A stretch of 58,442 nucleotides of DNA from an uncultured Lactobacillus sp. (GTDB lineage Bacteria > Bacillota > Bacilli > Lactobacillales > Lactobacillaceae). Made by a program: the position numbers and the translations under genes. This document shows positions 1 through 58,442 of this stretch, one piece after another. The notes beneath the pieces are model-generated. The model saw only the letters and a list, made by a program, of their open reading frames with translations. It made no database searches and was not told the origin of the DNA. The stretch is from the NCBI GenBank assembly GCA_947565635.1, contig CANOGU010000014.1, positions 1 to 58,442 of the forward strand, written 5' to 3'. Position 1 is the first letter of the stretch. Each line of letters starts with the position of its first letter.

Positions 1-40
1 AAAAAGGAAGAATGAAGTGAAGACTTTATTCTTCCTTTTT
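1..40 (+). terminator. Rho-independent terminator of a gene left of the window
   Basis: A 13-base inverted repeat (bases 1-13 against 28-40) closes a hairpin and ends in a T run. It is also preceded by an A run, so it could work in both directions. The gene it ends lies outside the window. Confidence 0.6.
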
Positions 41-65
41 CTTTGTATAGTTTTTATTTTTGATA

Positions 66-100
66 TTAAAAAAGTCTCTAGTTAAATAAAACTAGAGACT
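66..100 (-). terminator. Terminator of the amino-acid permease gene
   Basis: Bases 73-83 (AGTCTCTAGTT) pair with 90-100 (AACTAGAGACT). Read on the minus strand, the stem is followed by a T run. It lies 7 bases past the permease stop codon. Confidence 0.75.
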
Positions 101-106
101 AAAAAA

Positions 107-1480
107 TCAATTTGTCTTTTTTTGTATAAAATGCGTAATGCAAACTAAGATTATAAAGATGATCCCTGCACTTATCATTGGAATACGGTAATTTGGAAAA
201 ATTAGTAATACAATAATCATCGAAATAAAGAAAAGCAATACTGCTAGATCAGATAAAGGATAAAGTGGCATTTTAAATGAAGGGAGCTCCAGTTTAGGCG
301 TTTTCTTTCTATATGTCATATGGGTAATAATCATTATCGACCAAATTACTAAGAACATACTTGTTGCTGTTGCAGAAATGAATGTGAAAGCGTCTTTTAA
401 AAAGAAATTTAATAATGGAGCTAATGCAATTAAAATTGTTGAAAATATTAAAGCGTTTTTAGGTAATTGACGATGGTTTAATTTCCCTAAATGCTTACTT
501 ATCTTATTCTTACTCTTATAGTTTATTGAAAATAATAAGCGGCCAGCGCTATAGATAAAACTATTAGTTGATGAAATAGCAGCACTTATTACCACGAAAT
601 TAATAATGGAACCTGCATTTTTAATTCCAGTTGCACCTAGTGCTTGAACAAATGGTGAACTGGATGTTGAAACTTTATCCCACGGTATAGCCAATAAAAT
701 ACTAAGAATTGCTAGAACATAGAATAAAATAATTCTAACTGGTAATTGATCGATTGCACGAGTAATAGTTTTTTTAGGTTCTTTAGCTTCAGCCGCAGTT
801 AATCCAATTAGTTCAACGCCAATGAAACTAAAAATTACCATTTGAAATCCTAATAAGAAACCTTTTGGCCCCTTTGCAAACATACCTCCATCGACTACCA
901 TATTTTGCCAACTTACATGACCGTACTTGGTTGTTCCATTTGTAATCAAGAGATAGAACACAAGAATAACGAATGCAATGATAGTAACAATTTTTATAAT
1001 TGCAAAACTAAATTCGAGATTTCCAAAAACACGGGCTGAGATAAGATTAATTGCTAGTAAAACCAATAAAGTAATTAATCCCGGAATCCAACTTTGTAGG
1101 TGTGGCCACCAATACTGAAAATAAATTCCTAAAGCAGTAATTTCTGCCATGGCCAATGTCAGCCAACTGAACCAATATAAATATCCAGTTGTAGTTCCAA
1201 TACTTTTTCCAAGATACTCGCTAATAAAATCAATATAAGTATTTTTATTAATATCCGAGAGTATCAATTCTCCTAATGCTCTCATTAAAAGAAAGAGAAA
1301 AAAACCTACTAGACAGTAAATAAAAATTACAGCAGGACCTGCTAATTCAATACTGTTGCCGACACCTAGAAAAAGCCCAGTTCCAATTGTCCCTCCCAAC
1401 GCAATTAGTTGAATATGGGCATTCGTTAAACTACGTTTCATAGTTTTAACCTCAGATGATTCTGAGCTATTTTTTGACAT
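107..1480 (-). CDS. Amino-acid permease, APC superfamily (AAT family)
   Basis: This is a proton-coupled amino-acid importer of the cytoplasmic membrane. It is 457 residues long, normal for the family, with about 12 hydrophobic segments. The first one carries the family signature GGTIGTGLFLG (near residues 29-39), where the broken helix forms the substrate site. A second conserved stretch, FIGVELIGLTAAEAKEP, sits near residue 220-236, as in D-serine/alanine/glycine and GABA-type permeases. The start is supported by AAAGGAG on the minus strand about 10 bases ahead of the ATG. The gene is monocistronic, divergent from adhE, and has its own terminator. The substrate cannot be read from the sequence. 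Confidence 0.85.
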   Translation of the reverse strand: MSKNSSESSEVKTMKRSLTNAHIQLIALGGTIGTGLFLGVGNSIELAGPAVIFIYCLVGFFLFLLMRALGELILSDINKNTYIDFISEYLGKSIGTTTGYLYWFSWLTLAMAEITALGIYFQYWWPHLQSWIPGLITLLVLLAINLISARVFGNLEFSFAIIKIVTIIAFVILVFYLLITNGTTKYGHVSWQNMVVDGGMFAKGPKGFLLGFQMVIFSFIGVELIGLTAAEAKEPKKTITRAIDQLPVRIILFYVLAILSILLAIPWDKVSTSSSPFVQALGATGIKNAGSIINFVVISAAISSTNSFIYSAGRLLFSINYKSKNKISKHLGKLNHRQLPKNALIFSTILIALAPLLNFFLKDAFTFISATATSMFLVIWSIMIITHMTYRKKTPKLELPSFKMPLYPLSDLAVLLFFISMIIVLLIFPNYRIPMISAGIIFIILVCITHFIQKKTN

Positions 1481-1593
1481 TAAAATATAAAACTCCTTTC
1501 ATAGTTTATTAAAATTTTAACATAAAAATCTATGATAACTGCTAAATTGTATAGTTTTTAATATTTTTTATAGGATTTGAGTTAAGAAATCAG

Positions 1594-1611
1594 TTGTGAA
1601 ATATTTTTCAA
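1594..1611 (+). promoter_or_regulatory. Possible Rex operator, site 1, upstream of adhE
   Basis: The 18-mer TTGTGAAATATTTTTCAA differs from the Rex-type consensus TTGTGAAATATTTCACAA at two positions, both in the right half. Rex is a redox (NADH/NAD+) repressor that commonly controls adhE in Firmicutes. It lies about 95 bases upstream of the predicted -35 box. Binding is inferred from the match alone. Confidence 0.4.
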
Positions 1612-1623
1612 TATTAGTAAAAA

Positions 1624-1637
1624 TGAAATCGTTAACA
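1624..1637 (+). promoter_or_regulatory. CcpA binding site (cre box) upstream of adhE
   Basis: TGAAATCGTTAACA matches the Bacillus-type cre consensus TGWAANCGNTNWCA at every defined position. It lies about 65 bases upstream of the predicted -35 box of adhE. This suggests carbon-source control by CcpA, either activating or repressing. Confidence 0.55.
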
Positions 1638-1680
1638 TTACTGAAAATAGTTATTTCTTACTTTTAATCATATTGTGAAT

Positions 1681-1698
1681 TTGTAAAAAAGTGCACAA
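1681..1698 (+). promoter_or_regulatory. Possible Rex operator, site 2, next to the adhE -35 box
   Basis: TTGTAAAAAAGTGCACAA is an imperfect 18-base palindrome. Read on the minus strand it keeps the TTGTG...ACAA ends of a Rex operator, about 14 of 18 positions. It ends five bases before the predicted -35 hexamer, where a repressor would block polymerase. Confidence 0.35.
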
Positions 1699-1703
1699 AG
1701 TCA

Positions 1704-1733
1704 TTTACAAACGTTCAAGAGAGGCGCTATACT
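1704..1733 (+). promoter_or_regulatory. adhE promoter (sigma-A type)
   Basis: TTTACA (1704-1709) and TATACT (1728-1733) are separated by 18 bases. They put the transcript start near 1740, about 43 bases ahead of the adhE start codon. Confidence 0.5.
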
Positions 1734-1782
1734 GTGATTGTTCATAAAAAATGCCTAGATTTCCGAGTAGGAGGCCCAATAG

Positions 1783-4392
1783 ATGGTGCAAGATAAAAAG
1801 GCTGAAAAAGAAAATAAAGCAATCTATGTAAATAAAATGATTGATAGCTATGTTGAAAAGGCACATAATGCCTTGGATGAAATGGCTAATTTTAATCAAG
1901 AACAAGTTGATAAAATTTGTGAGGCTATTGCAAGTGCTGGTGAACAAAACAGTTATTTGTTAGCTAAGATGGCAGTTGAAGAAACTGGCCGTGGAGTAGT
2001 GGAAGATAAGACTATAAAAAATATGTTTGCTAGCGAAAATATTTGGAACAGTCTTCGTCATGAAAAAACGGTTGGCGTGATTGAAGAAGATAAAGAAAAG
2101 CAATTAATTAAAATTGCAGAACCAAAAGGTGTTATAGCTGGTGTAACACCTGTTACTAACCCAACTTCAACTGTAATTTTTAAGGCTATGCTTGCATTAA
2201 AGACTAGAAATGCTATTATTTTTGGTTTTCACCCACAAGCACAAAAGAGTTGTGTTAAAACTGGTGAAATTATTCGTGAAGCCGCAATTAAAGCCGGTGC
2301 TCCTAAAGATGCTATTCAATGGATTGAATATCCTAGCCTTGAAGCAACTAGTACGTTAATGAACCATCCAAACGTTCAAACTATTTTGGCTACTGGTGGT
2401 CCTGGAATGGTTAAGGCTGCTTATTCATCAGGAAAACCTGCTATTGGTGTGGGTCCTGGTAATGGTCCATCATATATTGAAAAGACTGCAAATATTCCGG
2501 AATCTGTATATGATATTGTTTTATCTAAGACTTTTGATAACGGAATGATTTGTTCTTCTGAGAACTCTGTTGTAGTAGATGAAGATATTTACAATAAAGT
2601 AAAGGAAGAATTCAAGTCTTGGAATTGTTACTTCTTGAAGCCAGATGAAATTAAGAAGTTTGAAGAGAAATTCATTGATCCTAAGAGAGGAACAGTTGCT
2701 GGTCCTGTTGCAGGTCGTTCTGCCTATCAAATTGCAAAATTATGTGGTGTAGATGTACCAGAAGATACTAAAGTAATTATCGCTGAATATAAGGGAGTAG
2801 GTAAAAAGTATCCTTTATCTGCTGAAAAACTTTCTCCAGTATTTACTATGTATAAAGCTAAGGATCACGAAGATGCTTACAAGATTTGTACTGATCTTCT
2901 AAACTATGGCGGTCGTGGTCATACTGCTGGTGTTCATTCTCAAGATGAAAAAGTAATTGATGACTTTTCAATGAAGATGGATGCATGTCGTATTTTGGTA
3001 AATTCTCCGGCTTCAGTTGGTGGTGTTGGTGATCTTTACAATAATATGCTTCCTTCACTTACTTTAGGAACTGGATCTTATGGTGCAAACACATTCTCAC
3101 ATAATATTGGTGCTAGAGACTTGCTAAACATTAAGACAGTTGCAAAACGTCGTGACAATATGCAATGGATTAAGGTACCGAAGAAAACTTATTTCGAACA
3201 TAATGCGGCAAATTATCTAAAGCATATGCCAGATGTTGAAAGATTTTTCATTGTGACTGATGAAGGCGTAGCAAGTAAATATATTAATGAAATTACTGAT
3301 ATCATTAGTCAACGTCGTGGTAAGAAGAGCTATGAAGTTTTCCAAGCAGTAACGAAAGATCCAGATACCGATATCATTGCTGATGGAGTTCATAGAATGA
3401 ATATCTTTAAGCCTGATGTAGTTATTGCTGTTGGTGGTGGCTCAGTAATGGATGCTGCCAAGGCAATGCGTTTATTTTATGAAAATCCAGATATGAGTTT
3501 TGAAGATGCTTATTCAAAATTTCTAGATATTAGAAAAAGAACAGTAAGATTTCCAAAATATAATGCCATTCAATTAGTATGTATTCCAACTACTTCGGGT
3601 ACTGGTTCAGAAGTATCTCCATTTTCAATTATTAAAGATACTAAAACGGGTATTAAACATACTCTTTGTGATTATTCTTTAAATCCAGATGTTGCAATTG
3701 TTGATGACCAATTTGTAGAAACTATGCCTAAAGAATTGATTGCTCGTTCAGGGTTTGAAGCATTAGCTCATGCAGTTGAAAGTTATGTTTCAACAATGGC
3801 CACTGACTTTACTCGTGGTTGGTCAATGGAAGCTATTAAATTGATTTTTGAAAACTTAGAGAAGTCATATAATGGTGATCAAAGTGCAAGAAGTAGAATG
3901 CACAATGCTGCTACCCTGGCTGGTATGGCATACGCAAATGCATTCTTAGGAGTAGGTCATGCAATTGCTCATACTGAATCATCTGAATTTGGTGTTCCAA
4001 GTGGCTTAAGTGATGCAATTGCAATGCCATATGTAATTAAATTTAATTCTAAGAAGCCTAGAAAACTTGCTATGCGTCCGCACTATTCAACTTTTAGAGC
4101 AGATAAAGATTATGCAGAAATTGCACGTAGTTTAGGTTTAAAGGGAGACACTACTCAAGAATTAGTTGATGCCTTAATTAAGAAGGTTGTTGAACTAGGT
4201 CATGGCGTAGGAATGAAGTTAAGTCTTAAAGCTAATGGAGTTAATGAAACAGATTTCAATAATAAGATTGAAAATATGGCTATTGAAGCTTATGGTGATC
4301 AAAATGTTGTAACTAATCCTTCTGCTTTATTAATTAGTGAAATTAAGGAATTAATGAAAGAAACTTATGCAGGAAAGGGAATTGAAGCTTAA
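1783..4392 (+). CDS. adhE: Bifunctional acetaldehyde-CoA/alcohol dehydrogenase AdhE
   Basis: The enzyme converts acetyl-CoA to acetaldehyde and then ethanol, using two NADH, in heterolactic or mixed-acid fermentation. It is a full-length fusion of 869 residues. The N-terminal half is a CoA-acylating aldehyde dehydrogenase with the catalytic cysteine in GMICSSENS (about residue 257). The C-terminal half is an iron-dependent alcohol dehydrogenase with the NAD loop VAVGGGSVMDAAK (written here as AVGGGSVMDAAK) and metal-binding histidines in FEALAHAVESY and GVGHAIAHTES. The ATG follows AGGAGG by a normal spacing. The upstream region carries a cre box and Rex-like sites, which fits control by sugar and redox state. 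Downstream lies a decayed insertion sequence, whose end supplies the nearest terminator. Confidence 0.97.
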   Translation: MVQDKKAEKENKAIYVNKMIDSYVEKAHNALDEMANFNQEQVDKICEAIASAGEQNSYLLAKMAVEETGRGVVEDKTIKNMFASENIWNSLRHEKTVGVIEEDKEKQLIKIAEPKGVIAGVTPVTNPTSTVIFKAMLALKTRNAIIFGFHPQAQKSCVKTGEIIREAAIKAGAPKDAIQWIEYPSLEATSTLMNHPNVQTILATGGPGMVKAAYSSGKPAIGVGPGNGPSYIEKTANIPESVYDIVLSKTFDNGMICSSENSVVVDEDIYNKVKEEFKSWNCYFLKPDEIKKFEEKFIDPKRGTVAGPVAGRSAYQIAKLCGVDVPEDTKVIIAEYKGVGKKYPLSAEKLSPVFTMYKAKDHEDAYKICTDLLNYGGRGHTAGVHSQDEKVIDDFSMKMDACRILVNSPASVGGVGDLYNNMLPSLTLGTGSYGANTFSHNIGARDLLNIKTVAKRRDNMQWIKVPKKTYFEHNAANYLKHMPDVERFFIVTDEGVASKYINEITDIISQRRGKKSYEVFQAVTKDPDTDIIADGVHRMNIFKPDVVIAVGGGSVMDAAKAMRLFYENPDMSFEDAYSKFLDIRKRTVRFPKYNAIQLVCIPTTSGTGSEVSPFSIIKDTKTGIKHTLCDYSLNPDVAIVDDQFVETMPKELIARSGFEALAHAVESYVSTMATDFTRGWSMEAIKLIFENLEKSYNGDQSARSRMHNAATLAGMAYANAFLGVGHAIAHTESSEFGVPSGLSDAIAMPYVIKFNSKKPRKLAMRPHYSTFRADKDYAEIARSLGLKGDTTQELVDALIKKVVELGHGVGMKLSLKANGVNETDFNNKIENMAIEAYGDQNVVTNPSALLISEIKELMKETYAGKGIEA

Positions 4393-4444
4393 CTCTTTTT
4401 CTCATACCTCATTTGAAATATTAATATGAATTCGCACATAAAAT

Positions 4445-4477
4445 GTGTCTGGGAAAAAACTAACTCCTAGACCATAA
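4445..4477 (+). repeat. Left terminal inverted repeat of the IS element
   Basis: This 33-base repeat matches the reverse complement of 5994-6026 except for one base (C against T at position 28 of the repeat). Confidence 0.85.
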
Positions 4478-4478
4478 A

Positions 4479-4518
4479 AAAGAACGATGATTTCCATTTG
4501 GATTTCATCGTTCTTTTT
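4479..4518 (+). terminator. Terminator hairpin inside the left IS end, serving adhE
   Basis: AAAGAACGATGA (4479-4490) pairs with TCATCGTTCTTT (4505-4516), followed by T bases. It is the first hairpin after adhE, so it probably ends that transcript and also shields the transposase from readthrough. Confidence 0.65.
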
Positions 4519-4588
4519 CTATACTTTTAGTTTCTTCCTTGATATCATTAAATCACCACAAAATAAAAACAAAAAGGTGGAAACTAAT

Positions 4589-5919
4589 ATGTACAAAGAT
4601 TATAACACAGGTCAAACAGCTTTAAGACTCAATTTGGATTTTGCCATTCCCAGCAATCACTTAGCTAATGCTATCAGCTGGTTTGTGGATTCAGTTCTAG
4701 AAGAGTATTTTCAGACAGAAAGATTGAGCTGATGCTTTTGACTGACCAGCAAAAGATTTCATATCATACTATCAATAACTTCAGATCCAGCAGCCATGCC
4801 AATGAATTGGTTAAAAAAACTTTATCTACTTTACCAATCTATTGGTGGATGAGGGGCTAATCAATGAAGAGACTATTTTTATTGATTACACTAAAATTGA
4901 AGCGGATGCCAATCGCTATACTTTTGTCTGGTGCAAGGCAGTTGAAAAGTTTCATGATAAGCTTAAGGGACAGGCAGTTGAGGCTTACGATGAGCTGATA
5001 GCCCAAGAAGTAGTCAAGGAAATGAACAAAGAAAAAGTTCAAACCAGCCAAGGACGAGTAGAGCTTGCTCAAGAAACTGAAGCTGAAATTGAAAAGCTGA
5101 CTAAAGAAATTGAGTAAAAGCCTCAAGCCATTCCTGAAGGCTCGTCCAGAAAAGCAAGAAGACGCGGACTTAAAAAAGCTGCTCCATAAACTAAGAAAAG
5201 ACTATGTTCCTCGAATGAAGAAATATGAAAAAGCAGAAAAAACATTTGCTGGTCACAACAGCTATTCTAAAACAGACCATGATGCGACTTTTATGCATAT
5301 GAAGGAAGACTACATGAAAAATGGTCAGCTTAAGCTTGGCTACAATATCCAAGTAGCTACTACAGATCAATATGTAGTCGATTACGCTTTGTCCCCTAAT
5401 CCAACAGATTTCAAAACTTTAGAGCCGTTTTTAGATCAAATGACCATGTTGGATAAATTCGATAAGATCGTATCCGATACTGGCTAAGACAACGAATATA
5501 ATTGCTCAATGCTGGAAGAAAAATATCTAGATAAGAAGTATTTTATTCTCTACACTATGTATAAAAAAGAACAAGGCAGAAAGTATAAAAATGATCCATC
5601 CAAGCTGAGCAATTGGTACTACAATGAAAAAGATGATTATTACATTGATCATCTTGGCGTTAGATTCAACTTAAAATATTATAGCCAGCGTCCAGTACGC
5701 TATAATCCTAATTGGCAATATTTAAAAGAAAAAAAGAAGTTCTTCAAAGCGACAAACGCAAACCTATCTACGGTATGAGGAAATATGACGTAGAGCCAGT
5801 TTTTGGGCATTTGCGTACTTGGTATGCGCAGAACACATCTAAGAGGCAAAAAGAAAGTTGAAACAGATGTCGGAATAGCCTTCATGATGAATATAAACAA
5901 ATTTTGGAACAGAAGATAG
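4589..5919 (+). pseudogene. Broken IS1182-family transposase
   Basis: The remnant begins with MYKDYNTGQTALRLNLDF, the typical N-terminus of IS1182-type transposases (DUF772-like domain), from the ATG at 4589 after AAGGTGG. The reading frame stops near 4731 and resumes in other frames at about 4842-5117, 5110-5487 and 5509-5778, with a last piece to 5919 ending in a INKFW stretch. Part of the N-terminal domain after residue 47 is missing, as is a block between the pieces ending near 5680 and starting near 5695. The DDE-type core pieces ([29 protein letters not shown]) are recognisable, but the substitution of the residue after FIDYTKIEAD-type motif and the stops make it inactive. Confidence 0.8.
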
Positions 5920-5948
5920 AAGACCGTTTTTGTTTAGTGCTAAAAGAA

Positions 5949-5993
5949 AAAAGGACAATCAAAACTCAATTGAGAATTTTGATTGTCCTTTTA
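5949..5993 (+). terminator. Terminator hairpin inside the right IS end
   Basis: A long, almost perfect stem from AAAAGGACAATCAAAA to TTTTGATTGTCCTTTT, flanked by A and T runs, so it can act in both directions. On the minus strand it may also end the transcript of the gene at 6080-6505. Confidence 0.7.
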
Positions 5994-6026
5994 TTATGAT
6001 CTAGGAGTTAGTTTTTTCCCAGACAC
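5994..6026 (-). repeat. Right terminal inverted repeat of the IS element
   Basis: The reverse complement of the left repeat at 4445-4477 with one mismatch. Confidence 0.85.
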
Positions 6027-6079
6027 TTTTCTTAATGTGTATGTAAATTAAATATTTAATTTATCGATTATAAATTAAA

Positions 6080-6505
6080 TTAGTTTAACTTACCGGCTTT
6101 CTTCAAGATGTCTTGAGCCTTTTCAAGATAGTGATGTTCGGTTCTAAAGGCATCAATGTCACCACCGTTGAAGTCGTTTAATTTAGCAAGCTTGTCATCT
6201 AATTCTTCAAAGTCCTTCTTTAAATCGTTGATAACAGGTTCTTCTTCTTGTTCATAGACGTAGTGATTTTCGGTTGAATCTTTAGGACCTTCACCCTTGA
6301 ATTGTTCGATCTTGTCTTCGTCTTTGTCGACTTTTCTTGCGTGCTTAAGAATTGATTTAATATCCTTAATTGTTTCATGTTGAGCGGTGCGATGTTTCTT
6401 ATCATCAATACTATCTTCAATCTTTGTTAAGTGACCTTCTGCATCTGAAATCTTCTTAGCGATTCTATCTAATGCCTTGAGTTCTCTTTTTGCATAATCT
6501 GTCAT
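6080..6505 (-). CDS. Small, highly charged helical protein of unknown function
   Basis: I do not recognise a named family. The 141-residue product is almost entirely charged and predicted helical, rich in K, D and E with regular leucine/isoleucine spacing (for example LDRIAKKISDAEGHLTKIED), which suggests coiled coils. It has no signal peptide, membrane segment or cysteine, so it is probably a soluble cytoplasmic protein. A strong AGGAGG about 9 bases ahead of the ATG supports expression. It stands alone between the IS remnant and a divergent broken gene. Small proteins of this kind are common in lactobacilli, and a stress or DNA-associated role is only a guess. Confidence 0.6.
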   Translation of the reverse strand: MTDYAKRELKALDRIAKKISDAEGHLTKIEDSIDDKKHRTAQHETIKDIKSILKHARKVDKDEDKIEQFKGEGPKDSTENHYVYEQEEEPVINDLKKDFEELDDKLAKLNDFNGGDIDAFRTEHHYLEKAQDILKKAGKLN

Positions 6506-6774
6506 AACAATATACCTCCTAAAATCTTTCTATTAACTTAATCATCCTTATTATAAAATCTAATAAGTGTAGTTTCAAGAATAAGGCGTTATTTTATGAA
6601 ATAACCGTATAGGTTTGAAATATCTAATAATATTATAAAATTAAGTACAATTATTTAATTAAATGAAATTAGCTGATAGTATATGCGTTATTTTTATTTC
6701 ATGCTTTAACTGTATGTTTCTACATAAATATACAGTAATTTTCATTTGATGTGCTGTATTTATAAGAAAGAAGC

Positions 6775-7404
6775 GTGGAATTAATGTTTAGAGAAAATGC
6801 AAAAAATATTCATGAAAAACTTTTAAAAGAAAATGATCCAGATGTATGGGAAAGAATTAGTCATTTTACTTTTGAAGAAGTACAAGATGATGTTGACTTA
6901 CCAAATAAAACAAAGTTACTTTCTAATTTAGTATGTTTATTGGGGATGCAAGGACTAGAAGAATTTTGCTTAATGTTTCCAGTTGCCTTGTCTAATGTTG
7001 TCAGCCCTATAGAAGCAAAGGAAGTTGTTTATCAAGCAATAGATTATTTAGGGTTAGGACGGGTAATGCCATTTTTTAAAGTAATGAATAATATATTACT
7101 TGAACGTGGTGTGAGATTATCTTTGTCAAGGCAAGCCACTACTACAATGGATAATCTTCTTGAAAAAGGCGAAGAAACCCAAATGAGACTGTTTGGTCCA
7201 CAAATGAAAGATTTTGCTAAAAAGGAATTATTAATAGATGGTTAGTAAATAGCTGTTTTGGAGATTATTACACTAGAAAAGGGTTAGATGATAAAGAGCG
7301 CGAAATGATAACTTTTTTATTTAGCTGCTCAAGGCGCATGTGAATCACAATTATTGGCACATGCAAAAGCTAATGCAATTAATGTTATTAACCAAGTAAA
7401 ATAG
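6775..7404 (+). pseudogene. Broken double carboxymuconolactone-decarboxylase-like gene
   Basis: The first 156 codons, from the GTG at 6775 (or the ATG at 6784), form an intact CMD/AhpD-like half, with the helical stretch PNKTKLLSNLVCLLGMQGLEEF. Translation stops at 7245. The second half continues in another frame from about 7221 (a NRWLVNSCFGDYYTRKGL stretch, then DDKEREMITF), shifts again near 7320 (LAAQGACESQLLAHAKANAI) and ends at 7404, shorter than a full domain. The ancestral protein probably had two CMD domains. CMD proteins are often peroxidase- or lactonase-like, but the CxxC of AhpD is not seen here. Both shifts lie near A or T runs, so sequencing error is possible, though the missing C-terminal tail argues for true decay. 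Confidence 0.65.
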
Positions 7405-7425
7405 ATTATTTATAGTTAAATAACT

Positions 7426-7459
7426 GCACTGAAATTTTAGAGATTTCAGTGCTTTTTAT
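7426..7459 (+). terminator. Terminator ahead of the Shango-like operon
   Basis: GCACTGAAAT pairs with ATTTCAGTGC, followed by TTTTTATT. It insulates the next operon from the broken CMD gene. Confidence 0.8.
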
Positions 7460-7492
7460 TATGGCTTAATGGCTAGGACGAAGAAAATATAG

Positions 7493-7519
7493 TAGAATAT
7501 ATGTTCGAAAGGAGATAGC
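7493..7519 (+). promoter_or_regulatory. -10 box and ribosome binding site of the Shango-like operon
   Basis: TAGAAT (7493-7498) is a reasonable -10 box with no good -35 partner. It is followed by AAGGAGATAG, a strong ribosome binding site for the ATG at 7523. The operon therefore starts just after the preceding terminator. Confidence 0.4.
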
Positions 7520-7522
7520 GCC

Positions 7523-9403
7523 ATGAATACCGATGAACTATTGAGCTACGCGATAAGACATTTTGGAAGAAATAGTATTAGTAAAGTTAATAATAACGCT
7601 AACATAATTGCTTTTAGTTCACCGATTACTAAAAAATGGTTTGCTATTTTAAATTTAGATCCTAAAAGTAAAAAATTAAATCTTAATTGTGGTGAATTTT
7701 CGGAAACAATTAAAGATCTGCCTGGGTTTTCAACTGCTTCTTTAGTGAAAGACGATAATTGGGTTGAAGTTAGTTTGCTTTTAAGCGAGCAAAAAATAAA
7801 GCAAGCGTTGGAATATGCTTTTAAAGTTGTATTAATGACAAATAAAAAGAATAATCCAGAAAAATTAATTTATATTCCTGATGCTAATCAAAATGATGAA
7901 AAAAATGTATATCATGAACAAAAATTAGATTTTAAGAATTGGAAAAAATCGTCACGTTTTGTTGAAAGAAAAAATAAATTTACTGAAGATAAAATTGATT
8001 TAAATTTTGAAGAAACTCAATCTGTACCTAAAGAAATTAAAGAAATGATTAAGTCGTATCAGTATTCATTAAATGGAGCTATTAGAAGAGAACAAAATTT
8101 TTATTCTCAGGGGAAATTAATGGCTGATTATGAAGATGACTATGATCGAAAGCAATCATTCTTAAGATATTATCCAACGTATCATGACTTAACTGTGGGC
8201 CAGGCTCGGACATACTTTACTTGGCGAACGAAAATAAGACACAATATTTATGAAAAAAATTCAGATTCATATGCTTATATATATTTATATGAACTACTGA
8301 ATGGAATTGGAGTTAAAAATTCGCAAGAAGGATTAGAGAGGCTAATTAGTTTTAATAAAAATTATGCTCAAAAATTTTCTTCAGAAATGGGGGCTTATAT
8401 TGAAAGATGGATTCGTGATTATCTTATTTTTTATAATATTGATTCGAAAACTTATGACTCATTTATTAAGGAACGCGATAAAGATAAAAAATATGAACAA
8501 TTACTATATCCGCAAAATTTTTCTGAACATGAAGTTGTTACTAGTTTAATAAGGCTATCGAACTATAAAATTACTAATTGTCCTTTATATAAAAAGGATG
8601 AAGAAAAATTTGAACATTTATTGGCTTTAATTTGGCAGCAAATTTTAGATTTGAGACAAGATGGATTTGATTTTTTTACTAATTACATTGCGTATAAAAA
8701 TCAAATGACAGTTCAGCTTTTTGCTGCTGCTGTTTTTAATCATAATTTGATTTCAAAAACGAATAGTTATGAAGTTGATCAAATTAGAAAGTATTTTTAT
8801 GATGAAGAAAAGAAAACTTGGTATTGTGAATCTTATTGGGGGTTAGCTGGTCAAAAAAGTATTGTAGGAAATTTATTGCATGAAGTTGATCGTGAAGTAA
8901 GACAAAGTTTTCATTTAGGAAGAAACTTAAAGCCTAGAAAAATTGAAAAACATTATCTTCAGGCGATTAAAGATGGAATAAAAGAATATCAAATAGAAGA
9001 ACAGAAGCTAAATCATCCTGAACTAGAAATTAATTTATCTCAATTATCTATGATTAGAGAAGATGCTGCAGATACCCGAGATAGCTTGTTGACCGAAGAA
9101 GAGCTTAAAGCTGAACAAGAAGAGAAGACTCAGGTTGAAGAAAATTCTGTAGATAATGTTAAAAAAGATTATGGTTTAAGTAAGGAAGAAGTAACCACAG
9201 TAATAATGCTTTTAAATGGAGAAGATCCAAAGAAGTATCTTAAAGAAAATCACTTAATGGCAGCAATTGTAATCGATAATATAAATGAGAAAATGTTTGA
9301 TGAAATTGGAGACAATGTAGTTGAGTTTATAGATGATGCACCTATACTTATTGAAGATTATCGGGAAGAGTTAGAAGATATGTTTTTGAAAGGAAATAGT
9401 TAA
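7523..9403 (+). CDS. sngA: TerB-N/TerB-C domain protein with N-terminal MmcQ/YjbR-like domain (SngA-like)
   Basis: A 626-residue soluble protein. Residues 1-105 resemble an MmcQ/YjbR domain (KKWFAILNLD; a GEFSETIKDLPGF region; NWVEVSLL). Residues about 155-370 match TerB-N: the YEDDYDRKQSFLRYYPTYHD stretch followed by ARTYFTWRTKIR and YLYELLNGIGV. Residues about 430-620 match TerB-C, with LSMIREDAADTRDSLL near 505. These domains are known from predicted stress and phage-defence systems that pair them with a P-loop ATPase and a helicase. Those are exactly the next two genes, 4 and 7 bases apart. I therefore infer it is the TerB component (SngA) of a Shango-type system. The biochemical role of TerB-N/C is not established. 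The gene is visibly AT-rich compared with the helicase gene. Confidence 0.75.
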   Translation: MNTDELLSYAIRHFGRNSISKVNNNANIIAFSSPITKKWFAILNLDPKSKKLNLNCGEFSETIKDLPGFSTASLVKDDNWVEVSLLLSEQKIKQALEYAFKVVLMTNKKNNPEKLIYIPDANQNDEKNVYHEQKLDFKNWKKSSRFVERKNKFTEDKIDLNFEETQSVPKEIKEMIKSYQYSLNGAIRREQNFYSQGKLMADYEDDYDRKQSFLRYYPTYHDLTVGQARTYFTWRTKIRHNIYEKNSDSYAYIYLYELLNGIGVKNSQEGLERLISFNKNYAQKFSSEMGAYIERWIRDYLIFYNIDSKTYDSFIKERDKDKKYEQLLYPQNFSEHEVVTSLIRLSNYKITNCPLYKKDEEKFEHLLALIWQQILDLRQDGFDFFTNYIAYKNQMTVQLFAAAVFNHNLISKTNSYEVDQIRKYFYDEEKKTWYCESYWGLAGQKSIVGNLLHEVDREVRQSFHLGRNLKPRKIEKHYLQAIKDGIKEYQIEEQKLNHPELEINLSQLSMIREDAADTRDSLLTEEELKAEQEEKTQVEENSVDNVKKDYGLSKEEVTTVIMLLNGEDPKKYLKENHLMAAIVIDNINEKMFDEIGDNVVEFIDDAPILIEDYREELEDMFLKGNS

Positions 9404-9407
9404 TAAA

Positions 9408-10739
9408 ATGGCTAATCAAAAGAGAAAAGTTCCTAAAAGAATAGCTCAGACTATTTTAAGCTCTTTAAAAGGAGGAGTAGTTCCAAGAATCGGCCTGCCA
9501 TATATTACAGTAGGACGAAAAGCAGAAATTGAAGCTTTATTACATGATGTGGAATTGATTGGAGAAGGAGGAGCTTCTTTTAGATTTATCGTAGGGCGGT
9601 ACGGTTCTGGTAAAAGTTTTTTACTTCAGACAATTAGAAATTATGTAATGGATAAGAATTTTGTTGTAGTTGACGGAGATTTATCACCAGAAAGACGTTT
9701 GCAAGGTGGAAAAGGACAAGGATTGGCTACTTATCGAGAATTGATTCAAAATCTTTCTACTAAAACTCGACCAGAAGGAGGAGCCTTAACTTTAATTCTT
9801 GATCGTTGGATTAATTCAATTCAAATGCAAGTTGTAGCAGACACAGACTTAAATGAAGGTAGTCCGGCCTTTGAAGAGGCTGTTAATAAAAAGATTTATG
9901 TGGTAATTTCAAGTTTATCCGAATTAGTACATGGTTTTGATTTTGCTAAATTACTCGAGATGTATTATCAAGCTTATGTTAATGCTGATGAAGAAACTAA
10001 GGCTAAAGTTGTTAAATGGTTTAGAGGTGAATATGCTAATAAAACTCAAGCTAAAAAAGAATTAGGAGTAGATATTGTAATCTCGGATGATGATTGGTAT
10101 GAATATTTGAAACTGTTTGCGTCATTCTTTAGACAAGCAGGATATACAGGTCTGATGATTATGATCGATGAATTAGTAAATATTTATAAGATTCCCAACA
10201 GCATTAGTCGTCAGTATAATTATGAGAAAATATTAACCATGTATAATGATGCTCTTCAAGGAAAAGCAAAGTATCTTGGCGTTATTATGTGCGGTACGCC
10301 GCAAGCTGTTGAAGATAAAAGAAGGGGAGTATATTCCTATGAGGCTTTACGTTCTCGTTTAGCTAGTGGAAAATTTTCTAAAGCTGGAAATCGTGATATG
10401 TATGCCCCAGTTATTAAACTTGATCCACTTACTCCAGAAGAAATGCTTGTTTTAACTGAAAAACTCGCAGATATGCATGCTAATTTATACGGATATGAAA
10501 AAGTAATCACCGAAAATGATTTAGAAAAATTTATTAAGATTGAATATTCACGTGTAGGTGCATCTTCTAACATTACACCACGTGAAATTATTCGTGATTT
10601 TATTGAACTATTAGATATTGCTTGGCAAAATCCTCAGACTGATATTGAGCAACTACTTAATTCGGATAAATTTTCTTATACTGAGTCAAATGTAGTTTCA
10701 GATGATAAATCTGATAATTTCGCTGAGTTTAGAATTTAA
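9408..10739 (+). CDS. sngB: P-loop ATPase of the DUF2791/BrxD type (SngB-like)
   Basis: A 443-residue ATPase that starts 4 bases after the previous stop, with AAAGGA overlapping the end of that gene, so the two are translationally coupled. The Walker A motif is GRYGSGKS (about residues 63-70) and the likely Walker B is GLMIMIDELVNIYK (about 247-260), with a glutamate after the aspartate. The N-terminal part, with IGLPYITVGRKAEIEAL and VVDGDLSPERRLQG, is typical of the DUF2791 family. That family includes BrxD of type 2 BREX and the ATPase of Shango. In BREX it also sits beside an Lhr-like helicase, but no other BREX gene (pglX, pglZ, brxC) is present here. Confidence 0.8.
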   Translation: MANQKRKVPKRIAQTILSSLKGGVVPRIGLPYITVGRKAEIEALLHDVELIGEGGASFRFIVGRYGSGKSFLLQTIRNYVMDKNFVVVDGDLSPERRLQGGKGQGLATYRELIQNLSTKTRPEGGALTLILDRWINSIQMQVVADTDLNEGSPAFEEAVNKKIYVVISSLSELVHGFDFAKLLEMYYQAYVNADEETKAKVVKWFRGEYANKTQAKKELGVDIVISDDDWYEYLKLFASFFRQAGYTGLMIMIDELVNIYKIPNSISRQYNYEKILTMYNDALQGKAKYLGVIMCGTPQAVEDKRRGVYSYEALRSRLASGKFSKAGNRDMYAPVIKLDPLTPEEMLVLTEKLADMHANLYGYEKVITENDLEKFIKIEYSRVGASSNITPREIIRDFIELLDIAWQNPQTDIEQLLNSDKFSYTESNVVSDDKSDNFAEFRI

Positions 10740-10746
10740 GTGAAAA

Positions 10747-12969
10747 ATGGATATTTTTACACGTTTTGCTCCTTTTATTCAAGATTATATTTATGAACAT
10801 GATTGGCAAAAATTACGTTCAATTCAAGTTGGAGCAGCAGAAGCTATTTTTAATAGTCAGGATAATGTATTATTGGCAGCTTCAACAGCTTCGGGGAAAA
10901 CGGAAGCTGCTTTCTTTCCTATTCTGACTGAACTTTATGAAGATCCTTCTAAATCGGTTGGAGTGTTGTATATTTCGCCATTAAAAGCGTTGATCAATGA
11001 CCAATATGAGCGTTTGAGCGACCTTTGCCAAGAGGTTGACATTCCAGTTTGGCGCTGGCATGGTGAGGTAGCTCAGACTCAAAAACGAAAATTGCTTAAG
11101 CATCCTTCTGGAATCTTACAAATTACTCCAGAATCTTTAGAGTCATTAATTATTAATAAGCATATGGATATCCCGAATTTATTTCATGATCTAAGATATG
11201 TAGTCATTGATGAATTACATTCTTTCTTAAGATCAGATCGTGGGGGACAAACTTTTTGTCTGATTGAACGCTTGTCTAAAATGGCGGGAGTTGATCCGAG
11301 ACGTATTGGACTTTCGGCCACAATTGGAGATACGAAAGCAGCCGCGGAATTTTTAGGTGCTGGTTCAAGGCGTAAGACAATTGTTCCTAAGTCAGAAGGT
11401 GGCGGTCAAGTTTGGCGTCTATCAATGGAGCATTTTTATGATAATGGACCACAAGCTGATAATAGTGACTTTGATCCAGCGCAACCAGTTTTAGATGAAA
11501 AAAGTGATCAAGCCCCTGAGATGGCTGATCCGTCAATGGCTTATATTTTTGAACACACACGTGGAAAGAAATGCCTAGTTTTTACCAACAGTAGAGAAGA
11601 ATGTGAAGCTGTTTGTCAAATTTTAAGACAATATTGTGAAGTAAGACATGAACCGGATCGTTTCCTAATTCACCATGGTAATTTGTCCGCAGCTTATCGC
11701 CAAACAGCAGAAGCTGAGATGAAGGATGAGGATTCATTTATGACTACTTGTGCTACAGCGACACTTGAGTTAGGAATCGATATTGGAAAACTAGAGCGAG
11801 CATTTCAAATTGATGCACCCTTTACTGTCTCTAGTTTTCTGCAGAGAATGGGTAGAACTGGCCGACGTGGAAATCCATCTGAAATGTGGTTTGTAATGCG
11901 TGAATCACATCCTGAATCTCGTGCCATGCTTCCAGAAACTATCCCTTGGTCCTTACTTCAAGGTATTGCCTTGGTTCAGCTTTATTTGGAAGAAAAATGG
12001 TTAGAGCCACCAGTGCCGAATAGATTACCATATAGTTTGCTTTATCATCAGACAATGTCTACTTTAGCGTCAAATGGAGAAATGACACCAGCAGAGTTAG
12101 CTTCTAGAGTATTGCCCCTTCGTTATTTTCATAATGTTAGTCAAGATGACTATCGCATATTGCTCCGTCATCTAATAAAAGAAGATCATATTCAGCAAAC
12201 AGAAAATGGTGGCTTAATTGTTGGTTTAGCTGGGGAAAAAGTAGTTAATAATTTCAAGTTTTATGCTGTTTTTCAGGAAAATGAAGAATATTCGGTTAAA
12301 TCTGAGTCTGAAGAATTGGGTACTATTGTTAAACCACCGCCGGTAGGCGATAAAATTGCTATTGCTGGCCGTGTGTGGGTAGTAGAAGATGTTGATCGTA
12401 AAAGGCATCAAGTTTATTGCCATCCAGTTAAAGGGAGAATTCCTGCATATTTTGGTGATGTAGCAGGTGATATTCAACCTAAAATTTTACAGAGAATGAA
12501 AAAGATTTTAAGCGAAAAGATAAAATATCCGTATTTAATGGAGCATGCAGTAGCGCGTTTGAGAGAAGTACGAGATACCGCAAACACTTCGGGGATGCTA
12601 GAAAGTAATTTAATTAATTTAGGTGGAAAAATGTGGTGTCTTTTTCCTTGGACTGGAACCTATGCTTTCTTAGCATTAGAAAGATTAGTTAAGATTAAAT
12701 GTGCTAAACGGGTAGGATTAAGAGGCTTTAATTCTAGTCGTCCATATTTTATGCAATTTGCAATGGAGGTAAACAAGGATGAGTTTCTAGAAATTTTAAG
12801 AGAAGAAGCAAATAAAGACTTTGATCCTTTGGAGCTAGTTTATCCGAAAGAAGTTCCTGTTTTTGATAAGTACGATGAGTATTTACCAGATGAATTAGTA
12901 AGAAAGGAATTCGCACAAAGTATTTTAGATATTAAAGAAATGAAAAATTGTGTGAATAATTTAAGATAA
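10747..12969 (+). CDS. sngC: Lhr-like superfamily 2 DEAD/DEAH-box helicase (SngC/BrxHI-like)
   Basis: A 740-residue ATP-dependent helicase. Motif I is STASGKTEAA (about 44-55), motif II is DELH (near 154), motif III is SATIGD, and motif VI is QRMGRTGRRG (about 365-374). The middle and C-terminal parts (VGDKIAIAGRVWVVEDVD; a late PYFMQFAMEV stretch) fit Lhr/BrxHI helicases, which act on nucleic acid duplexes. It begins 7 bases after sngB with no clear ribosome binding site of its own, so coupling is likely. It ends the operon at a strong terminator. It is shorter than housekeeping Lhr, and its place beside the ATPase and TerB protein points to anti-phage defence. All core motifs appear intact. 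Confidence 0.85.
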   Translation: MDIFTRFAPFIQDYIYEHDWQKLRSIQVGAAEAIFNSQDNVLLAASTASGKTEAAFFPILTELYEDPSKSVGVLYISPLKALINDQYERLSDLCQEVDIPVWRWHGEVAQTQKRKLLKHPSGILQITPESLESLIINKHMDIPNLFHDLRYVVIDELHSFLRSDRGGQTFCLIERLSKMAGVDPRRIGLSATIGDTKAAAEFLGAGSRRKTIVPKSEGGGQVWRLSMEHFYDNGPQADNSDFDPAQPVLDEKSDQAPEMADPSMAYIFEHTRGKKCLVFTNSREECEAVCQILRQYCEVRHEPDRFLIHHGNLSAAYRQTAEAEMKDEDSFMTTCATATLELGIDIGKLERAFQIDAPFTVSSFLQRMGRTGRRGNPSEMWFVMRESHPESRAMLPETIPWSLLQGIALVQLYLEEKWLEPPVPNRLPYSLLYHQTMSTLASNGEMTPAELASRVLPLRYFHNVSQDDYRILLRHLIKEDHIQQTENGGLIVGLAGEKVVNNFKFYAVFQENEEYSVKSESEELGTIVKPPPVGDKIAIAGRVWVVEDVDRKRHQVYCHPVKGRIPAYFGDVAGDIQPKILQRMKKILSEKIKYPYLMEHAVARLREVRDTANTSGMLESNLINLGGKMWCLFPWTGTYAFLALERLVKIKCAKRVGLRGFNSSRPYFMQFAMEVNKDEFLEILREEANKDFDPLELVYPKEVPVFDKYDEYLPDELVRKEFAQSILDIKEMKNCVNNLR

Positions 12970-12970
12970 A

Positions 12971-13012
12971 AAATAACCATTCAGTATCCACTAACTGAAT
13001 GGTTATTTACTT
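12971..13012. terminator. Bidirectional terminator between the Shango-like operon and galE
   Basis: AAATAACCATTCAGT (12971-12985) pairs with ACTGAATGGTTATTT (12994-13008), with A and T runs on the two sides. It serves the helicase gene on the plus strand and galE on the minus strand. Confidence 0.85.
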
Positions 13013-13018
13013 TATTAT

Positions 13019-14011
13019 TTACTTATCTTCGTAACCCTTTGGGTGGGTCTTGTGCCAGTTCCAAGCAGTTGCGATAACGTCATCAACGTTTTCATGCTTT
13101 GGTTTCCAGCCTAAAATTTTACGAGCTTTGCTTGAGTCTGCAACTAAGGAATCAGGGTCTCCGCCTCTTCTTGGTCCAATAGTGTAAGGGATGTCAATAC
13201 CAGTAACTTTCTTGGCAGCTTCAAGAATTTCTAAGTTAGAGTATCCTTGAGCAGTACCTAGGTTGAAGACATCAGACTTGTTAGTTTCCATTACATGCTT
13301 AAGAGCTAAGATGTGAGCGTCAATTAAATCTTCAACTTGAACATAGTCACGGACATTGGTACCGTCTTTAGTGTCGTAGTCGTCACCAAAGATAGTAAAG
13401 TTACCGTCACCAGAAATAGCACTCTTCAAGATGTTAGGAATTAGATGAGTTTCGGGACCGTGATCTTCACCAATTGAACCGTCACTTGAAGCGCCTGCTA
13501 CGTTGAAGTAGCGAAGAGCGATTGACTTGATACCATCAGCTTTGTCAGCCCAGTGCATAATCTTTTCCATCATCATCTTAGTTTCACCGTATGGGTTGAT
13601 TGGATCAAGTGGTGTATCTTCAGTAATTGGTAAAGTCTTTGGAATACCGTAAGTTGCAGCACTTGATGAGAAGACCAAATACTTAACTTTAGCGTCCTCC
13701 ATTGCTTGAAGTAATGAAATCATACCAGAAACATTGTTGTCATAGTACTTCAAAGGCTTTTTAACAGATTCAGGAACTAAAGAGTAAGCTGCAAAGTGCA
13801 TTACAGCATCAATATTTTCATCACGTAAGATCTTGCTTATTAAATTAGTATCTTCGATGTCGCCTTGATAAAATTTAGCTCTCTTGTCAACAGCCTTTCT
13901 GTGGCCAGTGTAAAGAGAATCTAAAACGACAACATTGTTTCCTTCTTCAATTAACTTTCTAACAGCGTGAGAGCCGATATAGCCAGCTCCACCGATAACT
14001 AATACTCGCAT
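13019..14011 (-). CDS. galE: UDP-glucose 4-epimerase GalE
   Basis: The enzyme interconverts UDP-glucose and UDP-galactose (Leloir pathway and supply of galactose for surface polymers). It is a 330-residue extended short-chain dehydrogenase. The NAD-binding motif GGAGYIG is at residues 7-13, and the catalytic pair is YGETK with Tyr141 and Lys145, preceded by the conserved SSSAATYG. The start follows AAGGAG on the minus strand. It is a single gene here, not beside galK or galT, as is common in lactobacilli that also use it for cell-envelope sugars. Confidence 0.96.
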   Translation of the reverse strand: MRVLVIGGAGYIGSHAVRKLIEEGNNVVVLDSLYTGHRKAVDKRAKFYQGDIEDTNLISKILRDENIDAVMHFAAYSLVPESVKKPLKYYDNNVSGMISLLQAMEDAKVKYLVFSSSAATYGIPKTLPITEDTPLDPINPYGETKMMMEKIMHWADKADGIKSIALRYFNVAGASSDGSIGEDHGPETHLIPNILKSAISGDGNFTIFGDDYDTKDGTNVRDYVQVEDLIDAHILALKHVMETNKSDVFNLGTAQGYSNLEILEAAKKVTGIDIPYTIGPRRGGDPDSLVADSSKARKILGWKPKHENVDDVIATAWNWHKTHPKGYEDK

Positions 14012-14185
14012 TAACTAGTTACTCCTTTTTTATTAAATAATAACCGAATCAAATTAATTTTATCATAATAGATAGATTTAAAAATTTCGATTTAAAAATT
14101 TTGAGCATAAATAGTGCAATTTAATAATATAGGTTTAAAATAATAAATAAGAAATTAAGATTATAAAAAGTAAGAGAATAAAAAG

Positions 14186-15517
14186 ATGCAAACAATAAAA
14201 AATATAATCATTGGATTCGGTAAGGGTGGAAAAACTTTAGCTAAATTTTTAGCACAAAAGGGTGAAGAGGTATTAGTCATTGAAAAATCTAATAAAATGT
14301 ACGGTGGTACTTGCATTAATATTGCTTGTCTTCCTTCGAAAAGATTGATTATTGAAGCAGCTAATGGTGTCAGCTATGTAGATGCAGTAAATGGTAAAAA
14401 TGAAATGACAGCGCAATTGCGAGATAAGAATTATCACATGCTAGCAGATGAAAAGAGCGTAACAGTATTAGACGGCGAAGCGCATTTCATCGCAGATCAT
14501 GAAATTGAGGTAGTTTTACCTAATGGTGAAAAAACTCAGTATAGGGGAGAGAGAATCTTCATTAATACTGGAGCCGTTCCAGTAATGTTACCTATTCCAG
14601 GTTTAAAAGAAAGTAAGTATGTTCTGAATTCTACTCAGGCAATGGATGAAAAGAAGATGCCAGAGAACTTAACAATTATTGGTGCTGGTTATATTGGCTT
14701 AGAGTTTGCTAGTATGTTCGCAAAATATGGTAGTAAAGTAACTGTACTTGACCATAGTAAAGAATTTTTAAGCCGTGAAGATGAGGATATTAGTCAATTA
14801 GTCAAGAAAGATCTGGAAGAGGCTGGCGTACATTTTGAACTTGGCGTCGATATCGAAGAAATTTCTGATGGAGAAAATGAGGCAAAGGTTCGTTATCAGG
14901 TAGATGGTCAGGAAAAAGAGATTAGTGCAGATCGAATCTTAGTGGCAACAGGAAGAAAACCAAATATTGAAAATTTAGGATTAGAAAATACTGCAATTGA
15001 AGTAACTGATCGTGGTGCGATTAAAGTAGATGATTTCCTAAGAACAACTGTAGATAATGTATGGGCAATTGGAGATGTTAAAGGTGGTCTTCAATTTACT
15101 TATATCTCACTAGACGATTTTAGAATCATTAAAGATCAATTATTTGGCACTGGCTCACGGATGATTAGTGATCGTAAAGTAGTACCTTATAGTGTATTTA
15201 TTTCACCAGCTTTATCTCAAGTTGGCTTAAATGAAAAGCAAGCACAAAAACAGGACAAAAAATATAAATTGTTTAAATTACCAGTTGCTGCTATTCCTAA
15301 AGCTAAAGTGGCTAAAGATAGTAGAGGATTATTTAAAGCTCTAGTTGATCCTGAAACTGAAGAAATTTTAGGTGCAACCTTATATGGAATTGAGTCGTAT
15401 GAATTAATTAATATGATTTCGTTGGCTATGAAAGCTCACTTATCTTATACGGTTTTAAGAGATCAGATTTATACTCATCCAACTATGTCAGAAGCCTTTA
15501 ATGATTTATTTAAATAA
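14186..15517 (+). CDS. RclA-like pyridine nucleotide-disulfide oxidoreductase
   Basis: A 443-residue flavoprotein of the glutathione reductase/mercuric reductase family. The FAD motif IIGFGKGGKTLA opens the protein, followed by the redox disulfide GGTCINIACLPSK with Cys43 and Cys48. The NAD(P) motif IGAGYIGLEFASMF lies near residue 166, and the C-terminal YTHPTMSEAFNDLF holds the catalytic histidine. The opening GFGKGGKTLAKFLAQKG, the stretch GGLQFTYISLDDFRI and the PYSVFISPALSQVG segment are those of RclA, a cytoplasmic flavoenzyme that protects against reactive chlorine (hypochlorous acid) and reduces Cu(II). That exact role is inferred from similarity. An unrelated dihydrolipoamide dehydrogenase is less likely because there is no 2-oxoacid dehydrogenase cluster. 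Confidence 0.85.
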   Translation: MQTIKNIIIGFGKGGKTLAKFLAQKGEEVLVIEKSNKMYGGTCINIACLPSKRLIIEAANGVSYVDAVNGKNEMTAQLRDKNYHMLADEKSVTVLDGEAHFIADHEIEVVLPNGEKTQYRGERIFINTGAVPVMLPIPGLKESKYVLNSTQAMDEKKMPENLTIIGAGYIGLEFASMFAKYGSKVTVLDHSKEFLSREDEDISQLVKKDLEEAGVHFELGVDIEEISDGENEAKVRYQVDGQEKEISADRILVATGRKPNIENLGLENTAIEVTDRGAIKVDDFLRTTVDNVWAIGDVKGGLQFTYISLDDFRIIKDQLFGTGSRMISDRKVVPYSVFISPALSQVGLNEKQAQKQDKKYKLFKLPVAAIPKAKVAKDSRGLFKALVDPETEEILGATLYGIESYELINMISLAMKAHLSYTVLRDQIYTHPTMSEAFNDLFK

Positions 15518-15584
15518 TTGGTATCATAAAGTTTTCATAACTTATTTTTGTAATATAAAGTAATTTAAGAAATGAGGTAAATGA

Positions 15585-16442
15585 ATGAAGTTTAATTCAA
15601 TTGAAGACACTTATACATTGAATAACGGGGTGAAGATTCCGATTATTGGCTTTGGTACATGGCAAACTCCTGATGGGGATGTCGCAAAGCACGCAGTAGA
15701 ATCTGCACTCAATGCAGGGTACCGACATATTGACACTGCTGCAGCTTATGGCAATGAAGAGAGTGTCGGAGAAGGGATTAAGAGAAGTGGTGTAAATCGT
15801 CATGATTTATTTATTACTACTAAACTTTGGAATGCAGATCATGGTTATAAGCTGACTAAGGAAGCTATTGATAGAAGTCTGCAAAAACTAAAGGTAGATT
15901 ATTTAGATTTATACTTAATTCACTGGCCTAATCCAGTTGCTATGCGTGATCACTGGGCTGAAGCAAATGCTGAAAGCTGGCGCGCCATGGAAGAAGCAGT
16001 AAAAGCTGGAAAAATTAGAACGATCGGTGTATCTAATTTTAGAAAACATCATTTAGATGAACTGCTTAAGACAGCAGAAATAAAGCCCGCTGTTAACCAA
16101 ATTATGCTTAATCCAAGTGATTTACAATCGGAGGTTGTTAAAACAAATAATGATTTAGGCTTGTTAAGTGAAGCTTATAGTCCTTTAGGTACAGGTGGCT
16201 TACTAGAAAATGAAGTTGTTAATGAAATAGCCAATGAAGTTGAAAAATCACCGGCTCAAGTTTTAATTCGTTGGTCTTTAAAACATGGATTCTTACCGTT
16301 GCCTAAGTCAGTACACGATAAATATATTACAGCTAATATTGATGTATTTGATTTTGATTTAAATAATGAACAAATGGAAAAATTAGATGGTTTACATGGA
16401 GTTAGTGGATTAGCTACTGATCCAGATACAGCTAACTTTTAA
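15585..16442 (+). CDS. Aldo/keto reductase (2,5-diketo-D-gluconate reductase type)
   Basis: An NADPH-dependent reductase of aldehydes and ketones, 285 residues, with a TIM-barrel fold. The catalytic tetrad is visible: Asp50 and Tyr55 in HIDTAAAYGNE, Lys80 in TTKLW, and His113 in LIHWP. The NADPH-binding loop includes IGVSNF and the C-terminal LIRWSLKHGFLPLPKS. A weak AGGT-type ribosome binding site precedes the ATG. It follows the RclA-like gene in the same direction after 67 bases with no strong terminator between, so the two may be cotranscribed as a detoxification pair. The substrate cannot be assigned. Confidence 0.9.
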   Translation: MKFNSIEDTYTLNNGVKIPIIGFGTWQTPDGDVAKHAVESALNAGYRHIDTAAAYGNEESVGEGIKRSGVNRHDLFITTKLWNADHGYKLTKEAIDRSLQKLKVDYLDLYLIHWPNPVAMRDHWAEANAESWRAMEEAVKAGKIRTIGVSNFRKHHLDELLKTAEIKPAVNQIMLNPSDLQSEVVKTNNDLGLLSEAYSPLGTGGLLENEVVNEIANEVEKSPAQVLIRWSLKHGFLPLPKSVHDKYITANIDVFDFDLNNEQMEKLDGLHGVSGLATDPDTANF

Positions 16443-16499
16443 TCAAAAGTTGGAGTAGAATGCTACTTCGACTTTTTGTTTGTAAAATATCTTAGATCC

Positions 16500-16529
16500 T
16501 TTACATGAGAAGAAAATCTTTGTTATAAT
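16500..16529 (+). promoter_or_regulatory. Promoter of tRNA-Thr
   Basis: TTTACA (16500-16505) and TATAAT (16524-16529) with an 18-base spacer, 12 bases ahead of the tRNA. Confidence 0.6.
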
Positions 16530-16541
16530 TCTAGTGTTAAT

Positions 16542-16614
16542 GCTGAATTAGCTCAGTTGGTAGAGCGCTTCCCTCGTAAAGAAGAGGTCGCCAGTTCGAT
16601 CCTGGCATTCAGCA
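16542..16614 (+). tRNA. tRNA-Thr, anticodon CGT
   Basis: A 73-base cloverleaf: acceptor GCTGAAT pairs with ATTCAGC, D loop GCTCAGTTGGTAGAGC, anticodon loop CTCGTAA giving anticodon CGT (reads ACG), T loop TTCGATC. The discriminator is A and CCA is not encoded. Confidence 0.92.
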
Positions 16615-16633
16615 CTCAGGGTATTAACTAAAG

Positions 16634-16680
16634 AAGCTTTTCAAAGAGTTCAGTTGAGCTTAATTTGAAAGGCTTTTTTG
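16634..16680 (+). terminator. Terminator after tRNA-Thr
   Basis: AAGCTTTTCAAA pairs with TTTGAAAGGCTT (one G-U pair), followed by a T run. Confidence 0.7.
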
Positions 16681-16759
16681 TATATTTTATAAAAGATTTT
16701 GTACCTTTTTCGTAATAAAAAGTAGGACATAAATCTACTCTAGGCGAAAGAGGGATAAA

Positions 16760-17437
16760 ATGAATAAACTATTTGAAAAGAAACCATGGCTTGGTTTCAC
16801 GGAAGATAAAGTGTTCGGAGAAGTAATGTTAAATAAGGGATTTTGTAAACACGTTTTACAGGGAATTTTACCAGAACTGTCAATTGATAAAATTTATTTT
16901 CCGCATAAGCAAGAAGAAATTAACGGTTCTGAACACTATAGTCAAAAAGATGTACGCTTAGACATTTTAGTTGAGGATCATAATCATAATCTTTATAACA
17001 TTGAAGTTCAGACTACTAATACTGATGATATCGCTAGACGAATGCGGTATTATGCTGCAAAAGCAGATCAAAGATATACTTTGAAGAAGGGCAGTACATA
17101 TCGAAACTTGAAGAATGTATATATAATTTTTCTTTGCACATTTACACGAACTGAAAAAAGACCAATTAGAAATAAATATTTAACTATAAATTCCAATGGA
17201 ATTCCAAATGGTGACGAAACGAAAACTTTGCTTAATTTGGTGAAGTTGATGAAGAATTTACTTGTATCTGGCGATACATATTTTGATATAGCACAAAATA
17301 GAATTAAAGAAACTAATAGTGATGAGAATTGGAGGGATATGATTATGGATTATGAAACTAGATTGTTAGAGTGCGAGCAAGATTATGGGGATAGTTTCTC
17401 TAAAGAACAATTGAAGGAGTTTCTGAGAGAAAATTAA
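16760..17437 (+). CDS. Rpn family recombination-promoting nuclease (PD-(D/E)XK), shortened
   Basis: A 225-residue protein of the Rpn/YhgA-like family, once called putative transposases and known as recombination-promoting DNA nucleases. The nuclease core is visible as KDVRLDIL with Asp68 and then NIEVQT with Glu82 and Gln84, a family variant of the PD-(D/E)XK centre. The N-terminal FTEDKVFGEVM block is also typical. It is shorter than the usual 270-300 residues: the segment after IIFLCTF lacks most of the conserved part that normally follows. It may therefore be a natural short form or an internally deleted relic. The ribosome binding site AGAGGGA precedes the ATG. The next gene starts 19 bases later. 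Confidence 0.75.
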   Translation: MNKLFEKKPWLGFTEDKVFGEVMLNKGFCKHVLQGILPELSIDKIYFPHKQEEINGSEHYSQKDVRLDILVEDHNHNLYNIEVQTTNTDDIARRMRYYAAKADQRYTLKKGSTYRNLKNVYIIFLCTFTRTEKRPIRNKYLTINSNGIPNGDETKTLLNLVKLMKNLLVSGDTYFDIAQNRIKETNSDENWRDMIMDYETRLLECEQDYGDSFSKEQLKEFLREN

Positions 17438-17456
17438 TAATAGAAAAGAGAAAATA

Positions 17457-17978
17457 ATGTCTTTAATTTATACTCGGTTTGCTGTTAATACAGATTTACC
17501 TAATATTATGCATATTATTAATGAAGCTAAATCTTTCTTAAAACAGAGTGGAAGTAGTCAGTGGCAAGGAGCATATCCTGCTGAAGAAACTATTGAAACT
17601 GACATAAAGAATAAATATGGACTAGTTTTAATAGTAGATAATCAAATTGCAGGATATGCAGCAAGCATAGTTGGTGAAGAACCAACATACAAAAAAATTG
17701 ATGGCGCTTGGAAAAATAATATTGATCCCTATGCTACTTTTCATCGCTTAGTGATTAGTAGTAAATATCGAGGTGTGCACTTGGCTAGCTTTATGTTTTC
17801 AGATTTAATTTCAATTATGGCTAGCCAGAAAATCAGAAATTTTAGAATTGATACTTCACGAAAAAACGAAATTATGCAACATTTAGCTGTAAAACATAAT
17901 TTTATTGAACGTGGAATTATTCAAGTTGATGAAGATCCAGAGGACCCAAGCCGGTTAGCTTATGAATTGAACATTTAA
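17457..17978 (+). CDS. GNAT family N-acetyltransferase
   Basis: A 173-residue acetyl-CoA-dependent transferase. The fold runs through YTRFAVNTDLPNIMHIINEA at the N-terminus, the strand LVIVDNQIAGYAA (seen as LIVDNQIAGYAA), the core FHRLVISSKYRGVHLASFMF, where the pyrophosphate loop R/K-x-x-G-x is YRGVHLA, and the closing motif LAVKHNFIERG. The substrate is not deducible; it could be a small molecule or a protein N-terminus. It begins 19 bases after the Rpn gene and ends at a shared terminator. Confidence 0.85.
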   Translation: MSLIYTRFAVNTDLPNIMHIINEAKSFLKQSGSSQWQGAYPAEETIETDIKNKYGLVLIVDNQIAGYAASIVGEEPTYKKIDGAWKNNIDPYATFHRLVISSKYRGVHLASFMFSDLISIMASQKIRNFRIDTSRKNEIMQHLAVKHNFIERGIIQVDEDPEDPSRLAYELNI

Positions 17979-17990
17979 TAAAGTTAGAAA

Positions 17991-18027
17991 AGAGGACATC
18001 AATGTTTTTATTGCATTGATGCCCTTT
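17991..18027. terminator. Bidirectional terminator between the GNAT gene and the PsiE-like gene
   Basis: GGACATCAATG (17994-18004) pairs with CATTGATGCC (18014-18023) apart from one mismatch; A/T flanks on both sides allow use by both converging genes. Confidence 0.7.
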
Positions 18028-18031
18028 GTTA

Positions 18032-18436
18032 CTATAATTTTATATGTTTATTCAAAATAACAATTCCAATTATTAACAATAAAATTGAAACTGCATGAAT
18101 TAAAATTTGCATTGGTTCTCCATGAGCAGTAATTAAATTTCTTAATAGAGCAGTAATACCTAAACTCATTAAAAAATTTAGGCTTGTGTGTCCCATATGC
18201 TTTAAGGCAGCAACAATCATTACAGAGAATTCAAAGAATAGGAAAAAAGTAACAATTTCGTCTAGAATTTTGGTTGGTATGTTAGTTAAATTTTTTATGA
18301 ACATCATTTGGCCAATCGTAAATAGTTGACTAAACATTAGGATAGTAATAAGTGTGCCTAGAATTCCTAGTGCAATGATGATAAAAAATCGAAGAAAGTT
18401 AGCATATTTACTAGCTGTTTTATTTAGTTTCTTCAT
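18032..18436 (-). CDS. PsiE-like membrane protein
   Basis: A 134-residue integral membrane protein with four hydrophobic segments (about residues 15-38, 58-78, 86-100 and 112-130). The stretch ILDEIVTFFLFFEFSVMI and the later GITALLRNLI match the phosphate-starvation-inducible PsiE family, whose molecular role is unknown. The start codon follows AAGGTAC-type weak Shine-Dalgarno bases on the minus strand. It is monocistronic. Confidence 0.7.
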   Translation of the reverse strand: MKKLNKTASKYANFLRFFIIIALGILGTLITILMFSQLFTIGQMMFIKNLTNIPTKILDEIVTFFLFFEFSVMIVAALKHMGHTSLNFLMSLGITALLRNLITAHGEPMQILIHAVSILLLIIGIVILNKHIKL

Positions 18437-18579
18437 TATATGTACCTTTCTAATTGTAGTTAAGAATATTTTTGCGCTTTTTAATAAGTTTTTCCAGAGG
18501 TCTTTTAAACCGTAGTTTGGCTAAAACCCTGATATCTTTAATATAGAGGAATTATCTAAATATTTATGAGGTAGTAAAG

Positions 18580-18974
18580 ATGCCATTTACTTTTTCTGAG
18601 ATTGTTGTGCTAGCGTATTTTTAGAGTATGTTTTTCATATGAAGCTTTGGAATTATTCGCACCTATGGGGAAATATTTAAGGAAGGGTTGCATTAATCAT
18701 CTCTTTGTTTTGGAGAGTAGCAGTAGTATTTCTAGTAAAAATTATTCAGTCCTTTATCCAAAAAGTAGTTAATTGGGAAGAAGCAAAAACTCGTGGATAC
18801 TTAGCCATAATTATCCTATTAGTAATGGGAACTGATTTGATTCTTACTACTATCAGTGTAGAAAGACTTCATATAAGTACTAAGCGATGGGATGAGAGAC
18901 TAAATACACGAATCAGAATAGATGAAGGAAGATTCAATCAGCGTTTTGATAAATTAGTGGGATCCTTATCATGA
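18580..18974 (+). pseudogene. Broken membrane protein of the putative ABC-transporter type IV (PF06541) kind
   Basis: The ATG at 18580 opens a short frame (MPFTFSEIVVLAYF) that stops at a TAG near 18622. Read in another frame, the sequence continues as LEYVFHMKLWNYSHLWGNI, a stop, then GRVALIISLFWRVAVVFLVK and a conserved-looking tail with VERLHISTKRWDERLN. The pattern WNYS...GRVAL..SLFW is that of PF06541 membrane proteins (CmpB-like). One frameshift and one nonsense change separate the pieces, and the N-terminal membrane part is missing. The in-frame tail from 18705 to 18974 could still be translated as an 89-residue piece, but I consider the locus dead. Confidence 0.6.
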
Positions 18975-19070
18975 AATTAAAAAAGATTTCTTACAAGTTT
19001 TCCACATCTTAAGTTTACAGATATAACTTATTTCAATAAAGTTAAGTACAGATGGATTAAGAAAAGAGTA

Positions 19071-19102
19071 AATAAGAGCTAGAATTTAGCTCTTATTTTT
19101 TA
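19071..19102 (+). terminator. Terminator upstream of apf1
   Basis: AATAAGAGCTA (19071-19081) pairs with TAGCTCTTATT (19087-19097), followed by a T run. It isolates apf1 from the broken gene before it. Confidence 0.75.
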
Positions 19103-19156
19103 TTTTTTACTACAGAAAAGTTACAACGTTACATTGTTGTAATCTAAGAGCCAAAT

Positions 19157-19173
19157 ATTACAGCAATGTTACA
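19157..19173 (-). promoter_or_regulatory. WalR-like box upstream of apf1
   Basis: On the minus strand the 17 bases read TGTAAC, five bases, TGTAAT, an exact fit to the WalR (YycF) consensus TGTWAH-N5-TGTWAH. Further TGTAA-type elements surround it (19127-19142). The WalRK system governs cell-wall hydrolase genes in Firmicutes, and Apf proteins have a wall-hydrolase-like C-terminus. Binding is inferred. Confidence 0.4.
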
Positions 19174-19300
19174 AGTTGAAATATATCTTTAATTTTATAG
19201 GAACTATTCTGCAATATTGGGCATGTATTATATAAGCTGTAAATCGAAATTGACGAAATAAATAATTCAAATCGAATTTTATCAAGGAGAGAATTTAATT

Positions 19301-20089
19301 TTGGATATGCTTAACAAAAATTTGAAATCTACTTTAACTAAAACTGCTGCAGCTGCTGCTCTTACTTTAGCAGGCGCTGCGATTGTAAATAATACTCAAA
19401 ATACTGTAAAGGCTGCAGAAGTTACTGTTGGTCAACAAGAAAAAGTTGTTACAATTAACTACCTTCCACATCAAAGTATTGCAGTTTGGAATTCATACGG
19501 TCCTAACAAGCAAATGACTGGTCAATATTTACCACATGCAACTGCTTGGAAAGTTATTAAGGCTGCATATGATGATGCTGGTAACAAATGGTATGACCTT
19601 GGTGCAAACCAATGGGTAATGGCTAAGTATACTCGTCTAGGTAAAGATACTGTTGATCCTAACGTTGCTTCAGAATTGTTTACTTCACAAATAAGCTCAT
19701 ACAATACTGTTGCACAAACTCAAACTACTCAAGGTTCATACTCAGCACCTAAGACTTCAGTAGGTTCATACTCTTCAGCAAAAAATACTCAAGCTCAACA
19801 AGCACAAGCTCCAGTACAACGCCAAGCACAACCTGCACAATCAAGCTACACTTCAAACGTATCTGGTTCTGAAGCAGCAGCTAAGGCATGGATTGCAGGT
19901 CGTGAATCAGGTGGTTCATACTCAGCAAGAAATGGTCAATACATTGGTAAGTACCAATTATCAGCATCATACCTTGGTGGAGACTACTCAGCAGCAAACC
20001 AAGAACGTGTAGCAGATAACTACGTAAAATCACGTTACGGTTCATGGAGTAATGCTCAAAGCTTCTGGCAAGCAAATGGCTGGTACTAA
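19301..20089 (+). CDS. apf1: Aggregation-promoting factor Apf1, secreted surface protein
   Basis: A 262-residue exported protein. Residues 1 to about 38 form a signal peptide ending VKA before AEVTVG. Residues about 45-115 form a short domain resembling the surface-layer (SLAP) type (VVTINYLPHQSIAVWN; WYDLGANQWVMAKYT). Residues 130-180 are a Gln/Ala/Ser/Thr-rich linker. The C-terminal 75 residues (AKAWIAGRESGGSYSARNG to the terminal ANGWY) are the conserved Apf domain, related to lysozyme/transglycosylase-like folds. Apf proteins of the L. gasseri/johnsonii group are abundant cell-surface proteins that affect cell shape and aggregation. The TTG start at 19301 is chosen because AAGGAGAG lies 9 bases ahead; the ATG at 19307 is too far from it. 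Confidence 0.9.
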   Translation: MDMLNKNLKSTLTKTAAAAALTLAGAAIVNNTQNTVKAAEVTVGQQEKVVTINYLPHQSIAVWNSYGPNKQMTGQYLPHATAWKVIKAAYDDAGNKWYDLGANQWVMAKYTRLGKDTVDPNVASELFTSQISSYNTVAQTQTTQGSYSAPKTSVGSYSSAKNTQAQQAQAPVQRQAQPAQSSYTSNVSGSEAAAKAWIAGRESGGSYSARNGQYIGKYQLSASYLGGDYSAANQERVADNYVKSRYGSWSNAQSFWQANGWY

Positions 20090-20108
20090 AATTAGCTAAA
20101 TAATTAAT

Positions 20109-20140
20109 AAAGAGACATCAATTGATGTCTCTTTTATTTT
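20109..20140 (+). terminator. Terminator after apf1
   Basis: A 26-base perfect palindrome (20109-20134, core GAGACATCAATTGATGTCTC) followed by TATTTTT. Confidence 0.85.
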
Positions 20141-20324
20141 TGAAGAAATATTACAAGAAAGCGCCCTTAAATTACAAATATTACATAGTATGTAATATAA
20201 GGCTGTTTTATTTAATAATGTAGTAGCATTTATGTTATAGTTTTGAAATTTTAGGGCTGTATTATGTAACTTGTAAATTAAATGACTGACAAATATGAGA
20301 CAAATATGAAAGGAAGAATTTCTC

Positions 20325-21281
20325 TTGAAATTTCAATCTATCTTAACTAAGTCACTTGCAGCAGCTGCTCTTACCGCAACTGGTTTGGTAGCTTTAAATT
20401 CACAAAATACTAATGACGCACAAGCTGCTACTATTGTTCAAAATGATACTAATGTTGTAACTATTAATAATGCAAATTCTACTGTTGCTGTTTGGGACGG
20501 TATTGAAAGTGCCCACTTCACTGGTAAAGAATTAACCCATGGTACTACTTGGAAAGTAGTTAGAACTGCATATGATGCTATGGGTAACAAGTGGTACGAT
20601 CTTGGTGCAAATCAATGGATCATGGCTAAGTACACTGTAGAAGGTGGAAATGCTGCTACTGCTAGTGTTGCTACTCAAGCACCAGCGCAAAGTGCTACTG
20701 CTGTACAACAAGCACAAACTACTCAAAGTGCATCAGTACAACAACCAGCAAAACACGTTACTCCAGCTGCTTCACAAAATGTTCAAGCACAAGCTTCAAC
20801 TCAAACTAAGCAAGCTCCGGTAGCTCCAGTACAACACCAAGTACAAACTCAAACACCAGTACAACACCAAGTACAAACTCAAACACCAGTACAACATCAA
20901 ACTGTTGCACAAACTCCTAAGACTAACTACAACTACAGTGCACAACGTACTTACTCAGCACCTGTACAACAAAGAACTTACAGCTACGCACCTGCACAAA
21001 AGCAAACTACTCAAGTAGCACAACCTGCACAATCAAACTACACTTCAAACGTATCTGGTTCTGAAGCTTCAGCTAAGGCATGGATTGCAGGTCGTGAATC
21101 AGGTGGTTCATACTCAGCAAGAAATGGTCAATACATTGGTAAGTACCAATTATCAGCATCATACCTTGGTGGAGACTACTCAGCAGCAAACCAAGAACGT
21201 GTAGCAGATAACTACGTAAAATCACGTTACGGTTCATGGACTGGTGCTCAAAAGTTCTGGCAAGCAAATGGTTGGTACTAA
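20325..21281 (+). CDS. apf2: Aggregation-promoting factor Apf2, secreted surface protein
   Basis: A 318-residue paralogue of the preceding protein with the same layout: signal peptide (cleavage probably after AQA, residue 34 or so), a SLAP-like domain (about 40-105), a long Gln/Pro/Thr linker (about 110-240) with repeats of QTQTPVQHQV, and the conserved Apf C-terminus. The last domain is identical in DNA to apf1 over 171 bases (21070-21240), while the rest has diverged. The TTG start at 20325 has AAAGGAAG 8 bases ahead. It has its own terminators on both sides, so the two genes are separate transcripts. Confidence 0.9.
   Translation: MKFQSILTKSLAAAALTATGLVALNSQNTNDAQAATIVQNDTNVVTINNANSTVAVWDGIESAHFTGKELTHGTTWKVVRTAYDAMGNKWYDLGANQWIMAKYTVEGGNAATASVATQAPAQSATAVQQAQTTQSASVQQPAKHVTPAASQNVQAQASTQTKQAPVAPVQHQVQTQTPVQHQVQTQTPVQHQTVAQTPKTNYNYSAQRTYSAPVQQRTYSYAPAQKQTTQVAQPAQSNYTSNVSGSEASAKAWIAGRESGGSYSARNGQYIGKYQLSASYLGGDYSAANQERVADNYVKSRYGSWTGAQKFWQANGWY
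20826..20900 (+). repeat. 30-base tandem repeat in the apf2 linker
   Basis: Two identical 30-base units (20826-20855 and 20856-20885) and part of a third encode the PVQHQVQTQT linker repeat. The unit length keeps the frame, so copy number can vary without breaking the gene. Confidence 0.85.
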
Positions 21282-21303
21282 TATCAACTAATTAAATATA
21301 TTT

Positions 21304-21334
21304 AAAGAATCGTCTTTATGGAAGGTTCTTTTTT
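21304..21334 (+). terminator. Terminator after apf2
   Basis: AAAGAATC pairs with GGTTCTTT (one G-U pair), followed by TTTTATT. Confidence 0.55.
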
Positions 21335-21359
21335 ATTACAAAAATTTTGAATAAATTTA

Positions 21360-21388
21360 TTGACAGTTATTTGTATTTATAATATGAT
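21360..21388 (+). promoter_or_regulatory. Promoter of the first tRNA-Gln
   Basis: A consensus -35 box TTGACA (21360-21365) and TATGAT (21383-21388), 17 bases apart. Confidence 0.7.
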
Positions 21389-21448
21389 ATTAATCGTTGA
21401 GTGATTAAGGTCATTCAAATAGAGCCAACAAGTAAAAGGCTTGAAGGA

Positions 21449-21520
21449 TGGGTTATAGCCAAGTGGTAAGGCAATGGTTTTTGGTACCATCATGCGCTGG
21501 TTCGAATCCAGCTAACCCAA
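21449..21520 (+). tRNA. tRNA-Gln, anticodon TTG (copy 1)
   Basis: A 72-base cloverleaf: acceptor TGGGTTA pairs with TAACCCA, anticodon stem ATGGT/ACCAT around loop TTTTGGT (anticodon TTG), T arm CTGGT-TCGAATC-CAGC region. The same sequence recurs at 25381-25452. Confidence 0.93.
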
Positions 21521-21527
21521 TTAATTT

Positions 21528-21551
21528 CTAGGTTTAACCTGGCTTTTTTTG
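21528..21551 (+). terminator. Terminator after tRNA-Gln copy 1
   Basis: CTAGG pairs with CCTGG around a TTTAA loop, followed by a run of T. Confidence 0.5.
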
Positions 21552-21575
21552 TACCTAGAAATGAGGCTATCTTTC

Positions 21576-21896
21576 ATGGAAACTAGACATGGACGTAATT
21601 CGTTTTTTGATGGTGGTTTATTATCTTTCATTGGCTGGCATCTTTTAGGAACAATGATCACTGTGTGTACCTTGGGTATTTGTTATCCCTGGGCGGTTTG
21701 TATGATTTATGGTTGGGAAATTAATCACACTGTAATTGAAGGACATAGGATGAAGTTTGTTGGAAGTGCATTTGGTTTATTTGGTAATTGGATAAAGTGG
21801 CTGCTTTTGACGATAATTACACTGGGTATTTATGGTTTCTGGGTTGGTATAAAAATTAGAGACTGGAAAGCAAAAAATACAATTTTTATTAGTTAG
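21576..21896 (+). CDS. Small membrane protein, DUF898 (YjgN)-like
   Basis: A 106-residue membrane protein with two hydrophobic hairpins. The pattern LGICYPWAVCMIYGWEINHT, then FGLFGNWIKWLLL and TLGIYGFWVGIKIRDW, is that of DUF898/YjgN-like proteins, whose function is unknown. The ATG at 21576 is preferred over an in-frame TTG at 21549 because the latter lies inside the preceding terminator and a GAGG sits at a usable distance before the ATG. It is followed by its own terminator. Confidence 0.7.
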   Translation: METRHGRNSFFDGGLLSFIGWHLLGTMITVCTLGICYPWAVCMIYGWEINHTVIEGHRMKFVGSAFGLFGNWIKWLLLTIITLGIYGFWVGIKIRDWKAKNTIFIS

Positions 21897-21937
21897 AAAA
21901 AACTAGAGATCATTAATCGGATCTCTAGTTTTTTTTG
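21897..21937. terminator. Terminator between the DUF898-like gene and the broken oxidoreductase gene
   Basis: AACTAGAGATC (21901-21911) pairs with GATCTCTAGTT (21920-21930) with A and T runs on the outside; it can serve both converging units. Confidence 0.8.
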
Positions 21938-21946
21938 ATATATTGA

Positions 21947-22508
21947 TTACTTTTCATCGAATGGATATTTCATTCCCCATAATGTATGGACGCTGGTTAA
22001 AATATGGGCTACGTCTCTTGAAGTATCTAATTCACCATCGTCATGTACTTGATCAACCTAGTGTTCCATATCGTGTACTTCGTATTCTAATGCTTCAGAG
22101 CTTTTACCAGCGCTTAGTGTTTCATATTTTTCTTCATGAGCACTGGCTATATAAGTGATATGTGCTTCTGTTGCACGTGGGTAATTTGAAATTTCAACAT
22201 AATCTTTGGTTCCAGAAATTACTCCTCGCTTCGGCAGTTTTGCGCGCATTTAAAGCTTTTTTGATGTAATCATAGTGAAAAGTGTGCGGGGTAGCAATAT
22301 AAATAATATCAATATTAGGATCCTTGATCATTTCATTAGAATTTGTAAATAGGTGCTTAATATTTTTTTCAGTCCCAAATTTTTGTAGACTATCTTCATT
22401 TGGATTAGCTGCTGCATATACTTTACCTTTAACTTCTTGTAATGCGTCAGCCATTTTATTTGCAATCCAACCTGTACCGATAATTCCCCAATTATATTTT
22501 TTCGTCAT
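21947..22508 (-). pseudogene. Broken Gfo/Idh/MocA family oxidoreductase
   Basis: The N-terminal NAD-binding half is intact from the ATG at 22508: NWGIIGTGWIANKMADAL with the GxGxxA-type loop, and IIYIATPHTFHYDYIKKAL near residue 80. After residue about 90 the frame is lost. The remainder is a C-terminal piece in a different frame (GTKDYVEISNYPRATEAHI, then EALEYEVHDMEH and a last stretch ending YPFDEK at 21947). About 500 bases of the middle are missing compared with a family member of about 330 residues. An AAAGGG ribosome binding site remains. It once formed an operon with the RpiA-like gene just upstream. Confidence 0.75.
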
Positions 22509-22513
22509 TATTA

Positions 22514-23177
22514 TTACCCTTTCTTTATTTCAATTGCTTTATTATCATCTTTGGTAATGATACTCGTAGTGAGTTTTTCAAAATAAGAGCTATTTACAGC
22601 TCCATTTTGCTTTAAGAGAAAATTATTTATTTGTTTAATATTTGCCCAAGAATCATTTGGATAAATATCAACTAAAAGATTGCCTAAAGGGGAGCGTGCA
22701 AATGATGCTACTGCCTTACCTAAACGAACTTCAGTCTTGTATTCTTGGGATACATTTTTATAGAGGTTTCTATGCAATTTGGAATGACTGCTATACACAA
22801 AGGAACGGCTGGATTAAGTACTTCCTTAAAATGTTCTTTTGGTAATAATAGAATATATTCTTTGCTATTTTCAGCAGCTATTTTTTCAAAAAGATGAATT
22901 CCACCACCACTTTTTAAAGCATTGAAATTTTGATCAATGCTATGCAGCCATCAAAGGCTAGATAAAATTTTGGCATTGTATCATTTAAAGGTAAAACAGA
23001 TAAACCTAACTTTTTACATTGCATTCTAGTAATTTCAGATGGTAAATAAAAATGCAGGTTAGGAATTTGAGCAGTACTCAAGTCCTTAGTAAGATTTAAA
23101 ATGTTACTGCCACCACCAAGACTAATTGCCATATTTGGTTTTATTTTACTGAGTGCTTTTTTGCTAATTATCGGCAT
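22514..23177 (-). pseudogene. Broken RpiA-like sugar-phosphate isomerase
   Basis: Reading from the ATG at 23177, the first frame gives KIKPNMAISLGGGSNILNL and later LAFDGC, resembling the phosphate loop and the DGAD region of ribose-5-phosphate isomerase A. A shift near 22937 continues as SIDQNFNALKSGGGIHLFEK, which matches the KGGGgallrEK block, and a further shift near 22775 leads to EVRLGKAVASFARSPLGNLL and the C-terminus at 22514. At least two frameshifts make it inactive. The loop reads SLGGGSN rather than the usual GLGTGST, so it was probably a divergent paralogue acting on a substrate other than ribose 5-phosphate. It is divergent from the broken RpiR gene. Confidence 0.6.
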
Positions 23178-23326
23178 TAAAAGTCCCCGTTAATATATTT
23201 CATATTTTAAAATTTATGAAAACTATTTACATAATAGATGGTAATATCAAAAAAATTTAGTCAAACATTAAAACGTGAAAATTATTTTATAGTCATAATA
23301 TAATTTTGATGAAATGGGGAAGAATA

Positions 23327-24153
23327 TTGGAAAATATTATTGATAAAATTTATGGACAATTAAATAAGATGTTAGCTTCCGACCAGAAGATTGGGAAGAC
23401 TATTATTGAAGACCCAGTAAAAGTCATGAATGTTACAATTTTTCACTTAGCTAAAAGAGCAGAAGTAAGTGATGCTTCAATAACAAGATTTTGTAGAAAT
23501 TTGTCTTTATCTGACTTTCATGAACTAAAAATTATGCTTGCGCAAAGTGTTGGTCGAAGAGAAAGTGAATCTTTAAAAAAATACCTAAGGATGATATGCA
23601 AGCTGCATTAGCGCAGATAGAGAAAAAATAAAATAGATGAGCTTCATGCTACTTTAGGACAAATATCTACGGAAAAATTAGAAAAAATTCTTACAATTAT
23701 TGAAAAAAGTAGAATTATTCAAATAAGCGCTGAAGGTGATACTTATCCTGTTGCAGCCGATGCAGTATATAAGTTTAACCAAATCGGTTTATTGGCCTTT
23801 GCGTCTGGTGGGAATGTTGAAACTGCAGATACCCAAACAATGAATTTGGGAATGAATGATTGTTTAATTGTAATTTCGAATTCAGGAGAATCAGCTCCTC
23901 TATTAAAAAGGTTAAGTTAGCTAAGCAGAATAAAATTAAAGTTCTTACTATTACTAATAATCCAGACTCGCCTATTGCACTTGCAGGCGATTATCATTTG
24001 AAGACAGGAGTAAGACAAAACATTTTAGAGAATCAATATTATTTTTTAAGAGTGGCAGCATTTACGATTATCGAGGCTCTCTTTTTATTGCTCATTAAAA
24101 GAGATGAGAAGCGAATTGAAAAGATTAAACAACATGAAAAAAATTGTTTCTAG
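23327..24153 (+). pseudogene. Broken RpiR-family transcriptional regulator
   Basis: From a TTG at 23327 behind GGGGAAG, the N-terminal helix-turn-helix domain is clear: TIFHLAKRAEVSDASITRFC, then the LSDFHELKIMLAQ block. The frame then shifts in an A run near 23578, again in an A run near 23627, and near 23900. The SIS (sugar isomerase) domain pieces follow: the IIQISAEGDTYPVAADAVY stretch and LIVISNSGESAP, then NKIKVLTITNNPDSPIALAG. RpiR-type regulators sense sugar phosphates. It probably controlled the divergent RpiA-like and Gfo/Idh genes. Because all shifts are in or near A runs, sequencing error must be considered, but the neighbours are broken too. Confidence 0.75.
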
Positions 24154-24238
24154 TTAAAAAATATAAAAACAATTTAAAACTTATCTTAAGTGGATTATCC
24201 TTAAGGTGTAAGAAAATTTATAGAAAGTAGGAATTACA

Positions 24239-25147
24239 ATGAGAAATGTAGCAGTAATTGGTATGGGACATGTTGGTGCAACAGTTGCATTTACTTTGTT
24301 TACTCATGGAATCGTCGATAATTTATATTTATTAGATAAGAATAAGGCTAAAGCAGAAGCTGAATACAACGATTTACGTGATACTTTAGCTAGAAATGAC
24401 TATCATGTAAATGTTTTTCTTGGCGACTATAGCGATTTAAAAAATGTAGATGTTGTGGTAACTTCATTTGGCGATATTGCTGCAACAGTTAAGACCGGAG
24501 ATAGATTTGGAGAATTTGAGATTAATGCCAAAAATGCTAAAGAAGTCGGAGAAAAAATTAAGGAATTTGGTTTCAATGGTATTTTGATTAATATTTCAAA
24601 TCCATGTGATGCAATTTCAACTCTTCTACAAGAGACAACTGGTTTATCTAAAAAGCAAGTCTTTGGAACTGGAACGTTCTTAGATACAGCTAGAATGCAA
24701 AGAATTGTTGGTGAAGAGCTTGATGAAGATCCAAGAAACGTTGCCGGATTTGTTTTAGGTGAACATGGAGCATCCCAATTTACTGCTTGGTCAACAGTTT
24801 CTATCAATGGTAAATCTGCTAAGGAACTATTTACAAAAGAGCAAGAAGAAAAATTGAGTGCACAACCTAATAAGAATTCAATGAAGGTCGCTTTTGGTAA
24901 AGGATATACATCTTACGCAATTGCTACATGTGCAGTACGCTTAATTCAAGCGGTCTTTAGTGACGCACGTCTATTTGCACCAACTTCTGTTTATTTAGAT
25001 GAAGTTGGCACATATATAGGTTATCCAGCAATTATTGGTAAAAATGGAGTAGAGAAGGTTATAGCTTTGGAATTGACTTCTGAAGAAGATGAAAAACTAA
25101 AAGAATCTGCTGAAATTATCAAAAAGCATATTGCCCAATTGAAGTAA
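24239..25147 (+). CDS. hicD: L-2-hydroxyisocaproate dehydrogenase
   Basis: A 302-residue NAD-dependent enzyme of the lactate/malate dehydrogenase family that reduces branched 2-oxoacids such as 2-oxoisocaproate. The NAD loop is GMGHVGATVA (8-17). Catalytic residues are Asp149 and Arg152 in FLDTARM and His176 in LGEHGASQF. The substrate loop reads IAATVKTGDRFGEFEIN, as in the Weissella/Lactobacillus HicDH enzymes, with the Gln or Arg of true LDH/MDH loops absent. It is therefore preferred over ordinary lactate dehydrogenase. The GTAGG ribosome binding site is about 6 bases ahead. It is monocistronic, in amino-acid catabolism (leucine and related 2-oxoacids). Confidence 0.9.
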   Translation: MRNVAVIGMGHVGATVAFTLFTHGIVDNLYLLDKNKAKAEAEYNDLRDTLARNDYHVNVFLGDYSDLKNVDVVVTSFGDIAATVKTGDRFGEFEINAKNAKEVGEKIKEFGFNGILINISNPCDAISTLLQETTGLSKKQVFGTGTFLDTARMQRIVGEELDEDPRNVAGFVLGEHGASQFTAWSTVSINGKSAKELFTKEQEEKLSAQPNKNSMKVAFGKGYTSYAIATCAVRLIQAVFSDARLFAPTSVYLDEVGTYIGYPAIIGKNGVEKVIALELTSEEDEKLKESAEIIKKHIAQLK

Positions 25148-25156
25148 ATAAATATA

Positions 25157-25195
25157 TAAAAAGAGTTGGAAAAAATCTAACTTTTTTTTATTTTT
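25157..25195 (+). terminator. Terminator after hicD
   Basis: A short stem AGTTGGA/TCTAACT (one G-U pair) followed by a long T run. Confidence 0.6.
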
Positions 25196-25243
25196 TACTT
25201 GCTTTTTGCTAGGTAGTCCGTTATTATAATTAAGTAACGTTTC

Positions 25244-25325
25244 GGAGGCCTAGCGAAGTGGCTAAACGCGGCGGTCTGTAAAACCGCTCTCTCTGAGTTC
25301 GGTGGTTCGAATCCACTGGCCTCCA
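25244..25325 (+). tRNA. tRNA-Tyr, anticodon GTA
   Basis: An 82-base tRNA with a long variable arm: acceptor GGAGGCC pairs with GGCCTCC, anticodon loop CTGTAAA region gives GTA, T loop TTCGAAT. A TATAAT at 25225-25230 precedes it and probably drives this tRNA and the next tRNA-Gln. Confidence 0.92.
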
Positions 25326-25380
25326 TTGCTGAATTTTATTCAGCTGGTTGCATTGAACAACAAGTAAAAGTTCAATCAAA

Positions 25381-25452
25381 TGGGTTATAGCCAAGTGGTA
25401 AGGCAATGGTTTTTGGTACCATCATGCGCTGGTTCGAATCCAGCTAACCCAA
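25381..25452 (+). tRNA. tRNA-Gln, anticodon TTG (copy 2)
   Basis: Identical over all 72 bases to the copy at 21449-21520. It follows tRNA-Tyr by 55 bases and ends at a strong terminator. Confidence 0.93.
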
Positions 25453-25476
25453 TAGTTCGAAAGAACACCCAACCCG

Positions 25477-25508
25477 AAAAAAAGGTCATCATTGGATGAC
25501 CTTTTTTG
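25477..25508. terminator. Terminator of the tRNA-Tyr/tRNA-Gln unit and of the rhodanese gene
   Basis: AAAAAAAGGTCATC (25477-25490) pairs with GGATGACCTTTTTT (25494-25507) around a short loop; usable in both directions. Confidence 0.85.
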
Positions 25509-25521
25509 TTATATTATGTTT

Positions 25522-25824
25522 TTAAGTTAAGCTCTGTATTTTACCTTTCCAATTAAGGATGCCATCATTAATGTTAACTAAGTGTTTGTATCCTTTAGAT
25601 TTTAAAATTTGGCATACATGGTTAGAAAGGTCTCCTGACCGACAAATAAAGTAGTAGGTCTCATTTTTGGGGTCATTAAAGTATTTTAATTCTTCAAAAG
25701 GAAGATTGTGACTATCAGGAATATGCCCTGATGCAAATTCAATTGGTGTTCGTAGATCATATAAATTAATAGTAGAATCTTTTTCTAAAATTTCTGCTAA
25801 TTGATTTGTAGTAATGTTAATCAT
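25522..25824 (-). CDS. Rhodanese-like sulfurtransferase domain protein
   Basis: A 100-residue single-domain protein. The active loop is ICRSGDLS with the catalytic cysteine at residue 61, close to the CRSGxRS form of sulfurtransferases. Other family features are LYDLRTPIEFASGHIPDS near the N-terminus and INDGILNWKG at the end. Such proteins transfer persulfide sulfur or act in redox signalling in the cytoplasm. The start is set at 25824 (MINITTN) because GGAGG lies inside the only upstream in-frame ATG codon stretch. It is monocistronic. Confidence 0.85.
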   Translation of the reverse strand: MINITTNQLAEILEKDSTINLYDLRTPIEFASGHIPDSHNLPFEELKYFNDPKNETYYFICRSGDLSNHVCQILKSKGYKHLVNINDGILNWKGKIQSLT

Positions 25825-25917
25825 AGTTACCTCCATTGATGGTTATTATTTAAGCAAAATTAATTGAAAATAAAGAGAATAATTTGTGAACTTTTTATGC
25901 AGAAAGGATTAGCTAAA

Positions 25918-27039
25918 ATGACACGTCTTGTTAAAGTTAGCGGTCGCGGAGACGGAATTGATTGGAAAAGTGCACTCAAAAATTTAGAGCCAGATGACGT
26001 ATTGCTCCTAGCTCCCGGATTTTATGAGTTGGATCAAGGTTTAGAAGTAAATAATATTACAATCAAGGGAACAGGTAATACACCTGAAGAAACAGTAATT
26101 AATGGTTTTTTCGTTTTAGAGAGTAATTGCGACTTTTTTACCTTGGAAAATGTGAGTCTGCAAACAAAATCCGATCATAATACTATCTATGTTGAAGATG
26201 ATGCTGACACGTATTTAACATTGCGTAACACTACTCTTTATGGTGATGAAAATGATATGGCCGCAATTGCGGTTAATGGAAAATGTACGCTTGAATTATT
26301 TTCAAGTAAAATTTTAAATTCAAGTATTTCCTTATTTGCACAAGCTGATTTTCGTTTAACGATGAGTGATTCTGTAGTTGATTATGATTCTAAAGATTAT
26401 GCCGCTGTGGGGATTCAAGGAAAAGGAACTGCAATTATTTCTAATAGTATAATTCGTGGTAATTTAAGTACATATCCTAGTTCGAATTCAGAAGTGGATT
26501 TAAATAGTAGTTCTATTTCGTATGGTTTGATTCATGGCCAAACATGGGTCAATATGCTAAATTCAACTGTTGAGAAGAATGATGACTCTAGTTTTTATGT
26601 TTCTGATGATTCTTGGGTAAATATAGTGCAGTCTGAATTTAGGGGTGGTATTTTTCTTGATAAAAATACAAGAACTTTAATTCAAAATAGTAAAATTGAT
26701 CGCTTAATTGCTTGTGACAATGCTAAAGTAACGTTAAATAATTCAACTATCCTTAGTCATACAGATTTTCAGGATAATGCAAGTGGGGATGCAACAAGAG
26801 TTGCTTTTTCAGGGAGAGATGAATTTGAATACTTTTTGGCTTTAAATGGCCATGCTAGTTTAAGTGGGAGAGATTTAATTATTAATCCTAATGGTAGTAC
26901 TTTAGCTGTTCAAGACGATGCTAAGATTAAATTAAACATTGTTTCAAGTAGTGATAAGGATCTCGAAGTAGAATGTAATAGTAGACCTAACGTAAATATT
27001 TTAGGAATGCGTTGGGAAGCAAAGAAGAACAATGACTAA
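25918..27039 (+). CDS. Right-handed beta-helix repeat protein
   Basis: A 373-residue protein without signal peptide or membrane segment. It opens with a strand and helix (GIDWKSALKNLEPDDVLLLAPG), the cap typical of pectate-lyase-like parallel beta-helices. It then shows many short repeats with N, S and T at turns (for example FFTLENVSLQTKSDHNTIYV; ADTYLTLRNTTLYG; NSTVEKNDDSSFYVSDDSW). No catalytic residues of polysaccharide lyases can be recognised. It resembles the N-terminal part of the larger protein at 34671-36644, which also carries a AAA+ domain. The start at 25918 follows AGAAAGGA. A GntR-type regulator gene begins 54 bases later and is probably in the same transcript. Function unknown. 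Confidence 0.7.
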   Translation: MTRLVKVSGRGDGIDWKSALKNLEPDDVLLLAPGFYELDQGLEVNNITIKGTGNTPEETVINGFFVLESNCDFFTLENVSLQTKSDHNTIYVEDDADTYLTLRNTTLYGDENDMAAIAVNGKCTLELFSSKILNSSISLFAQADFRLTMSDSVVDYDSKDYAAVGIQGKGTAIISNSIIRGNLSTYPSSNSEVDLNSSSISYGLIHGQTWVNMLNSTVEKNDDSSFYVSDDSWVNIVQSEFRGGIFLDKNTRTLIQNSKIDRLIACDNAKVTLNNSTILSHTDFQDNASGDATRVAFSGRDEFEYFLALNGHASLSGRDLIINPNGSTLAVQDDAKIKLNIVSSSDKDLEVECNSRPNVNILGMRWEAKKNND

Positions 27040-27093
27040 TGAGGTTGTTTAGGCTAAAATAAACTTGAGAGGATAATGAAGCGAGGTTTTATC

Positions 27094-27795
27094 ATGCAAG
27101 AACCAATGTATATTAAAATTCACAATCAAATAAAGCGTGATATTGAAAATAAAAAATATAAAGTTGGCGAGCGAATTCCTGCCGAACGGCAATTAGCCTT
27201 AAAATTTAACGTTTCTAGAATGACTTTGCGTCAGGCAATTAAAACATTGGAAGATGAAGGAATTTTAGAAAGACGCTTAGGTAGCGGGACATATGTTTCT
27301 AGTCAAAAAGTTCAAGAGAGAATGTCGGGAATTATGAGTTTTACCGATATTACGCGTGCTAATGGACAAGTTCCGTCTAGTAAATTGATTTCATATCGAG
27401 TTACTAAACCTTCTTTATCAGAAAAAGAAAAGCTAAAATTAAAAGATACTGACGATGTTTTAAGAATGGAACGTGTCCGTTCTGCGGATAATGTACCAAT
27501 TTGTTATGAAGTAGCTACAATTCCCTATAAGTTGGTCGATCGTTTTTCTAAAGAGGAAATTTCAAGCAGCTTATACCAAACCTTAGAAGAAAAGGGCGGT
27601 TATAAAATTGGTAGCGTAGTAGAAAATATTGGAGCTGCTGTTGCTAATGAAAATGAAGCTAGGTTATTATCTGTTAAAAAGGGTGAGCCATTAGTAACTA
27701 GACGGCAGGTAACAGAACTTAATGATCATTATCCTTTTGAGTATGTTCGTGCATCTTATGTTGCTGAAAGATTTGAATTTACTTTTGAAAAATAA
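27094..27795 (+). CDS. GntR-family regulator with UTRA domain (HutC/YvoA type)
   Basis: A 233-residue DNA-binding regulator. The winged helix is at about 1-70 (the stretch PMYIKIHNQIKRDIENKKY, then ERQLALKFNVSRMTLRQAI and LERRLGSGTYV). The UTRA effector domain follows (DDVLRMERVRSADNVPICYE, ending with YPFEYVRASYVAERFEF). The family includes the GlcNAc-responsive NagR/YvoA and sugar-responsive TreR-like proteins; the ligand here is unknown. ATG at 27094 is preferred to 27076, since GCGAGG lies 7 bases ahead, whereas the other start is too close to its GAGAGG. No sugar operon adjoins, so its target may be elsewhere or the beta-helix gene before it. Confidence 0.85.
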   Translation: MQEPMYIKIHNQIKRDIENKKYKVGERIPAERQLALKFNVSRMTLRQAIKTLEDEGILERRLGSGTYVSSQKVQERMSGIMSFTDITRANGQVPSSKLISYRVTKPSLSEKEKLKLKDTDDVLRMERVRSADNVPICYEVATIPYKLVDRFSKEEISSSLYQTLEEKGGYKIGSVVENIGAAVANENEARLLSVKKGEPLVTRRQVTELNDHYPFEYVRASYVAERFEFTFEK

Positions 27796-27850
27796 AAATG
27801 CATAGTGCAGTTTAGCTTTTGATGTATTAAGCTGCATTATGCATTTTTTT
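27794..27850. terminator. Bidirectional terminator between the GntR gene and tagD
   Basis: A long imperfect stem from AAAATGCATAGTGCAG to CTGCATTATGCATTTT, with A and T runs on the two sides. Confidence 0.8.
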
Positions 27851-28235
27851 ACTTTAAGTCTTCTTTGATTTGAGTTGTAGAAATTCCAGGTGTTCTTTCA
27901 AGATACTTAACATTGCAGTATGACTTTAGAAAATCGAATTTTCCTTCCCAATCATTTCCCATTACGAAAGTATCAATATCATATTTTTGAACATCATTGA
28001 TTTTTTGATCCCAATTCTCTTCTGGAATAACTTGGTCAACATATCTTATTGCTTCAAGAATATATTTTCTTTCTGCATAGCTATTATAGGCTTGTTTATG
28101 CTTACTGAATTCATTAAATTCATCAGTTGATAAACCTACGATCAAATAGTCACCTAAAGCCCGAGCTCTTTTTAAGAGACGAATATGACCGTAATGCAAT
28201 AGGTCAAATGTTCCATAGGTTATAATTTTTTTCAT
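27849..28235 (-). CDS. tagD: Glycerol-3-phosphate cytidylyltransferase
   Basis: The enzyme makes CDP-glycerol from CTP and sn-glycerol 3-phosphate, the building block for glycerol-phosphate wall polymers. The 128-residue protein has the full cytidylyltransferase signature: YGTFDLLHYGHIRLL with His14 and His17, and the RTPGISTTQIK motif at the end. AGGAG is about 8 bases ahead of the ATG on the minus strand. It is divergent from the TagA-like glycosyltransferase gene and fits with the CDP-glycerol-using glycerophosphotransferase at 42.3 kb. Confidence 0.93.
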   Translation of the reverse strand: MKKIITYGTFDLLHYGHIRLLKRARALGDYLIVGLSTDEFNEFSKHKQAYNSYAERKYILEAIRYVDQVIPEENWDQKINDVQKYDIDTFVMGNDWEGKFDFLKSYCNVKYLERTPGISTTQIKEDLK

Positions 28236-28374
28236 GGTAGATACTCCTTATATTAGTTTCTATTCTAGCAGAAGTAGAAAAAAGTAAAAATTTTCTACTA
28301 TAAAAAGTTTAGAATGCTTTTTTGTTAGAATGGTAGATAGACAATTATTTCAGCTAGAAACGGTTAAAGACAAA

Positions 28375-29112
28375 ATGAATAAAGTTAATATTTTAGGAAT
28401 AGAATTTGATAATTATTCTCTGGAAGAATTTAAGGATAGATTAATTAATAGATTAAATAATAAGTTATCAACCATGGTTGTTACAGCCAACCCGGAAATT
28501 GTTATGGCTGCAAATAAAGATCCGAAATTTATGAAGATCATAAGGCAAGATGCTGATTTAGTTACGGCAGATGGGATTGGCATAGTCTTAGGTGGAAAAA
28601 TGTTAAAAACGCCAATGAAAGAGCGAGTAACGGGTTATGATTTATTTACTTGGCTTCTTGAAGTAGCAAATTTAAGAAAATTACGTGTCTACTTAATTGG
28701 CGCAACGCCAGCAGTAATGAAAATTACTAAAGAAAAGGTAGCCAAGGTTTATCCAGGAGTAGAATTGGTTGGCGCTGAAGATGGCTATTTTAAAGATGAT
28801 TTAACTACTGTTGCTAAGAGAATCGAAAAAGCAAAACCTGATATGGTTTTTGCAGCAATTGGTTTTCCTAGACAAGAACAATTGATCTCTTTACTGCGTC
28901 AAAAACAAGTCCCGGCAATTATGATGGGAGTAGGTGGAAGCTTTGACGTCTTTTCAGGTGCAGTTAAACGAGCACCTGAAGTATTCCAAAAAACGCATCT
29001 TGAGTGGCTTTATCGCTTAATTACTAATCCCACTCGATTTAAGCGAATGTTAGCTTTACCAGAATTTGTTGTTGAAGTAGAAAAATCTAAGAAGCAAAAA
29101 AATAAAAAGTAA
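28375..29112 (+). CDS. tagA: WecG/TagA/CpsF family glycosyltransferase (TagA-like)
   Basis: A 245-residue GT26-family transferase, typically adding N-acetylmannosamine to undecaprenyl-diphospho-GlcNAc at the membrane face, the second step of wall teichoic acid linkage-unit synthesis. Family marks are VTANPEIVMAA, LVTADGIGIVLGGKM, RVTGYDLF, the GATP region and FAAIGFPRQEQLI, then GVGGSFDVFSGAVKRAPE. The ATG at 28375 fits the normal family start; an in-frame ATG at 28330 lies inside a probable -10 box (TAGAAT) and is rejected. The next gene follows after 19 bases, as part of a three-gene glycosyltransferase unit. Confidence 0.9.
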   Translation: MNKVNILGIEFDNYSLEEFKDRLINRLNNKLSTMVVTANPEIVMAANKDPKFMKIIRQDADLVTADGIGIVLGGKMLKTPMKERVTGYDLFTWLLEVANLRKLRVYLIGATPAVMKITKEKVAKVYPGVELVGAEDGYFKDDLTTVAKRIEKAKPDMVFAAIGFPRQEQLISLLRQKQVPAIMMGVGGSFDVFSGAVKRAPEVFQKTHLEWLYRLITNPTRFKRMLALPEFVVEVEKSKKQKNKK

Positions 29113-29131
29113 TAGAAAGAATACAATTTAA

Positions 29132-30247
29132 ATGAAAGTTTTACATATTAATGCTGGTCTAGAAAAAGGCGGGGGCTTGTCACATATTGTTAATCTTCTG
29201 ACCGAGGCTAAAATTGAAAATGCAGATTTTGAATTATTGACATTAGCCGATGGTCCTGTTGCACAAACTGCTAAAAAAGCGGGCATTAAAACTACTATTT
29301 TAGGAGCACAAAGTCGTTATGATTTAAGTGTTTTAAAGCGCCTTACGAAATTTATTAATAGAGGAAACTTTGACATCGTTCACACTCATGGACCACGCGC
29401 TAATTTATTTATTTCAATGATTAAAAAGCAAATTAACGCGAAATGGATTATTACTGTTCATTCTGATCCTTTGAAAGATTTTGAAGGACGAGGGATGCTT
29501 GGAAACATTTTTACTAAATTTAATGTACTAGCTTTGAAAAAAGCTGATGGAATTTTTGCAATTACACAGAATTTTTCCGATCTTTTGGTGGAAAAAATAG
29601 GAATTCCTAAAACTAAAATTTGTGTAATTTATAATGGTATTTTCTTTCATAAAAATAGTGAACTACCTAAAAAATATGCTCATCCATATTTCAATATTAT
29701 TAATGTCGGACGAACTGAAAAGGTTAAAGGTCAGGATTTGCTTCTAAAAGCAATCAAGAATCTTAATGATAAAAATGTTCATTTGCATATTGCTGGTGAT
29801 GGTAGTGAATTTAATAATTTAAGAGCTCTTGCAAGAGATTTAGGGATTAGTTCACAGGTAACTTTTCATGGCTTTTTAACCCAAAAAGAAATTACTAAAT
29901 TGTATCAGAAAATGGATTTAGCAGTTCTAACATCTTATTCAGAGAGTTTTCCACTTGTTTTGTTAGAAGCTAGCGATAACTTAGTGCCAATTTTATCCAC
30001 AGACGTTGGTGATATCGAAAAAATGATTCCTGATAAAAAAAGTGGTTTTATTGCCCAAATAGGTAATCTAAATGATATTAGTAAAAAATTGAAATTAGCA
30101 GTTACAACTAATAAAGATGATCTTGAAGCAATGGCCGAACGTGAAAAAGAGTACTTGATGCATGCATTTTCTATGAAGAATCAATTAGTAGCAATTGAAA
30201 ATTATTATAAACTTGTTCTGGGTGAAAATAGTGGAAAATTATCATAA
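29132..30247 (+). CDS. Glycosyltransferase family 4 protein
   Basis: A 371-residue GT-B retaining glycosyltransferase. The N-terminal domain opens with VLHINAGLEKGGGLSHIVNL and the acceptor-side HTHGPRANLF. The C-terminal nucleotide-sugar domain has NVGRTEKVKGQDLLL, HIAGDGSEF and the E-x7-E motif in SYSESFPLVLLEAS. It starts 19 bases after the TagA-like gene, and its end overlaps the start of the next. It probably acts on a lipid-linked surface polymer made from the TagA product. The sugar transferred is unknown. Confidence 0.88.
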   Translation: MKVLHINAGLEKGGGLSHIVNLLTEAKIENADFELLTLADGPVAQTAKKAGIKTTILGAQSRYDLSVLKRLTKFINRGNFDIVHTHGPRANLFISMIKKQINAKWIITVHSDPLKDFEGRGMLGNIFTKFNVLALKKADGIFAITQNFSDLLVEKIGIPKTKICVIYNGIFFHKNSELPKKYAHPYFNIINVGRTEKVKGQDLLLKAIKNLNDKNVHLHIAGDGSEFNNLRALARDLGISSQVTFHGFLTQKEITKLYQKMDLAVLTSYSESFPLVLLEASDNLVPILSTDVGDIEKMIPDKKSGFIAQIGNLNDISKKLKLAVTTNKDDLEAMAEREKEYLMHAFSMKNQLVAIENYYKLVLGENSGKLS

Positions 30248-32225
30248 AAGTAATATCTTGGCAATTTTGGTTGGCTTTTTACCCTTAATTTACGAAATAA
30301 GTAGTAATATTTGGAATGGTGATAATGGCTTTTTTATTATTAGTGCAGCATACGGCTTAATTTTACTTTTGCTTGCTTTGTCTATTGATCTTGAAGATTT
30401 AGATCAATGGTTTGCAGAAAAAGCGTTGAGCTATATGTCAGTTTTTTTAGCGTTAATATTGATTTTGAATAAGCTGGATATTTTACCCTTAGCCGAGATT
30501 GGAGCTTTATATCAATTAGCAATAATTGCTTATATGGGAATTTTGTATTTTTTGGATCGACATTTTAATACAAAAAATATAGTATTACTCTTACTTAATT
30601 TAAATGTTTTAGCGAATTTGTCACTTAAGGGCGCTACTTTATTAATTTTAATTATTTCTGTTTTAGCTTTTGTGTTCTACTTAATTAGAGTAGCAATTAC
30701 TTTTAGTGAACAATTACGGCCCGTTTTATTATGCGTTTATTTGATTGTTCTACTTATTTCTTTAGTTTGGTATGTTCCGGAATTACCTGATTTTATTTTA
30801 AAAAATCTTTCCAGGAATATTGCAGCAGTTCTTTTATTGTTAGAAATAATTGGTGCAATCCTTTATCTGAAAGTTAGAAGAAGATTATCGATAAACAGTC
30901 ATTTGCTTGTAGGAATAATTATCTTTGGATTAGTTAATGAAATAAGTTTGATTGTTGCTGAATCAAATGTCATTAATACTAGCTATTTAGTTTTAATATT
31001 TATTTTGGCTTTATGTATTGTTAACGTTTTTGGAAATATTGAACTAGATAGAAAACAAAGAAAAATTTCAGTTTTAATTCCTGCTCATAATAGTGCCAAT
31101 ACTATTGTTGAGACTTTAGAATCAATAAAAAATCAAACTTATCGCGAATGGGAGATTATTTTGATTAATGATGCTTCAACTGATGAAACGGAAGAAATTG
31201 TAAAACGTTATTTAGAAAATAATAAGCTGACGCTAGAATACGTTAGACAAAAAGAACATAATTATTTTAAAGCGATTAGACATGGTCTGAAGTACGCAAA
31301 TGGGGAGATTATTTTCGTTTTAGATGCAGATAAAATTTTATTTAATCAGAACGTCTTCTACCGCGCTGTAAGCACTCTTTTTGGTGAAAAGTGCGATGGG
31401 ATGTTTGTAGGCATTAGAGCCATGTATCAACGGCTAAAAGATGGAAAATTTCATTTAATTCGACCGTATTATCGAAATGAAGTCAGCTTAGTAAAAACTG
31501 CTCTTGGTTTTGGAACAAATATTTATGCTAATTATGCCTTTTGGCGTAGAGAAGTATTTGAAACTAGCGTGTATGAAAATTATTTAATTAATGGGATGCC
31601 AGCTTGGTATAATGCTAAACGTAATTTAGGATTAAGAGTAATAAATGGAAATTTTGTTGGTTTAAGATATCGAATTTTTAAGAAAGAAAACTTAATCGGA
31701 GAAAGTTTTAGTGCAAATGATTCTAAGCGTTTATTAAAATTGTCAACAGAATTACGAACTTTGCACCATATTGTAAGTAGAATAAAAATTCCAGCCTATT
31801 CTACTCAGACAGCTGTGTATAGTGCAATTAATAAATTACATATTGCTTCTTTATGTCCGATAATTTTTAAGTGTGGTCAAACGTCCCTAAAAGAAGTAAC
31901 ACCATTAATTGCTGAAGATATTAAAAATTTAAAATTAGATAATTTATATTTAAAAACAATTATCGATTTTGGTAGTAATTTTTCCCCTCAAAAAAGTGAA
32001 AAAATTACTATTCCAAAAGGTACAAAAATATATTATGGAACAGAAATTGAAGAGTTTGATCGAAGATTAGCTGCAGGTACTTTGGATCAATTCTACTATT
32101 ATTTGATGAAAATAATTGGGTGTGGAACTACTATTTATGAAATAAGAAGGGCAGATAAGGAAAAGCTAGAGCGGATTTTAGAATTTTTCACAATTAAGGA
32201 TTATGTAAAAATAATAAGTAAATAA
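30231..32225 (+). CDS. Membrane-bound family 2 glycosyltransferase
   Basis: A 664-residue protein with an N-terminal membrane region of about eight or nine segments (residues 5-270) followed by a GT2 domain: the KISVLIPAHNSANTIVETL stretch, IILINDASTDETEEI and VLDADK as the metal-binding DxD-like motif (near 390). A last part of about 200 residues is unlike ordinary GT2 enzymes. The GTG at 30231 overlaps the preceding gene by 17 bases. An in-frame start at 30195 would put charged residues ahead of the first membrane helix. The order, membrane domain before GT2, is unusual and suggests a dedicated wall-polymer or glycolipid transferase. It ends the unit at a terminator. Confidence 0.75.
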   Translation: MENYHKSNILAILVGFLPLIYEISSNIWNGDNGFFIISAAYGLILLLLALSIDLEDLDQWFAEKALSYMSVFLALILILNKLDILPLAEIGALYQLAIIAYMGILYFLDRHFNTKNIVLLLLNLNVLANLSLKGATLLILIISVLAFVFYLIRVAITFSEQLRPVLLCVYLIVLLISLVWYVPELPDFILKNLSRNIAAVLLLLEIIGAILYLKVRRRLSINSHLLVGIIIFGLVNEISLIVAESNVINTSYLVLIFILALCIVNVFGNIELDRKQRKISVLIPAHNSANTIVETLESIKNQTYREWEIILINDASTDETEEIVKRYLENNKLTLEYVRQKEHNYFKAIRHGLKYANGEIIFVLDADKILFNQNVFYRAVSTLFGEKCDGMFVGIRAMYQRLKDGKFHLIRPYYRNEVSLVKTALGFGTNIYANYAFWRREVFETSVYENYLINGMPAWYNAKRNLGLRVINGNFVGLRYRIFKKENLIGESFSANDSKRLLKLSTELRTLHHIVSRIKIPAYSTQTAVYSAINKLHIASLCPIIFKCGQTSLKEVTPLIAEDIKNLKLDNLYLKTIIDFGSNFSPQKSEKITIPKGTKIYYGTEIEEFDRRLAAGTLDQFYYYLMKIIGCGTTIYEIRRADKEKLERILEFFTIKDYVKIISK

Positions 32226-32240
32226 AATATAAGTTTAGAA

Positions 32241-32270
32241 AAGAGGCATCAAATTTGATGTCTCTTTTTG
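32241..32270 (+). terminator. Terminator of the tagA-glycosyltransferase unit
   Basis: AAGAGGCATCAAATTTGATG pairs with its own right half to CTCTT (32241-32266), followed by T bases. Confidence 0.8.
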
Positions 32271-32295
32271 ATATCTCAGCTACTTTGATTATAAT
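32268..32295 (+). promoter_or_regulatory. Promoter of pncB-nadE
   Basis: TTGATA (32268-32273) and TATAAT (32290-32295), 16 bases apart, 45 bases ahead of the pncB start. Confidence 0.55.
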
Positions 32296-32340
32296 AAAAT
32301 ACAAGAAAAAAATTATTTATTTAGTGACGAGGAAGACAAA

Positions 32341-33813
32341 ATGTTTTACCCACAAATTGATCAAGAAGATTCGTTAATTCTTCATACAGACTTGTATGAA
32401 ATTAATATGATGTATACCTATTTTAAAAAGGGTGTAAGTGAAAGAAATTCAGTATTTGAAGTATTCTTCAGAAAAGAACCTTTTGGTAATGGTTATGCAG
32501 TTAATGCAGGCTTAAGTCACGTTATCCAATATTTGAATAACCTCCATTTCAAAGAAAGCGATTTGGAATACCTTAAAGAAACTTGTGGTTATGATGATGA
32601 GTTTATTGATTATTTACGTAATCTAAAATTAAAATTAACTATTCGTAGTGCTAGAGAGGGAGAACTAGTCTTTGCAAATGAGCCAATTATGCAGATTGAA
32701 GGACCTTTAGCTCAAGCACAATTAGTCGAAACTGCGATTTTAAATATTATTAACTTCCAGACCTTAATTGCAACTAAAGCAGCAAGAATTAAGGTGGCAG
32801 TAGGTAATGACGGTTTAATGGAATTTGGCTCACGTCGTGCTCAAGAAACTGATGCAGCTATTTGGGGAACTCGTGCAGCATACATTGGTGGTTTTGACGC
32901 TACTAGTAATGTTAGAGCAGGAAAGTTATTTAACATTCCTGTTGCAGGAACACACGCGCACTCTTTAGTTGAAGCATTTAATAATGAATATGATGCCTTT
33001 AAAGCATATGCGGAAACACATAAGGATTGTGTCTTTTTAGTTGATACTTATGACACTTTACGAAGCGGAGTTCCAACTGCAATTAAAGTTGCTCAAGAAA
33101 TGGGTGACAAGATTAATTTCCAAGGGGTTCGAATTGATTCAGGCGATATGGCCTATATCTCTAAGAAAGTGCGTAAGCAATTAGATGATGCTGGTTTCCC
33201 TAATGCAAAAATTTATGCTTCAAATGATCTAGATGAAAAGACTATTCAGAACCTTAAGATGCAAGGTGCAAAAATTGATGTTTGGGGAATTGGTACTAAG
33301 TTAATTACAGCCTTTGATCAACCTGCCTTAGGTGGTGTATACAAGTTAGTAGCAATTGAAGATAAGGAGGGCAATATGCGCGATACTTTGAAAATTTCTT
33401 CGAATGCAGAAAAAGTATCTACTCCAGGTAAAAAGCAAGTTTGGAGAATTCAGGCTAACTCCGAAAAGAAAAATGAAGGTGACTGGGTTTCACGGTATGA
33501 TGAAGACCCAAGAAAATTTGATGCACTCTTCATGTTCCACCCTCAATATACTTACATCAATAAGGTTGTTACTGACTATACAGCTCGTCCTTTGTTACAT
33601 GAAATATTTCATGAAGGTAAGTTAGTTTATCAAGAACCAACTCTAAAGGAAACCAAAGAATTTACGGCTAATAACTTAGATGGATTATGGGATGAGTATA
33701 AGCGTAGCCTAAATCCACAAGATTACCCAGTTGATTTATCGCAAAAGTTATATGACAACAAGATGAACTTGATTAACGATATACGCAATCGAATTGTGAA
33801 AAGAGGATATTAG
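32341..33813 (+). CDS. pncB: Nicotinate phosphoribosyltransferase
   Basis: The enzyme makes nicotinate mononucleotide from nicotinate and phosphoribosyl pyrophosphate, using ATP, the entry to NAD salvage. It is 490 residues, the long bacterial form. Family features are [18 protein letters not shown] at the N-terminus, the conserved [20 protein letters not shown] block holding the active site, [11 protein letters not shown], and [14 protein letters not shown] (seen as [15 protein letters not shown]). GAGGAAGAC lies before the ATG. Its stop codon is one base from the nadE start, so the two are one operon, giving nicotinate-dependent NAD synthesis typical of lactobacilli. Confidence 0.95.
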
Positions 33814-33814
33814 A

Positions 33815-34648
33815 ATGCGCCCATTACAAGAAAAAATTATTGCTTATGAACATGTATTACCAAAAATTGATCCTAAAGAAGAAATTCGTAAATCAATTGA
33901 TTTTCTAAAAGATTATTTAAAAGAAAATCCATTTTTAAAGAGCTATGTTTTAGGAATTTCTGGTGGTCAAGATTCAACCTTAACTGGGAAACTTTGCCAA
34001 ATGGCAATTGAGGAAATGCGTGAAGAAACGGGTGATGATTCTTACCAATTTATCGCTGTTCGTCTCCCTTACGGTGTTCAAGCTGATGCAAGTGATGCGG
34101 CAGATGCAATTGCCTTTCAAAAGCCTGATCAAGATTTAATTGTAAATATTAAAGAACCTGTTGATGCCATGGTTAAAGTTGTTGAAGCAACTGGTCAAAA
34201 AATTACTGACTTTAATAAGGGTAATATTAAGGCACGTCAAAGAATGGTCGTTCAATATGCAATTGCTGGTGCAAATAATGGGGCAGTTGTAGGAACTGAT
34301 CATGCAGCTGAAAACTTTTCTGGATTTTATACTAAGTATGGTGATGGTGCAGCAGACCTCACACCTCTTTTCCGCTTAGATAAACGTCAAGGAAAAGCAA
34401 TGCTTAAAGAATTAGGTTGCCCAAAGCATTTATATGAAAAAGCACCAACTGCTGATTTGGAAGAAGAAAAGCCTGATTTACCAGATGAAGTAGCTTTAGG
34501 AGTTACTTATCAAGAAGTTGATGACTACTTAGAAGGTAAAGATGTAAGCGATAAGGCAGCTGAACAAATAGAAAAATTGTGGAAAAAGAGTGAGCATAAG
34601 CGTCACTTGCCAGTAACTATCTTTGATGATTTTTATAAGAAAAATTAA
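33815..34648 (+). CDS. nadE: NH3-dependent NAD+ synthetase
   Basis: The enzyme amidates nicotinate adenine dinucleotide to NAD+ with ATP and ammonia. It is 277 residues, the short ammonia-using form without a glutaminase domain. The PP-loop GISGGQDST is at about residues 47-55, with [19 protein letters not shown] and the later [12 protein letters not shown] and [16 protein letters not shown] stretches as in the family. AGAGGA precedes the ATG inside the end of pncB. The beta-helix/AAA+ gene follows after 22 bases and may share the transcript. Confidence 0.96.
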
Positions 34649-34670
34649 TTAGTTTTTTCTTGGAGGAAAT

Positions 34671-36644
34671 ATGACCGTTTTTGTAGTTGGGCCAGATGAT
34701 ACGGGATTCTTTAAAAGAGAACGAACGACTTGGGAATTTGAAGATGCTTTAAATGCCGCTGAAGCTGGAGATAGAATAGAAATTCAGCGAAACTATAATT
34801 TTCCTGTACAAGAAAAAAATTATACTATTGAAAAGAATTTAACTATATATAGTGCCTCAAGATTAACGCATTTAAATGGCAAAATTTTTATAAAAAATGG
34901 TGCTCATGTTAAATTAGAAAATTTTTCTATTATTAGCTGTCAAGATAAAAGTAATTGTCTTCAAGTACGTGAAGGCAGTAGTTTAGAAGCAACTAATCTT
35001 TCACTTACTAATATGGCAGATTCTGGTGAAAATTATCCCATAATTTATCTCGATGCAAGTTCTTATGCACAATTTGATAACTTAAGAGTTTCAGAAAATA
35101 AGATTGGTGATGGAAATCACCGAATTTATGTAGAGAATTCGACTTTAACTGTTACGAACAGTGAGTTGAATTGTAAATTATATAGTTCAAATTCTGAAAT
35201 AAATTTTGAAAATACGTCTATTGATTATTCTTTTTCTAATGCAATAAGTGTGTATGATCAAAGTAAGATTGCTTTTTCGCATGTCACTGTTACTGGTGGG
35301 AATGCAGAGAAAGACTATCCTGCTTTCTTTATTAAAAATTCAACAGCTGTTCTGACTTATTGCGTAATTGATCAAAATGATTACAGCGCTGCTTTATGTG
35401 AAAAAGAAAAATCAAATGTTACTTGTATTGGTTCAATTATAAGTTCTGTATCGCTTACCAGTAGTAAATTGATTCTAAAGGAAGATTGTCGAATTTTAGA
35501 ATCAATTGCTTTGAGAAGTTCCAGTATCTTAAATGCAGATGATATTTTACTTGATGGTAAAGATAATGGAAAGATAAATCTTTTTGCGACTGATCATAGT
35601 ACAGTTTCTGCTTCATGGATTGGCTTTGCTTTTGAAAGTTCACCTAATATTAAATTAGAAGATAATGTGCAATTTAATGTAAATGAGTTGTGTATTTTAA
35701 AGTTTGATTCTGAAAATGACACTTTCGTTTTGAATGATAAAAATGAGTATCCTATTTTGCAGGAATGTTCAAAAGATAAAATTAAACGTTTTAGTAATCC
35801 TAAAAAAGAAGAAACGAAGCAGCCAGCTGAGCCTAAAAATAAACCTAGACTATCTGGCATGCAGCAGTTGGATGAAATGATTGGGTTAGAAACGGTAAAA
35901 CAACAGGTAAAAGAATTTATTGCCGTTGCGGTTTTGAATAAAAAGAGACAAGAAAAAGGTTTGAGTTCTACTTCCCAAACTTTACATTCTCTATTTTTAG
36001 GCAATCCTGGTACAGGAAAAACCACTGTTGCTCGCATTGTTGGACATATTTTGTATGAAAAGGGCGTAATTGCTGAAGATAAACTAATTGAAACTTCAAG
36101 AGCTGATTTAGTAGCAGGTTATGTTGGTCAAACAGCTGAAAAGACTAGAAAAGTTCTTGAATCAGCTTTAGGTGGAATTTTATTTGTGGATGAAGCTTAT
36201 ACATTGGCTAGCGGTGGACAAAATGATTTTGGTAAAGAAGCAATTGATGAAATTTTGAAATTTATGGAAGACCATCGCTCTAATATCATGATCATTTTTG
36301 CTGGATATACAGATAATATGGAAAAGTTTTTAGGAACTAATCCTGGTTTAAGAAGTAGAATTCCAAATAAATTTGATTTTGAAGATTATTCTGTTGAGGA
36401 AATGGTTCAAATTGGATTATTATCCTTAAGAAAACAACAATATAAAGTTGATCCAACAGATTATGCCGACCTGTTAAAGAATAACTTAAGTAAAGACAAT
36501 GATAAGAGTAATGGTCGTTGGGTCAGAAATTTGAATGGTGAAATAATCAAGAAACAAGCAGTTCGTGTAGCTGCAAGTGGGAATTATTCTGATGCGGATT
36601 TAGTTAATATTACTAAATCTGATTTAGATGCTGTGAGACTTTAA
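34671..36644 (+). CDS. Right-handed beta-helix protein fused to a CbxX/CbbX-type AAA+ ATPase
   Basis: A 657-residue cytoplasmic fusion. Residues 1 to about 370 form a parallel beta-helix (WEFEDALNAAEAGDRIEIQR at the cap, then many N/S/T-rich repeats). A charged linker follows at 375-392. Residues 393-657 are a AAA+ module: the MIGLETVKQQVKEFI stretch, Walker A GNPGTGKTTVAR (about 444-455), the pore-loop segment ADLVAGYVGQTAEKT, Walker B ILFVDEAYTL (about 502-511), sensor 1 FAGYTD and arginine finger NPGLRSR. The module is of the CbbX/EccA family, known for remodelling protein complexes such as Rubisco and for type VII secretion. Similar fusions occur in actinomycetes. It lies behind pncB-nadE with GGAGG 7 bases ahead. 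Function unknown. Confidence 0.8.
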   Translation: MTVFVVGPDDTGFFKRERTTWEFEDALNAAEAGDRIEIQRNYNFPVQEKNYTIEKNLTIYSASRLTHLNGKIFIKNGAHVKLENFSIISCQDKSNCLQVREGSSLEATNLSLTNMADSGENYPIIYLDASSYAQFDNLRVSENKIGDGNHRIYVENSTLTVTNSELNCKLYSSNSEINFENTSIDYSFSNAISVYDQSKIAFSHVTVTGGNAEKDYPAFFIKNSTAVLTYCVIDQNDYSAALCEKEKSNVTCIGSIISSVSLTSSKLILKEDCRILESIALRSSSILNADDILLDGKDNGKINLFATDHSTVSASWIGFAFESSPNIKLEDNVQFNVNELCILKFDSENDTFVLNDKNEYPILQECSKDKIKRFSNPKKEETKQPAEPKNKPRLSGMQQLDEMIGLETVKQQVKEFIAVAVLNKKRQEKGLSSTSQTLHSLFLGNPGTGKTTVARIVGHILYEKGVIAEDKLIETSRADLVAGYVGQTAEKTRKVLESALGGILFVDEAYTLASGGQNDFGKEAIDEILKFMEDHRSNIMIIFAGYTDNMEKFLGTNPGLRSRIPNKFDFEDYSVEEMVQIGLLSLRKQQYKVDPTDYADLLKNNLSKDNDKSNGRWVRNLNGEIIKKQAVRVAASGNYSDADLVNITKSDLDAVRL

Positions 36645-36670
36645 TGTGAAATTGAATAACTGAACTAAAC

Positions 36671-36699
36671 TTGTATCGGACTTAATAGTTTAATATAAT
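36671..36699 (+). promoter_or_regulatory. Promoter of the riboswitch-ATPase transcript
   Basis: TTGTAT (36671-36676) and TATAAT (36694-36699), 17 bases apart. The transcript would start near 36706, at the beginning of the riboswitch. Confidence 0.6.
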
Positions 36700-36703
36700 A
36701 AAA

Positions 36704-36797
36704 ATGCATAAGAGAGTAACGGCAAGTTATTTGTGACAAGTTCAACAGCCGAGGTCATTGATCTCTAGACTTGTCTTAATTAGTGAGACTTATGACC
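36704..36797 (+). promoter_or_regulatory. yybP-ykoY (Mn2+) riboswitch aptamer
   Basis: Conserved parts of the yybP-ykoY class are visible: GAGAGTAAC near the 5' end (36712-36720), CAACAGCCGAGG in the middle and TTAGTGAGAC near the 3' end. The closing helix P1 joins CATAAG (36707-36712) and CTTATG (36789-36794). The same 3' strand is the left arm of the terminator that follows, so aptamer and terminator exclude each other. Binding of Mn2+ should stabilise P1 and allow transcription of the cation ATPase. The class and ligand are known from Lactococcus and Bacillus; the assignment here is by motif and context. Confidence 0.75.
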
Positions 36798-36823
36798 GCG
36801 GATTTGGTCATAAGTCTTTTTTA
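36787..36823 (+). terminator. Riboswitch-controlled terminator (expression platform)
   Basis: GACTTATGACC (36787-36797) pairs perfectly with GGTCATAAGTC (36806-36816) and is followed by six T. Its left arm overlaps the P1 strand of the riboswitch. Confidence 0.85.
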
Positions 36824-36842
36824 TTTATTGGAGGAAATTACT

Positions 36843-39518
36843 TTGAATACGAAGTATTATGCTCAAAATGTTTCTCAAATTGAGAGAGAACTTAAGACAT
36901 CATTAGATAAGGGATTATCTAATGAAGAAGCTAAACAACGTTTAGCAAAAGATGGTCCTAACTCTTTGGCTTCAAAGAAAAAACGCAGCATGTTTATGCG
37001 TTTTATTGATCAGTTCAAAGATTTTATGATTATTGTTTTAATTGTAGCTGCTATTTTATCTGGTGTAGTTGCTAATGAATGGACTGATGCTGCAATTATT
37101 ATGATTGTTGTTTTGTTGAATGCAATTTTAGGTGTAATTCAAGAAGCAAAATCTGAAGCTGCTATTGATGCATTGAAGGAAATGTCTACGCCAAATGCTC
37201 ATATTAGACGTAATGGAGCGATTTTAGAGATACCAAGTACAGAAATTGTTCCTGGGGATGTTGTTTTATTAGAAGCTGGAGATGTGGTTCCAGCCGATAT
37301 GCGTTTAGCTAAAACTGCTAGTTTAAAAGTTGAAGAATCAGCCCTAACAGGTGAATCAGTTCCGGTTGAAAAAGATAATGAGGTTCTAAAAGCAGATGAT
37401 GTTGCCTTAGGTGACCGTGTAAATATGGCTTATGCTAATACGAACGTTACTTATGGACGCGGAGAAGGTATTGTTGTTGGCACTGGTATGAATACTGAAG
37501 TAGGTAAGATTGCTACAATGCTTAACAATGCTGATGAAACAGCTACACCTTTAAAGGCTAACTTAAATCAACTTGGTAAGACTTTAACGATTATGATTTT
37601 GGCAATTTGTGTAATTGTCTTTGTCGTAGGAATGTTCACTAAGCAAGGTAGTGAACCAACTAACAAGTTAATTATTGACATGTTTTTAGTTGCTGTTTCA
37701 TTAGCTGTGGCTGCAATTCCAGAAGGACTACCAGCAATTGTTACTATTATTTTGGCCTTAGGTACTCAAACAATGGCTAAGCATAAAGCTATTGTAAGAA
37801 AATTGCCAGCTGTTGAAACTTTAGGTGCAACCGATATTATTTGTTCAGATAAAACAGGTACTTTAACTCAGAATCAAATGACTGTTGAAAAAGTTTATTA
37901 CAATGGAAACCTTCATACTGATGAAGAGCCAATTGCTTCTAATAATCCAGCTTTATTGTCAATGATTTTAGCTAACGATACTCAAATTGAAAATGGTGGT
38001 AATCTTTTAGGAGATCCAACTGAAACAGCATTGATTCAATATGCTTTTGATCAAAATGTTAAAGTTCAAAATTTATTGAAAAAAGATAATCGCGTTCAAG
38101 AAGTACCATTTGACTCTGAAAGGAAATTAATGTCGTCAGTTAACCATTATGGTGATAAATACTATGTTGCTGTAAAAGGTGCTCCTGATGAATTATTGAA
38201 ACGTGTAACCAAAATTCAAAAAGATGGACAAATAATTCAAATTTCTGATAGCGAAAAAGATAAAATTCTTACGTCTAATAAAGATATGGCTGAACAAGCT
38301 CTTCGTGTGCTAGGTTTAGCTTACAAAATTGTTGATAAACCTTATGATGATCCAACAACTAATAATGTTGAACAGGATCTGATTTTTGCGGGATTAGTTG
38401 GAATGATTGATCCAGAAAGACCAGAAGCTAAAGCTGCTGTTGCAGAAGCTAAGAGTGCTGGTATTAGAACAGTTATGATTACTGGTGACCACCAAATTAC
38501 AGCTGCTGCGATTGCTTCTCGTTTGGGCATTTTAGAAGAAAGTTCAGATAAAAATAAAGCCGTAATTACTGGTGCAGAACTTGATAAGTTATCAGATGAC
38601 TACTTTAACAAGCATGTTCAAGATTATAGCGTTTATGCACGTGTATCGCCTGAAAACAAGGTTAGAATTGTTAAAGCATGGCAAGCTAATAACAAGATTG
38701 TCGCCATGACTGGGGACGGTGTTAATGATGCTCCTAGTTTAAAGCAAGCTGATATTGGTATTGGTATGGGAATTACTGGTACTGAAGTATCAAAGGGTGC
38801 AGCCGATATGGTATTAGCCGATGATAACTTTGCGACAATCGTTGAAGCAATCAAGCAAGGGCGTAAGGTATTTGCTAATATTCAAAAGGCAATTCTTTAT
38901 TTGATGAGTTGTAACGTTGGCGAAGTTTTAACAGTATTTATGATGACTATGTTTGGTTGGGATATCTTAATGCCAGTGCAATTGTTATGGATTAACTTGG
39001 TTACTGATACTTTGCCAGCAATTGCTTTGGGTGTTGAACCAGTAGAGCCAGGAATTATGAAGAAGAAGCCACGTGGTAGAAAGTCAAACTTCTTCAGTGG
39101 AGGCGTTGCAAGCTCGATTATTTATCAAGGTATCTTAGAGGGTATTTTGGTCTTAGGTGCATATCAACTTGGTTTACATGTTGGTCCTCATGTTGGAAAT
39201 GCAGCTATGCAGCATGCTGACGCCTTAACGATGGCCTTTCTTACTTTGGGATTAATCCAATTGTTCCATGCCTTTAACTCTAAATTTATTCATAAATCTA
39301 TCTTTAGAGCACAGACATTTGAAAATAAATGGTTTAACGGAGCAATTCTTATTTCTGCTTTGATTATGGCTGCTGTAGAGATTCCATTTTTGACTAAGAT
39401 TTTTGATGTGACCGAATTAGATGGAATACAATGGTTAGTTGTAATTGTTGCAGGACTTTTGATGATTATCATTGTTGAAATTGTTAAATTCTTTGAAAGA
39501 AGAGATGCTAGAAAATAA
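36843..39518 (+). CDS. P-type cation-transporting ATPase (Ca2+/Mn2+ export type)
   Basis: An 891-residue P2-type pump with about ten membrane helices. Marks are the TGES loop, PEGLPA in helix 4, the phosphorylation site DKTGTLT with Asp336, the ATP-binding KGAPDELL (as in VKGAPDELL), and GDGVNDAPSLKQADIG near 623. It resembles the Lactococcus YoaB-type and PMCA-like pumps that export Mn2+ or Ca2+. The start is the TTG at 36843, because GGAGG lies 7 bases ahead and upstream codons fall in the riboswitch terminator. Expression is probably raised by excess Mn2+ through the riboswitch, consistent with a role in preventing Mn overload in a Mn-accumulating Lactobacillus. Confidence 0.92.
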   Translation: MNTKYYAQNVSQIERELKTSLDKGLSNEEAKQRLAKDGPNSLASKKKRSMFMRFIDQFKDFMIIVLIVAAILSGVVANEWTDAAIIMIVVLLNAILGVIQEAKSEAAIDALKEMSTPNAHIRRNGAILEIPSTEIVPGDVVLLEAGDVVPADMRLAKTASLKVEESALTGESVPVEKDNEVLKADDVALGDRVNMAYANTNVTYGRGEGIVVGTGMNTEVGKIATMLNNADETATPLKANLNQLGKTLTIMILAICVIVFVVGMFTKQGSEPTNKLIIDMFLVAVSLAVAAIPEGLPAIVTIILALGTQTMAKHKAIVRKLPAVETLGATDIICSDKTGTLTQNQMTVEKVYYNGNLHTDEEPIASNNPALLSMILANDTQIENGGNLLGDPTETALIQYAFDQNVKVQNLLKKDNRVQEVPFDSERKLMSSVNHYGDKYYVAVKGAPDELLKRVTKIQKDGQIIQISDSEKDKILTSNKDMAEQALRVLGLAYKIVDKPYDDPTTNNVEQDLIFAGLVGMIDPERPEAKAAVAEAKSAGIRTVMITGDHQITAAAIASRLGILEESSDKNKAVITGAELDKLSDDYFNKHVQDYSVYARVSPENKVRIVKAWQANNKIVAMTGDGVNDAPSLKQADIGIGMGITGTEVSKGAADMVLADDNFATIVEAIKQGRKVFANIQKAILYLMSCNVGEVLTVFMMTMFGWDILMPVQLLWINLVTDTLPAIALGVEPVEPGIMKKKPRGRKSNFFSGGVASSIIYQGILEGILVLGAYQLGLHVGPHVGNAAMQHADALTMAFLTLGLIQLFHAFNSKFIHKSIFRAQTFENKWFNGAILISALIMAAVEIPFLTKIFDVTELDGIQWLVVIVAGLLMIIIVEIVKFFERRDARK

Positions 39519-39556
39519 TAAATATTATCTTCTAGAGGTAGAATAAAAATGCATGT

Positions 39557-39597
39557 AAAAAGGCAGCTAGTTTAAATTTTCTAGCTGTCTTTTTTAC
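39557..39597. terminator. Bidirectional terminator between the cation ATPase and the ABC exporter gene
   Basis: AAAAAGGCAGCTAG (39557-39570) pairs with CTAGCTGTCTTTTT (39581-39594), T and A runs on the two sides. Confidence 0.85.
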
Positions 39598-39600
39598 AAA

Positions 39601-41169
39601 TTAAAATATACGTTCTAATTGCTTGTCGTGAAGGGCATAATGATGATTAAACATTTCCATAATTTTTGGTGGAATATGATGATCTATTTCAACCACAGTT
39701 AATGGAGAATTCAAAAACATTTCATGTATCTGATTGGCTGTAGTGGGATCAAGCGAAGCTGTTCCTTCATCAACGATTAAAAAATCTCTTTCATATAAAA
39801 AAGCTCGTGCTAACTCTATTCTTTTCTTTTCACCACCAGATAAGTTCTTCCCATTTTCTTCTATAATTGCATTTAATCCATACCGCTTAACATATGGCAA
39901 TAATCCGGCCTTTTTGATAGCTTCTGCAATTTTGGAATCACTAAACTTTTTACCTAAAGTTAGGTTGAAAAGCAAGGTATCATTAAATATTTGAGAAGTC
40001 TGTTGTACCTCACTAAATGTAAAACTTTTATTAGATAATCCATTGATAAGAATATTTCCGTTAGTCGGTTTTAGTCGACCAGTTAAAAGATTAAGGAGAG
40101 TAGACTTTCCCTGACCAGATTTACCGGTAAGTAATAGCTTATCGCCTTTTTTAATTTCTAAATTGACTTTGTCTAAAACTAATTCTTCTGCCTTATATCC
40201 AAAACTAATATTGTTAAGTATTAGTGTATCTAGGTTAGAATTAGAAACATCTGTATTAAATTTTTCTGGTTTAAAGGAGTTCAGCTTATCTATCATGGGT
40301 TTTGCCGAAGACATTTGATTACGGCAGCTATTAATGTTGTAAAAACTGTTAATGATCCAAGTACTGGAATATTGGACGGCAACAAATGAAGCTAAAGAGA
40401 GCATCCCTTTAATGACAATAATTATTCCTATTCCGATAGGTAAAAAACTGAAAGAATATACAAAAATATTAACCCAAAAATTACTTTTGGCAATTGTATT
40501 ATCACGTAATCTTTTATTTTCAGTAGATTGAGTAATAATTTTTTGCCCTTTTTTAATAAAGGTATCCAATGCATTGTAATTTAAAACAGTCTTAATATTC
40601 TTTAAAAAATCGGACATAAATGTTATGTAAGTTCCTGTAGAATTACTCCAATTATTTGATTGTTGGGCTGTTTTTTTGCTGAAGAACTTAGGAATAATAC
40701 TTGAAAAAATAGCGAATGAAATAAAAACTAAAGTTAATAGAAAACTATTGCCGACTGCAATTATTAAAGTTCCGATAATTGTTACAATCATAGAAATCAA
40801 TTGAAAAAGCTGCTTAAAATAATTTTCTTCTATTAAGTTAAGATCATTTGATAAAAAAGAAATTTGTTTTGACACATTATTTTCACTAATTTCAATAAAG
40901 TTACTTTTCATTAGATATTCACGCACATTTTGATTAAAACAAGCAATATTTCTATTGAGCATCCTTGTATTTAAATATTTGATGACAACCAAAAGAACTT
41001 GAGCAGCAGTAATAATTGTTATCATCTTGATAGTATTAGGAATATTTTTTTCGGTAATTAGAGCGAAAATCTCTGAATATGACCAAGTTCCGAAGGGTAA
41101 CTCTAAGCCACTTAAGCATGCAAGCAAGATACTTAAGATAAAATATTTTTTGTTGATAAATTTCTTCAT
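39601..41169 (-). CDS. ABC transporter, fused permease and ATP-binding domain
   Basis: A 522-residue half-transporter of the exporter type. The first 300 residues hold about six membrane helices. The nucleotide-binding domain has Walker A LTGKSGQGKSTLL (about 347-358), signature LSGGEKKRIELARAF and Walker B FLIVDEGTASLD. The usual Walker B form is DEPTSALD, so the D-E-G variant is noted. The start at 41169 follows AGAGGA by 7 bases; an upstream in-frame ATG at 41187 is rejected. The membrane part is not of a peptidase-containing bacteriocin type. It follows an Rgg-type regulator on the same strand, so it may export a peptide or other product under Rgg control. Confidence 0.85.
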   Translation of the reverse strand: MKKFINKKYFILSILLACLSGLELPFGTWSYSEIFALITEKNIPNTIKMITIITAAQVLLVVIKYLNTRMLNRNIACFNQNVREYLMKSNFIEISENNVSKQISFLSNDLNLIEENYFKQLFQLISMIVTIIGTLIIAVGNSFLLTLVFISFAIFSSIIPKFFSKKTAQQSNNWSNSTGTYITFMSDFLKNIKTVLNYNALDTFIKKGQKIITQSTENKRLRDNTIAKSNFWVNIFVYSFSFLPIGIGIIIVIKGMLSLASFVAVQYSSTWIINSFYNINSCRNQMSSAKPMIDKLNSFKPEKFNTDVSNSNLDTLILNNISFGYKAEELVLDKVNLEIKKGDKLLLTGKSGQGKSTLLNLLTGRLKPTNGNILINGLSNKSFTFSEVQQTSQIFNDTLLFNLTLGKKFSDSKIAEAIKKAGLLPYVKRYGLNAIIEENGKNLSGGEKKRIELARAFLYERDFLIVDEGTASLDPTTANQIHEMFLNSPLTVVEIDHHIPPKIMEMFNHHYALHDKQLERIF

Positions 41170-41187
41170 TGTTGATCCTCTTTTCAT

Positions 41188-41241
41188 TTAAGATGAGATA
41201 AATGATAAAAGATGCACGTAATGAAGAGGCTTTTTTTGCAT
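41188..41241 (-). CDS. Possible 17-codon peptide gene between the Rgg and ABC genes
   Basis: On the minus strand an ATG at 41241 opens a 17-codon frame with the product MQKKPLHYVHLLSFISS and a TAA just before the ribosome binding site of the ABC exporter. It has a basic start and a hydrophobic tail, as some Rgg-linked signal peptides do. No Shine-Dalgarno sequence is visible, so translation is doubtful. Confidence 0.2.
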   Translation of the reverse strand: MQKKPLHYVHLLSFISS

Positions 41242-41270
41242 AATTGATTAGCAAGTTGCATATATGCAGT

Positions 41271-42077
41271 TTATTGAGGCAAGATATCTATTGTTTTACT
41301 TAGATTACTTTTCTTTAAAATAGTAATAATGGTCTTTAATTGTTCTTTTTGATTTGTAAAGTAACAATGATAGTAATAACCAAGGATTTTATCGATACCT
41401 AATTCAGGATATTCTACTAATTGAGTTAAGAGTTGAATAGCTTTATTAGCTGAGCCAATATCTTGATTTTGGGATGCTGAATATAAGTAATTAATACAAA
41501 AAGATGCGACGCTTTCTTGAATTTGTAGAGTTTGTTTGCCAAGATTATTTTGATATTTATGATAAATTTGATTTAAGAAAAAAGGTAAGTCGAGAGGATT
41601 AAGAACTTCAATAAAAGTAGACAATATCGAAATTTTATTAGAATCCTTGAGCCAATGATTACCTGAAAATATTTTTTGTATAATTTTGTCTTTATTTTTA
41701 GGAAATTTATGACGACCTGATTGTAGAGTATTAAGAATAAGTTGAGCTTGTAGTTTGAGCAGATCATCATTAGATGTATTAATTTGAGTATAGATTTCTT
41801 TTGCTTTATCGAGATCTCGATCATAGTAAGCAGATAATAATTGATTGCTAAGTTTTTCATCTGAGACGTTTATATTGCTTTGATCAAGGGATGAGAAAAA
41901 GTCTGAATAAGGTATTTTGTTTTGATTCAAAAGTTCTAGAAGATCGTTTGCCGAAATTTCATGTAGATTACGTTCTATTTTTGAGTAATGTGCTGGAGAC
42001 AGGATATTTTGAGTGAATTCTTTCTGAGTTAGTCCTGCACTAGTACGATATTGTTTTAATGCTTCGCCAATGTTCAT
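41271..42077 (-). CDS. Rgg/GadR/MutR family transcriptional regulator
   Basis: A 268-residue regulator. Residues 1-60 form an XRE-type helix-turn-helix (NIGEALKQYRTSAGLTQKEF, then LSPAHYSKIERNLHEISANDLL). The rest is an all-helical, TPR-like domain (about 75-265) as in Rgg proteins, which bind short hydrophobic peptides to sense population density. The ABC transporter gene lies 101 bases downstream on the same strand. The GGAGAT-type ribosome binding site is before the ATG on the minus strand. The inducing peptide is not evident; a 17-codon frame between the two genes is a weak candidate. Confidence 0.85.
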   Translation of the reverse strand: MNIGEALKQYRTSAGLTQKEFTQNILSPAHYSKIERNLHEISANDLLELLNQNKIPYSDFFSSLDQSNINVSDEKLSNQLLSAYYDRDLDKAKEIYTQINTSNDDLLKLQAQLILNTLQSGRHKFPKNKDKIIQKIFSGNHWLKDSNKISILSTFIEVLNPLDLPFFLNQIYHKYQNNLGKQTLQIQESVASFCINYLYSASQNQDIGSANKAIQLLTQLVEYPELGIDKILGYYYHCYFTNQKEQLKTIITILKKSNLSKTIDILPQ

Positions 42078-42199
42078 TTGGTAATCTCCAATCTATAAAG
42101 CTCTATCTAGTTATGAATTATATGAAATTTTAAATGGAAAATATATAAATAAAAATAGAATAAAAGAATGTAAGAAAATAAAATTTTATCAAATAATCA

Positions 42200-42231
42200 A
42201 AAAAAGCTTGAGTTTACTCAAGCTTTTTTTA
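42200..42231. terminator. Orphan terminator-like hairpin between divergent genes
   Basis: AAAAAAGCTTGAG (about 42200-42212) pairs with CTCAAGCTTTTTT (42218-42230). It lies between two divergent genes, where no known transcript needs ending, so it may end a small RNA or act as a leader element. Confidence 0.55.
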
Positions 42232-42307
42232 TACCCTTAGTAATGAGTATATAATTGACAAATGTTAAATATTTGTCAACAAATCCATTTATTTAAGGAA
42301 CATTTAA

Positions 42308-43456
42308 ATGAAAAGTTTATTTTTTCGCTTATACTTATGGGGAATGAGTTTCCTTGCAAGTCTTCGACCAATTAAAGAAAAGAATATTGTAGTTTTAAAT
42401 GGCTCAGGTAGATCCGGTTCAAACGGCTATTTATTTTATAAATATATTAAGGCAAAACATCCTGACTATAACATTACTTTAGTTGAGCCTTGGCCATCTT
42501 CTCACTTATCTTGGGAAACTTGGAAAAAAATTGGTACTGCTAGATATGTGATCACCACTCATCAACCTTTTAAAGCGCGACGAGATCAAGTTAACATTCA
42601 ATTCTGGCATGGCGTACCTTTAAAGCGTATGGGCTTTATGGCGCATAATACACGCTATCGTGATAATAAGCGTAACCAAAAGCTATGGCATAAAAATGCG
42701 GACCTGGTAACTTCAAGCTCCGATCTCTATGAAAGTTTAATGAGTGCTTGTATGGCAATTGAAGGTAAAAAATATCAAAAACTAGGTTTCCCTAGAATTG
42801 ATTACATTGATCAACCAGCAATTTCTAAGGAAAAATTACTAGCAGATTTATTTAAAACTAAGGATGATCAAGCACAAATAGGAATCTATATGCCAACTTT
42901 TCGCTATGAGTTAGAAGATAAGTTTGTTATGGAAGAAATAAAACAAGGTAATTATTTTGCTTTTCAAGATTTTGATCCTTATAAATTAAATGATGCTTTA
43001 AAAGCAAATCATCAGTATTTAATCGTGAAACTTCATCCTTATGAAATGCGGATGTTTGAAGATTTAAATAGTTACTTCTCAAATATTGCGTTCTTAAATA
43101 ATAGTTATTTATTTGAAAATGATCTTGATTTATATGAACTGCTCGGAAATACAGATTTCTTAATTACAGATTTCTCATCAATTTATTTTGATTACCTGCA
43201 CTTGGATAAGCCAATTATTTTTATTACTAATTATTTAAAACAGTACGAGAAAGTACGTGGCTTATTGTTAAGTCCATACGAAGATGTTACGCCGGGACCT
43301 TGTGTTAACTCACAAAAAGAACTTCTGCAAGTTTTGAGACATCCTGATGATCATCAATACAAAAATCAGCGTTTTGATTGGCGTGAGTTAATTGATGAAG
43401 TTGACTATCTTGATTCTTGCGAACCTATCTTTAATTACATGACAAAGAAGCTTTAG
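42308..43456 (+). CDS. CDP-glycerol:polyol glycerophosphotransferase (TagB/TagF-like)
   Basis: A 382-residue peripheral membrane enzyme that adds glycerol phosphate from CDP-glycerol to a lipid-linked wall polymer. Signature parts are the GSGRSGSNGYLFYKYI region, QFWHGVPLKRMG (about 97-108; catalytic His of HGxPxKxxG), VKLHPYEMR and LITDFSSIYFDYLHLDKPI, which binds the nucleotide. It is the size of a TagB-type primase rather than the longer TagF polymerase. It starts a four-gene unit with a flippase and glycosyltransferase, and depends on CDP-glycerol from TagD at 27.8 kb. Confidence 0.9.
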   Translation: MKSLFFRLYLWGMSFLASLRPIKEKNIVVLNGSGRSGSNGYLFYKYIKAKHPDYNITLVEPWPSSHLSWETWKKIGTARYVITTHQPFKARRDQVNIQFWHGVPLKRMGFMAHNTRYRDNKRNQKLWHKNADLVTSSSDLYESLMSACMAIEGKKYQKLGFPRIDYIDQPAISKEKLLADLFKTKDDQAQIGIYMPTFRYELEDKFVMEEIKQGNYFAFQDFDPYKLNDALKANHQYLIVKLHPYEMRMFEDLNSYFSNIAFLNNSYLFENDLDLYELLGNTDFLITDFSSIYFDYLHLDKPIIFITNYLKQYEKVRGLLLSPYEDVTPGPCVNSQKELLQVLRHPDDHQYKNQRFDWRELIDEVDYLDSCEPIFNYMTKKL

Positions 43457-43467
43457 AGGAAAAAGTA

Positions 43468-44904
43468 GTGAAGCGAACTTTTCTTAATATTTTATATAAT
43501 GCGGTCTACCAGATTTTTCTAGTTTTAGTACCGTTAATTACCGTTCCATATTTGTCTCGAGTTTTAGGACCTAAGACTTATGGTATTTATGGCAGTGTTA
43601 ATAATACTGTGCAGTTTTTAATGGTATTTTGTACTTTGTCAGTTTCTTATATTGGAATACGAACTGTTTCTCGAACTAGAACTTATGGAACACTGCAAGA
43701 ATTGACTGATGCTTTTTGGGGTCTATGGTATTTTCAGGCAATTGCCGGATTAGTTACGATTTTAATTACGTTGTTAATTACTAACATTTTTCATATTCAA
43801 TATTGGAACTATTTGATCTTAATGGTGCCATATTTAATCTCGGCACAAGTTGATATTTCATGGTTCTTTCAAGGATTAGCAGATTTTGGACGAGTGGTTT
43901 TAAAAAATACTGCTGTTAAATTAGCAAGTGTAGTTTTGATCTTGCTATTAATTAAATCACCAGCTGACCTTTGGAAGTACTTTTTAATTATGTCAGTTTC
44001 AACTATGCTAGGGTCATTTGTTTTTTGGCTTGATATCCATCGCTATGTTGGTAAACCGGTTAATCATTTTTATAAATATAAAACTACGATTGTTTCTATC
44101 ATTACTTTGATGATTCCGCAGATTGCTACACAAATTTATACGTCACTTGATAAGCCGATTTTGGGCTTCTTTAGCAATTCAACGCAGGTTGCCTTTTATG
44201 ATAATTCGCAAAGAATTTCTAATATGATCTTGGGAGTAATTACTAGTATTTCTTTAGTTATCATGCCAAAAATGGCTAGTGAAGAAAAAGAAACGCAAAA
44301 AGTTGTTTTAAAAAAGTCTCTTGAGGCAACGACAATGCTTGGTACTTTATTTGCGGTAATTATTATGGCTAACACTAAGCAGTTTGTACCATTTTTCTTC
44401 GGTAAAAAGTTTATTCCGATGACTCCTTTAATGTTCTTCTTTACCTTAACGATTATTATGATTCCTATGGGAGGAGTATTTGCTAATCAATTCGCATTAG
44501 CTAACAGGAGAGATAAAGAATATGCTATCCCAGTAGTTATTGGAGCAATCATTGAAGTCGTATTAGCGGCTTTATTAGATCGGCCATACGGAGCAGTTGG
44601 GGCAACAATCGCAATTTTAATAACGGAATTTGTAGTTCTAATTTTACGACTTTGGATTGTGAGAGATGATTATAATTTTAAAGAAGCTTTTTATGATGTA
44701 CCTAAGTATTTCTTAATTGGAATAATCACGCTAATTGCTGGTATGTTCATGCCTAACTTAATTAATTCAAGTTTTTTAAATATGGCAGTCAAGTCGATTT
44801 TAATGTTGATTATTTATGCAGTAATTATGTTTATAATGAAGTTGGACTTTAATCAAGATATTACAGATTTTATTGCACGCTTTCTTAGAAAGGTAAAAAG
44901 ATGA
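43468..44904 (+). CDS. Polysaccharide/teichoic acid flippase (Wzx, MOP superfamily)
   Basis: A 478-residue membrane protein with about 12-14 helices. The N-terminal NAVYQIFLVLVPLITVPYLS and the following LGPKTYGIYG are the standard opening of oligosaccharide flippases, with a LDKPILGFFSNSTQVAFYD block typical of RfbX-like members. It moves lipid-linked oligosaccharide units across the membrane. The GTG start follows GAGGAAAAAG about 8 bases ahead and 11 bases after the preceding gene. The next gene overlaps it by four bases (ATGA). Confidence 0.9.
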   Translation: MKRTFLNILYNAVYQIFLVLVPLITVPYLSRVLGPKTYGIYGSVNNTVQFLMVFCTLSVSYIGIRTVSRTRTYGTLQELTDAFWGLWYFQAIAGLVTILITLLITNIFHIQYWNYLILMVPYLISAQVDISWFFQGLADFGRVVLKNTAVKLASVVLILLLIKSPADLWKYFLIMSVSTMLGSFVFWLDIHRYVGKPVNHFYKYKTTIVSIITLMIPQIATQIYTSLDKPILGFFSNSTQVAFYDNSQRISNMILGVITSISLVIMPKMASEEKETQKVVLKKSLEATTMLGTLFAVIIMANTKQFVPFFFGKKFIPMTPLMFFFTLTIIMIPMGGVFANQFALANRRDKEYAIPVVIGAIIEVVLAALLDRPYGAVGATIAILITEFVVLILRLWIVRDDYNFKEAFYDVPKYFLIGIITLIAGMFMPNLINSSFLNMAVKSILMLIIYAVIMFIMKLDFNQDITDFIARFLRKVKR

Positions 44905-45602
44905 TCCCTAAAAAAATTCACTACGTTTGGGTAGGGCATAATCCTAAGTTACCATTAGTTGAGGAATGTATTGCAACTTGGAAAAAGAAATTGCCTGACT
45001 ATGAATTTATTGAGTGGAATGAAGATAGCTTTGATATGCATGAAAATAAGTATATTGAACAAGCTTATCAAGCAAAAAAATGGGCTTTTGTGTCAGACTA
45101 TATTCGTGCTCGTGCGATTTATGAGCAAGGTGGAATTTACTTAGATACAGACGTTAGAATTCTTAAAAAATTAGATCCACTTTTAAGTAATCATGCTTTT
45201 ATTGGGTTTGAGAACAATGACTACTTATCAGCCGCTATCTTTGGCGCGGAAGTACATCATCCCTTTATAAAAGATATACTCGACTATTATCAGGATAAAA
45301 AATTTACTTTTGATAAAAATAATCAAATGGCTGGTGTAAACAGCTTGTCAGTAACTGATATTTTAAAAGGGAAATACGGCCTAAAAACAGGTAATTATGA
45401 ACAAAGATTAAAGGCTGGCATTCATGTCTATCCAGATGGTGTTTTGTGTAATCCTAGTAAAGACTCATATTCAATTCACTTGTTCACGGGTACTTGGATA
45501 GATGGACAGGAGACAGTAAAGCAAAAAATTGTAACGGCTTTAAAGAGAAGAATCTCTTCTCCAAAACAGGCTAGTTTATATCAAAAATTAATTCGAAAAT
45601 GA
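44901..45602 (+). CDS. Glycosyltransferase with DXD motif (GT32-like, capsular/teichoic polysaccharide)
   Basis: A 233-residue transferase. IPKKIHYVWVGHNPKLP at the N-terminus, WAFVSDYIRARAIYEQGGIY and LDTDVRIL (the DXD motif, near residue 90) are the signature of small GT32-type transferases of wall and capsule gene clusters. It overlaps the flippase by four bases and the next gene by four bases, so translation is coupled. It probably decorates the polymer handled by the flippase; the sugar is unknown. Confidence 0.88.
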   Translation: MIPKKIHYVWVGHNPKLPLVEECIATWKKKLPDYEFIEWNEDSFDMHENKYIEQAYQAKKWAFVSDYIRARAIYEQGGIYLDTDVRILKKLDPLLSNHAFIGFENNDYLSAAIFGAEVHHPFIKDILDYYQDKKFTFDKNNQMAGVNSLSVTDILKGKYGLKTGNYEQRLKAGIHVYPDGVLCNPSKDSYSIHLFTGTWIDGQETVKQKIVTALKRRISSPKQASLYQKLIRK

Positions 45603-46057
45603 ATCAAGAAGAGTTACAAAAATTAGTAGAAGAAATTTCGTTGAAATATTTTCATGTGCCGTTTAAGTATGAGGTCAAAATTAATAATCGTATGACAACT
45701 ACTGGAGGAAGATACTTTCTTAATGATCACCATATTGATATTAATGGTCATTTTTTAGAAGAAAAATATCGCTCAGATCTTATTGGAATTATTAAACATG
45801 AATTAACGCATTATCATTTACATTTAGCAGGTGGAGGCTACCAGCATCGAAATCGTGATTTTAAAAATCTTCTAGCTTATGTTGGTGGCAGTCGATATGC
45901 ACCAGATCTTGGCTTAAGGCGTAGACAGAAGAAAAAATATATTTACGAATGCGAAAATTGCCACCTTCAATATCCGCGTGTTAGAAGAGTCAATACGCGG
46001 AAATATCGATGTGGTAAATGTGGCGGAAGACTAGTCTTAGTAAAGAAAAATAAATAA
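45599..46057 (+). CDS. SprT-like zinc metalloprotein
   Basis: A 152-residue protein of the SprT family. The metalloprotease motif HELTH places His67, Glu68 and His71 in IIKHELTHYHLH. The C-terminal zinc ribbon has two CxxC pairs (YECENCHLQYP and YRCGKCGGRLV). The family resembles the N-terminal part of Spartan proteases acting on DNA-protein crosslinks, but the bacterial role is not established. It overlaps the glycosyltransferase gene by four bases (ATGA), an unusual partner for a surface-polymer unit. Confidence 0.88.
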   Translation: MNQEELQKLVEEISLKYFHVPFKYEVKINNRMTTTGGRYFLNDHHIDINGHFLEEKYRSDLIGIIKHELTHYHLHLAGGGYQHRNRDFKNLLAYVGGSRYAPDLGLRRRQKKKYIYECENCHLQYPRVRRVNTRKYRCGKCGGRLVLVKKNK

Positions 46058-46072
46058 AAACCAAAAATCCAT

Positions 46073-46101
46073 TTGCTAAAAGAAAAATTATCTGGTATAT
46101 T
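46073..46101 (+). promoter_or_regulatory. Promoter of tRNA-Leu
   Basis: TTGCTA (46073-46078) and TATATT (46096-46101), 17 bases apart, 11 bases ahead of the tRNA. Confidence 0.6.
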
Positions 46102-46112
46102 AGTTAAGTACC

Positions 46113-46198
46113 GCGGGCGTGGCGGAATGGCAGACGCGCAAGACTAAGGATCTTGTGATCGCTTTTAGATCGTGGAAGTTCGAGTCTTCTCGCCCGCA
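46113..46198 (+). tRNA. tRNA-Leu, anticodon AAG
   Basis: An 86-base class II tRNA: acceptor GCGGGCG pairs with CGCCCGC, anticodon stem CAAGA/TCTTG around CTAAGGA (anticodon AAG), long variable arm, T loop TTCGAGT. The discriminator is A; CCA is not encoded. Confidence 0.9.
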
Positions 46199-46206
46199 CT
46201 ACTAAG

Positions 46207-46238
46207 AAAAGGAAGTCGCAAATGCGGCTTCCTTTTTT
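46207..46238 (+). terminator. Terminator after tRNA-Leu
   Basis: AAAAGGAAGTCGCA (46207-46220) pairs with TGCGGCTTCCTTTT (46223-46236) with one G-U pair. Confidence 0.8.
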
Positions 46239-46272
46239 GCTAAAGTTAAAAATTAATAAAGCAGGAAAGACT

Positions 46273-46890
46273 ATGATTAATAAAAAAACTTTTAGAATTG
46301 CCATTAGTGCTATTTTTATTGCAATTATTTTAGTTCAAACATTTGTCCCTTATATTGGCTATATTCGCATTTTACCAGGCTTGCCATCAATTACGACTAT
46401 ACCTTTGACTGTTGCTTTGGCTGGCTGCTTAATGGGACCGGGATTTGGGACAACTATTGGTTTATTTTGGGGATTATTGAGCTTATTTGTAGCTTATACA
46501 CAGCCGGGCGATATCGTCAGTATGCTGTTATTCCGCAATGTTTTGATTGCATTAGTTCCTCGTGCAGCCGCAGGTTTTATTGCAGGGATGATCGGACAAG
46601 CTGCTAAGGATGATTCTAATTTGCAAAAAACTGTTGTTTATACCATAGCTGGTTTATGTACTTCACTTGCTAATACATTATTAGTAATCGGTATTACTAG
46701 TTTATGGTATATGAAAGATCCGTCGGTTTTACTTCATTCATTGGGGCAAACTCAAAATTCAGCTCCTTTAATTGCTATCTTAATAAGTGTTTTGGGTGTT
46801 AATGGTATTGTAGAATTAATATTTACTGCTGTTCTTACCCCAGCAATTGCACTGCCTTTAAAGCAAGTGATGAGAAGGAAGATGAATTAA
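46273..46890 (+). CDS. ECF transporter S component (substrate-binding membrane subunit)
   Basis: A 205-residue membrane protein with about six helices. Such S components bind a vitamin or other micronutrient and join the shared energy-coupling module (EcfA, EcfA', EcfT), which is not in this window. Family-like features are IAISAIFIAIILVQTFVPYI and the loop ILPGLPSITTIPLTVALAG. The ATG at 46273 is chosen because GCAGGAAAG lies ahead, while an in-frame ATG at 46222 is inside the preceding terminator. The substrate cannot be assigned. Next gene follows at one base. Confidence 0.75.
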   Translation: MINKKTFRIAISAIFIAIILVQTFVPYIGYIRILPGLPSITTIPLTVALAGCLMGPGFGTTIGLFWGLLSLFVAYTQPGDIVSMLLFRNVLIALVPRAAAGFIAGMIGQAAKDDSNLQKTVVYTIAGLCTSLANTLLVIGITSLWYMKDPSVLLHSLGQTQNSAPLIAILISVLGVNGIVELIFTAVLTPAIALPLKQVMRRKMN

Positions 46891-46891
46891 A

Positions 46892-47518
46892 ATGTCACGC
46901 AGACGCCGTCAAAAAAATATTCAATATGTAGTTGCAAGAGCTTTTGCTATTTGTTTTACTTTGGTAATAATTTTATCGGGATTTTTGTATTGGCGTCATC
47001 AGGTCGTGACTAATGAAAGATTACGACAAGAGCAGTTAGAAAAAGAACGCTCTCTTCAAAATAAGGAAAATTTTATCAAGGTAGTAGCTCCAATTGCTCA
47101 AAGAGCCGATAAACCTTATGGACTTTTTCCTAGTGTCACGATTGCCCAAGCGTGTTTAGAGAGTAACTTTGGTCAAAGCGAACTCTCTAAAAAATACAAT
47201 AATTTGTTTGGTGTAAAGGGAACGGATCCTAATACAAGTAAAGAGTTGACTACTTCTGAATTTGTGAATGACCACTGGGAGACGGTAACGGGACGCTTTC
47301 GTGTATATGAATCTTACGACGAATCTATCCAAGCTCATACACGTTTATTTGTAAATGGAACAAGCTGGAATAGAAATCAATATCAACATGTTTTAGTGGC
47401 TAAAGATTATGCTAGCCAGGCGCAAGCTCTAGAGACAGATGGCTATGCAACAGATCCAGGTTATGCTAAAAAGCTTCTTGATTTAATTAAAGAGTTTAAT
47501 TTAACACAATATGATTAA
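46892..47518 (+). CDS. Membrane-anchored glucosaminidase (GH73, LytG-like)
   Basis: A 208-residue type II membrane protein. The basic N-terminus (MSRRRRQKNI) precedes one membrane helix (about 15-33). The GH73 domain follows with LFPSVTIAQACLESNFGQS; Glu90 is the likely catalytic acid, and NNLFGVKG comes soon after. It cleaves peptidoglycan after N-acetylglucosamine and may remodel the wall during growth. It begins one base after the S-component gene. No repeat or LysM anchoring domain is seen, so it stays bound by its N-terminal helix. Confidence 0.88.
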   Translation: MSRRRRQKNIQYVVARAFAICFTLVIILSGFLYWRHQVVTNERLRQEQLEKERSLQNKENFIKVVAPIAQRADKPYGLFPSVTIAQACLESNFGQSELSKKYNNLFGVKGTDPNTSKELTTSEFVNDHWETVTGRFRVYESYDESIQAHTRLFVNGTSWNRNQYQHVLVAKDYASQAQALETDGYATDPGYAKKLLDLIKEFNLTQYD

Positions 47519-47522
47519 TTCC

Positions 47523-47562
47523 AAAACAACGATAGTTAAGTTAAAAGCTATCGTTGTTTTTT
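47523..47562 (+). terminator. Terminator after the glucosaminidase gene
   Basis: AAAACAACGATAG (47523-47535) pairs with CTATCGTTGTTTT (47548-47560). A TATAAT at 47565-47570, right after it, is a likely -10 box for the pcrA operon. Confidence 0.8.
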
Positions 47563-47617
47563 GTTATAATAGACAAGTCTATTTTAGTGTTTGAGTAATT
47601 AAGAAAAGGAAGAAGCA

Positions 47618-49861
47618 ATGAGCGAAGAAACAATTCTTGCAGGATTAAATCCTCAGCAGAAAAAAGCTGTGCAGTGTACTGAAGGTCCACTTTTAGTAGT
47701 TGCTGGAGCTGGTAGTGGAAAGACATCAGTTTTAACACGTCGAATTGCCTATTTAATTGAAGAAAAAGGCGTTGCACCATGGAATGTTTTAGCCATTACT
47801 TTTACTAATAAGGCAGCTAGCGAAATGAAGGAGCGTGTTCAAAAGCTCTTAGGACCAGCTGCTGATAGTGTTTGGATGTCTACCTTCCATGCTTTGTGCG
47901 TTCGCATTTTACGCCGAGATGCAGAAAAAATTGGCTATTCAAACAATTTTTCAATTGCAGATTCTGCAGAGCAGTTGACTTTAATTAAGCGAATTGAAAA
48001 AGATCTTAATATTGATCCTAAATTGTATGATCCAAAAGCAATTTTAGGTGCTATTTCTAATGGGAAAAATGACTTGCTTACTCCTAAAAATTTTAAGGAA
48101 CAAGCAGCCAGTCCTTTTGAAAAAGTAACTGCTCAAATTTATGCAGAATATCAACACCGTTTAAAGCGTGATCAAATTATGGATTTTGATGATTTGATTA
48201 TGCAAACTTTAATTTTATTCAAAAAAGATAAAGAAACGCTTCATTATTATCAAAATAAGTTCCGCTATATTCTAGTAGATGAGTATCAGGATACAAATGA
48301 AGCTCAATATCAGCTTTGTGTTGCTTTAGCTGCTCAATATAAAAATATTTGTGTTGTTGGGGATGCTGATCAATCTATTTATGGTTGGCGCGGAGCCAAC
48401 ATGGAAAATATCCTTAACTTTGAACATGATTATCAAGATGATGAAGTTAATACAATTAAACTAGAACAAAACTACCGTTCCACTGGCCATATCTTAGATG
48501 CAGCCAACTCAGTAATTAAGAACAATCAAAATCGTAAACCTAAGAAACTTTGGACTGATAAGGGTGATGGAGATAAGATTAATTACTATCGCGCTCAGAG
48601 CGGAAACGATGAGGCCTTGTTTATTGTTTCGAAGATTAATGAAGAAATAAAGCAAAATAAGCGTGATTACAAGGACTTTGCTGTACTTTACCGGACAAAT
48701 GCACAGTCTCGTAATGTCGAAGAAGCTTTAGTTAAGTCAAACATTCCTTATCGGATTGTTGGTGGCCATAAGTTTTATGATCGAAAAGAAATTAAAGACA
48801 TTTTAGCTTATTTAAAAGTAGTTGCTAATCCAGCGGATTCCATGAGCTTTAACCGTATTATCAACGTTCCAAAGCGTGGCTTAGGTCCAACAACGATGGC
48901 CAAATTTAATGGTTTTGCTAATGATAATGACTTTACAGTAGAAGAAACATTTAAAAACTTGAGTTTAGCTCCAATTACTGGCCGTCCTGCTAAAACTTTG
49001 TCTATCTTTGGAACTAACTTAAGAGATGCAATTGAATACAGTAAGACACATACTGTAACTGGTTTGACCGAAAAGCTATTAGCTGATTTTGGTTATAAAG
49101 AAGCCCTCGAAAACGAACATACTATTGAAGCTGATACTCGTTTAGAGAACTTGAATGAATTCTTAACTGTTACTAAGCGATTTGATGATAATTATGATCC
49201 AGAAGATGAAAACTCAACTGCTTTAGGTGATTTTCTTTCAGAAATCTCACTTTTAAGTGATCAAGATGACTTGGAAAACCAAGATAATCAAGTTGCCTTA
49301 ATGACACTCCATGCAGCTAAAGGACTAGAATTTCCAGTTGTTTTCTTGGTAGGAATGGAAGAAGGCTTATTCCCACTTTCAAGAGCAGCAAGCGATCCAA
49401 GCGAGCTTGAAGAAGAGAGACGTTTAGCATATGTAGGAATTACGCGTGCCGAAAAGAAACTTTACATCACTAATGCTTTTTCTAGAATGATGTATGGGCA
49501 TCCTCAAAATAATCAACCATCGCGTTTTATTGATGAAATTGAGAATAAGGACTTAGAATTTATTAATCCAGTTCAATCTAGTTCTTCAATTTCTGTTCCT
49601 TTTGCTAAAAGTAGCGAGAGAGCAAATTCTCAAGTTTATCGAACAAAAGTAAAAATTGAAACTGCTAAAAAGGCAAGCGGTGCTGTTGGTGCTGATAAAA
49701 AGTCTTGGAATGTTGGAGATCAAGTATCTCATAAGGCTTGGGGTAAAGGTGTTGTAGTAAAAGTTAATGGTACTGGTGAAGACATGGAATTAGATATTGC
49801 CTTTGCTAGCCAAGGTGTAAAACGCCTTTTAGCTGCCTTTGCACCGATTAAAAAGATATAA
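47618..49861 (+). CDS. pcrA: ATP-dependent DNA helicase PcrA (UvrD/Rep family)
   Basis: A 747-residue superfamily 1A 3'-5' helicase acting in DNA repair and removal of proteins from DNA. Walker A is AGAGSGKTSVL (about 29-39). Walker B with the helicase motif II is LVDEYQDTNEAQ, and motif III/IV stretches such as GDADQSIYGWRGA and TLHAAKGLEFPVVF are all present, with ITRAEKKL at motif VI. The C-terminus carries the Tudor-like WNVGDQVSHKAWGKGVVV segment that contacts RNA polymerase in PcrA. AGGAAG precedes the ATG. It leads the operon that continues with ligA. Confidence 0.97.
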   Translation: MSEETILAGLNPQQKKAVQCTEGPLLVVAGAGSGKTSVLTRRIAYLIEEKGVAPWNVLAITFTNKAASEMKERVQKLLGPAADSVWMSTFHALCVRILRRDAEKIGYSNNFSIADSAEQLTLIKRIEKDLNIDPKLYDPKAILGAISNGKNDLLTPKNFKEQAASPFEKVTAQIYAEYQHRLKRDQIMDFDDLIMQTLILFKKDKETLHYYQNKFRYILVDEYQDTNEAQYQLCVALAAQYKNICVVGDADQSIYGWRGANMENILNFEHDYQDDEVNTIKLEQNYRSTGHILDAANSVIKNNQNRKPKKLWTDKGDGDKINYYRAQSGNDEALFIVSKINEEIKQNKRDYKDFAVLYRTNAQSRNVEEALVKSNIPYRIVGGHKFYDRKEIKDILAYLKVVANPADSMSFNRIINVPKRGLGPTTMAKFNGFANDNDFTVEETFKNLSLAPITGRPAKTLSIFGTNLRDAIEYSKTHTVTGLTEKLLADFGYKEALENEHTIEADTRLENLNEFLTVTKRFDDNYDPEDENSTALGDFLSEISLLSDQDDLENQDNQVALMTLHAAKGLEFPVVFLVGMEEGLFPLSRAASDPSELEEERRLAYVGITRAEKKLYITNAFSRMMYGHPQNNQPSRFIDEIENKDLEFINPVQSSSSISVPFAKSSERANSQVYRTKVKIETAKKASGAVGADKKSWNVGDQVSHKAWGKGVVVKVNGTGEDMELDIAFASQGVKRLLAAFAPIKKI

Positions 49862-49886
49862 TTGAAGTAAAAGCAGTTTGATTTAG

Positions 49887-51908
<2,022 letters not shown>

Positions 51909-51922
51909 GAAGGATAAATAAA

Positions 51923-53062
51923 TTGAAAAGATTTTTGCAAATAGCATTGCTAGTAGCAACTGGTTTAAGTTTAAGTGCATGTGGCAATTTAAAAAATTCT
52001 GATCTTGCCAATAACCCTACAACTTCAACTACAAAGAAAAAGAGCTATCAAACAACTAGTACAAGTAAAAATGGTTATAATGTTCTTTTAAAAGATGGTG
52101 AATATGTAACTAGTCCAATTGAAGGAATTACGGAAAATACTGGTGATAACAATGTAGATAGTCGTGCTTTAGAATCTGGATTAATTGACTTATCTCATAA
52201 TACTTTTTCAAGTAGTAAGTATGTTTTTCAAGAAGGGCAAAAAATTTCTGTTACTGATGCCACTGATTGGCTAGGAAGAAAGTCTAAAAGCAATCCAGAA
52301 GGCCTAAATGCAGAAAAAAGTACTAAAAAGAATTCATATAATCCAATTATTTTAGATCAAATTTTAGAACAAGATTTTTTGACTAAATCTAATTCTAGTT
52401 ACAAAATGGATGGTATGAGTGTTGGGCTAGCTCTTAACTCGGTTGATTACTACCAAAAAGTTAAAGATGGTCCCCAATATCATAAAGATATTTCTCGTGC
52501 AGAACAGGAGACTTTTGGTAAAGAAGCCGCTAATAAGTTGGTTTCGTATTTACGTAAAAAGAAGGGATTAAAAGATATCCCAATTTTGGTTGGACTTTTT
52601 AGTAAAACCAGTAAAGATTCTCTTGTAGGTGGAAATTACTTTGCATATGGAATTGCTGATGCAAATAGTAGTAAAATAAATGATTGGAAAACAGTCAATA
52701 ATCGTAGTCAAGTGCTACCGACTGTTGGAAGCGAAAAAGCAATCAATTCTACTGATGCAGCTTCATTTAGTGATTTTAAAGCAGCTATTCAAGGTTACTT
52801 CCCTAATATTAGTGGGGTAACAGCGACTGTTCATTATCAAAATAAAACTTTGACACAAATGAACATTACTGTAACTACCCAATTCTTTGGTTATGCGCAG
52901 ATTGAGAGTTTTTCAAGACTTGTATTGTCAGCTGCTAAGAAGTACTTACCTAAGGATGCACCAATAGAAATTAAGATTAATTCTGTTAATGATACGCAGG
53001 CATTAATCGCTAAGAATTCCGCAGACGATAGTTATTATGTCCACGTCTTTGGCGGTGAATAG
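51923..53062 (+). CDS. camS: CamS-family lipoprotein (sex pheromone precursor type)
   Basis: A 379-residue exported lipoprotein. The lipobox LSLSAC puts the lipid-bearing cysteine at residue 20, after a hydrophobic signal peptide that in enterococcal CamS gives rise to a peptide pheromone. The C-terminal domain is of the CamS type (the [18 protein letters not shown] stretch; [20 protein letters not shown]). The TTG start follows AGAAGGAT. It lies between ligA and gatC, an arrangement common in Firmicutes. A pheromone role here is unproven; its function in lactobacilli is unknown. Confidence 0.88.
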
Positions 53063-53072
53063 GAGGCAAACG

Positions 53073-53375
53073 GTGAAAATTACAAAAGATGAAATCAATC
53101 ACGTTGCAGCACTATCTCGACTTGAGTTTGGTGAAGACGAAATTGATAAGTTTACTGAACAAATGGGTGACATTATCAATATGGCACATCAATTAGCCGA
53201 AGTTGATACTGAAGGAGTTCCTGAAACTGTTCAAGTTGTTGATCGAGAGACTGACTTTAGAGAAGACAAGCCTGAACATTGGGAAAGTCGCGCAGAATTA
53301 ATGAAGAATGTTCCTGAAAAAGCTGATGGCTTCATTAAGGTGCCAGTAATTATTGATAAGGATGATAATGAATAA
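53073..53375 (+). CDS. gatC: Glutamyl-tRNA(Gln)/aspartyl-tRNA(Asn) amidotransferase subunit C
   Basis: A 100-residue stabilising subunit of GatCAB, which makes Gln-tRNA(Gln) by amidating Glu-tRNA(Gln). The family pattern [17 protein letters not shown] opens it, and the FREDKPEH and FIKVPVIID stretches end it. The GTG at 53073 has AGGAGG 6 bases ahead and is the true start; upstream codons overlap camS. Its stop shares one base with the gatA start codon. The tRNA-Gln genes in this window are its substrates in the wider system. Confidence 0.96.
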
Positions 53376-54814
53376 TGAATTACTTAAATGAAAACATTGA
53401 CTCATTAAATAAAAAATTACAAGATGGCGAAATAACAGCTGAAGACCTAGCTAAGGCAACAGTTAAGAACATTAAAGAAACTGACAAGAAGATTAATGCT
53501 TGGATTACTGTGGACGAAGATGCAAAGCCAGCAGAAGATTTGGATTTTGCAAAAAATAAATTAGCTGGTATTCCAATTGCAATTAAGGATAATATTATTA
53601 CCAATGGTATGAAGACGACTGCTGCTAGTCATATTCTTTACAACTACATGCCAGTTTATGACGCTACAGTAATTAGCAAGTTGAAAAAGGCGCAAGCTAC
53701 CTTTGTTGGTAAGACTAACATGGATGAATTTGCAATGGGTTCATCAACTGAACATTCTTACTATGGTGCAACTCATAATCCATGGAACTTAGATAAGGTT
53801 CCTGGTGGTTCGTCTGGTGGTTCTGCTGCAGCAGTTGCTAGTGGTGAAGTAGTTGCAGCTCTTGGATCAGATACAGGTGGTTCTATTCGTCAACCAGCAG
53901 CTTTTAATGGTATTTTTGGTATTAAACCAACTTACGGTAGAGTTTCACGTTGGGGTCTTATTGCCTTTGGATCTTCATTAGACCAAATCGGTGTAATGAG
54001 TAAGCGTGTTAAGGATTCAGCTGAAGTATTAAACGTAATTGCTGGTCCTGATGAACATGACGCTACTGTTTCGGAAAAAGAAGTACCTGACTTTACTAGC
54101 TTTTTAGGTCAAGATGTTAAAGGTTTACGCGTAGCTGTTCCTAAGGAATACATGGACGCTGTTGATGGCGAAATGCACGATGTTATTCAAAAGCAAATTG
54201 ATGTCTTAAAGGATGCAGGTGCAATCATCAACGAAGTTTCATTACCACATACTAAGTATGTTGTTCCAACCTACTACATTGTTGCTTCTAGTGAAGCTTC
54301 CTCAAACCTTCAAAGATATGATGGTATTCGTTACGGCTATCGTGCAAAAGATACTAAGAACTTATTAGATGTTTATGTAAAATCTAGAAGTGAAGGTTTC
54401 GGTGAAGAAGTTAAGCGTCGTATTATGCTTGGTTCATTTGCTTTGTCAGCTGGTGCATATGATGAATTCTTTAAGAAGGCTGCTCAAGTTAGAACCTTAA
54501 TTTGCCGCGACTTTGAAAAAATCTTTGAAGAAAATGATGTTATTGTTGGACCAACTACTACTGAACCTGCATTTGGTATTGGGGAAGAAGTTTCTGACCC
54601 AATTAAGATGTACAACAACGATCTCTTAACTATTTCAGCTAACTTGGCTGGTATTCCAGCAGCTAGTGTTCCAGCAGGTTTAGTTGATGGAATGCCTGCT
54701 GGTTTTCAAATTATGGCTAAGCGTTTTGATGAAGGTAACGTATTTAAGGTTGCTGACTTCATTGAACGTAATAACAAATTCTACGAAAAAACACCTACAG
54801 GAATGGAGGATTAA
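53375..54814 (+). CDS. gatA: Glutamyl-tRNA(Gln) amidotransferase subunit A
   Basis: A 479-residue amidase of the GatCAB complex that frees ammonia from glutamine. The catalytic triad is visible: Lys71 in IPIAIKDN, the cis-serine near 146 in [14 protein letters not shown], and the nucleophile serine near 170 in [12 protein letters not shown]. The start overlaps the gatC stop by one base (TAATG). The next gene starts 3 bases after its end. Confidence 0.97.
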
Positions 54815-54817
54815 TTA

Positions 54818-56248
54818 ATGAATTTTAAATCGACTATTGGTCTAGAAGTCCACTTCGAATTAAAAACAAAGAGTAAGATTTTTTCTCCATCACCAGTTAG
54901 TTATGGTGCTGAAGCAAACACTGAAACTAATGTTATCGACTGGGCTATGCCTGGTGTCTTACCTCGTTTAAATAAAGATGTTTACCGTCTTGGTATTATG
55001 GTTGCTTTAGCAACTCATTCACACATTTTGCCGGTAACTCACTTTGACCGTAAGAACTACTTCTATCCAGATAACCCTAAGGCTTACCAAATTACTCAAT
55101 TCTTCCAACCACTTGCTCGCGATGGCTATATCGAAGTTGAAGTTCGTGGTAAGAAGAAGCGTATTGGTATTCACGAAATGCACATCGAAGAAGATGCTGG
55201 TAAGAACACTCACGGAGCTAACGGTTATTCATACGTTGACTTAAACCGTCAGGGGGTTCCACTTCTTGAGGTTGTTTCTGAACCTGATATGGAAGATCCA
55301 GAAGAAGCTTATGCATATTTGACTAAGTTACGTCAAATCGTTCAATTTACTGGGGCTTCTGACGTTAAGATGGAAGAAGGTTCAATGCGTGTTGATACCA
55401 ACATTTCTATTCGTCCTGCAGGTCAAGAAAAGCTTGGTACCAAGGTTGAAATGAAGAACTTGAACTCATTTGACCACGTACGTCGTTCTCTTGCTTATGA
55501 AGAAAAACGTCAACAACAAGTATTACTTTCTGGTGGTAGAGTTCAACTTTCTACTCGTCGTTTTGATGAAGCTACTGGTAAGACTGTCCTAGAACGTGTT
55601 AAGGAAGGTGACGCAGACTATCGTTACTTCCCAGAACCAGATATTGCTCCTTACCACATTAAGCAAAGTTGGATTGATGAAATTGCAGAAAGCTTACCTG
55701 AATCACCATTTGAACGTCGCAAGCGCTACGTTGAAGAATATGGTATTAAGGAATACGATGCAGATGTTATTTTGCAAACTAAGGAATCAAGTGATTTCTA
55801 CGACGCTGCAGTAGCTGCTGGTGCCGATCCAACTTTAGCTGCTAACTGGTTGAACACTCAAGTTAATGGTTACTTGAATGAAAACCAAGTTGGTATTGCA
55901 GACATTAAGTTAACCCCAGAACACTTAGCTGAAATGATCAAGATGATCAAAGATGGTACTATTTCATCCAAGATTGCTAAGAAGGTCTTTAAGGAATCAA
56001 TTGAAAACGGAACTGATCCTAAGAAGTACGTTGAAGACAAGGGCATGGTTCAATTATCAGATGTTTCTGTTCTTGGGCCTATGGTAACTAAGGTTGTTGA
56101 TGATAATCCACAATCTGTTGAAGACTTTAAGAATGGTAAGGATCGTGCAATTGGATTCTTAGTTGGTCAAATCATGAAACAAACTCGTGGTAAGGCTAAC
56201 CCTAAGGTTGTTAATCAATTGCTTAACAAGGAACTTCAAAGTCGTTAA
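54818..56248 (+). CDS. gatB: Aspartyl/glutamyl-tRNA amidotransferase subunit B
   Basis: A 476-residue subunit that phosphorylates the tRNA-bound Glu or Asp and receives ammonia from GatA. The N-terminal kinase-like part begins [20 protein letters not shown] and has [20 protein letters not shown]; the C-terminal YqeY-like domain (about 405-476) recognises tRNA and ends with [16 protein letters not shown] bases precede the ATG. The codon choice and expression-type pattern are those of a housekeeping gene. Confidence 0.97.
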
Positions 56249-56271
56249 TCATTTTAGGGAGGCGAAAGGCG

Positions 56272-57180
56272 ATGACGAAAAAGGCAAGATTAATTTATAA
56301 TCCTGTTTCAGGTCATGAGCAAATGCTTCAAAATGTGGCAGATATTTTAAATGTATTAGAACAGGCTGGTTTTGAAGCCAGTGCTTTTAGAACTACGCCA
56401 GAACCTTTGTCTGCTCAAAATGAAGCAAAAAGATGTGCCCTAGCTGGCTTTGATTTACTGGTTGGTGCTGGTGGAGATGGAACAATTAACGAAGTAGTTA
56501 ATGGGGTTGCTTCATTAGAAAAAAGACCAAAGCTTGCAGTTATTCCAGCTGGTACAACGAATGATTTTGCTCGAGCATTGAAGATTCCAAGAGATAATTT
56601 AGTCGATGCCGCTAAAGTAATTCTGACTGGTAAAACTCAAAAGATGGATATTGGGCGTGCTGGTAAGCAATACTTTATGAATATTGCTGCTAGTGGTTCA
56701 TTAACTGAATTGACCTATGGCGTTCCTTCAGAAGTAAAGTCAGTATTAGGCTATAGTGCATATTTACTTAAAGGCGCAGAAATGTTGCCCAAAATAAGTA
56801 GCAACAAAATGCGGTTGACTTATGATGATGGTGTCTATGAGGGAGACTTATCAATGTTTCTTTTGGGGATGACTAATTCAATTGGTGGTTTTGAACGTAT
56901 TATGCCTGATGCGCAATTATCTGATGGTTTGTTCCAGTTAATCGTGGTTAAAACCGCAAATCCAGTAGATGTTTTACGGTTGATGGCAATGGCCTTAAAT
57001 GGAAATCATGTTAATGATCCGCAAATTATCTACACTAAGACCAAAAATTTGAAAGTAGAATTATTAGGTGAAAGTAAAGATAAGGACCCGATTCCTGTGA
57101 ATCTAGATGGTGAGATTGGCGGTCATTTACCAATTGATTTTGAAAATCTAAAACAGCATATTGAATTTTATATTGGTTAA
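56272..57180 (+). CDS. dagK: Diacylglycerol kinase (DagK/DgkB type)
   Basis: A 302-residue soluble lipid kinase that returns diacylglycerol to phosphatidic acid, linked in Gram-positive bacteria to recycling of lipid after lipoteichoic acid synthesis. The catalytic signature GAGGDGTINEVVNG lies at about 65-78, after RLIYNPVSGHEQM. Domain-swap features such as PAGTTNDFARALKIPRD and the C-terminal VNLDGEIGG follow. It starts 23 bases after gatB with GGGAGGCG ahead of the ATG and ends at a strong terminator. Confidence 0.95.
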   Translation: MTKKARLIYNPVSGHEQMLQNVADILNVLEQAGFEASAFRTTPEPLSAQNEAKRCALAGFDLLVGAGGDGTINEVVNGVASLEKRPKLAVIPAGTTNDFARALKIPRDNLVDAAKVILTGKTQKMDIGRAGKQYFMNIAASGSLTELTYGVPSEVKSVLGYSAYLLKGAEMLPKISSNKMRLTYDDGVYEGDLSMFLLGMTNSIGGFERIMPDAQLSDGLFQLIVVKTANPVDVLRLMAMALNGNHVNDPQIIYTKTKNLKVELLGESKDKDPIPVNLDGEIGGHLPIDFENLKQHIEFYIG

Positions 57181-57184
57181 TATA

Positions 57185-57219
57185 AAATAGAGACTAATAA
57201 TTTGTTAGTCTCTATTTTT
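57185..57219 (+). terminator. Terminator of the pcrA-to-dagK operon
   Basis: AAATAGAGACTAA (57185-57197) pairs with TTAGTCTCTATTT (57205-57217), followed by T bases. Confidence 0.85.
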
Positions 57220-57231
57220 ATTGGAGAAGAA

Positions 57232-57441
57232 ATGAAAAAATTCATCCATAATTTAAGTACAGATGTTAATGGAGTTGCTGAATGGGCAATCATTTTTTAC
57301 ACTGTTTTTCCCTTAGTAGGCTTTATTGCTAGTCTTGTGTATTTAATAAAAAAAGAAAAAATTAAAGCTAATGCGGTGTTCTTTTATGCATTAATGGGGT
57401 TATTGATAAATGTGATTTTCTATATGATTTTTGGAAGATAG
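57232..57441 (+). CDS. Small membrane protein of unknown function
   Basis: A 69-residue protein with two hydrophobic helices (about residues 17-40 and 48-66) joined by a basic loop (KKEKIKAN). No family is recognised. The start at 57232 is chosen because TTGGAGAAG lies ahead; upstream in-frame codons would be inside the terminator. It is 9 bases ahead of the HAD gene and could be cotranscribed. Confidence 0.55.
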   Translation: MKKFIHNLSTDVNGVAEWAIIFYTVFPLVGFIASLVYLIKKEKIKANAVFFYALMGLLINVIFYMIFGR

Positions 57442-57450
57442 GGGTAATTT

Positions 57451-58266
57451 ATGGCAGTAAAACTAATTGCGGTAGATTTAGATGGAACTTTACTAACTAG
57501 TGGAAATACGATTTCACCTGAAACTCTGAGAACTTTACAAGTGGCACATGGGATGGGAATTAAAGTGGTACTTGCTTCTGGTCGTCCTCTCTCTGGAGTA
57601 ATGCCTTTTGAAACTCAATTAGGACTTGAGGGGCCAGAAGAATATGCAGTTGTCTTTAACGGCGCAGTTGTACAGGACTTGGCCGGAAAAGTTCTGATGA
57701 GTCAAGAGATGAACTATCGTGATTTTGAAGTAATGCTTCGCTTGCAGAGACTTGCTCACGTGAATTTACACTTTGAAACAACTGAACGTTTTTGGACTTT
57801 AGATCGTGATCTTTCAGTACAAATGCAAATTAATGCCGCTTTAACTAATAATGAAATTAGAGTTCGTGAACGTAAAGAAATCCCACAAGATTTTACCTTT
57901 AACAAGGTTGGATTTACTTGTGCAAAAGATAGTGATCAAATTGAAAAACTATGGAATTCTATTCCGTACTGGGCCTTTGAATCATATGATATAGTTCGTA
58001 GTTTAGATAACTGCATTGAGCTAAATGGAATTGGGGCTTCAAAAGGAAATGCTTTAATGGATTTGGCGCAACGTTTAAAGATTAGCCCCGAAGATGTCAT
58101 GGTCTTTGGCGATCAAGGTAATGATGTTTCTATGTTTGAAAATCCAAGCTTTAAGAAAATTGCGATGGGAAATGCAATTGAAGATATTAAGGAAAAGGCT
58201 GATTTCGTAACCGATGATAATAATCATAATGGCATTGCAAAAGCTCTTAAAAAGTTTGTGATTTAA
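57451..58266 (+). CDS. Cof-type HAD-superfamily IIB phosphatase
   Basis: A 271-residue hydrolase with the catalytic DLDGTLLTSG (Asp9 nucleophile, Asp11 acid/base), a cap of the IIB type (about 85-190), the second motif VVLASGRPLSGV, a lysine in GASKGNALMDLA and the metal-binding VFGDQGNDVSMFEN. Such enzymes remove phosphate from sugar phosphates, pyridoxal phosphate or flavin mononucleotide. AGGGGTAAT precedes the ATG. The substrate is not deducible. Confidence 0.92.
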   Translation: MAVKLIAVDLDGTLLTSGNTISPETLRTLQVAHGMGIKVVLASGRPLSGVMPFETQLGLEGPEEYAVVFNGAVVQDLAGKVLMSQEMNYRDFEVMLRLQRLAHVNLHFETTERFWTLDRDLSVQMQINAALTNNEIRVRERKEIPQDFTFNKVGFTCAKDSDQIEKLWNSIPYWAFESYDIVRSLDNCIELNGIGASKGNALMDLAQRLKISPEDVMVFGDQGNDVSMFENPSFKKIAMGNAIEDIKEKADFVTDDNNHNGIAKALKKFVI

Positions 58267-58399
58267 AAGAATTTATGAAAGCTTTTTATAAAATTAATAG
58301 ATAATAAAGTACACCAATCTGAAAAATTAAAACTTAATTTGACTTAAAAAATTTTTTTAGAAAGAAAAATACTGATATATCATCTTATGATCCGTACCG

Positions 58400-58442
58400 T
58401 GTCAAGTAGACAGTTAAAATATATAAAATGATTGATGAACCA
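58400..58442 (+). mobile_element. Possible left end of an IS3-family element, cut by the window edge
   Basis: TGTCAAGTAGACAGTTAAA at the end of the window resembles the terminal repeat of IS3-type elements of lactobacilli. There is no ORF and no second end in the window. The 130 bases before it hold no gene. Confidence 0.3.

Follow-up and report, generated by a model that had tools for sequence, protein, structure and literature searches.

Three closely spaced genes in a 58,442-nucleotide stretch of DNA from an uncultured Lactobacillus sp. (the window) raise the question of whether lactobacilli carry the Shango anti-phage system on their chromosome, or whether these genes are a piece of another system, a housekeeping operon, or a relic. 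A preliminary description of the DNA favored a stand-alone Shango operon within a defence island. We examined the layout, the domains, and the evolution of the locus and compared it with Shango operons elsewhere.

The three open reading frames (ORFs) are intact, lie on the + strand, and are separated by only 4 and 7 bases, in agreement with the tight packing first described (Table 1). The ATPase and helicase motifs were also present as given there. The preliminary description placed the operon between two terminators, and terminator-like hairpins are indeed found at both ends. Each was scored on both strands, and the two have the longest stems of the terminator scan, although the scan total of five sites is no excess over the chance expectation of 4.0 (sd 2.1). 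The galE gene lies downstream as expected. Of the decayed genes said to flank the operon, one could be substantiated: the ORF at 6775-7245 is a shortened carboxymuconolactone decarboxylase (CMD) gene, encoding 156 aa compared with 195-251 aa in eight relatives, and its Pfam CMD match (0.0029) is far weaker than that of the relative L042 (7.5e-19). The small ORFs at 4842-5487 had no Pfam match.

Table 1. Features of the operon and its borders; positions are those of the window.
Feature	Positions	Strand	Description
Terminator-like hairpin, upstream of operon	7426-7452	+	12-pair stem, then T run
sngA	7523-9403	+	626 aa, YjbR-like + TerB_N + TerB_C; PADLOC SngA 1.8e-70
YjbR/MmcQ-like domain, SngA residues 1-110 (about)	7523-7852	+	Family profile vs PDB 2kfp/3h9x
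TerB_N, SngA residues 166-375	8018-8647	+	Pfam PF13208, 2.3e-33
TerB_C, SngA residues 486-618	8978-9376	+	Pfam PF15615, 7.9e-19
sngB	9408-10739	+	443 aa, P-loop ATPase of BrxC/BrxD family; PADLOC SngB 7.5e-194
SngB Walker A GRYGSGKS, residues 63-70	9594-9617	+	Read from sequence
sngC	10747-12969	+	740 aa, DEAD/DEAH helicase; PADLOC SngC 1.3e-285
SngC motif II DELH	11209-11220	+	Read from sequence
SngC motif VI QRMGRTGRRG	11842-11871	+	Read from sequence
Terminator-like hairpin, between convergent sngC and galE	12971-13008	both	15-pair stem
galE	13019-14011	-	3' neighbor of sngC

In the PADLOC run, the best model for each protein was the corresponding Shango model, with SngB covering profile positions 3-439 of 439 and SngC covering positions 5-719 of 720. 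The resemblance to BrxD and BrxHI noted in the preliminary description is real, but these models score far lower: SngB reached 643 bits compared with 167 for BrxD (476 ahead), and SngC reached 948 bits compared with 433 for the best BrxHI model (about 514 ahead). An E. coli plasmid operon gave identical assignments and gene order under the same scoring. The order SngA-SngB-SngC, with no gap above 250 bases, was found in 64 of 80 named loci, and it also occurs on plasmids of E. coli, Paenibacillus, and Azospirillum. The window operon thus combines a TerB-family SngA, the SngB ATPase, and the SngC helicase in this order, lacking only a match to the TerB core (PF05099). The possibility, raised at the outset, that the proteins fall into another family set was checked, and they stayed with the Shango models. 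Judged by sequence, the operon is almost certainly a chromosomal member of Shango, sngA-sngB-sngC.

SngB belongs to Pfam PF10923 (BrxC_BrxD; 4.1e-169), the family that the preliminary description called DUF2791. Within its Walker A motif, G63 and G66-S70 are invariant among 12 aligned SngB proteins. SngC matched the Pfam domains DEAD (1.1e-30) and Helicase_C (2.7e-17), and PMC12278908 reports that SngC clusters with BrxHI, DruE, and DpdJ within what may be a defence clade among the SF2 helicases.

SngA departs from the described form of the system. Its TerB_N and TerB_C domains, both named in the preliminary description, scored above the Pfam cut-offs, but no TerB core was recognizable, and a YjbR-like domain was found at the N-terminus instead. 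Over its positions 1-114, a profile built from 35 SngA proteins (window included) matched PDB 2kfp/3h9x (PSPTO_3016) at 1.2e-13. The Pfam YjbR model matched 20 of the 35 at E ≤ 1 (best 8.1e-6). Since the window protein alone gave a value of 0.17, below the Pfam cut-off, the YjbR call rests on the family profile. For Shango, PMC10952713 lists the TerB core domain; at a limit of E = 1, neither the window SngA nor any of the 34 SngA proteins aligned with it matched this domain. A hidden core between TerB_N and TerB_C was considered and rejected, as profile alignment with the E. coli and Azospirillum SngA proteins matched TerB_C only. SngA proteins from the E. coli and Azospirillum plasmids contain the core and have no YjbR match. 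The Paenibacillus SngA, however, also lacks the core yet keeps the three-gene order, and the PADLOC SngA model accepts both forms. We therefore did not treat the core as a requirement for Shango; if it is held to be required, the window operon is Shango-like.

According to PMC7641849, YjbR homologs adopt a DNA-binding double-wing fold; YjbR-TerB fusions, the same domain pairing as in the window SngA, are also mentioned there, citing Anantharaman et al. 2012, and the portion of that article available to us does not tie them to Shango. Our literature search found no paper on Shango in Lactobacillus and none linking YjbR to Shango. The E. coli plasmid operon L167 (CP088401.1) shares the gene order of the window operon and has a SngB that is 39% identical, whereas its SngA (769 aa) has a TerB_N-TerB-TerB_C arrangement with no YjbR match. 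The window operon is an ordinary member of Shango, and its new detail is the domain architecture of SngA.

Shango was tested from P. aeruginosa PA14 and is reported in E. coli, and the same gene set defends both; it reduces the plating of many, but not all, phages 10- to 100-fold and protects cultures (PMC10250203). The window operon shares with these systems a TerB-family protein, an ATPase, and a DEAD/DEAH helicase. It differs in being chromosomal, apparently solitary, and set in a conserved Lactobacillus neighborhood, and in its SngA, where a YjbR-like domain occupies the N-terminus and Pfam detects no TerB core (PA14 being compared by description only). By analogy, phage or other mobile DNA is very probably the target of the operon. 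We infer phage defence by the window operon from measurements made on Shango elsewhere. The literature search returned no phage assay of this operon or of any Lactobacillus Shango. A chromosomal Shango anti-phage operon of Lactobacillus is the best overall explanation and a likely one.

The surroundings do not bear out the proposed defence island. Besides the operon, the window has 47 ORFs of at least 90 aa, of which 18 were run through PADLOC; 15 had no match, and the remaining three hit nothing more specific than general ABC, HTH, and PcrA-type helicase models. A search of plasmid DNA returned no match, nor did a search of phage proteins with SngB as the query. The operon appears to stand alone at a long-occupied site and does not look like a component of a defence island.

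We then compared the locus across 75 genomes of the genus. SngB was found in 32, including 27 copies in the same neighborhood as in the window, and was not found in 43, some of which are incomplete. Five genomes look empty at the operon site. The operon is therefore not fixed among relatives, a point on which the preliminary description had made its proposal partly depend. Broken copies occur in at least three genomes. In G061, the nearest relative, codon 433 of sngA is an in-frame stop; G030 retains only a truncated sngA adjoining a transposase gene; and G044 has broken Shango genes, including sngB, and was for this reason left out of the SngB tree. We rely on this quick tree, in which the 27 neighborhood copies and that of G063 form a branch of 28 rows (SH-aLRT 86, under the 95 mark). 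An AU test rejected a single origin of the Lactobacillus SngB proteins (p 2.3e-37), but L091, counted outside the group, is identical to the member G065, so the test as set up says little. The tree itself does place the three off-site copies of G065, G072, and G052 apart from the rest.

Compared with five close species, the Shango genes have dN/dS values of 0.03-0.14. At similar dS, the amino acid divergence (dN) of SngA is about three times that of SngB and SngC, as expected of a part that meets phage. Its dN/dS of 0.11-0.14 indicates purifying selection overall, so the fast change could also reflect weak constraint. Across the same species, dS was 0.85-1.55 for the Shango genes compared with 0.16-0.27 for GatB. 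Allele swapping by recombination, suggested by this difference, was dropped as an explanation because the flanking permease, FAD oxidoreductase, and aldo/keto reductase genes have dS values of 0.77-1.58; the lower values of adhE (0.64-0.75), galE (0.53-0.72), and a 141-aa gene (0.16-0.52) leave some room for it. Since its dS falls among the values of its neighbors, the operon behaves as a long resident and not as a recently mobile set.

This stability, with the genes passed down mostly at a single site, is also what a Ter-type operon for cellular stress or DNA repair, not mainly directed against phage, would display. In addition, TerB domains take their name from tellurite resistance, and a ligase-associated DNA-damage helicase model also matched SngC (1.4e-59). 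Such a role is unlikely given the 43 genomes in which SngB was not found (some incomplete), the broken copies, and the defence conferred by the same gene set in P. aeruginosa and E. coli (PMC10250203). Those broken copies, including the one in the nearest relative, would also fit an intact-looking but inactive relic, which we consider improbable because none of the three window genes is truncated, their motifs are intact, and dN/dS is low. A BREX fragment or offshoot, with BrxD- and BrxHI-like proteins left from or working with BREX, is largely refuted and would be very surprising: the ATPase and SF2 helicase are homologous to those of BREX and match its models, but the Shango models lead by the margins given above, SngB scores 165.9 bits against an NCBIfam BrxD equivalog cut-off of 350, the first gene encodes a TerB_N/TerB_C protein, and PglZ, the hallmark of BREX, had no match in the window's own assembly (completeness 79.6%), in line with the earlier remark that the rest of BREX is absent.

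The Shango literature available to us, in the parts examined, describes no mechanism. We tentatively propose a sensor-plus-motor scheme, which as worded has a less than even chance of being right. Recognition would fall to SngA, which would bind DNA with its N-terminal YjbR-like domain or, alternatively, use TerB_N and TerB_C to detect some feature of infection. SngA would then engage a motor made up of the SngB ATPase and the SF2 helicase SngC, which would move along phage DNA, disrupt it, and block replication. Because Pfam recognized no nuclease domain in SngA, SngB, or SngC, any cleavage would have to involve a host enzyme or an unrecognized site. Equally speculative is a Shango subtype of Lactobacillaceae and gut Clostridia, defined by a SngA with no recognizable TerB core and with an N-terminal YjbR double-wing domain, in which SngA itself might recognize DNA (or a modified or odd form of it), hand it to the SngB-SngC motor, and diversify fast while the motor stays constant.

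Lactobacillus offers a natural series for the study of Shango, with related operons in one neighborhood in intact, broken, and apparently empty versions. The series combines a constant ATPase-helicase pair with a fast-changing SngA. Shango is worth annotating as a defence gene set in dairy and gut lactobacilli.

The first of the three genes was matched by PADLOC to SngA (1.8e-70), the second to SngB (7.5e-194), and the third to SngC (1.3e-285). The runner-up models, BrxD for the second gene and BrxHI for the third, scored 476 and 514 bits lower, respectively. Pfam identified TerB_N and TerB_C in the first protein, BrxC_BrxD (4.1e-169) in the second, and DEAD and Helicase_C in the third, and recognised no nuclease domain in the three operon proteins. 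As a yardstick, an E. coli plasmid operon was scored in the same way and again yielded the SngA/SngB/SngC trio. The window's own assembly (79.6% complete) contains one SngB and one TerB_N protein, and no match to the BREX hallmark protein PglZ was found in it. Therefore, the preliminary description of these genes as a Shango-type anti-phage operon holds, and the assignment is firm. The tight packing of the genes between hairpins and the intact catalytic motifs, which had also been described, were seen again on reading the sequence. PADLOC was also run on 18 of the other 47 window ORFs that are at least 90 aa long and detected no specific defence gene in them.

Features of the operon and its surroundings in the window
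Feature	Position	Strand	Description
Shortened carboxymuconolactone decarboxylase (CMD)-like gene	6775-7410		Versions at the equivalent place in the eight relatives compared are longer
Hairpin and T run	7426-7452		5' of the operon
Three head-to-tail ORFs (sngA, sngB, sngC)	7523-12969	+	626, 443, and 740 aa; intergenic gaps of 4 and 7 bases
Hairpin	12971-13008		Separates the operon from convergent galE
Transposase	16760-17437		225 aa; PD-(D/E)XK nuclease family (Pfam PDDEXK_2, 2.3e-13)

The SngA architecture is a variant one. Pfam found no TerB core (PF05099) in any of the 35 aligned SngA proteins, the window's among them, whereas SngA proteins from one E. coli and one Azospirillum plasmid carry TerB_N, TerB, and TerB_C without a YjbR match. 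SngA from a Paenibacillus plasmid has TerB_N and TerB_C only. By profile comparison, the N-terminus of the window SngA family resembles YjbR/MmcQ: the profile of 35 SngA proteins matched PSPTO_3016 (PDB 2kfp/3h9x) at 1.2e-13 over positions 1-114. Pfam YjbR matched 20 of the 35 at E values up to 1 (best, 8.1e-6) and the window SngA alone at only 0.17. A literature search found no tie between YjbR and Shango. We regard the operon as a sound representative of an established system, set apart by its SngA architecture.

Variation in the operon is concentrated in SngA, which is still under purifying selection (dN/dS of 0.11-0.14 against five close species). In these comparisons, SngA gave a dN of 0.14-0.17, SngB 0.05-0.06, and SngC 0.04-0.05; dS was 0.85-1.55 across the three genes and 0.16-1.58 in flanking genes. 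Mean pairwise identity across 29 genomes was 44%, 83%, and 79% for SngA, SngB, and SngC, respectively. Judging from anatomy, SngA would be a DNA-binding, fast-changing sensor, and SngB-SngC would form a conserved ATPase-helicase motor acting on phage DNA; we offer this mechanism as a tentative guess. Others have measured a 10-100-fold drop in plating of many, though not all, phages with PA14 Shango, as well as protection of cultures (PMC10250203). SngC has been grouped with BrxHI, DruE, and DpdJ in what may be a defence clade of SF2 helicases (PMC12278908).

SngB was found in 32 of 75 Lactobacillus genomes, some of them incomplete, and the SngA model matched 23 of 398 genomes evenly sampled across the phylum, including the window's own. 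Two matches come from ORFs as long as 1058 aa (L076) and 1031 aa (L079) within the available stretch and may be other TerB proteins, possibly fused with other enzymes. Among the best 80 named SngB loci in the matches listed, 64 show the arrangement SngA-SngB-SngC with no more than 250 bases between neighbouring genes, and in five a longer spacer separates two of the genes. Four lack an SngC match, each with <1 kb of contig remaining. Seven lack an SngA match, four of them ending at a contig edge; the SngB-SngC pairs L121, L129, and L132, with ~8 kb of upstream sequence and no SngA match by the profile used, may have lost the first gene or carry a very divergent one.

Some loci carry insertions between sngB and sngC. 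In a gut MAG (L102, 3783-6813), three genes are inserted: two that by eye look like DNA methyltransferases (DPPY motifs), then one whose 292-aa product is perhaps a restriction enzyme. The trio could be a restriction-modification set embedded in Shango. Locus L140 (3690-4622) encodes a 310-aa protein there, which we take to resemble RhuM. Lactobacillales also have a second, remote Shango-like group (L063, L064, and L065), with SngB at 33-35% identity and a helicase beside it; the protein preceding SngB carries TerB_C in L063 and L065, and in L065 also a weak TM2 match at its start. SngB relatives (<60% identity) occur in 691 plasmid records, mostly from Klebsiella (449) and Salmonella (144), and 542 records were typed as conjugative.

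Within the genus, 27 of 32 copies are flanked upstream by adhE, CMD, or pckA, downstream by galE or an FAD oxidoreductase, or by such genes on both sides; the other five (L056, L057, and L060-L062) have none of these neighbours. The order in the window's group is adhE-CMD-Shango-galE, with pckA located elsewhere, and another group has CMD-pckA-Shango and no adjoining galE; the neighbourhood itself has therefore been rearranged. By coordinates, galE adjoins pckA in five SngB-less genomes (G004, G007, G024, G035, and G043), a junction that we read as the site without Shango. In genome G030, which lacks sngB and sngC, a truncated copy of sngA remains before galE, together with a gene for a transposase (rve domains; presumably IS3-type). 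The window's nearest relative, G061, has an in-frame stop at sngA codon 433, and all three genes look broken in G044. A quickly built SngB tree groups the 27 neighbourhood copies and that of G063 on one branch with an SH-aLRT of 86, below the 95 mark. Across 29 of the 32 genomes, pairwise identities track those of the marker protein GatB (Mantel Spearman 0.68-0.72, equalled in none of 999 permutations). From the site pattern, the broken copies and apparently empty sites, the tree, and the GatB correlation together, we infer a single early arrival at the site, mostly vertical descent, and repeated loss. An AU test went against a single Lactobacillus SngB clade genus-wide, a weak result, as the outside row L091 (JAEDAG010000002.1, titled Faecalicatena absiana and probably mislabelled) has an SngB identical to that of Lactobacillus genome G065 and a contig equal in length (378083) to that genome's contig C12. 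The intact, broken, and apparently empty sites form a useful natural series.
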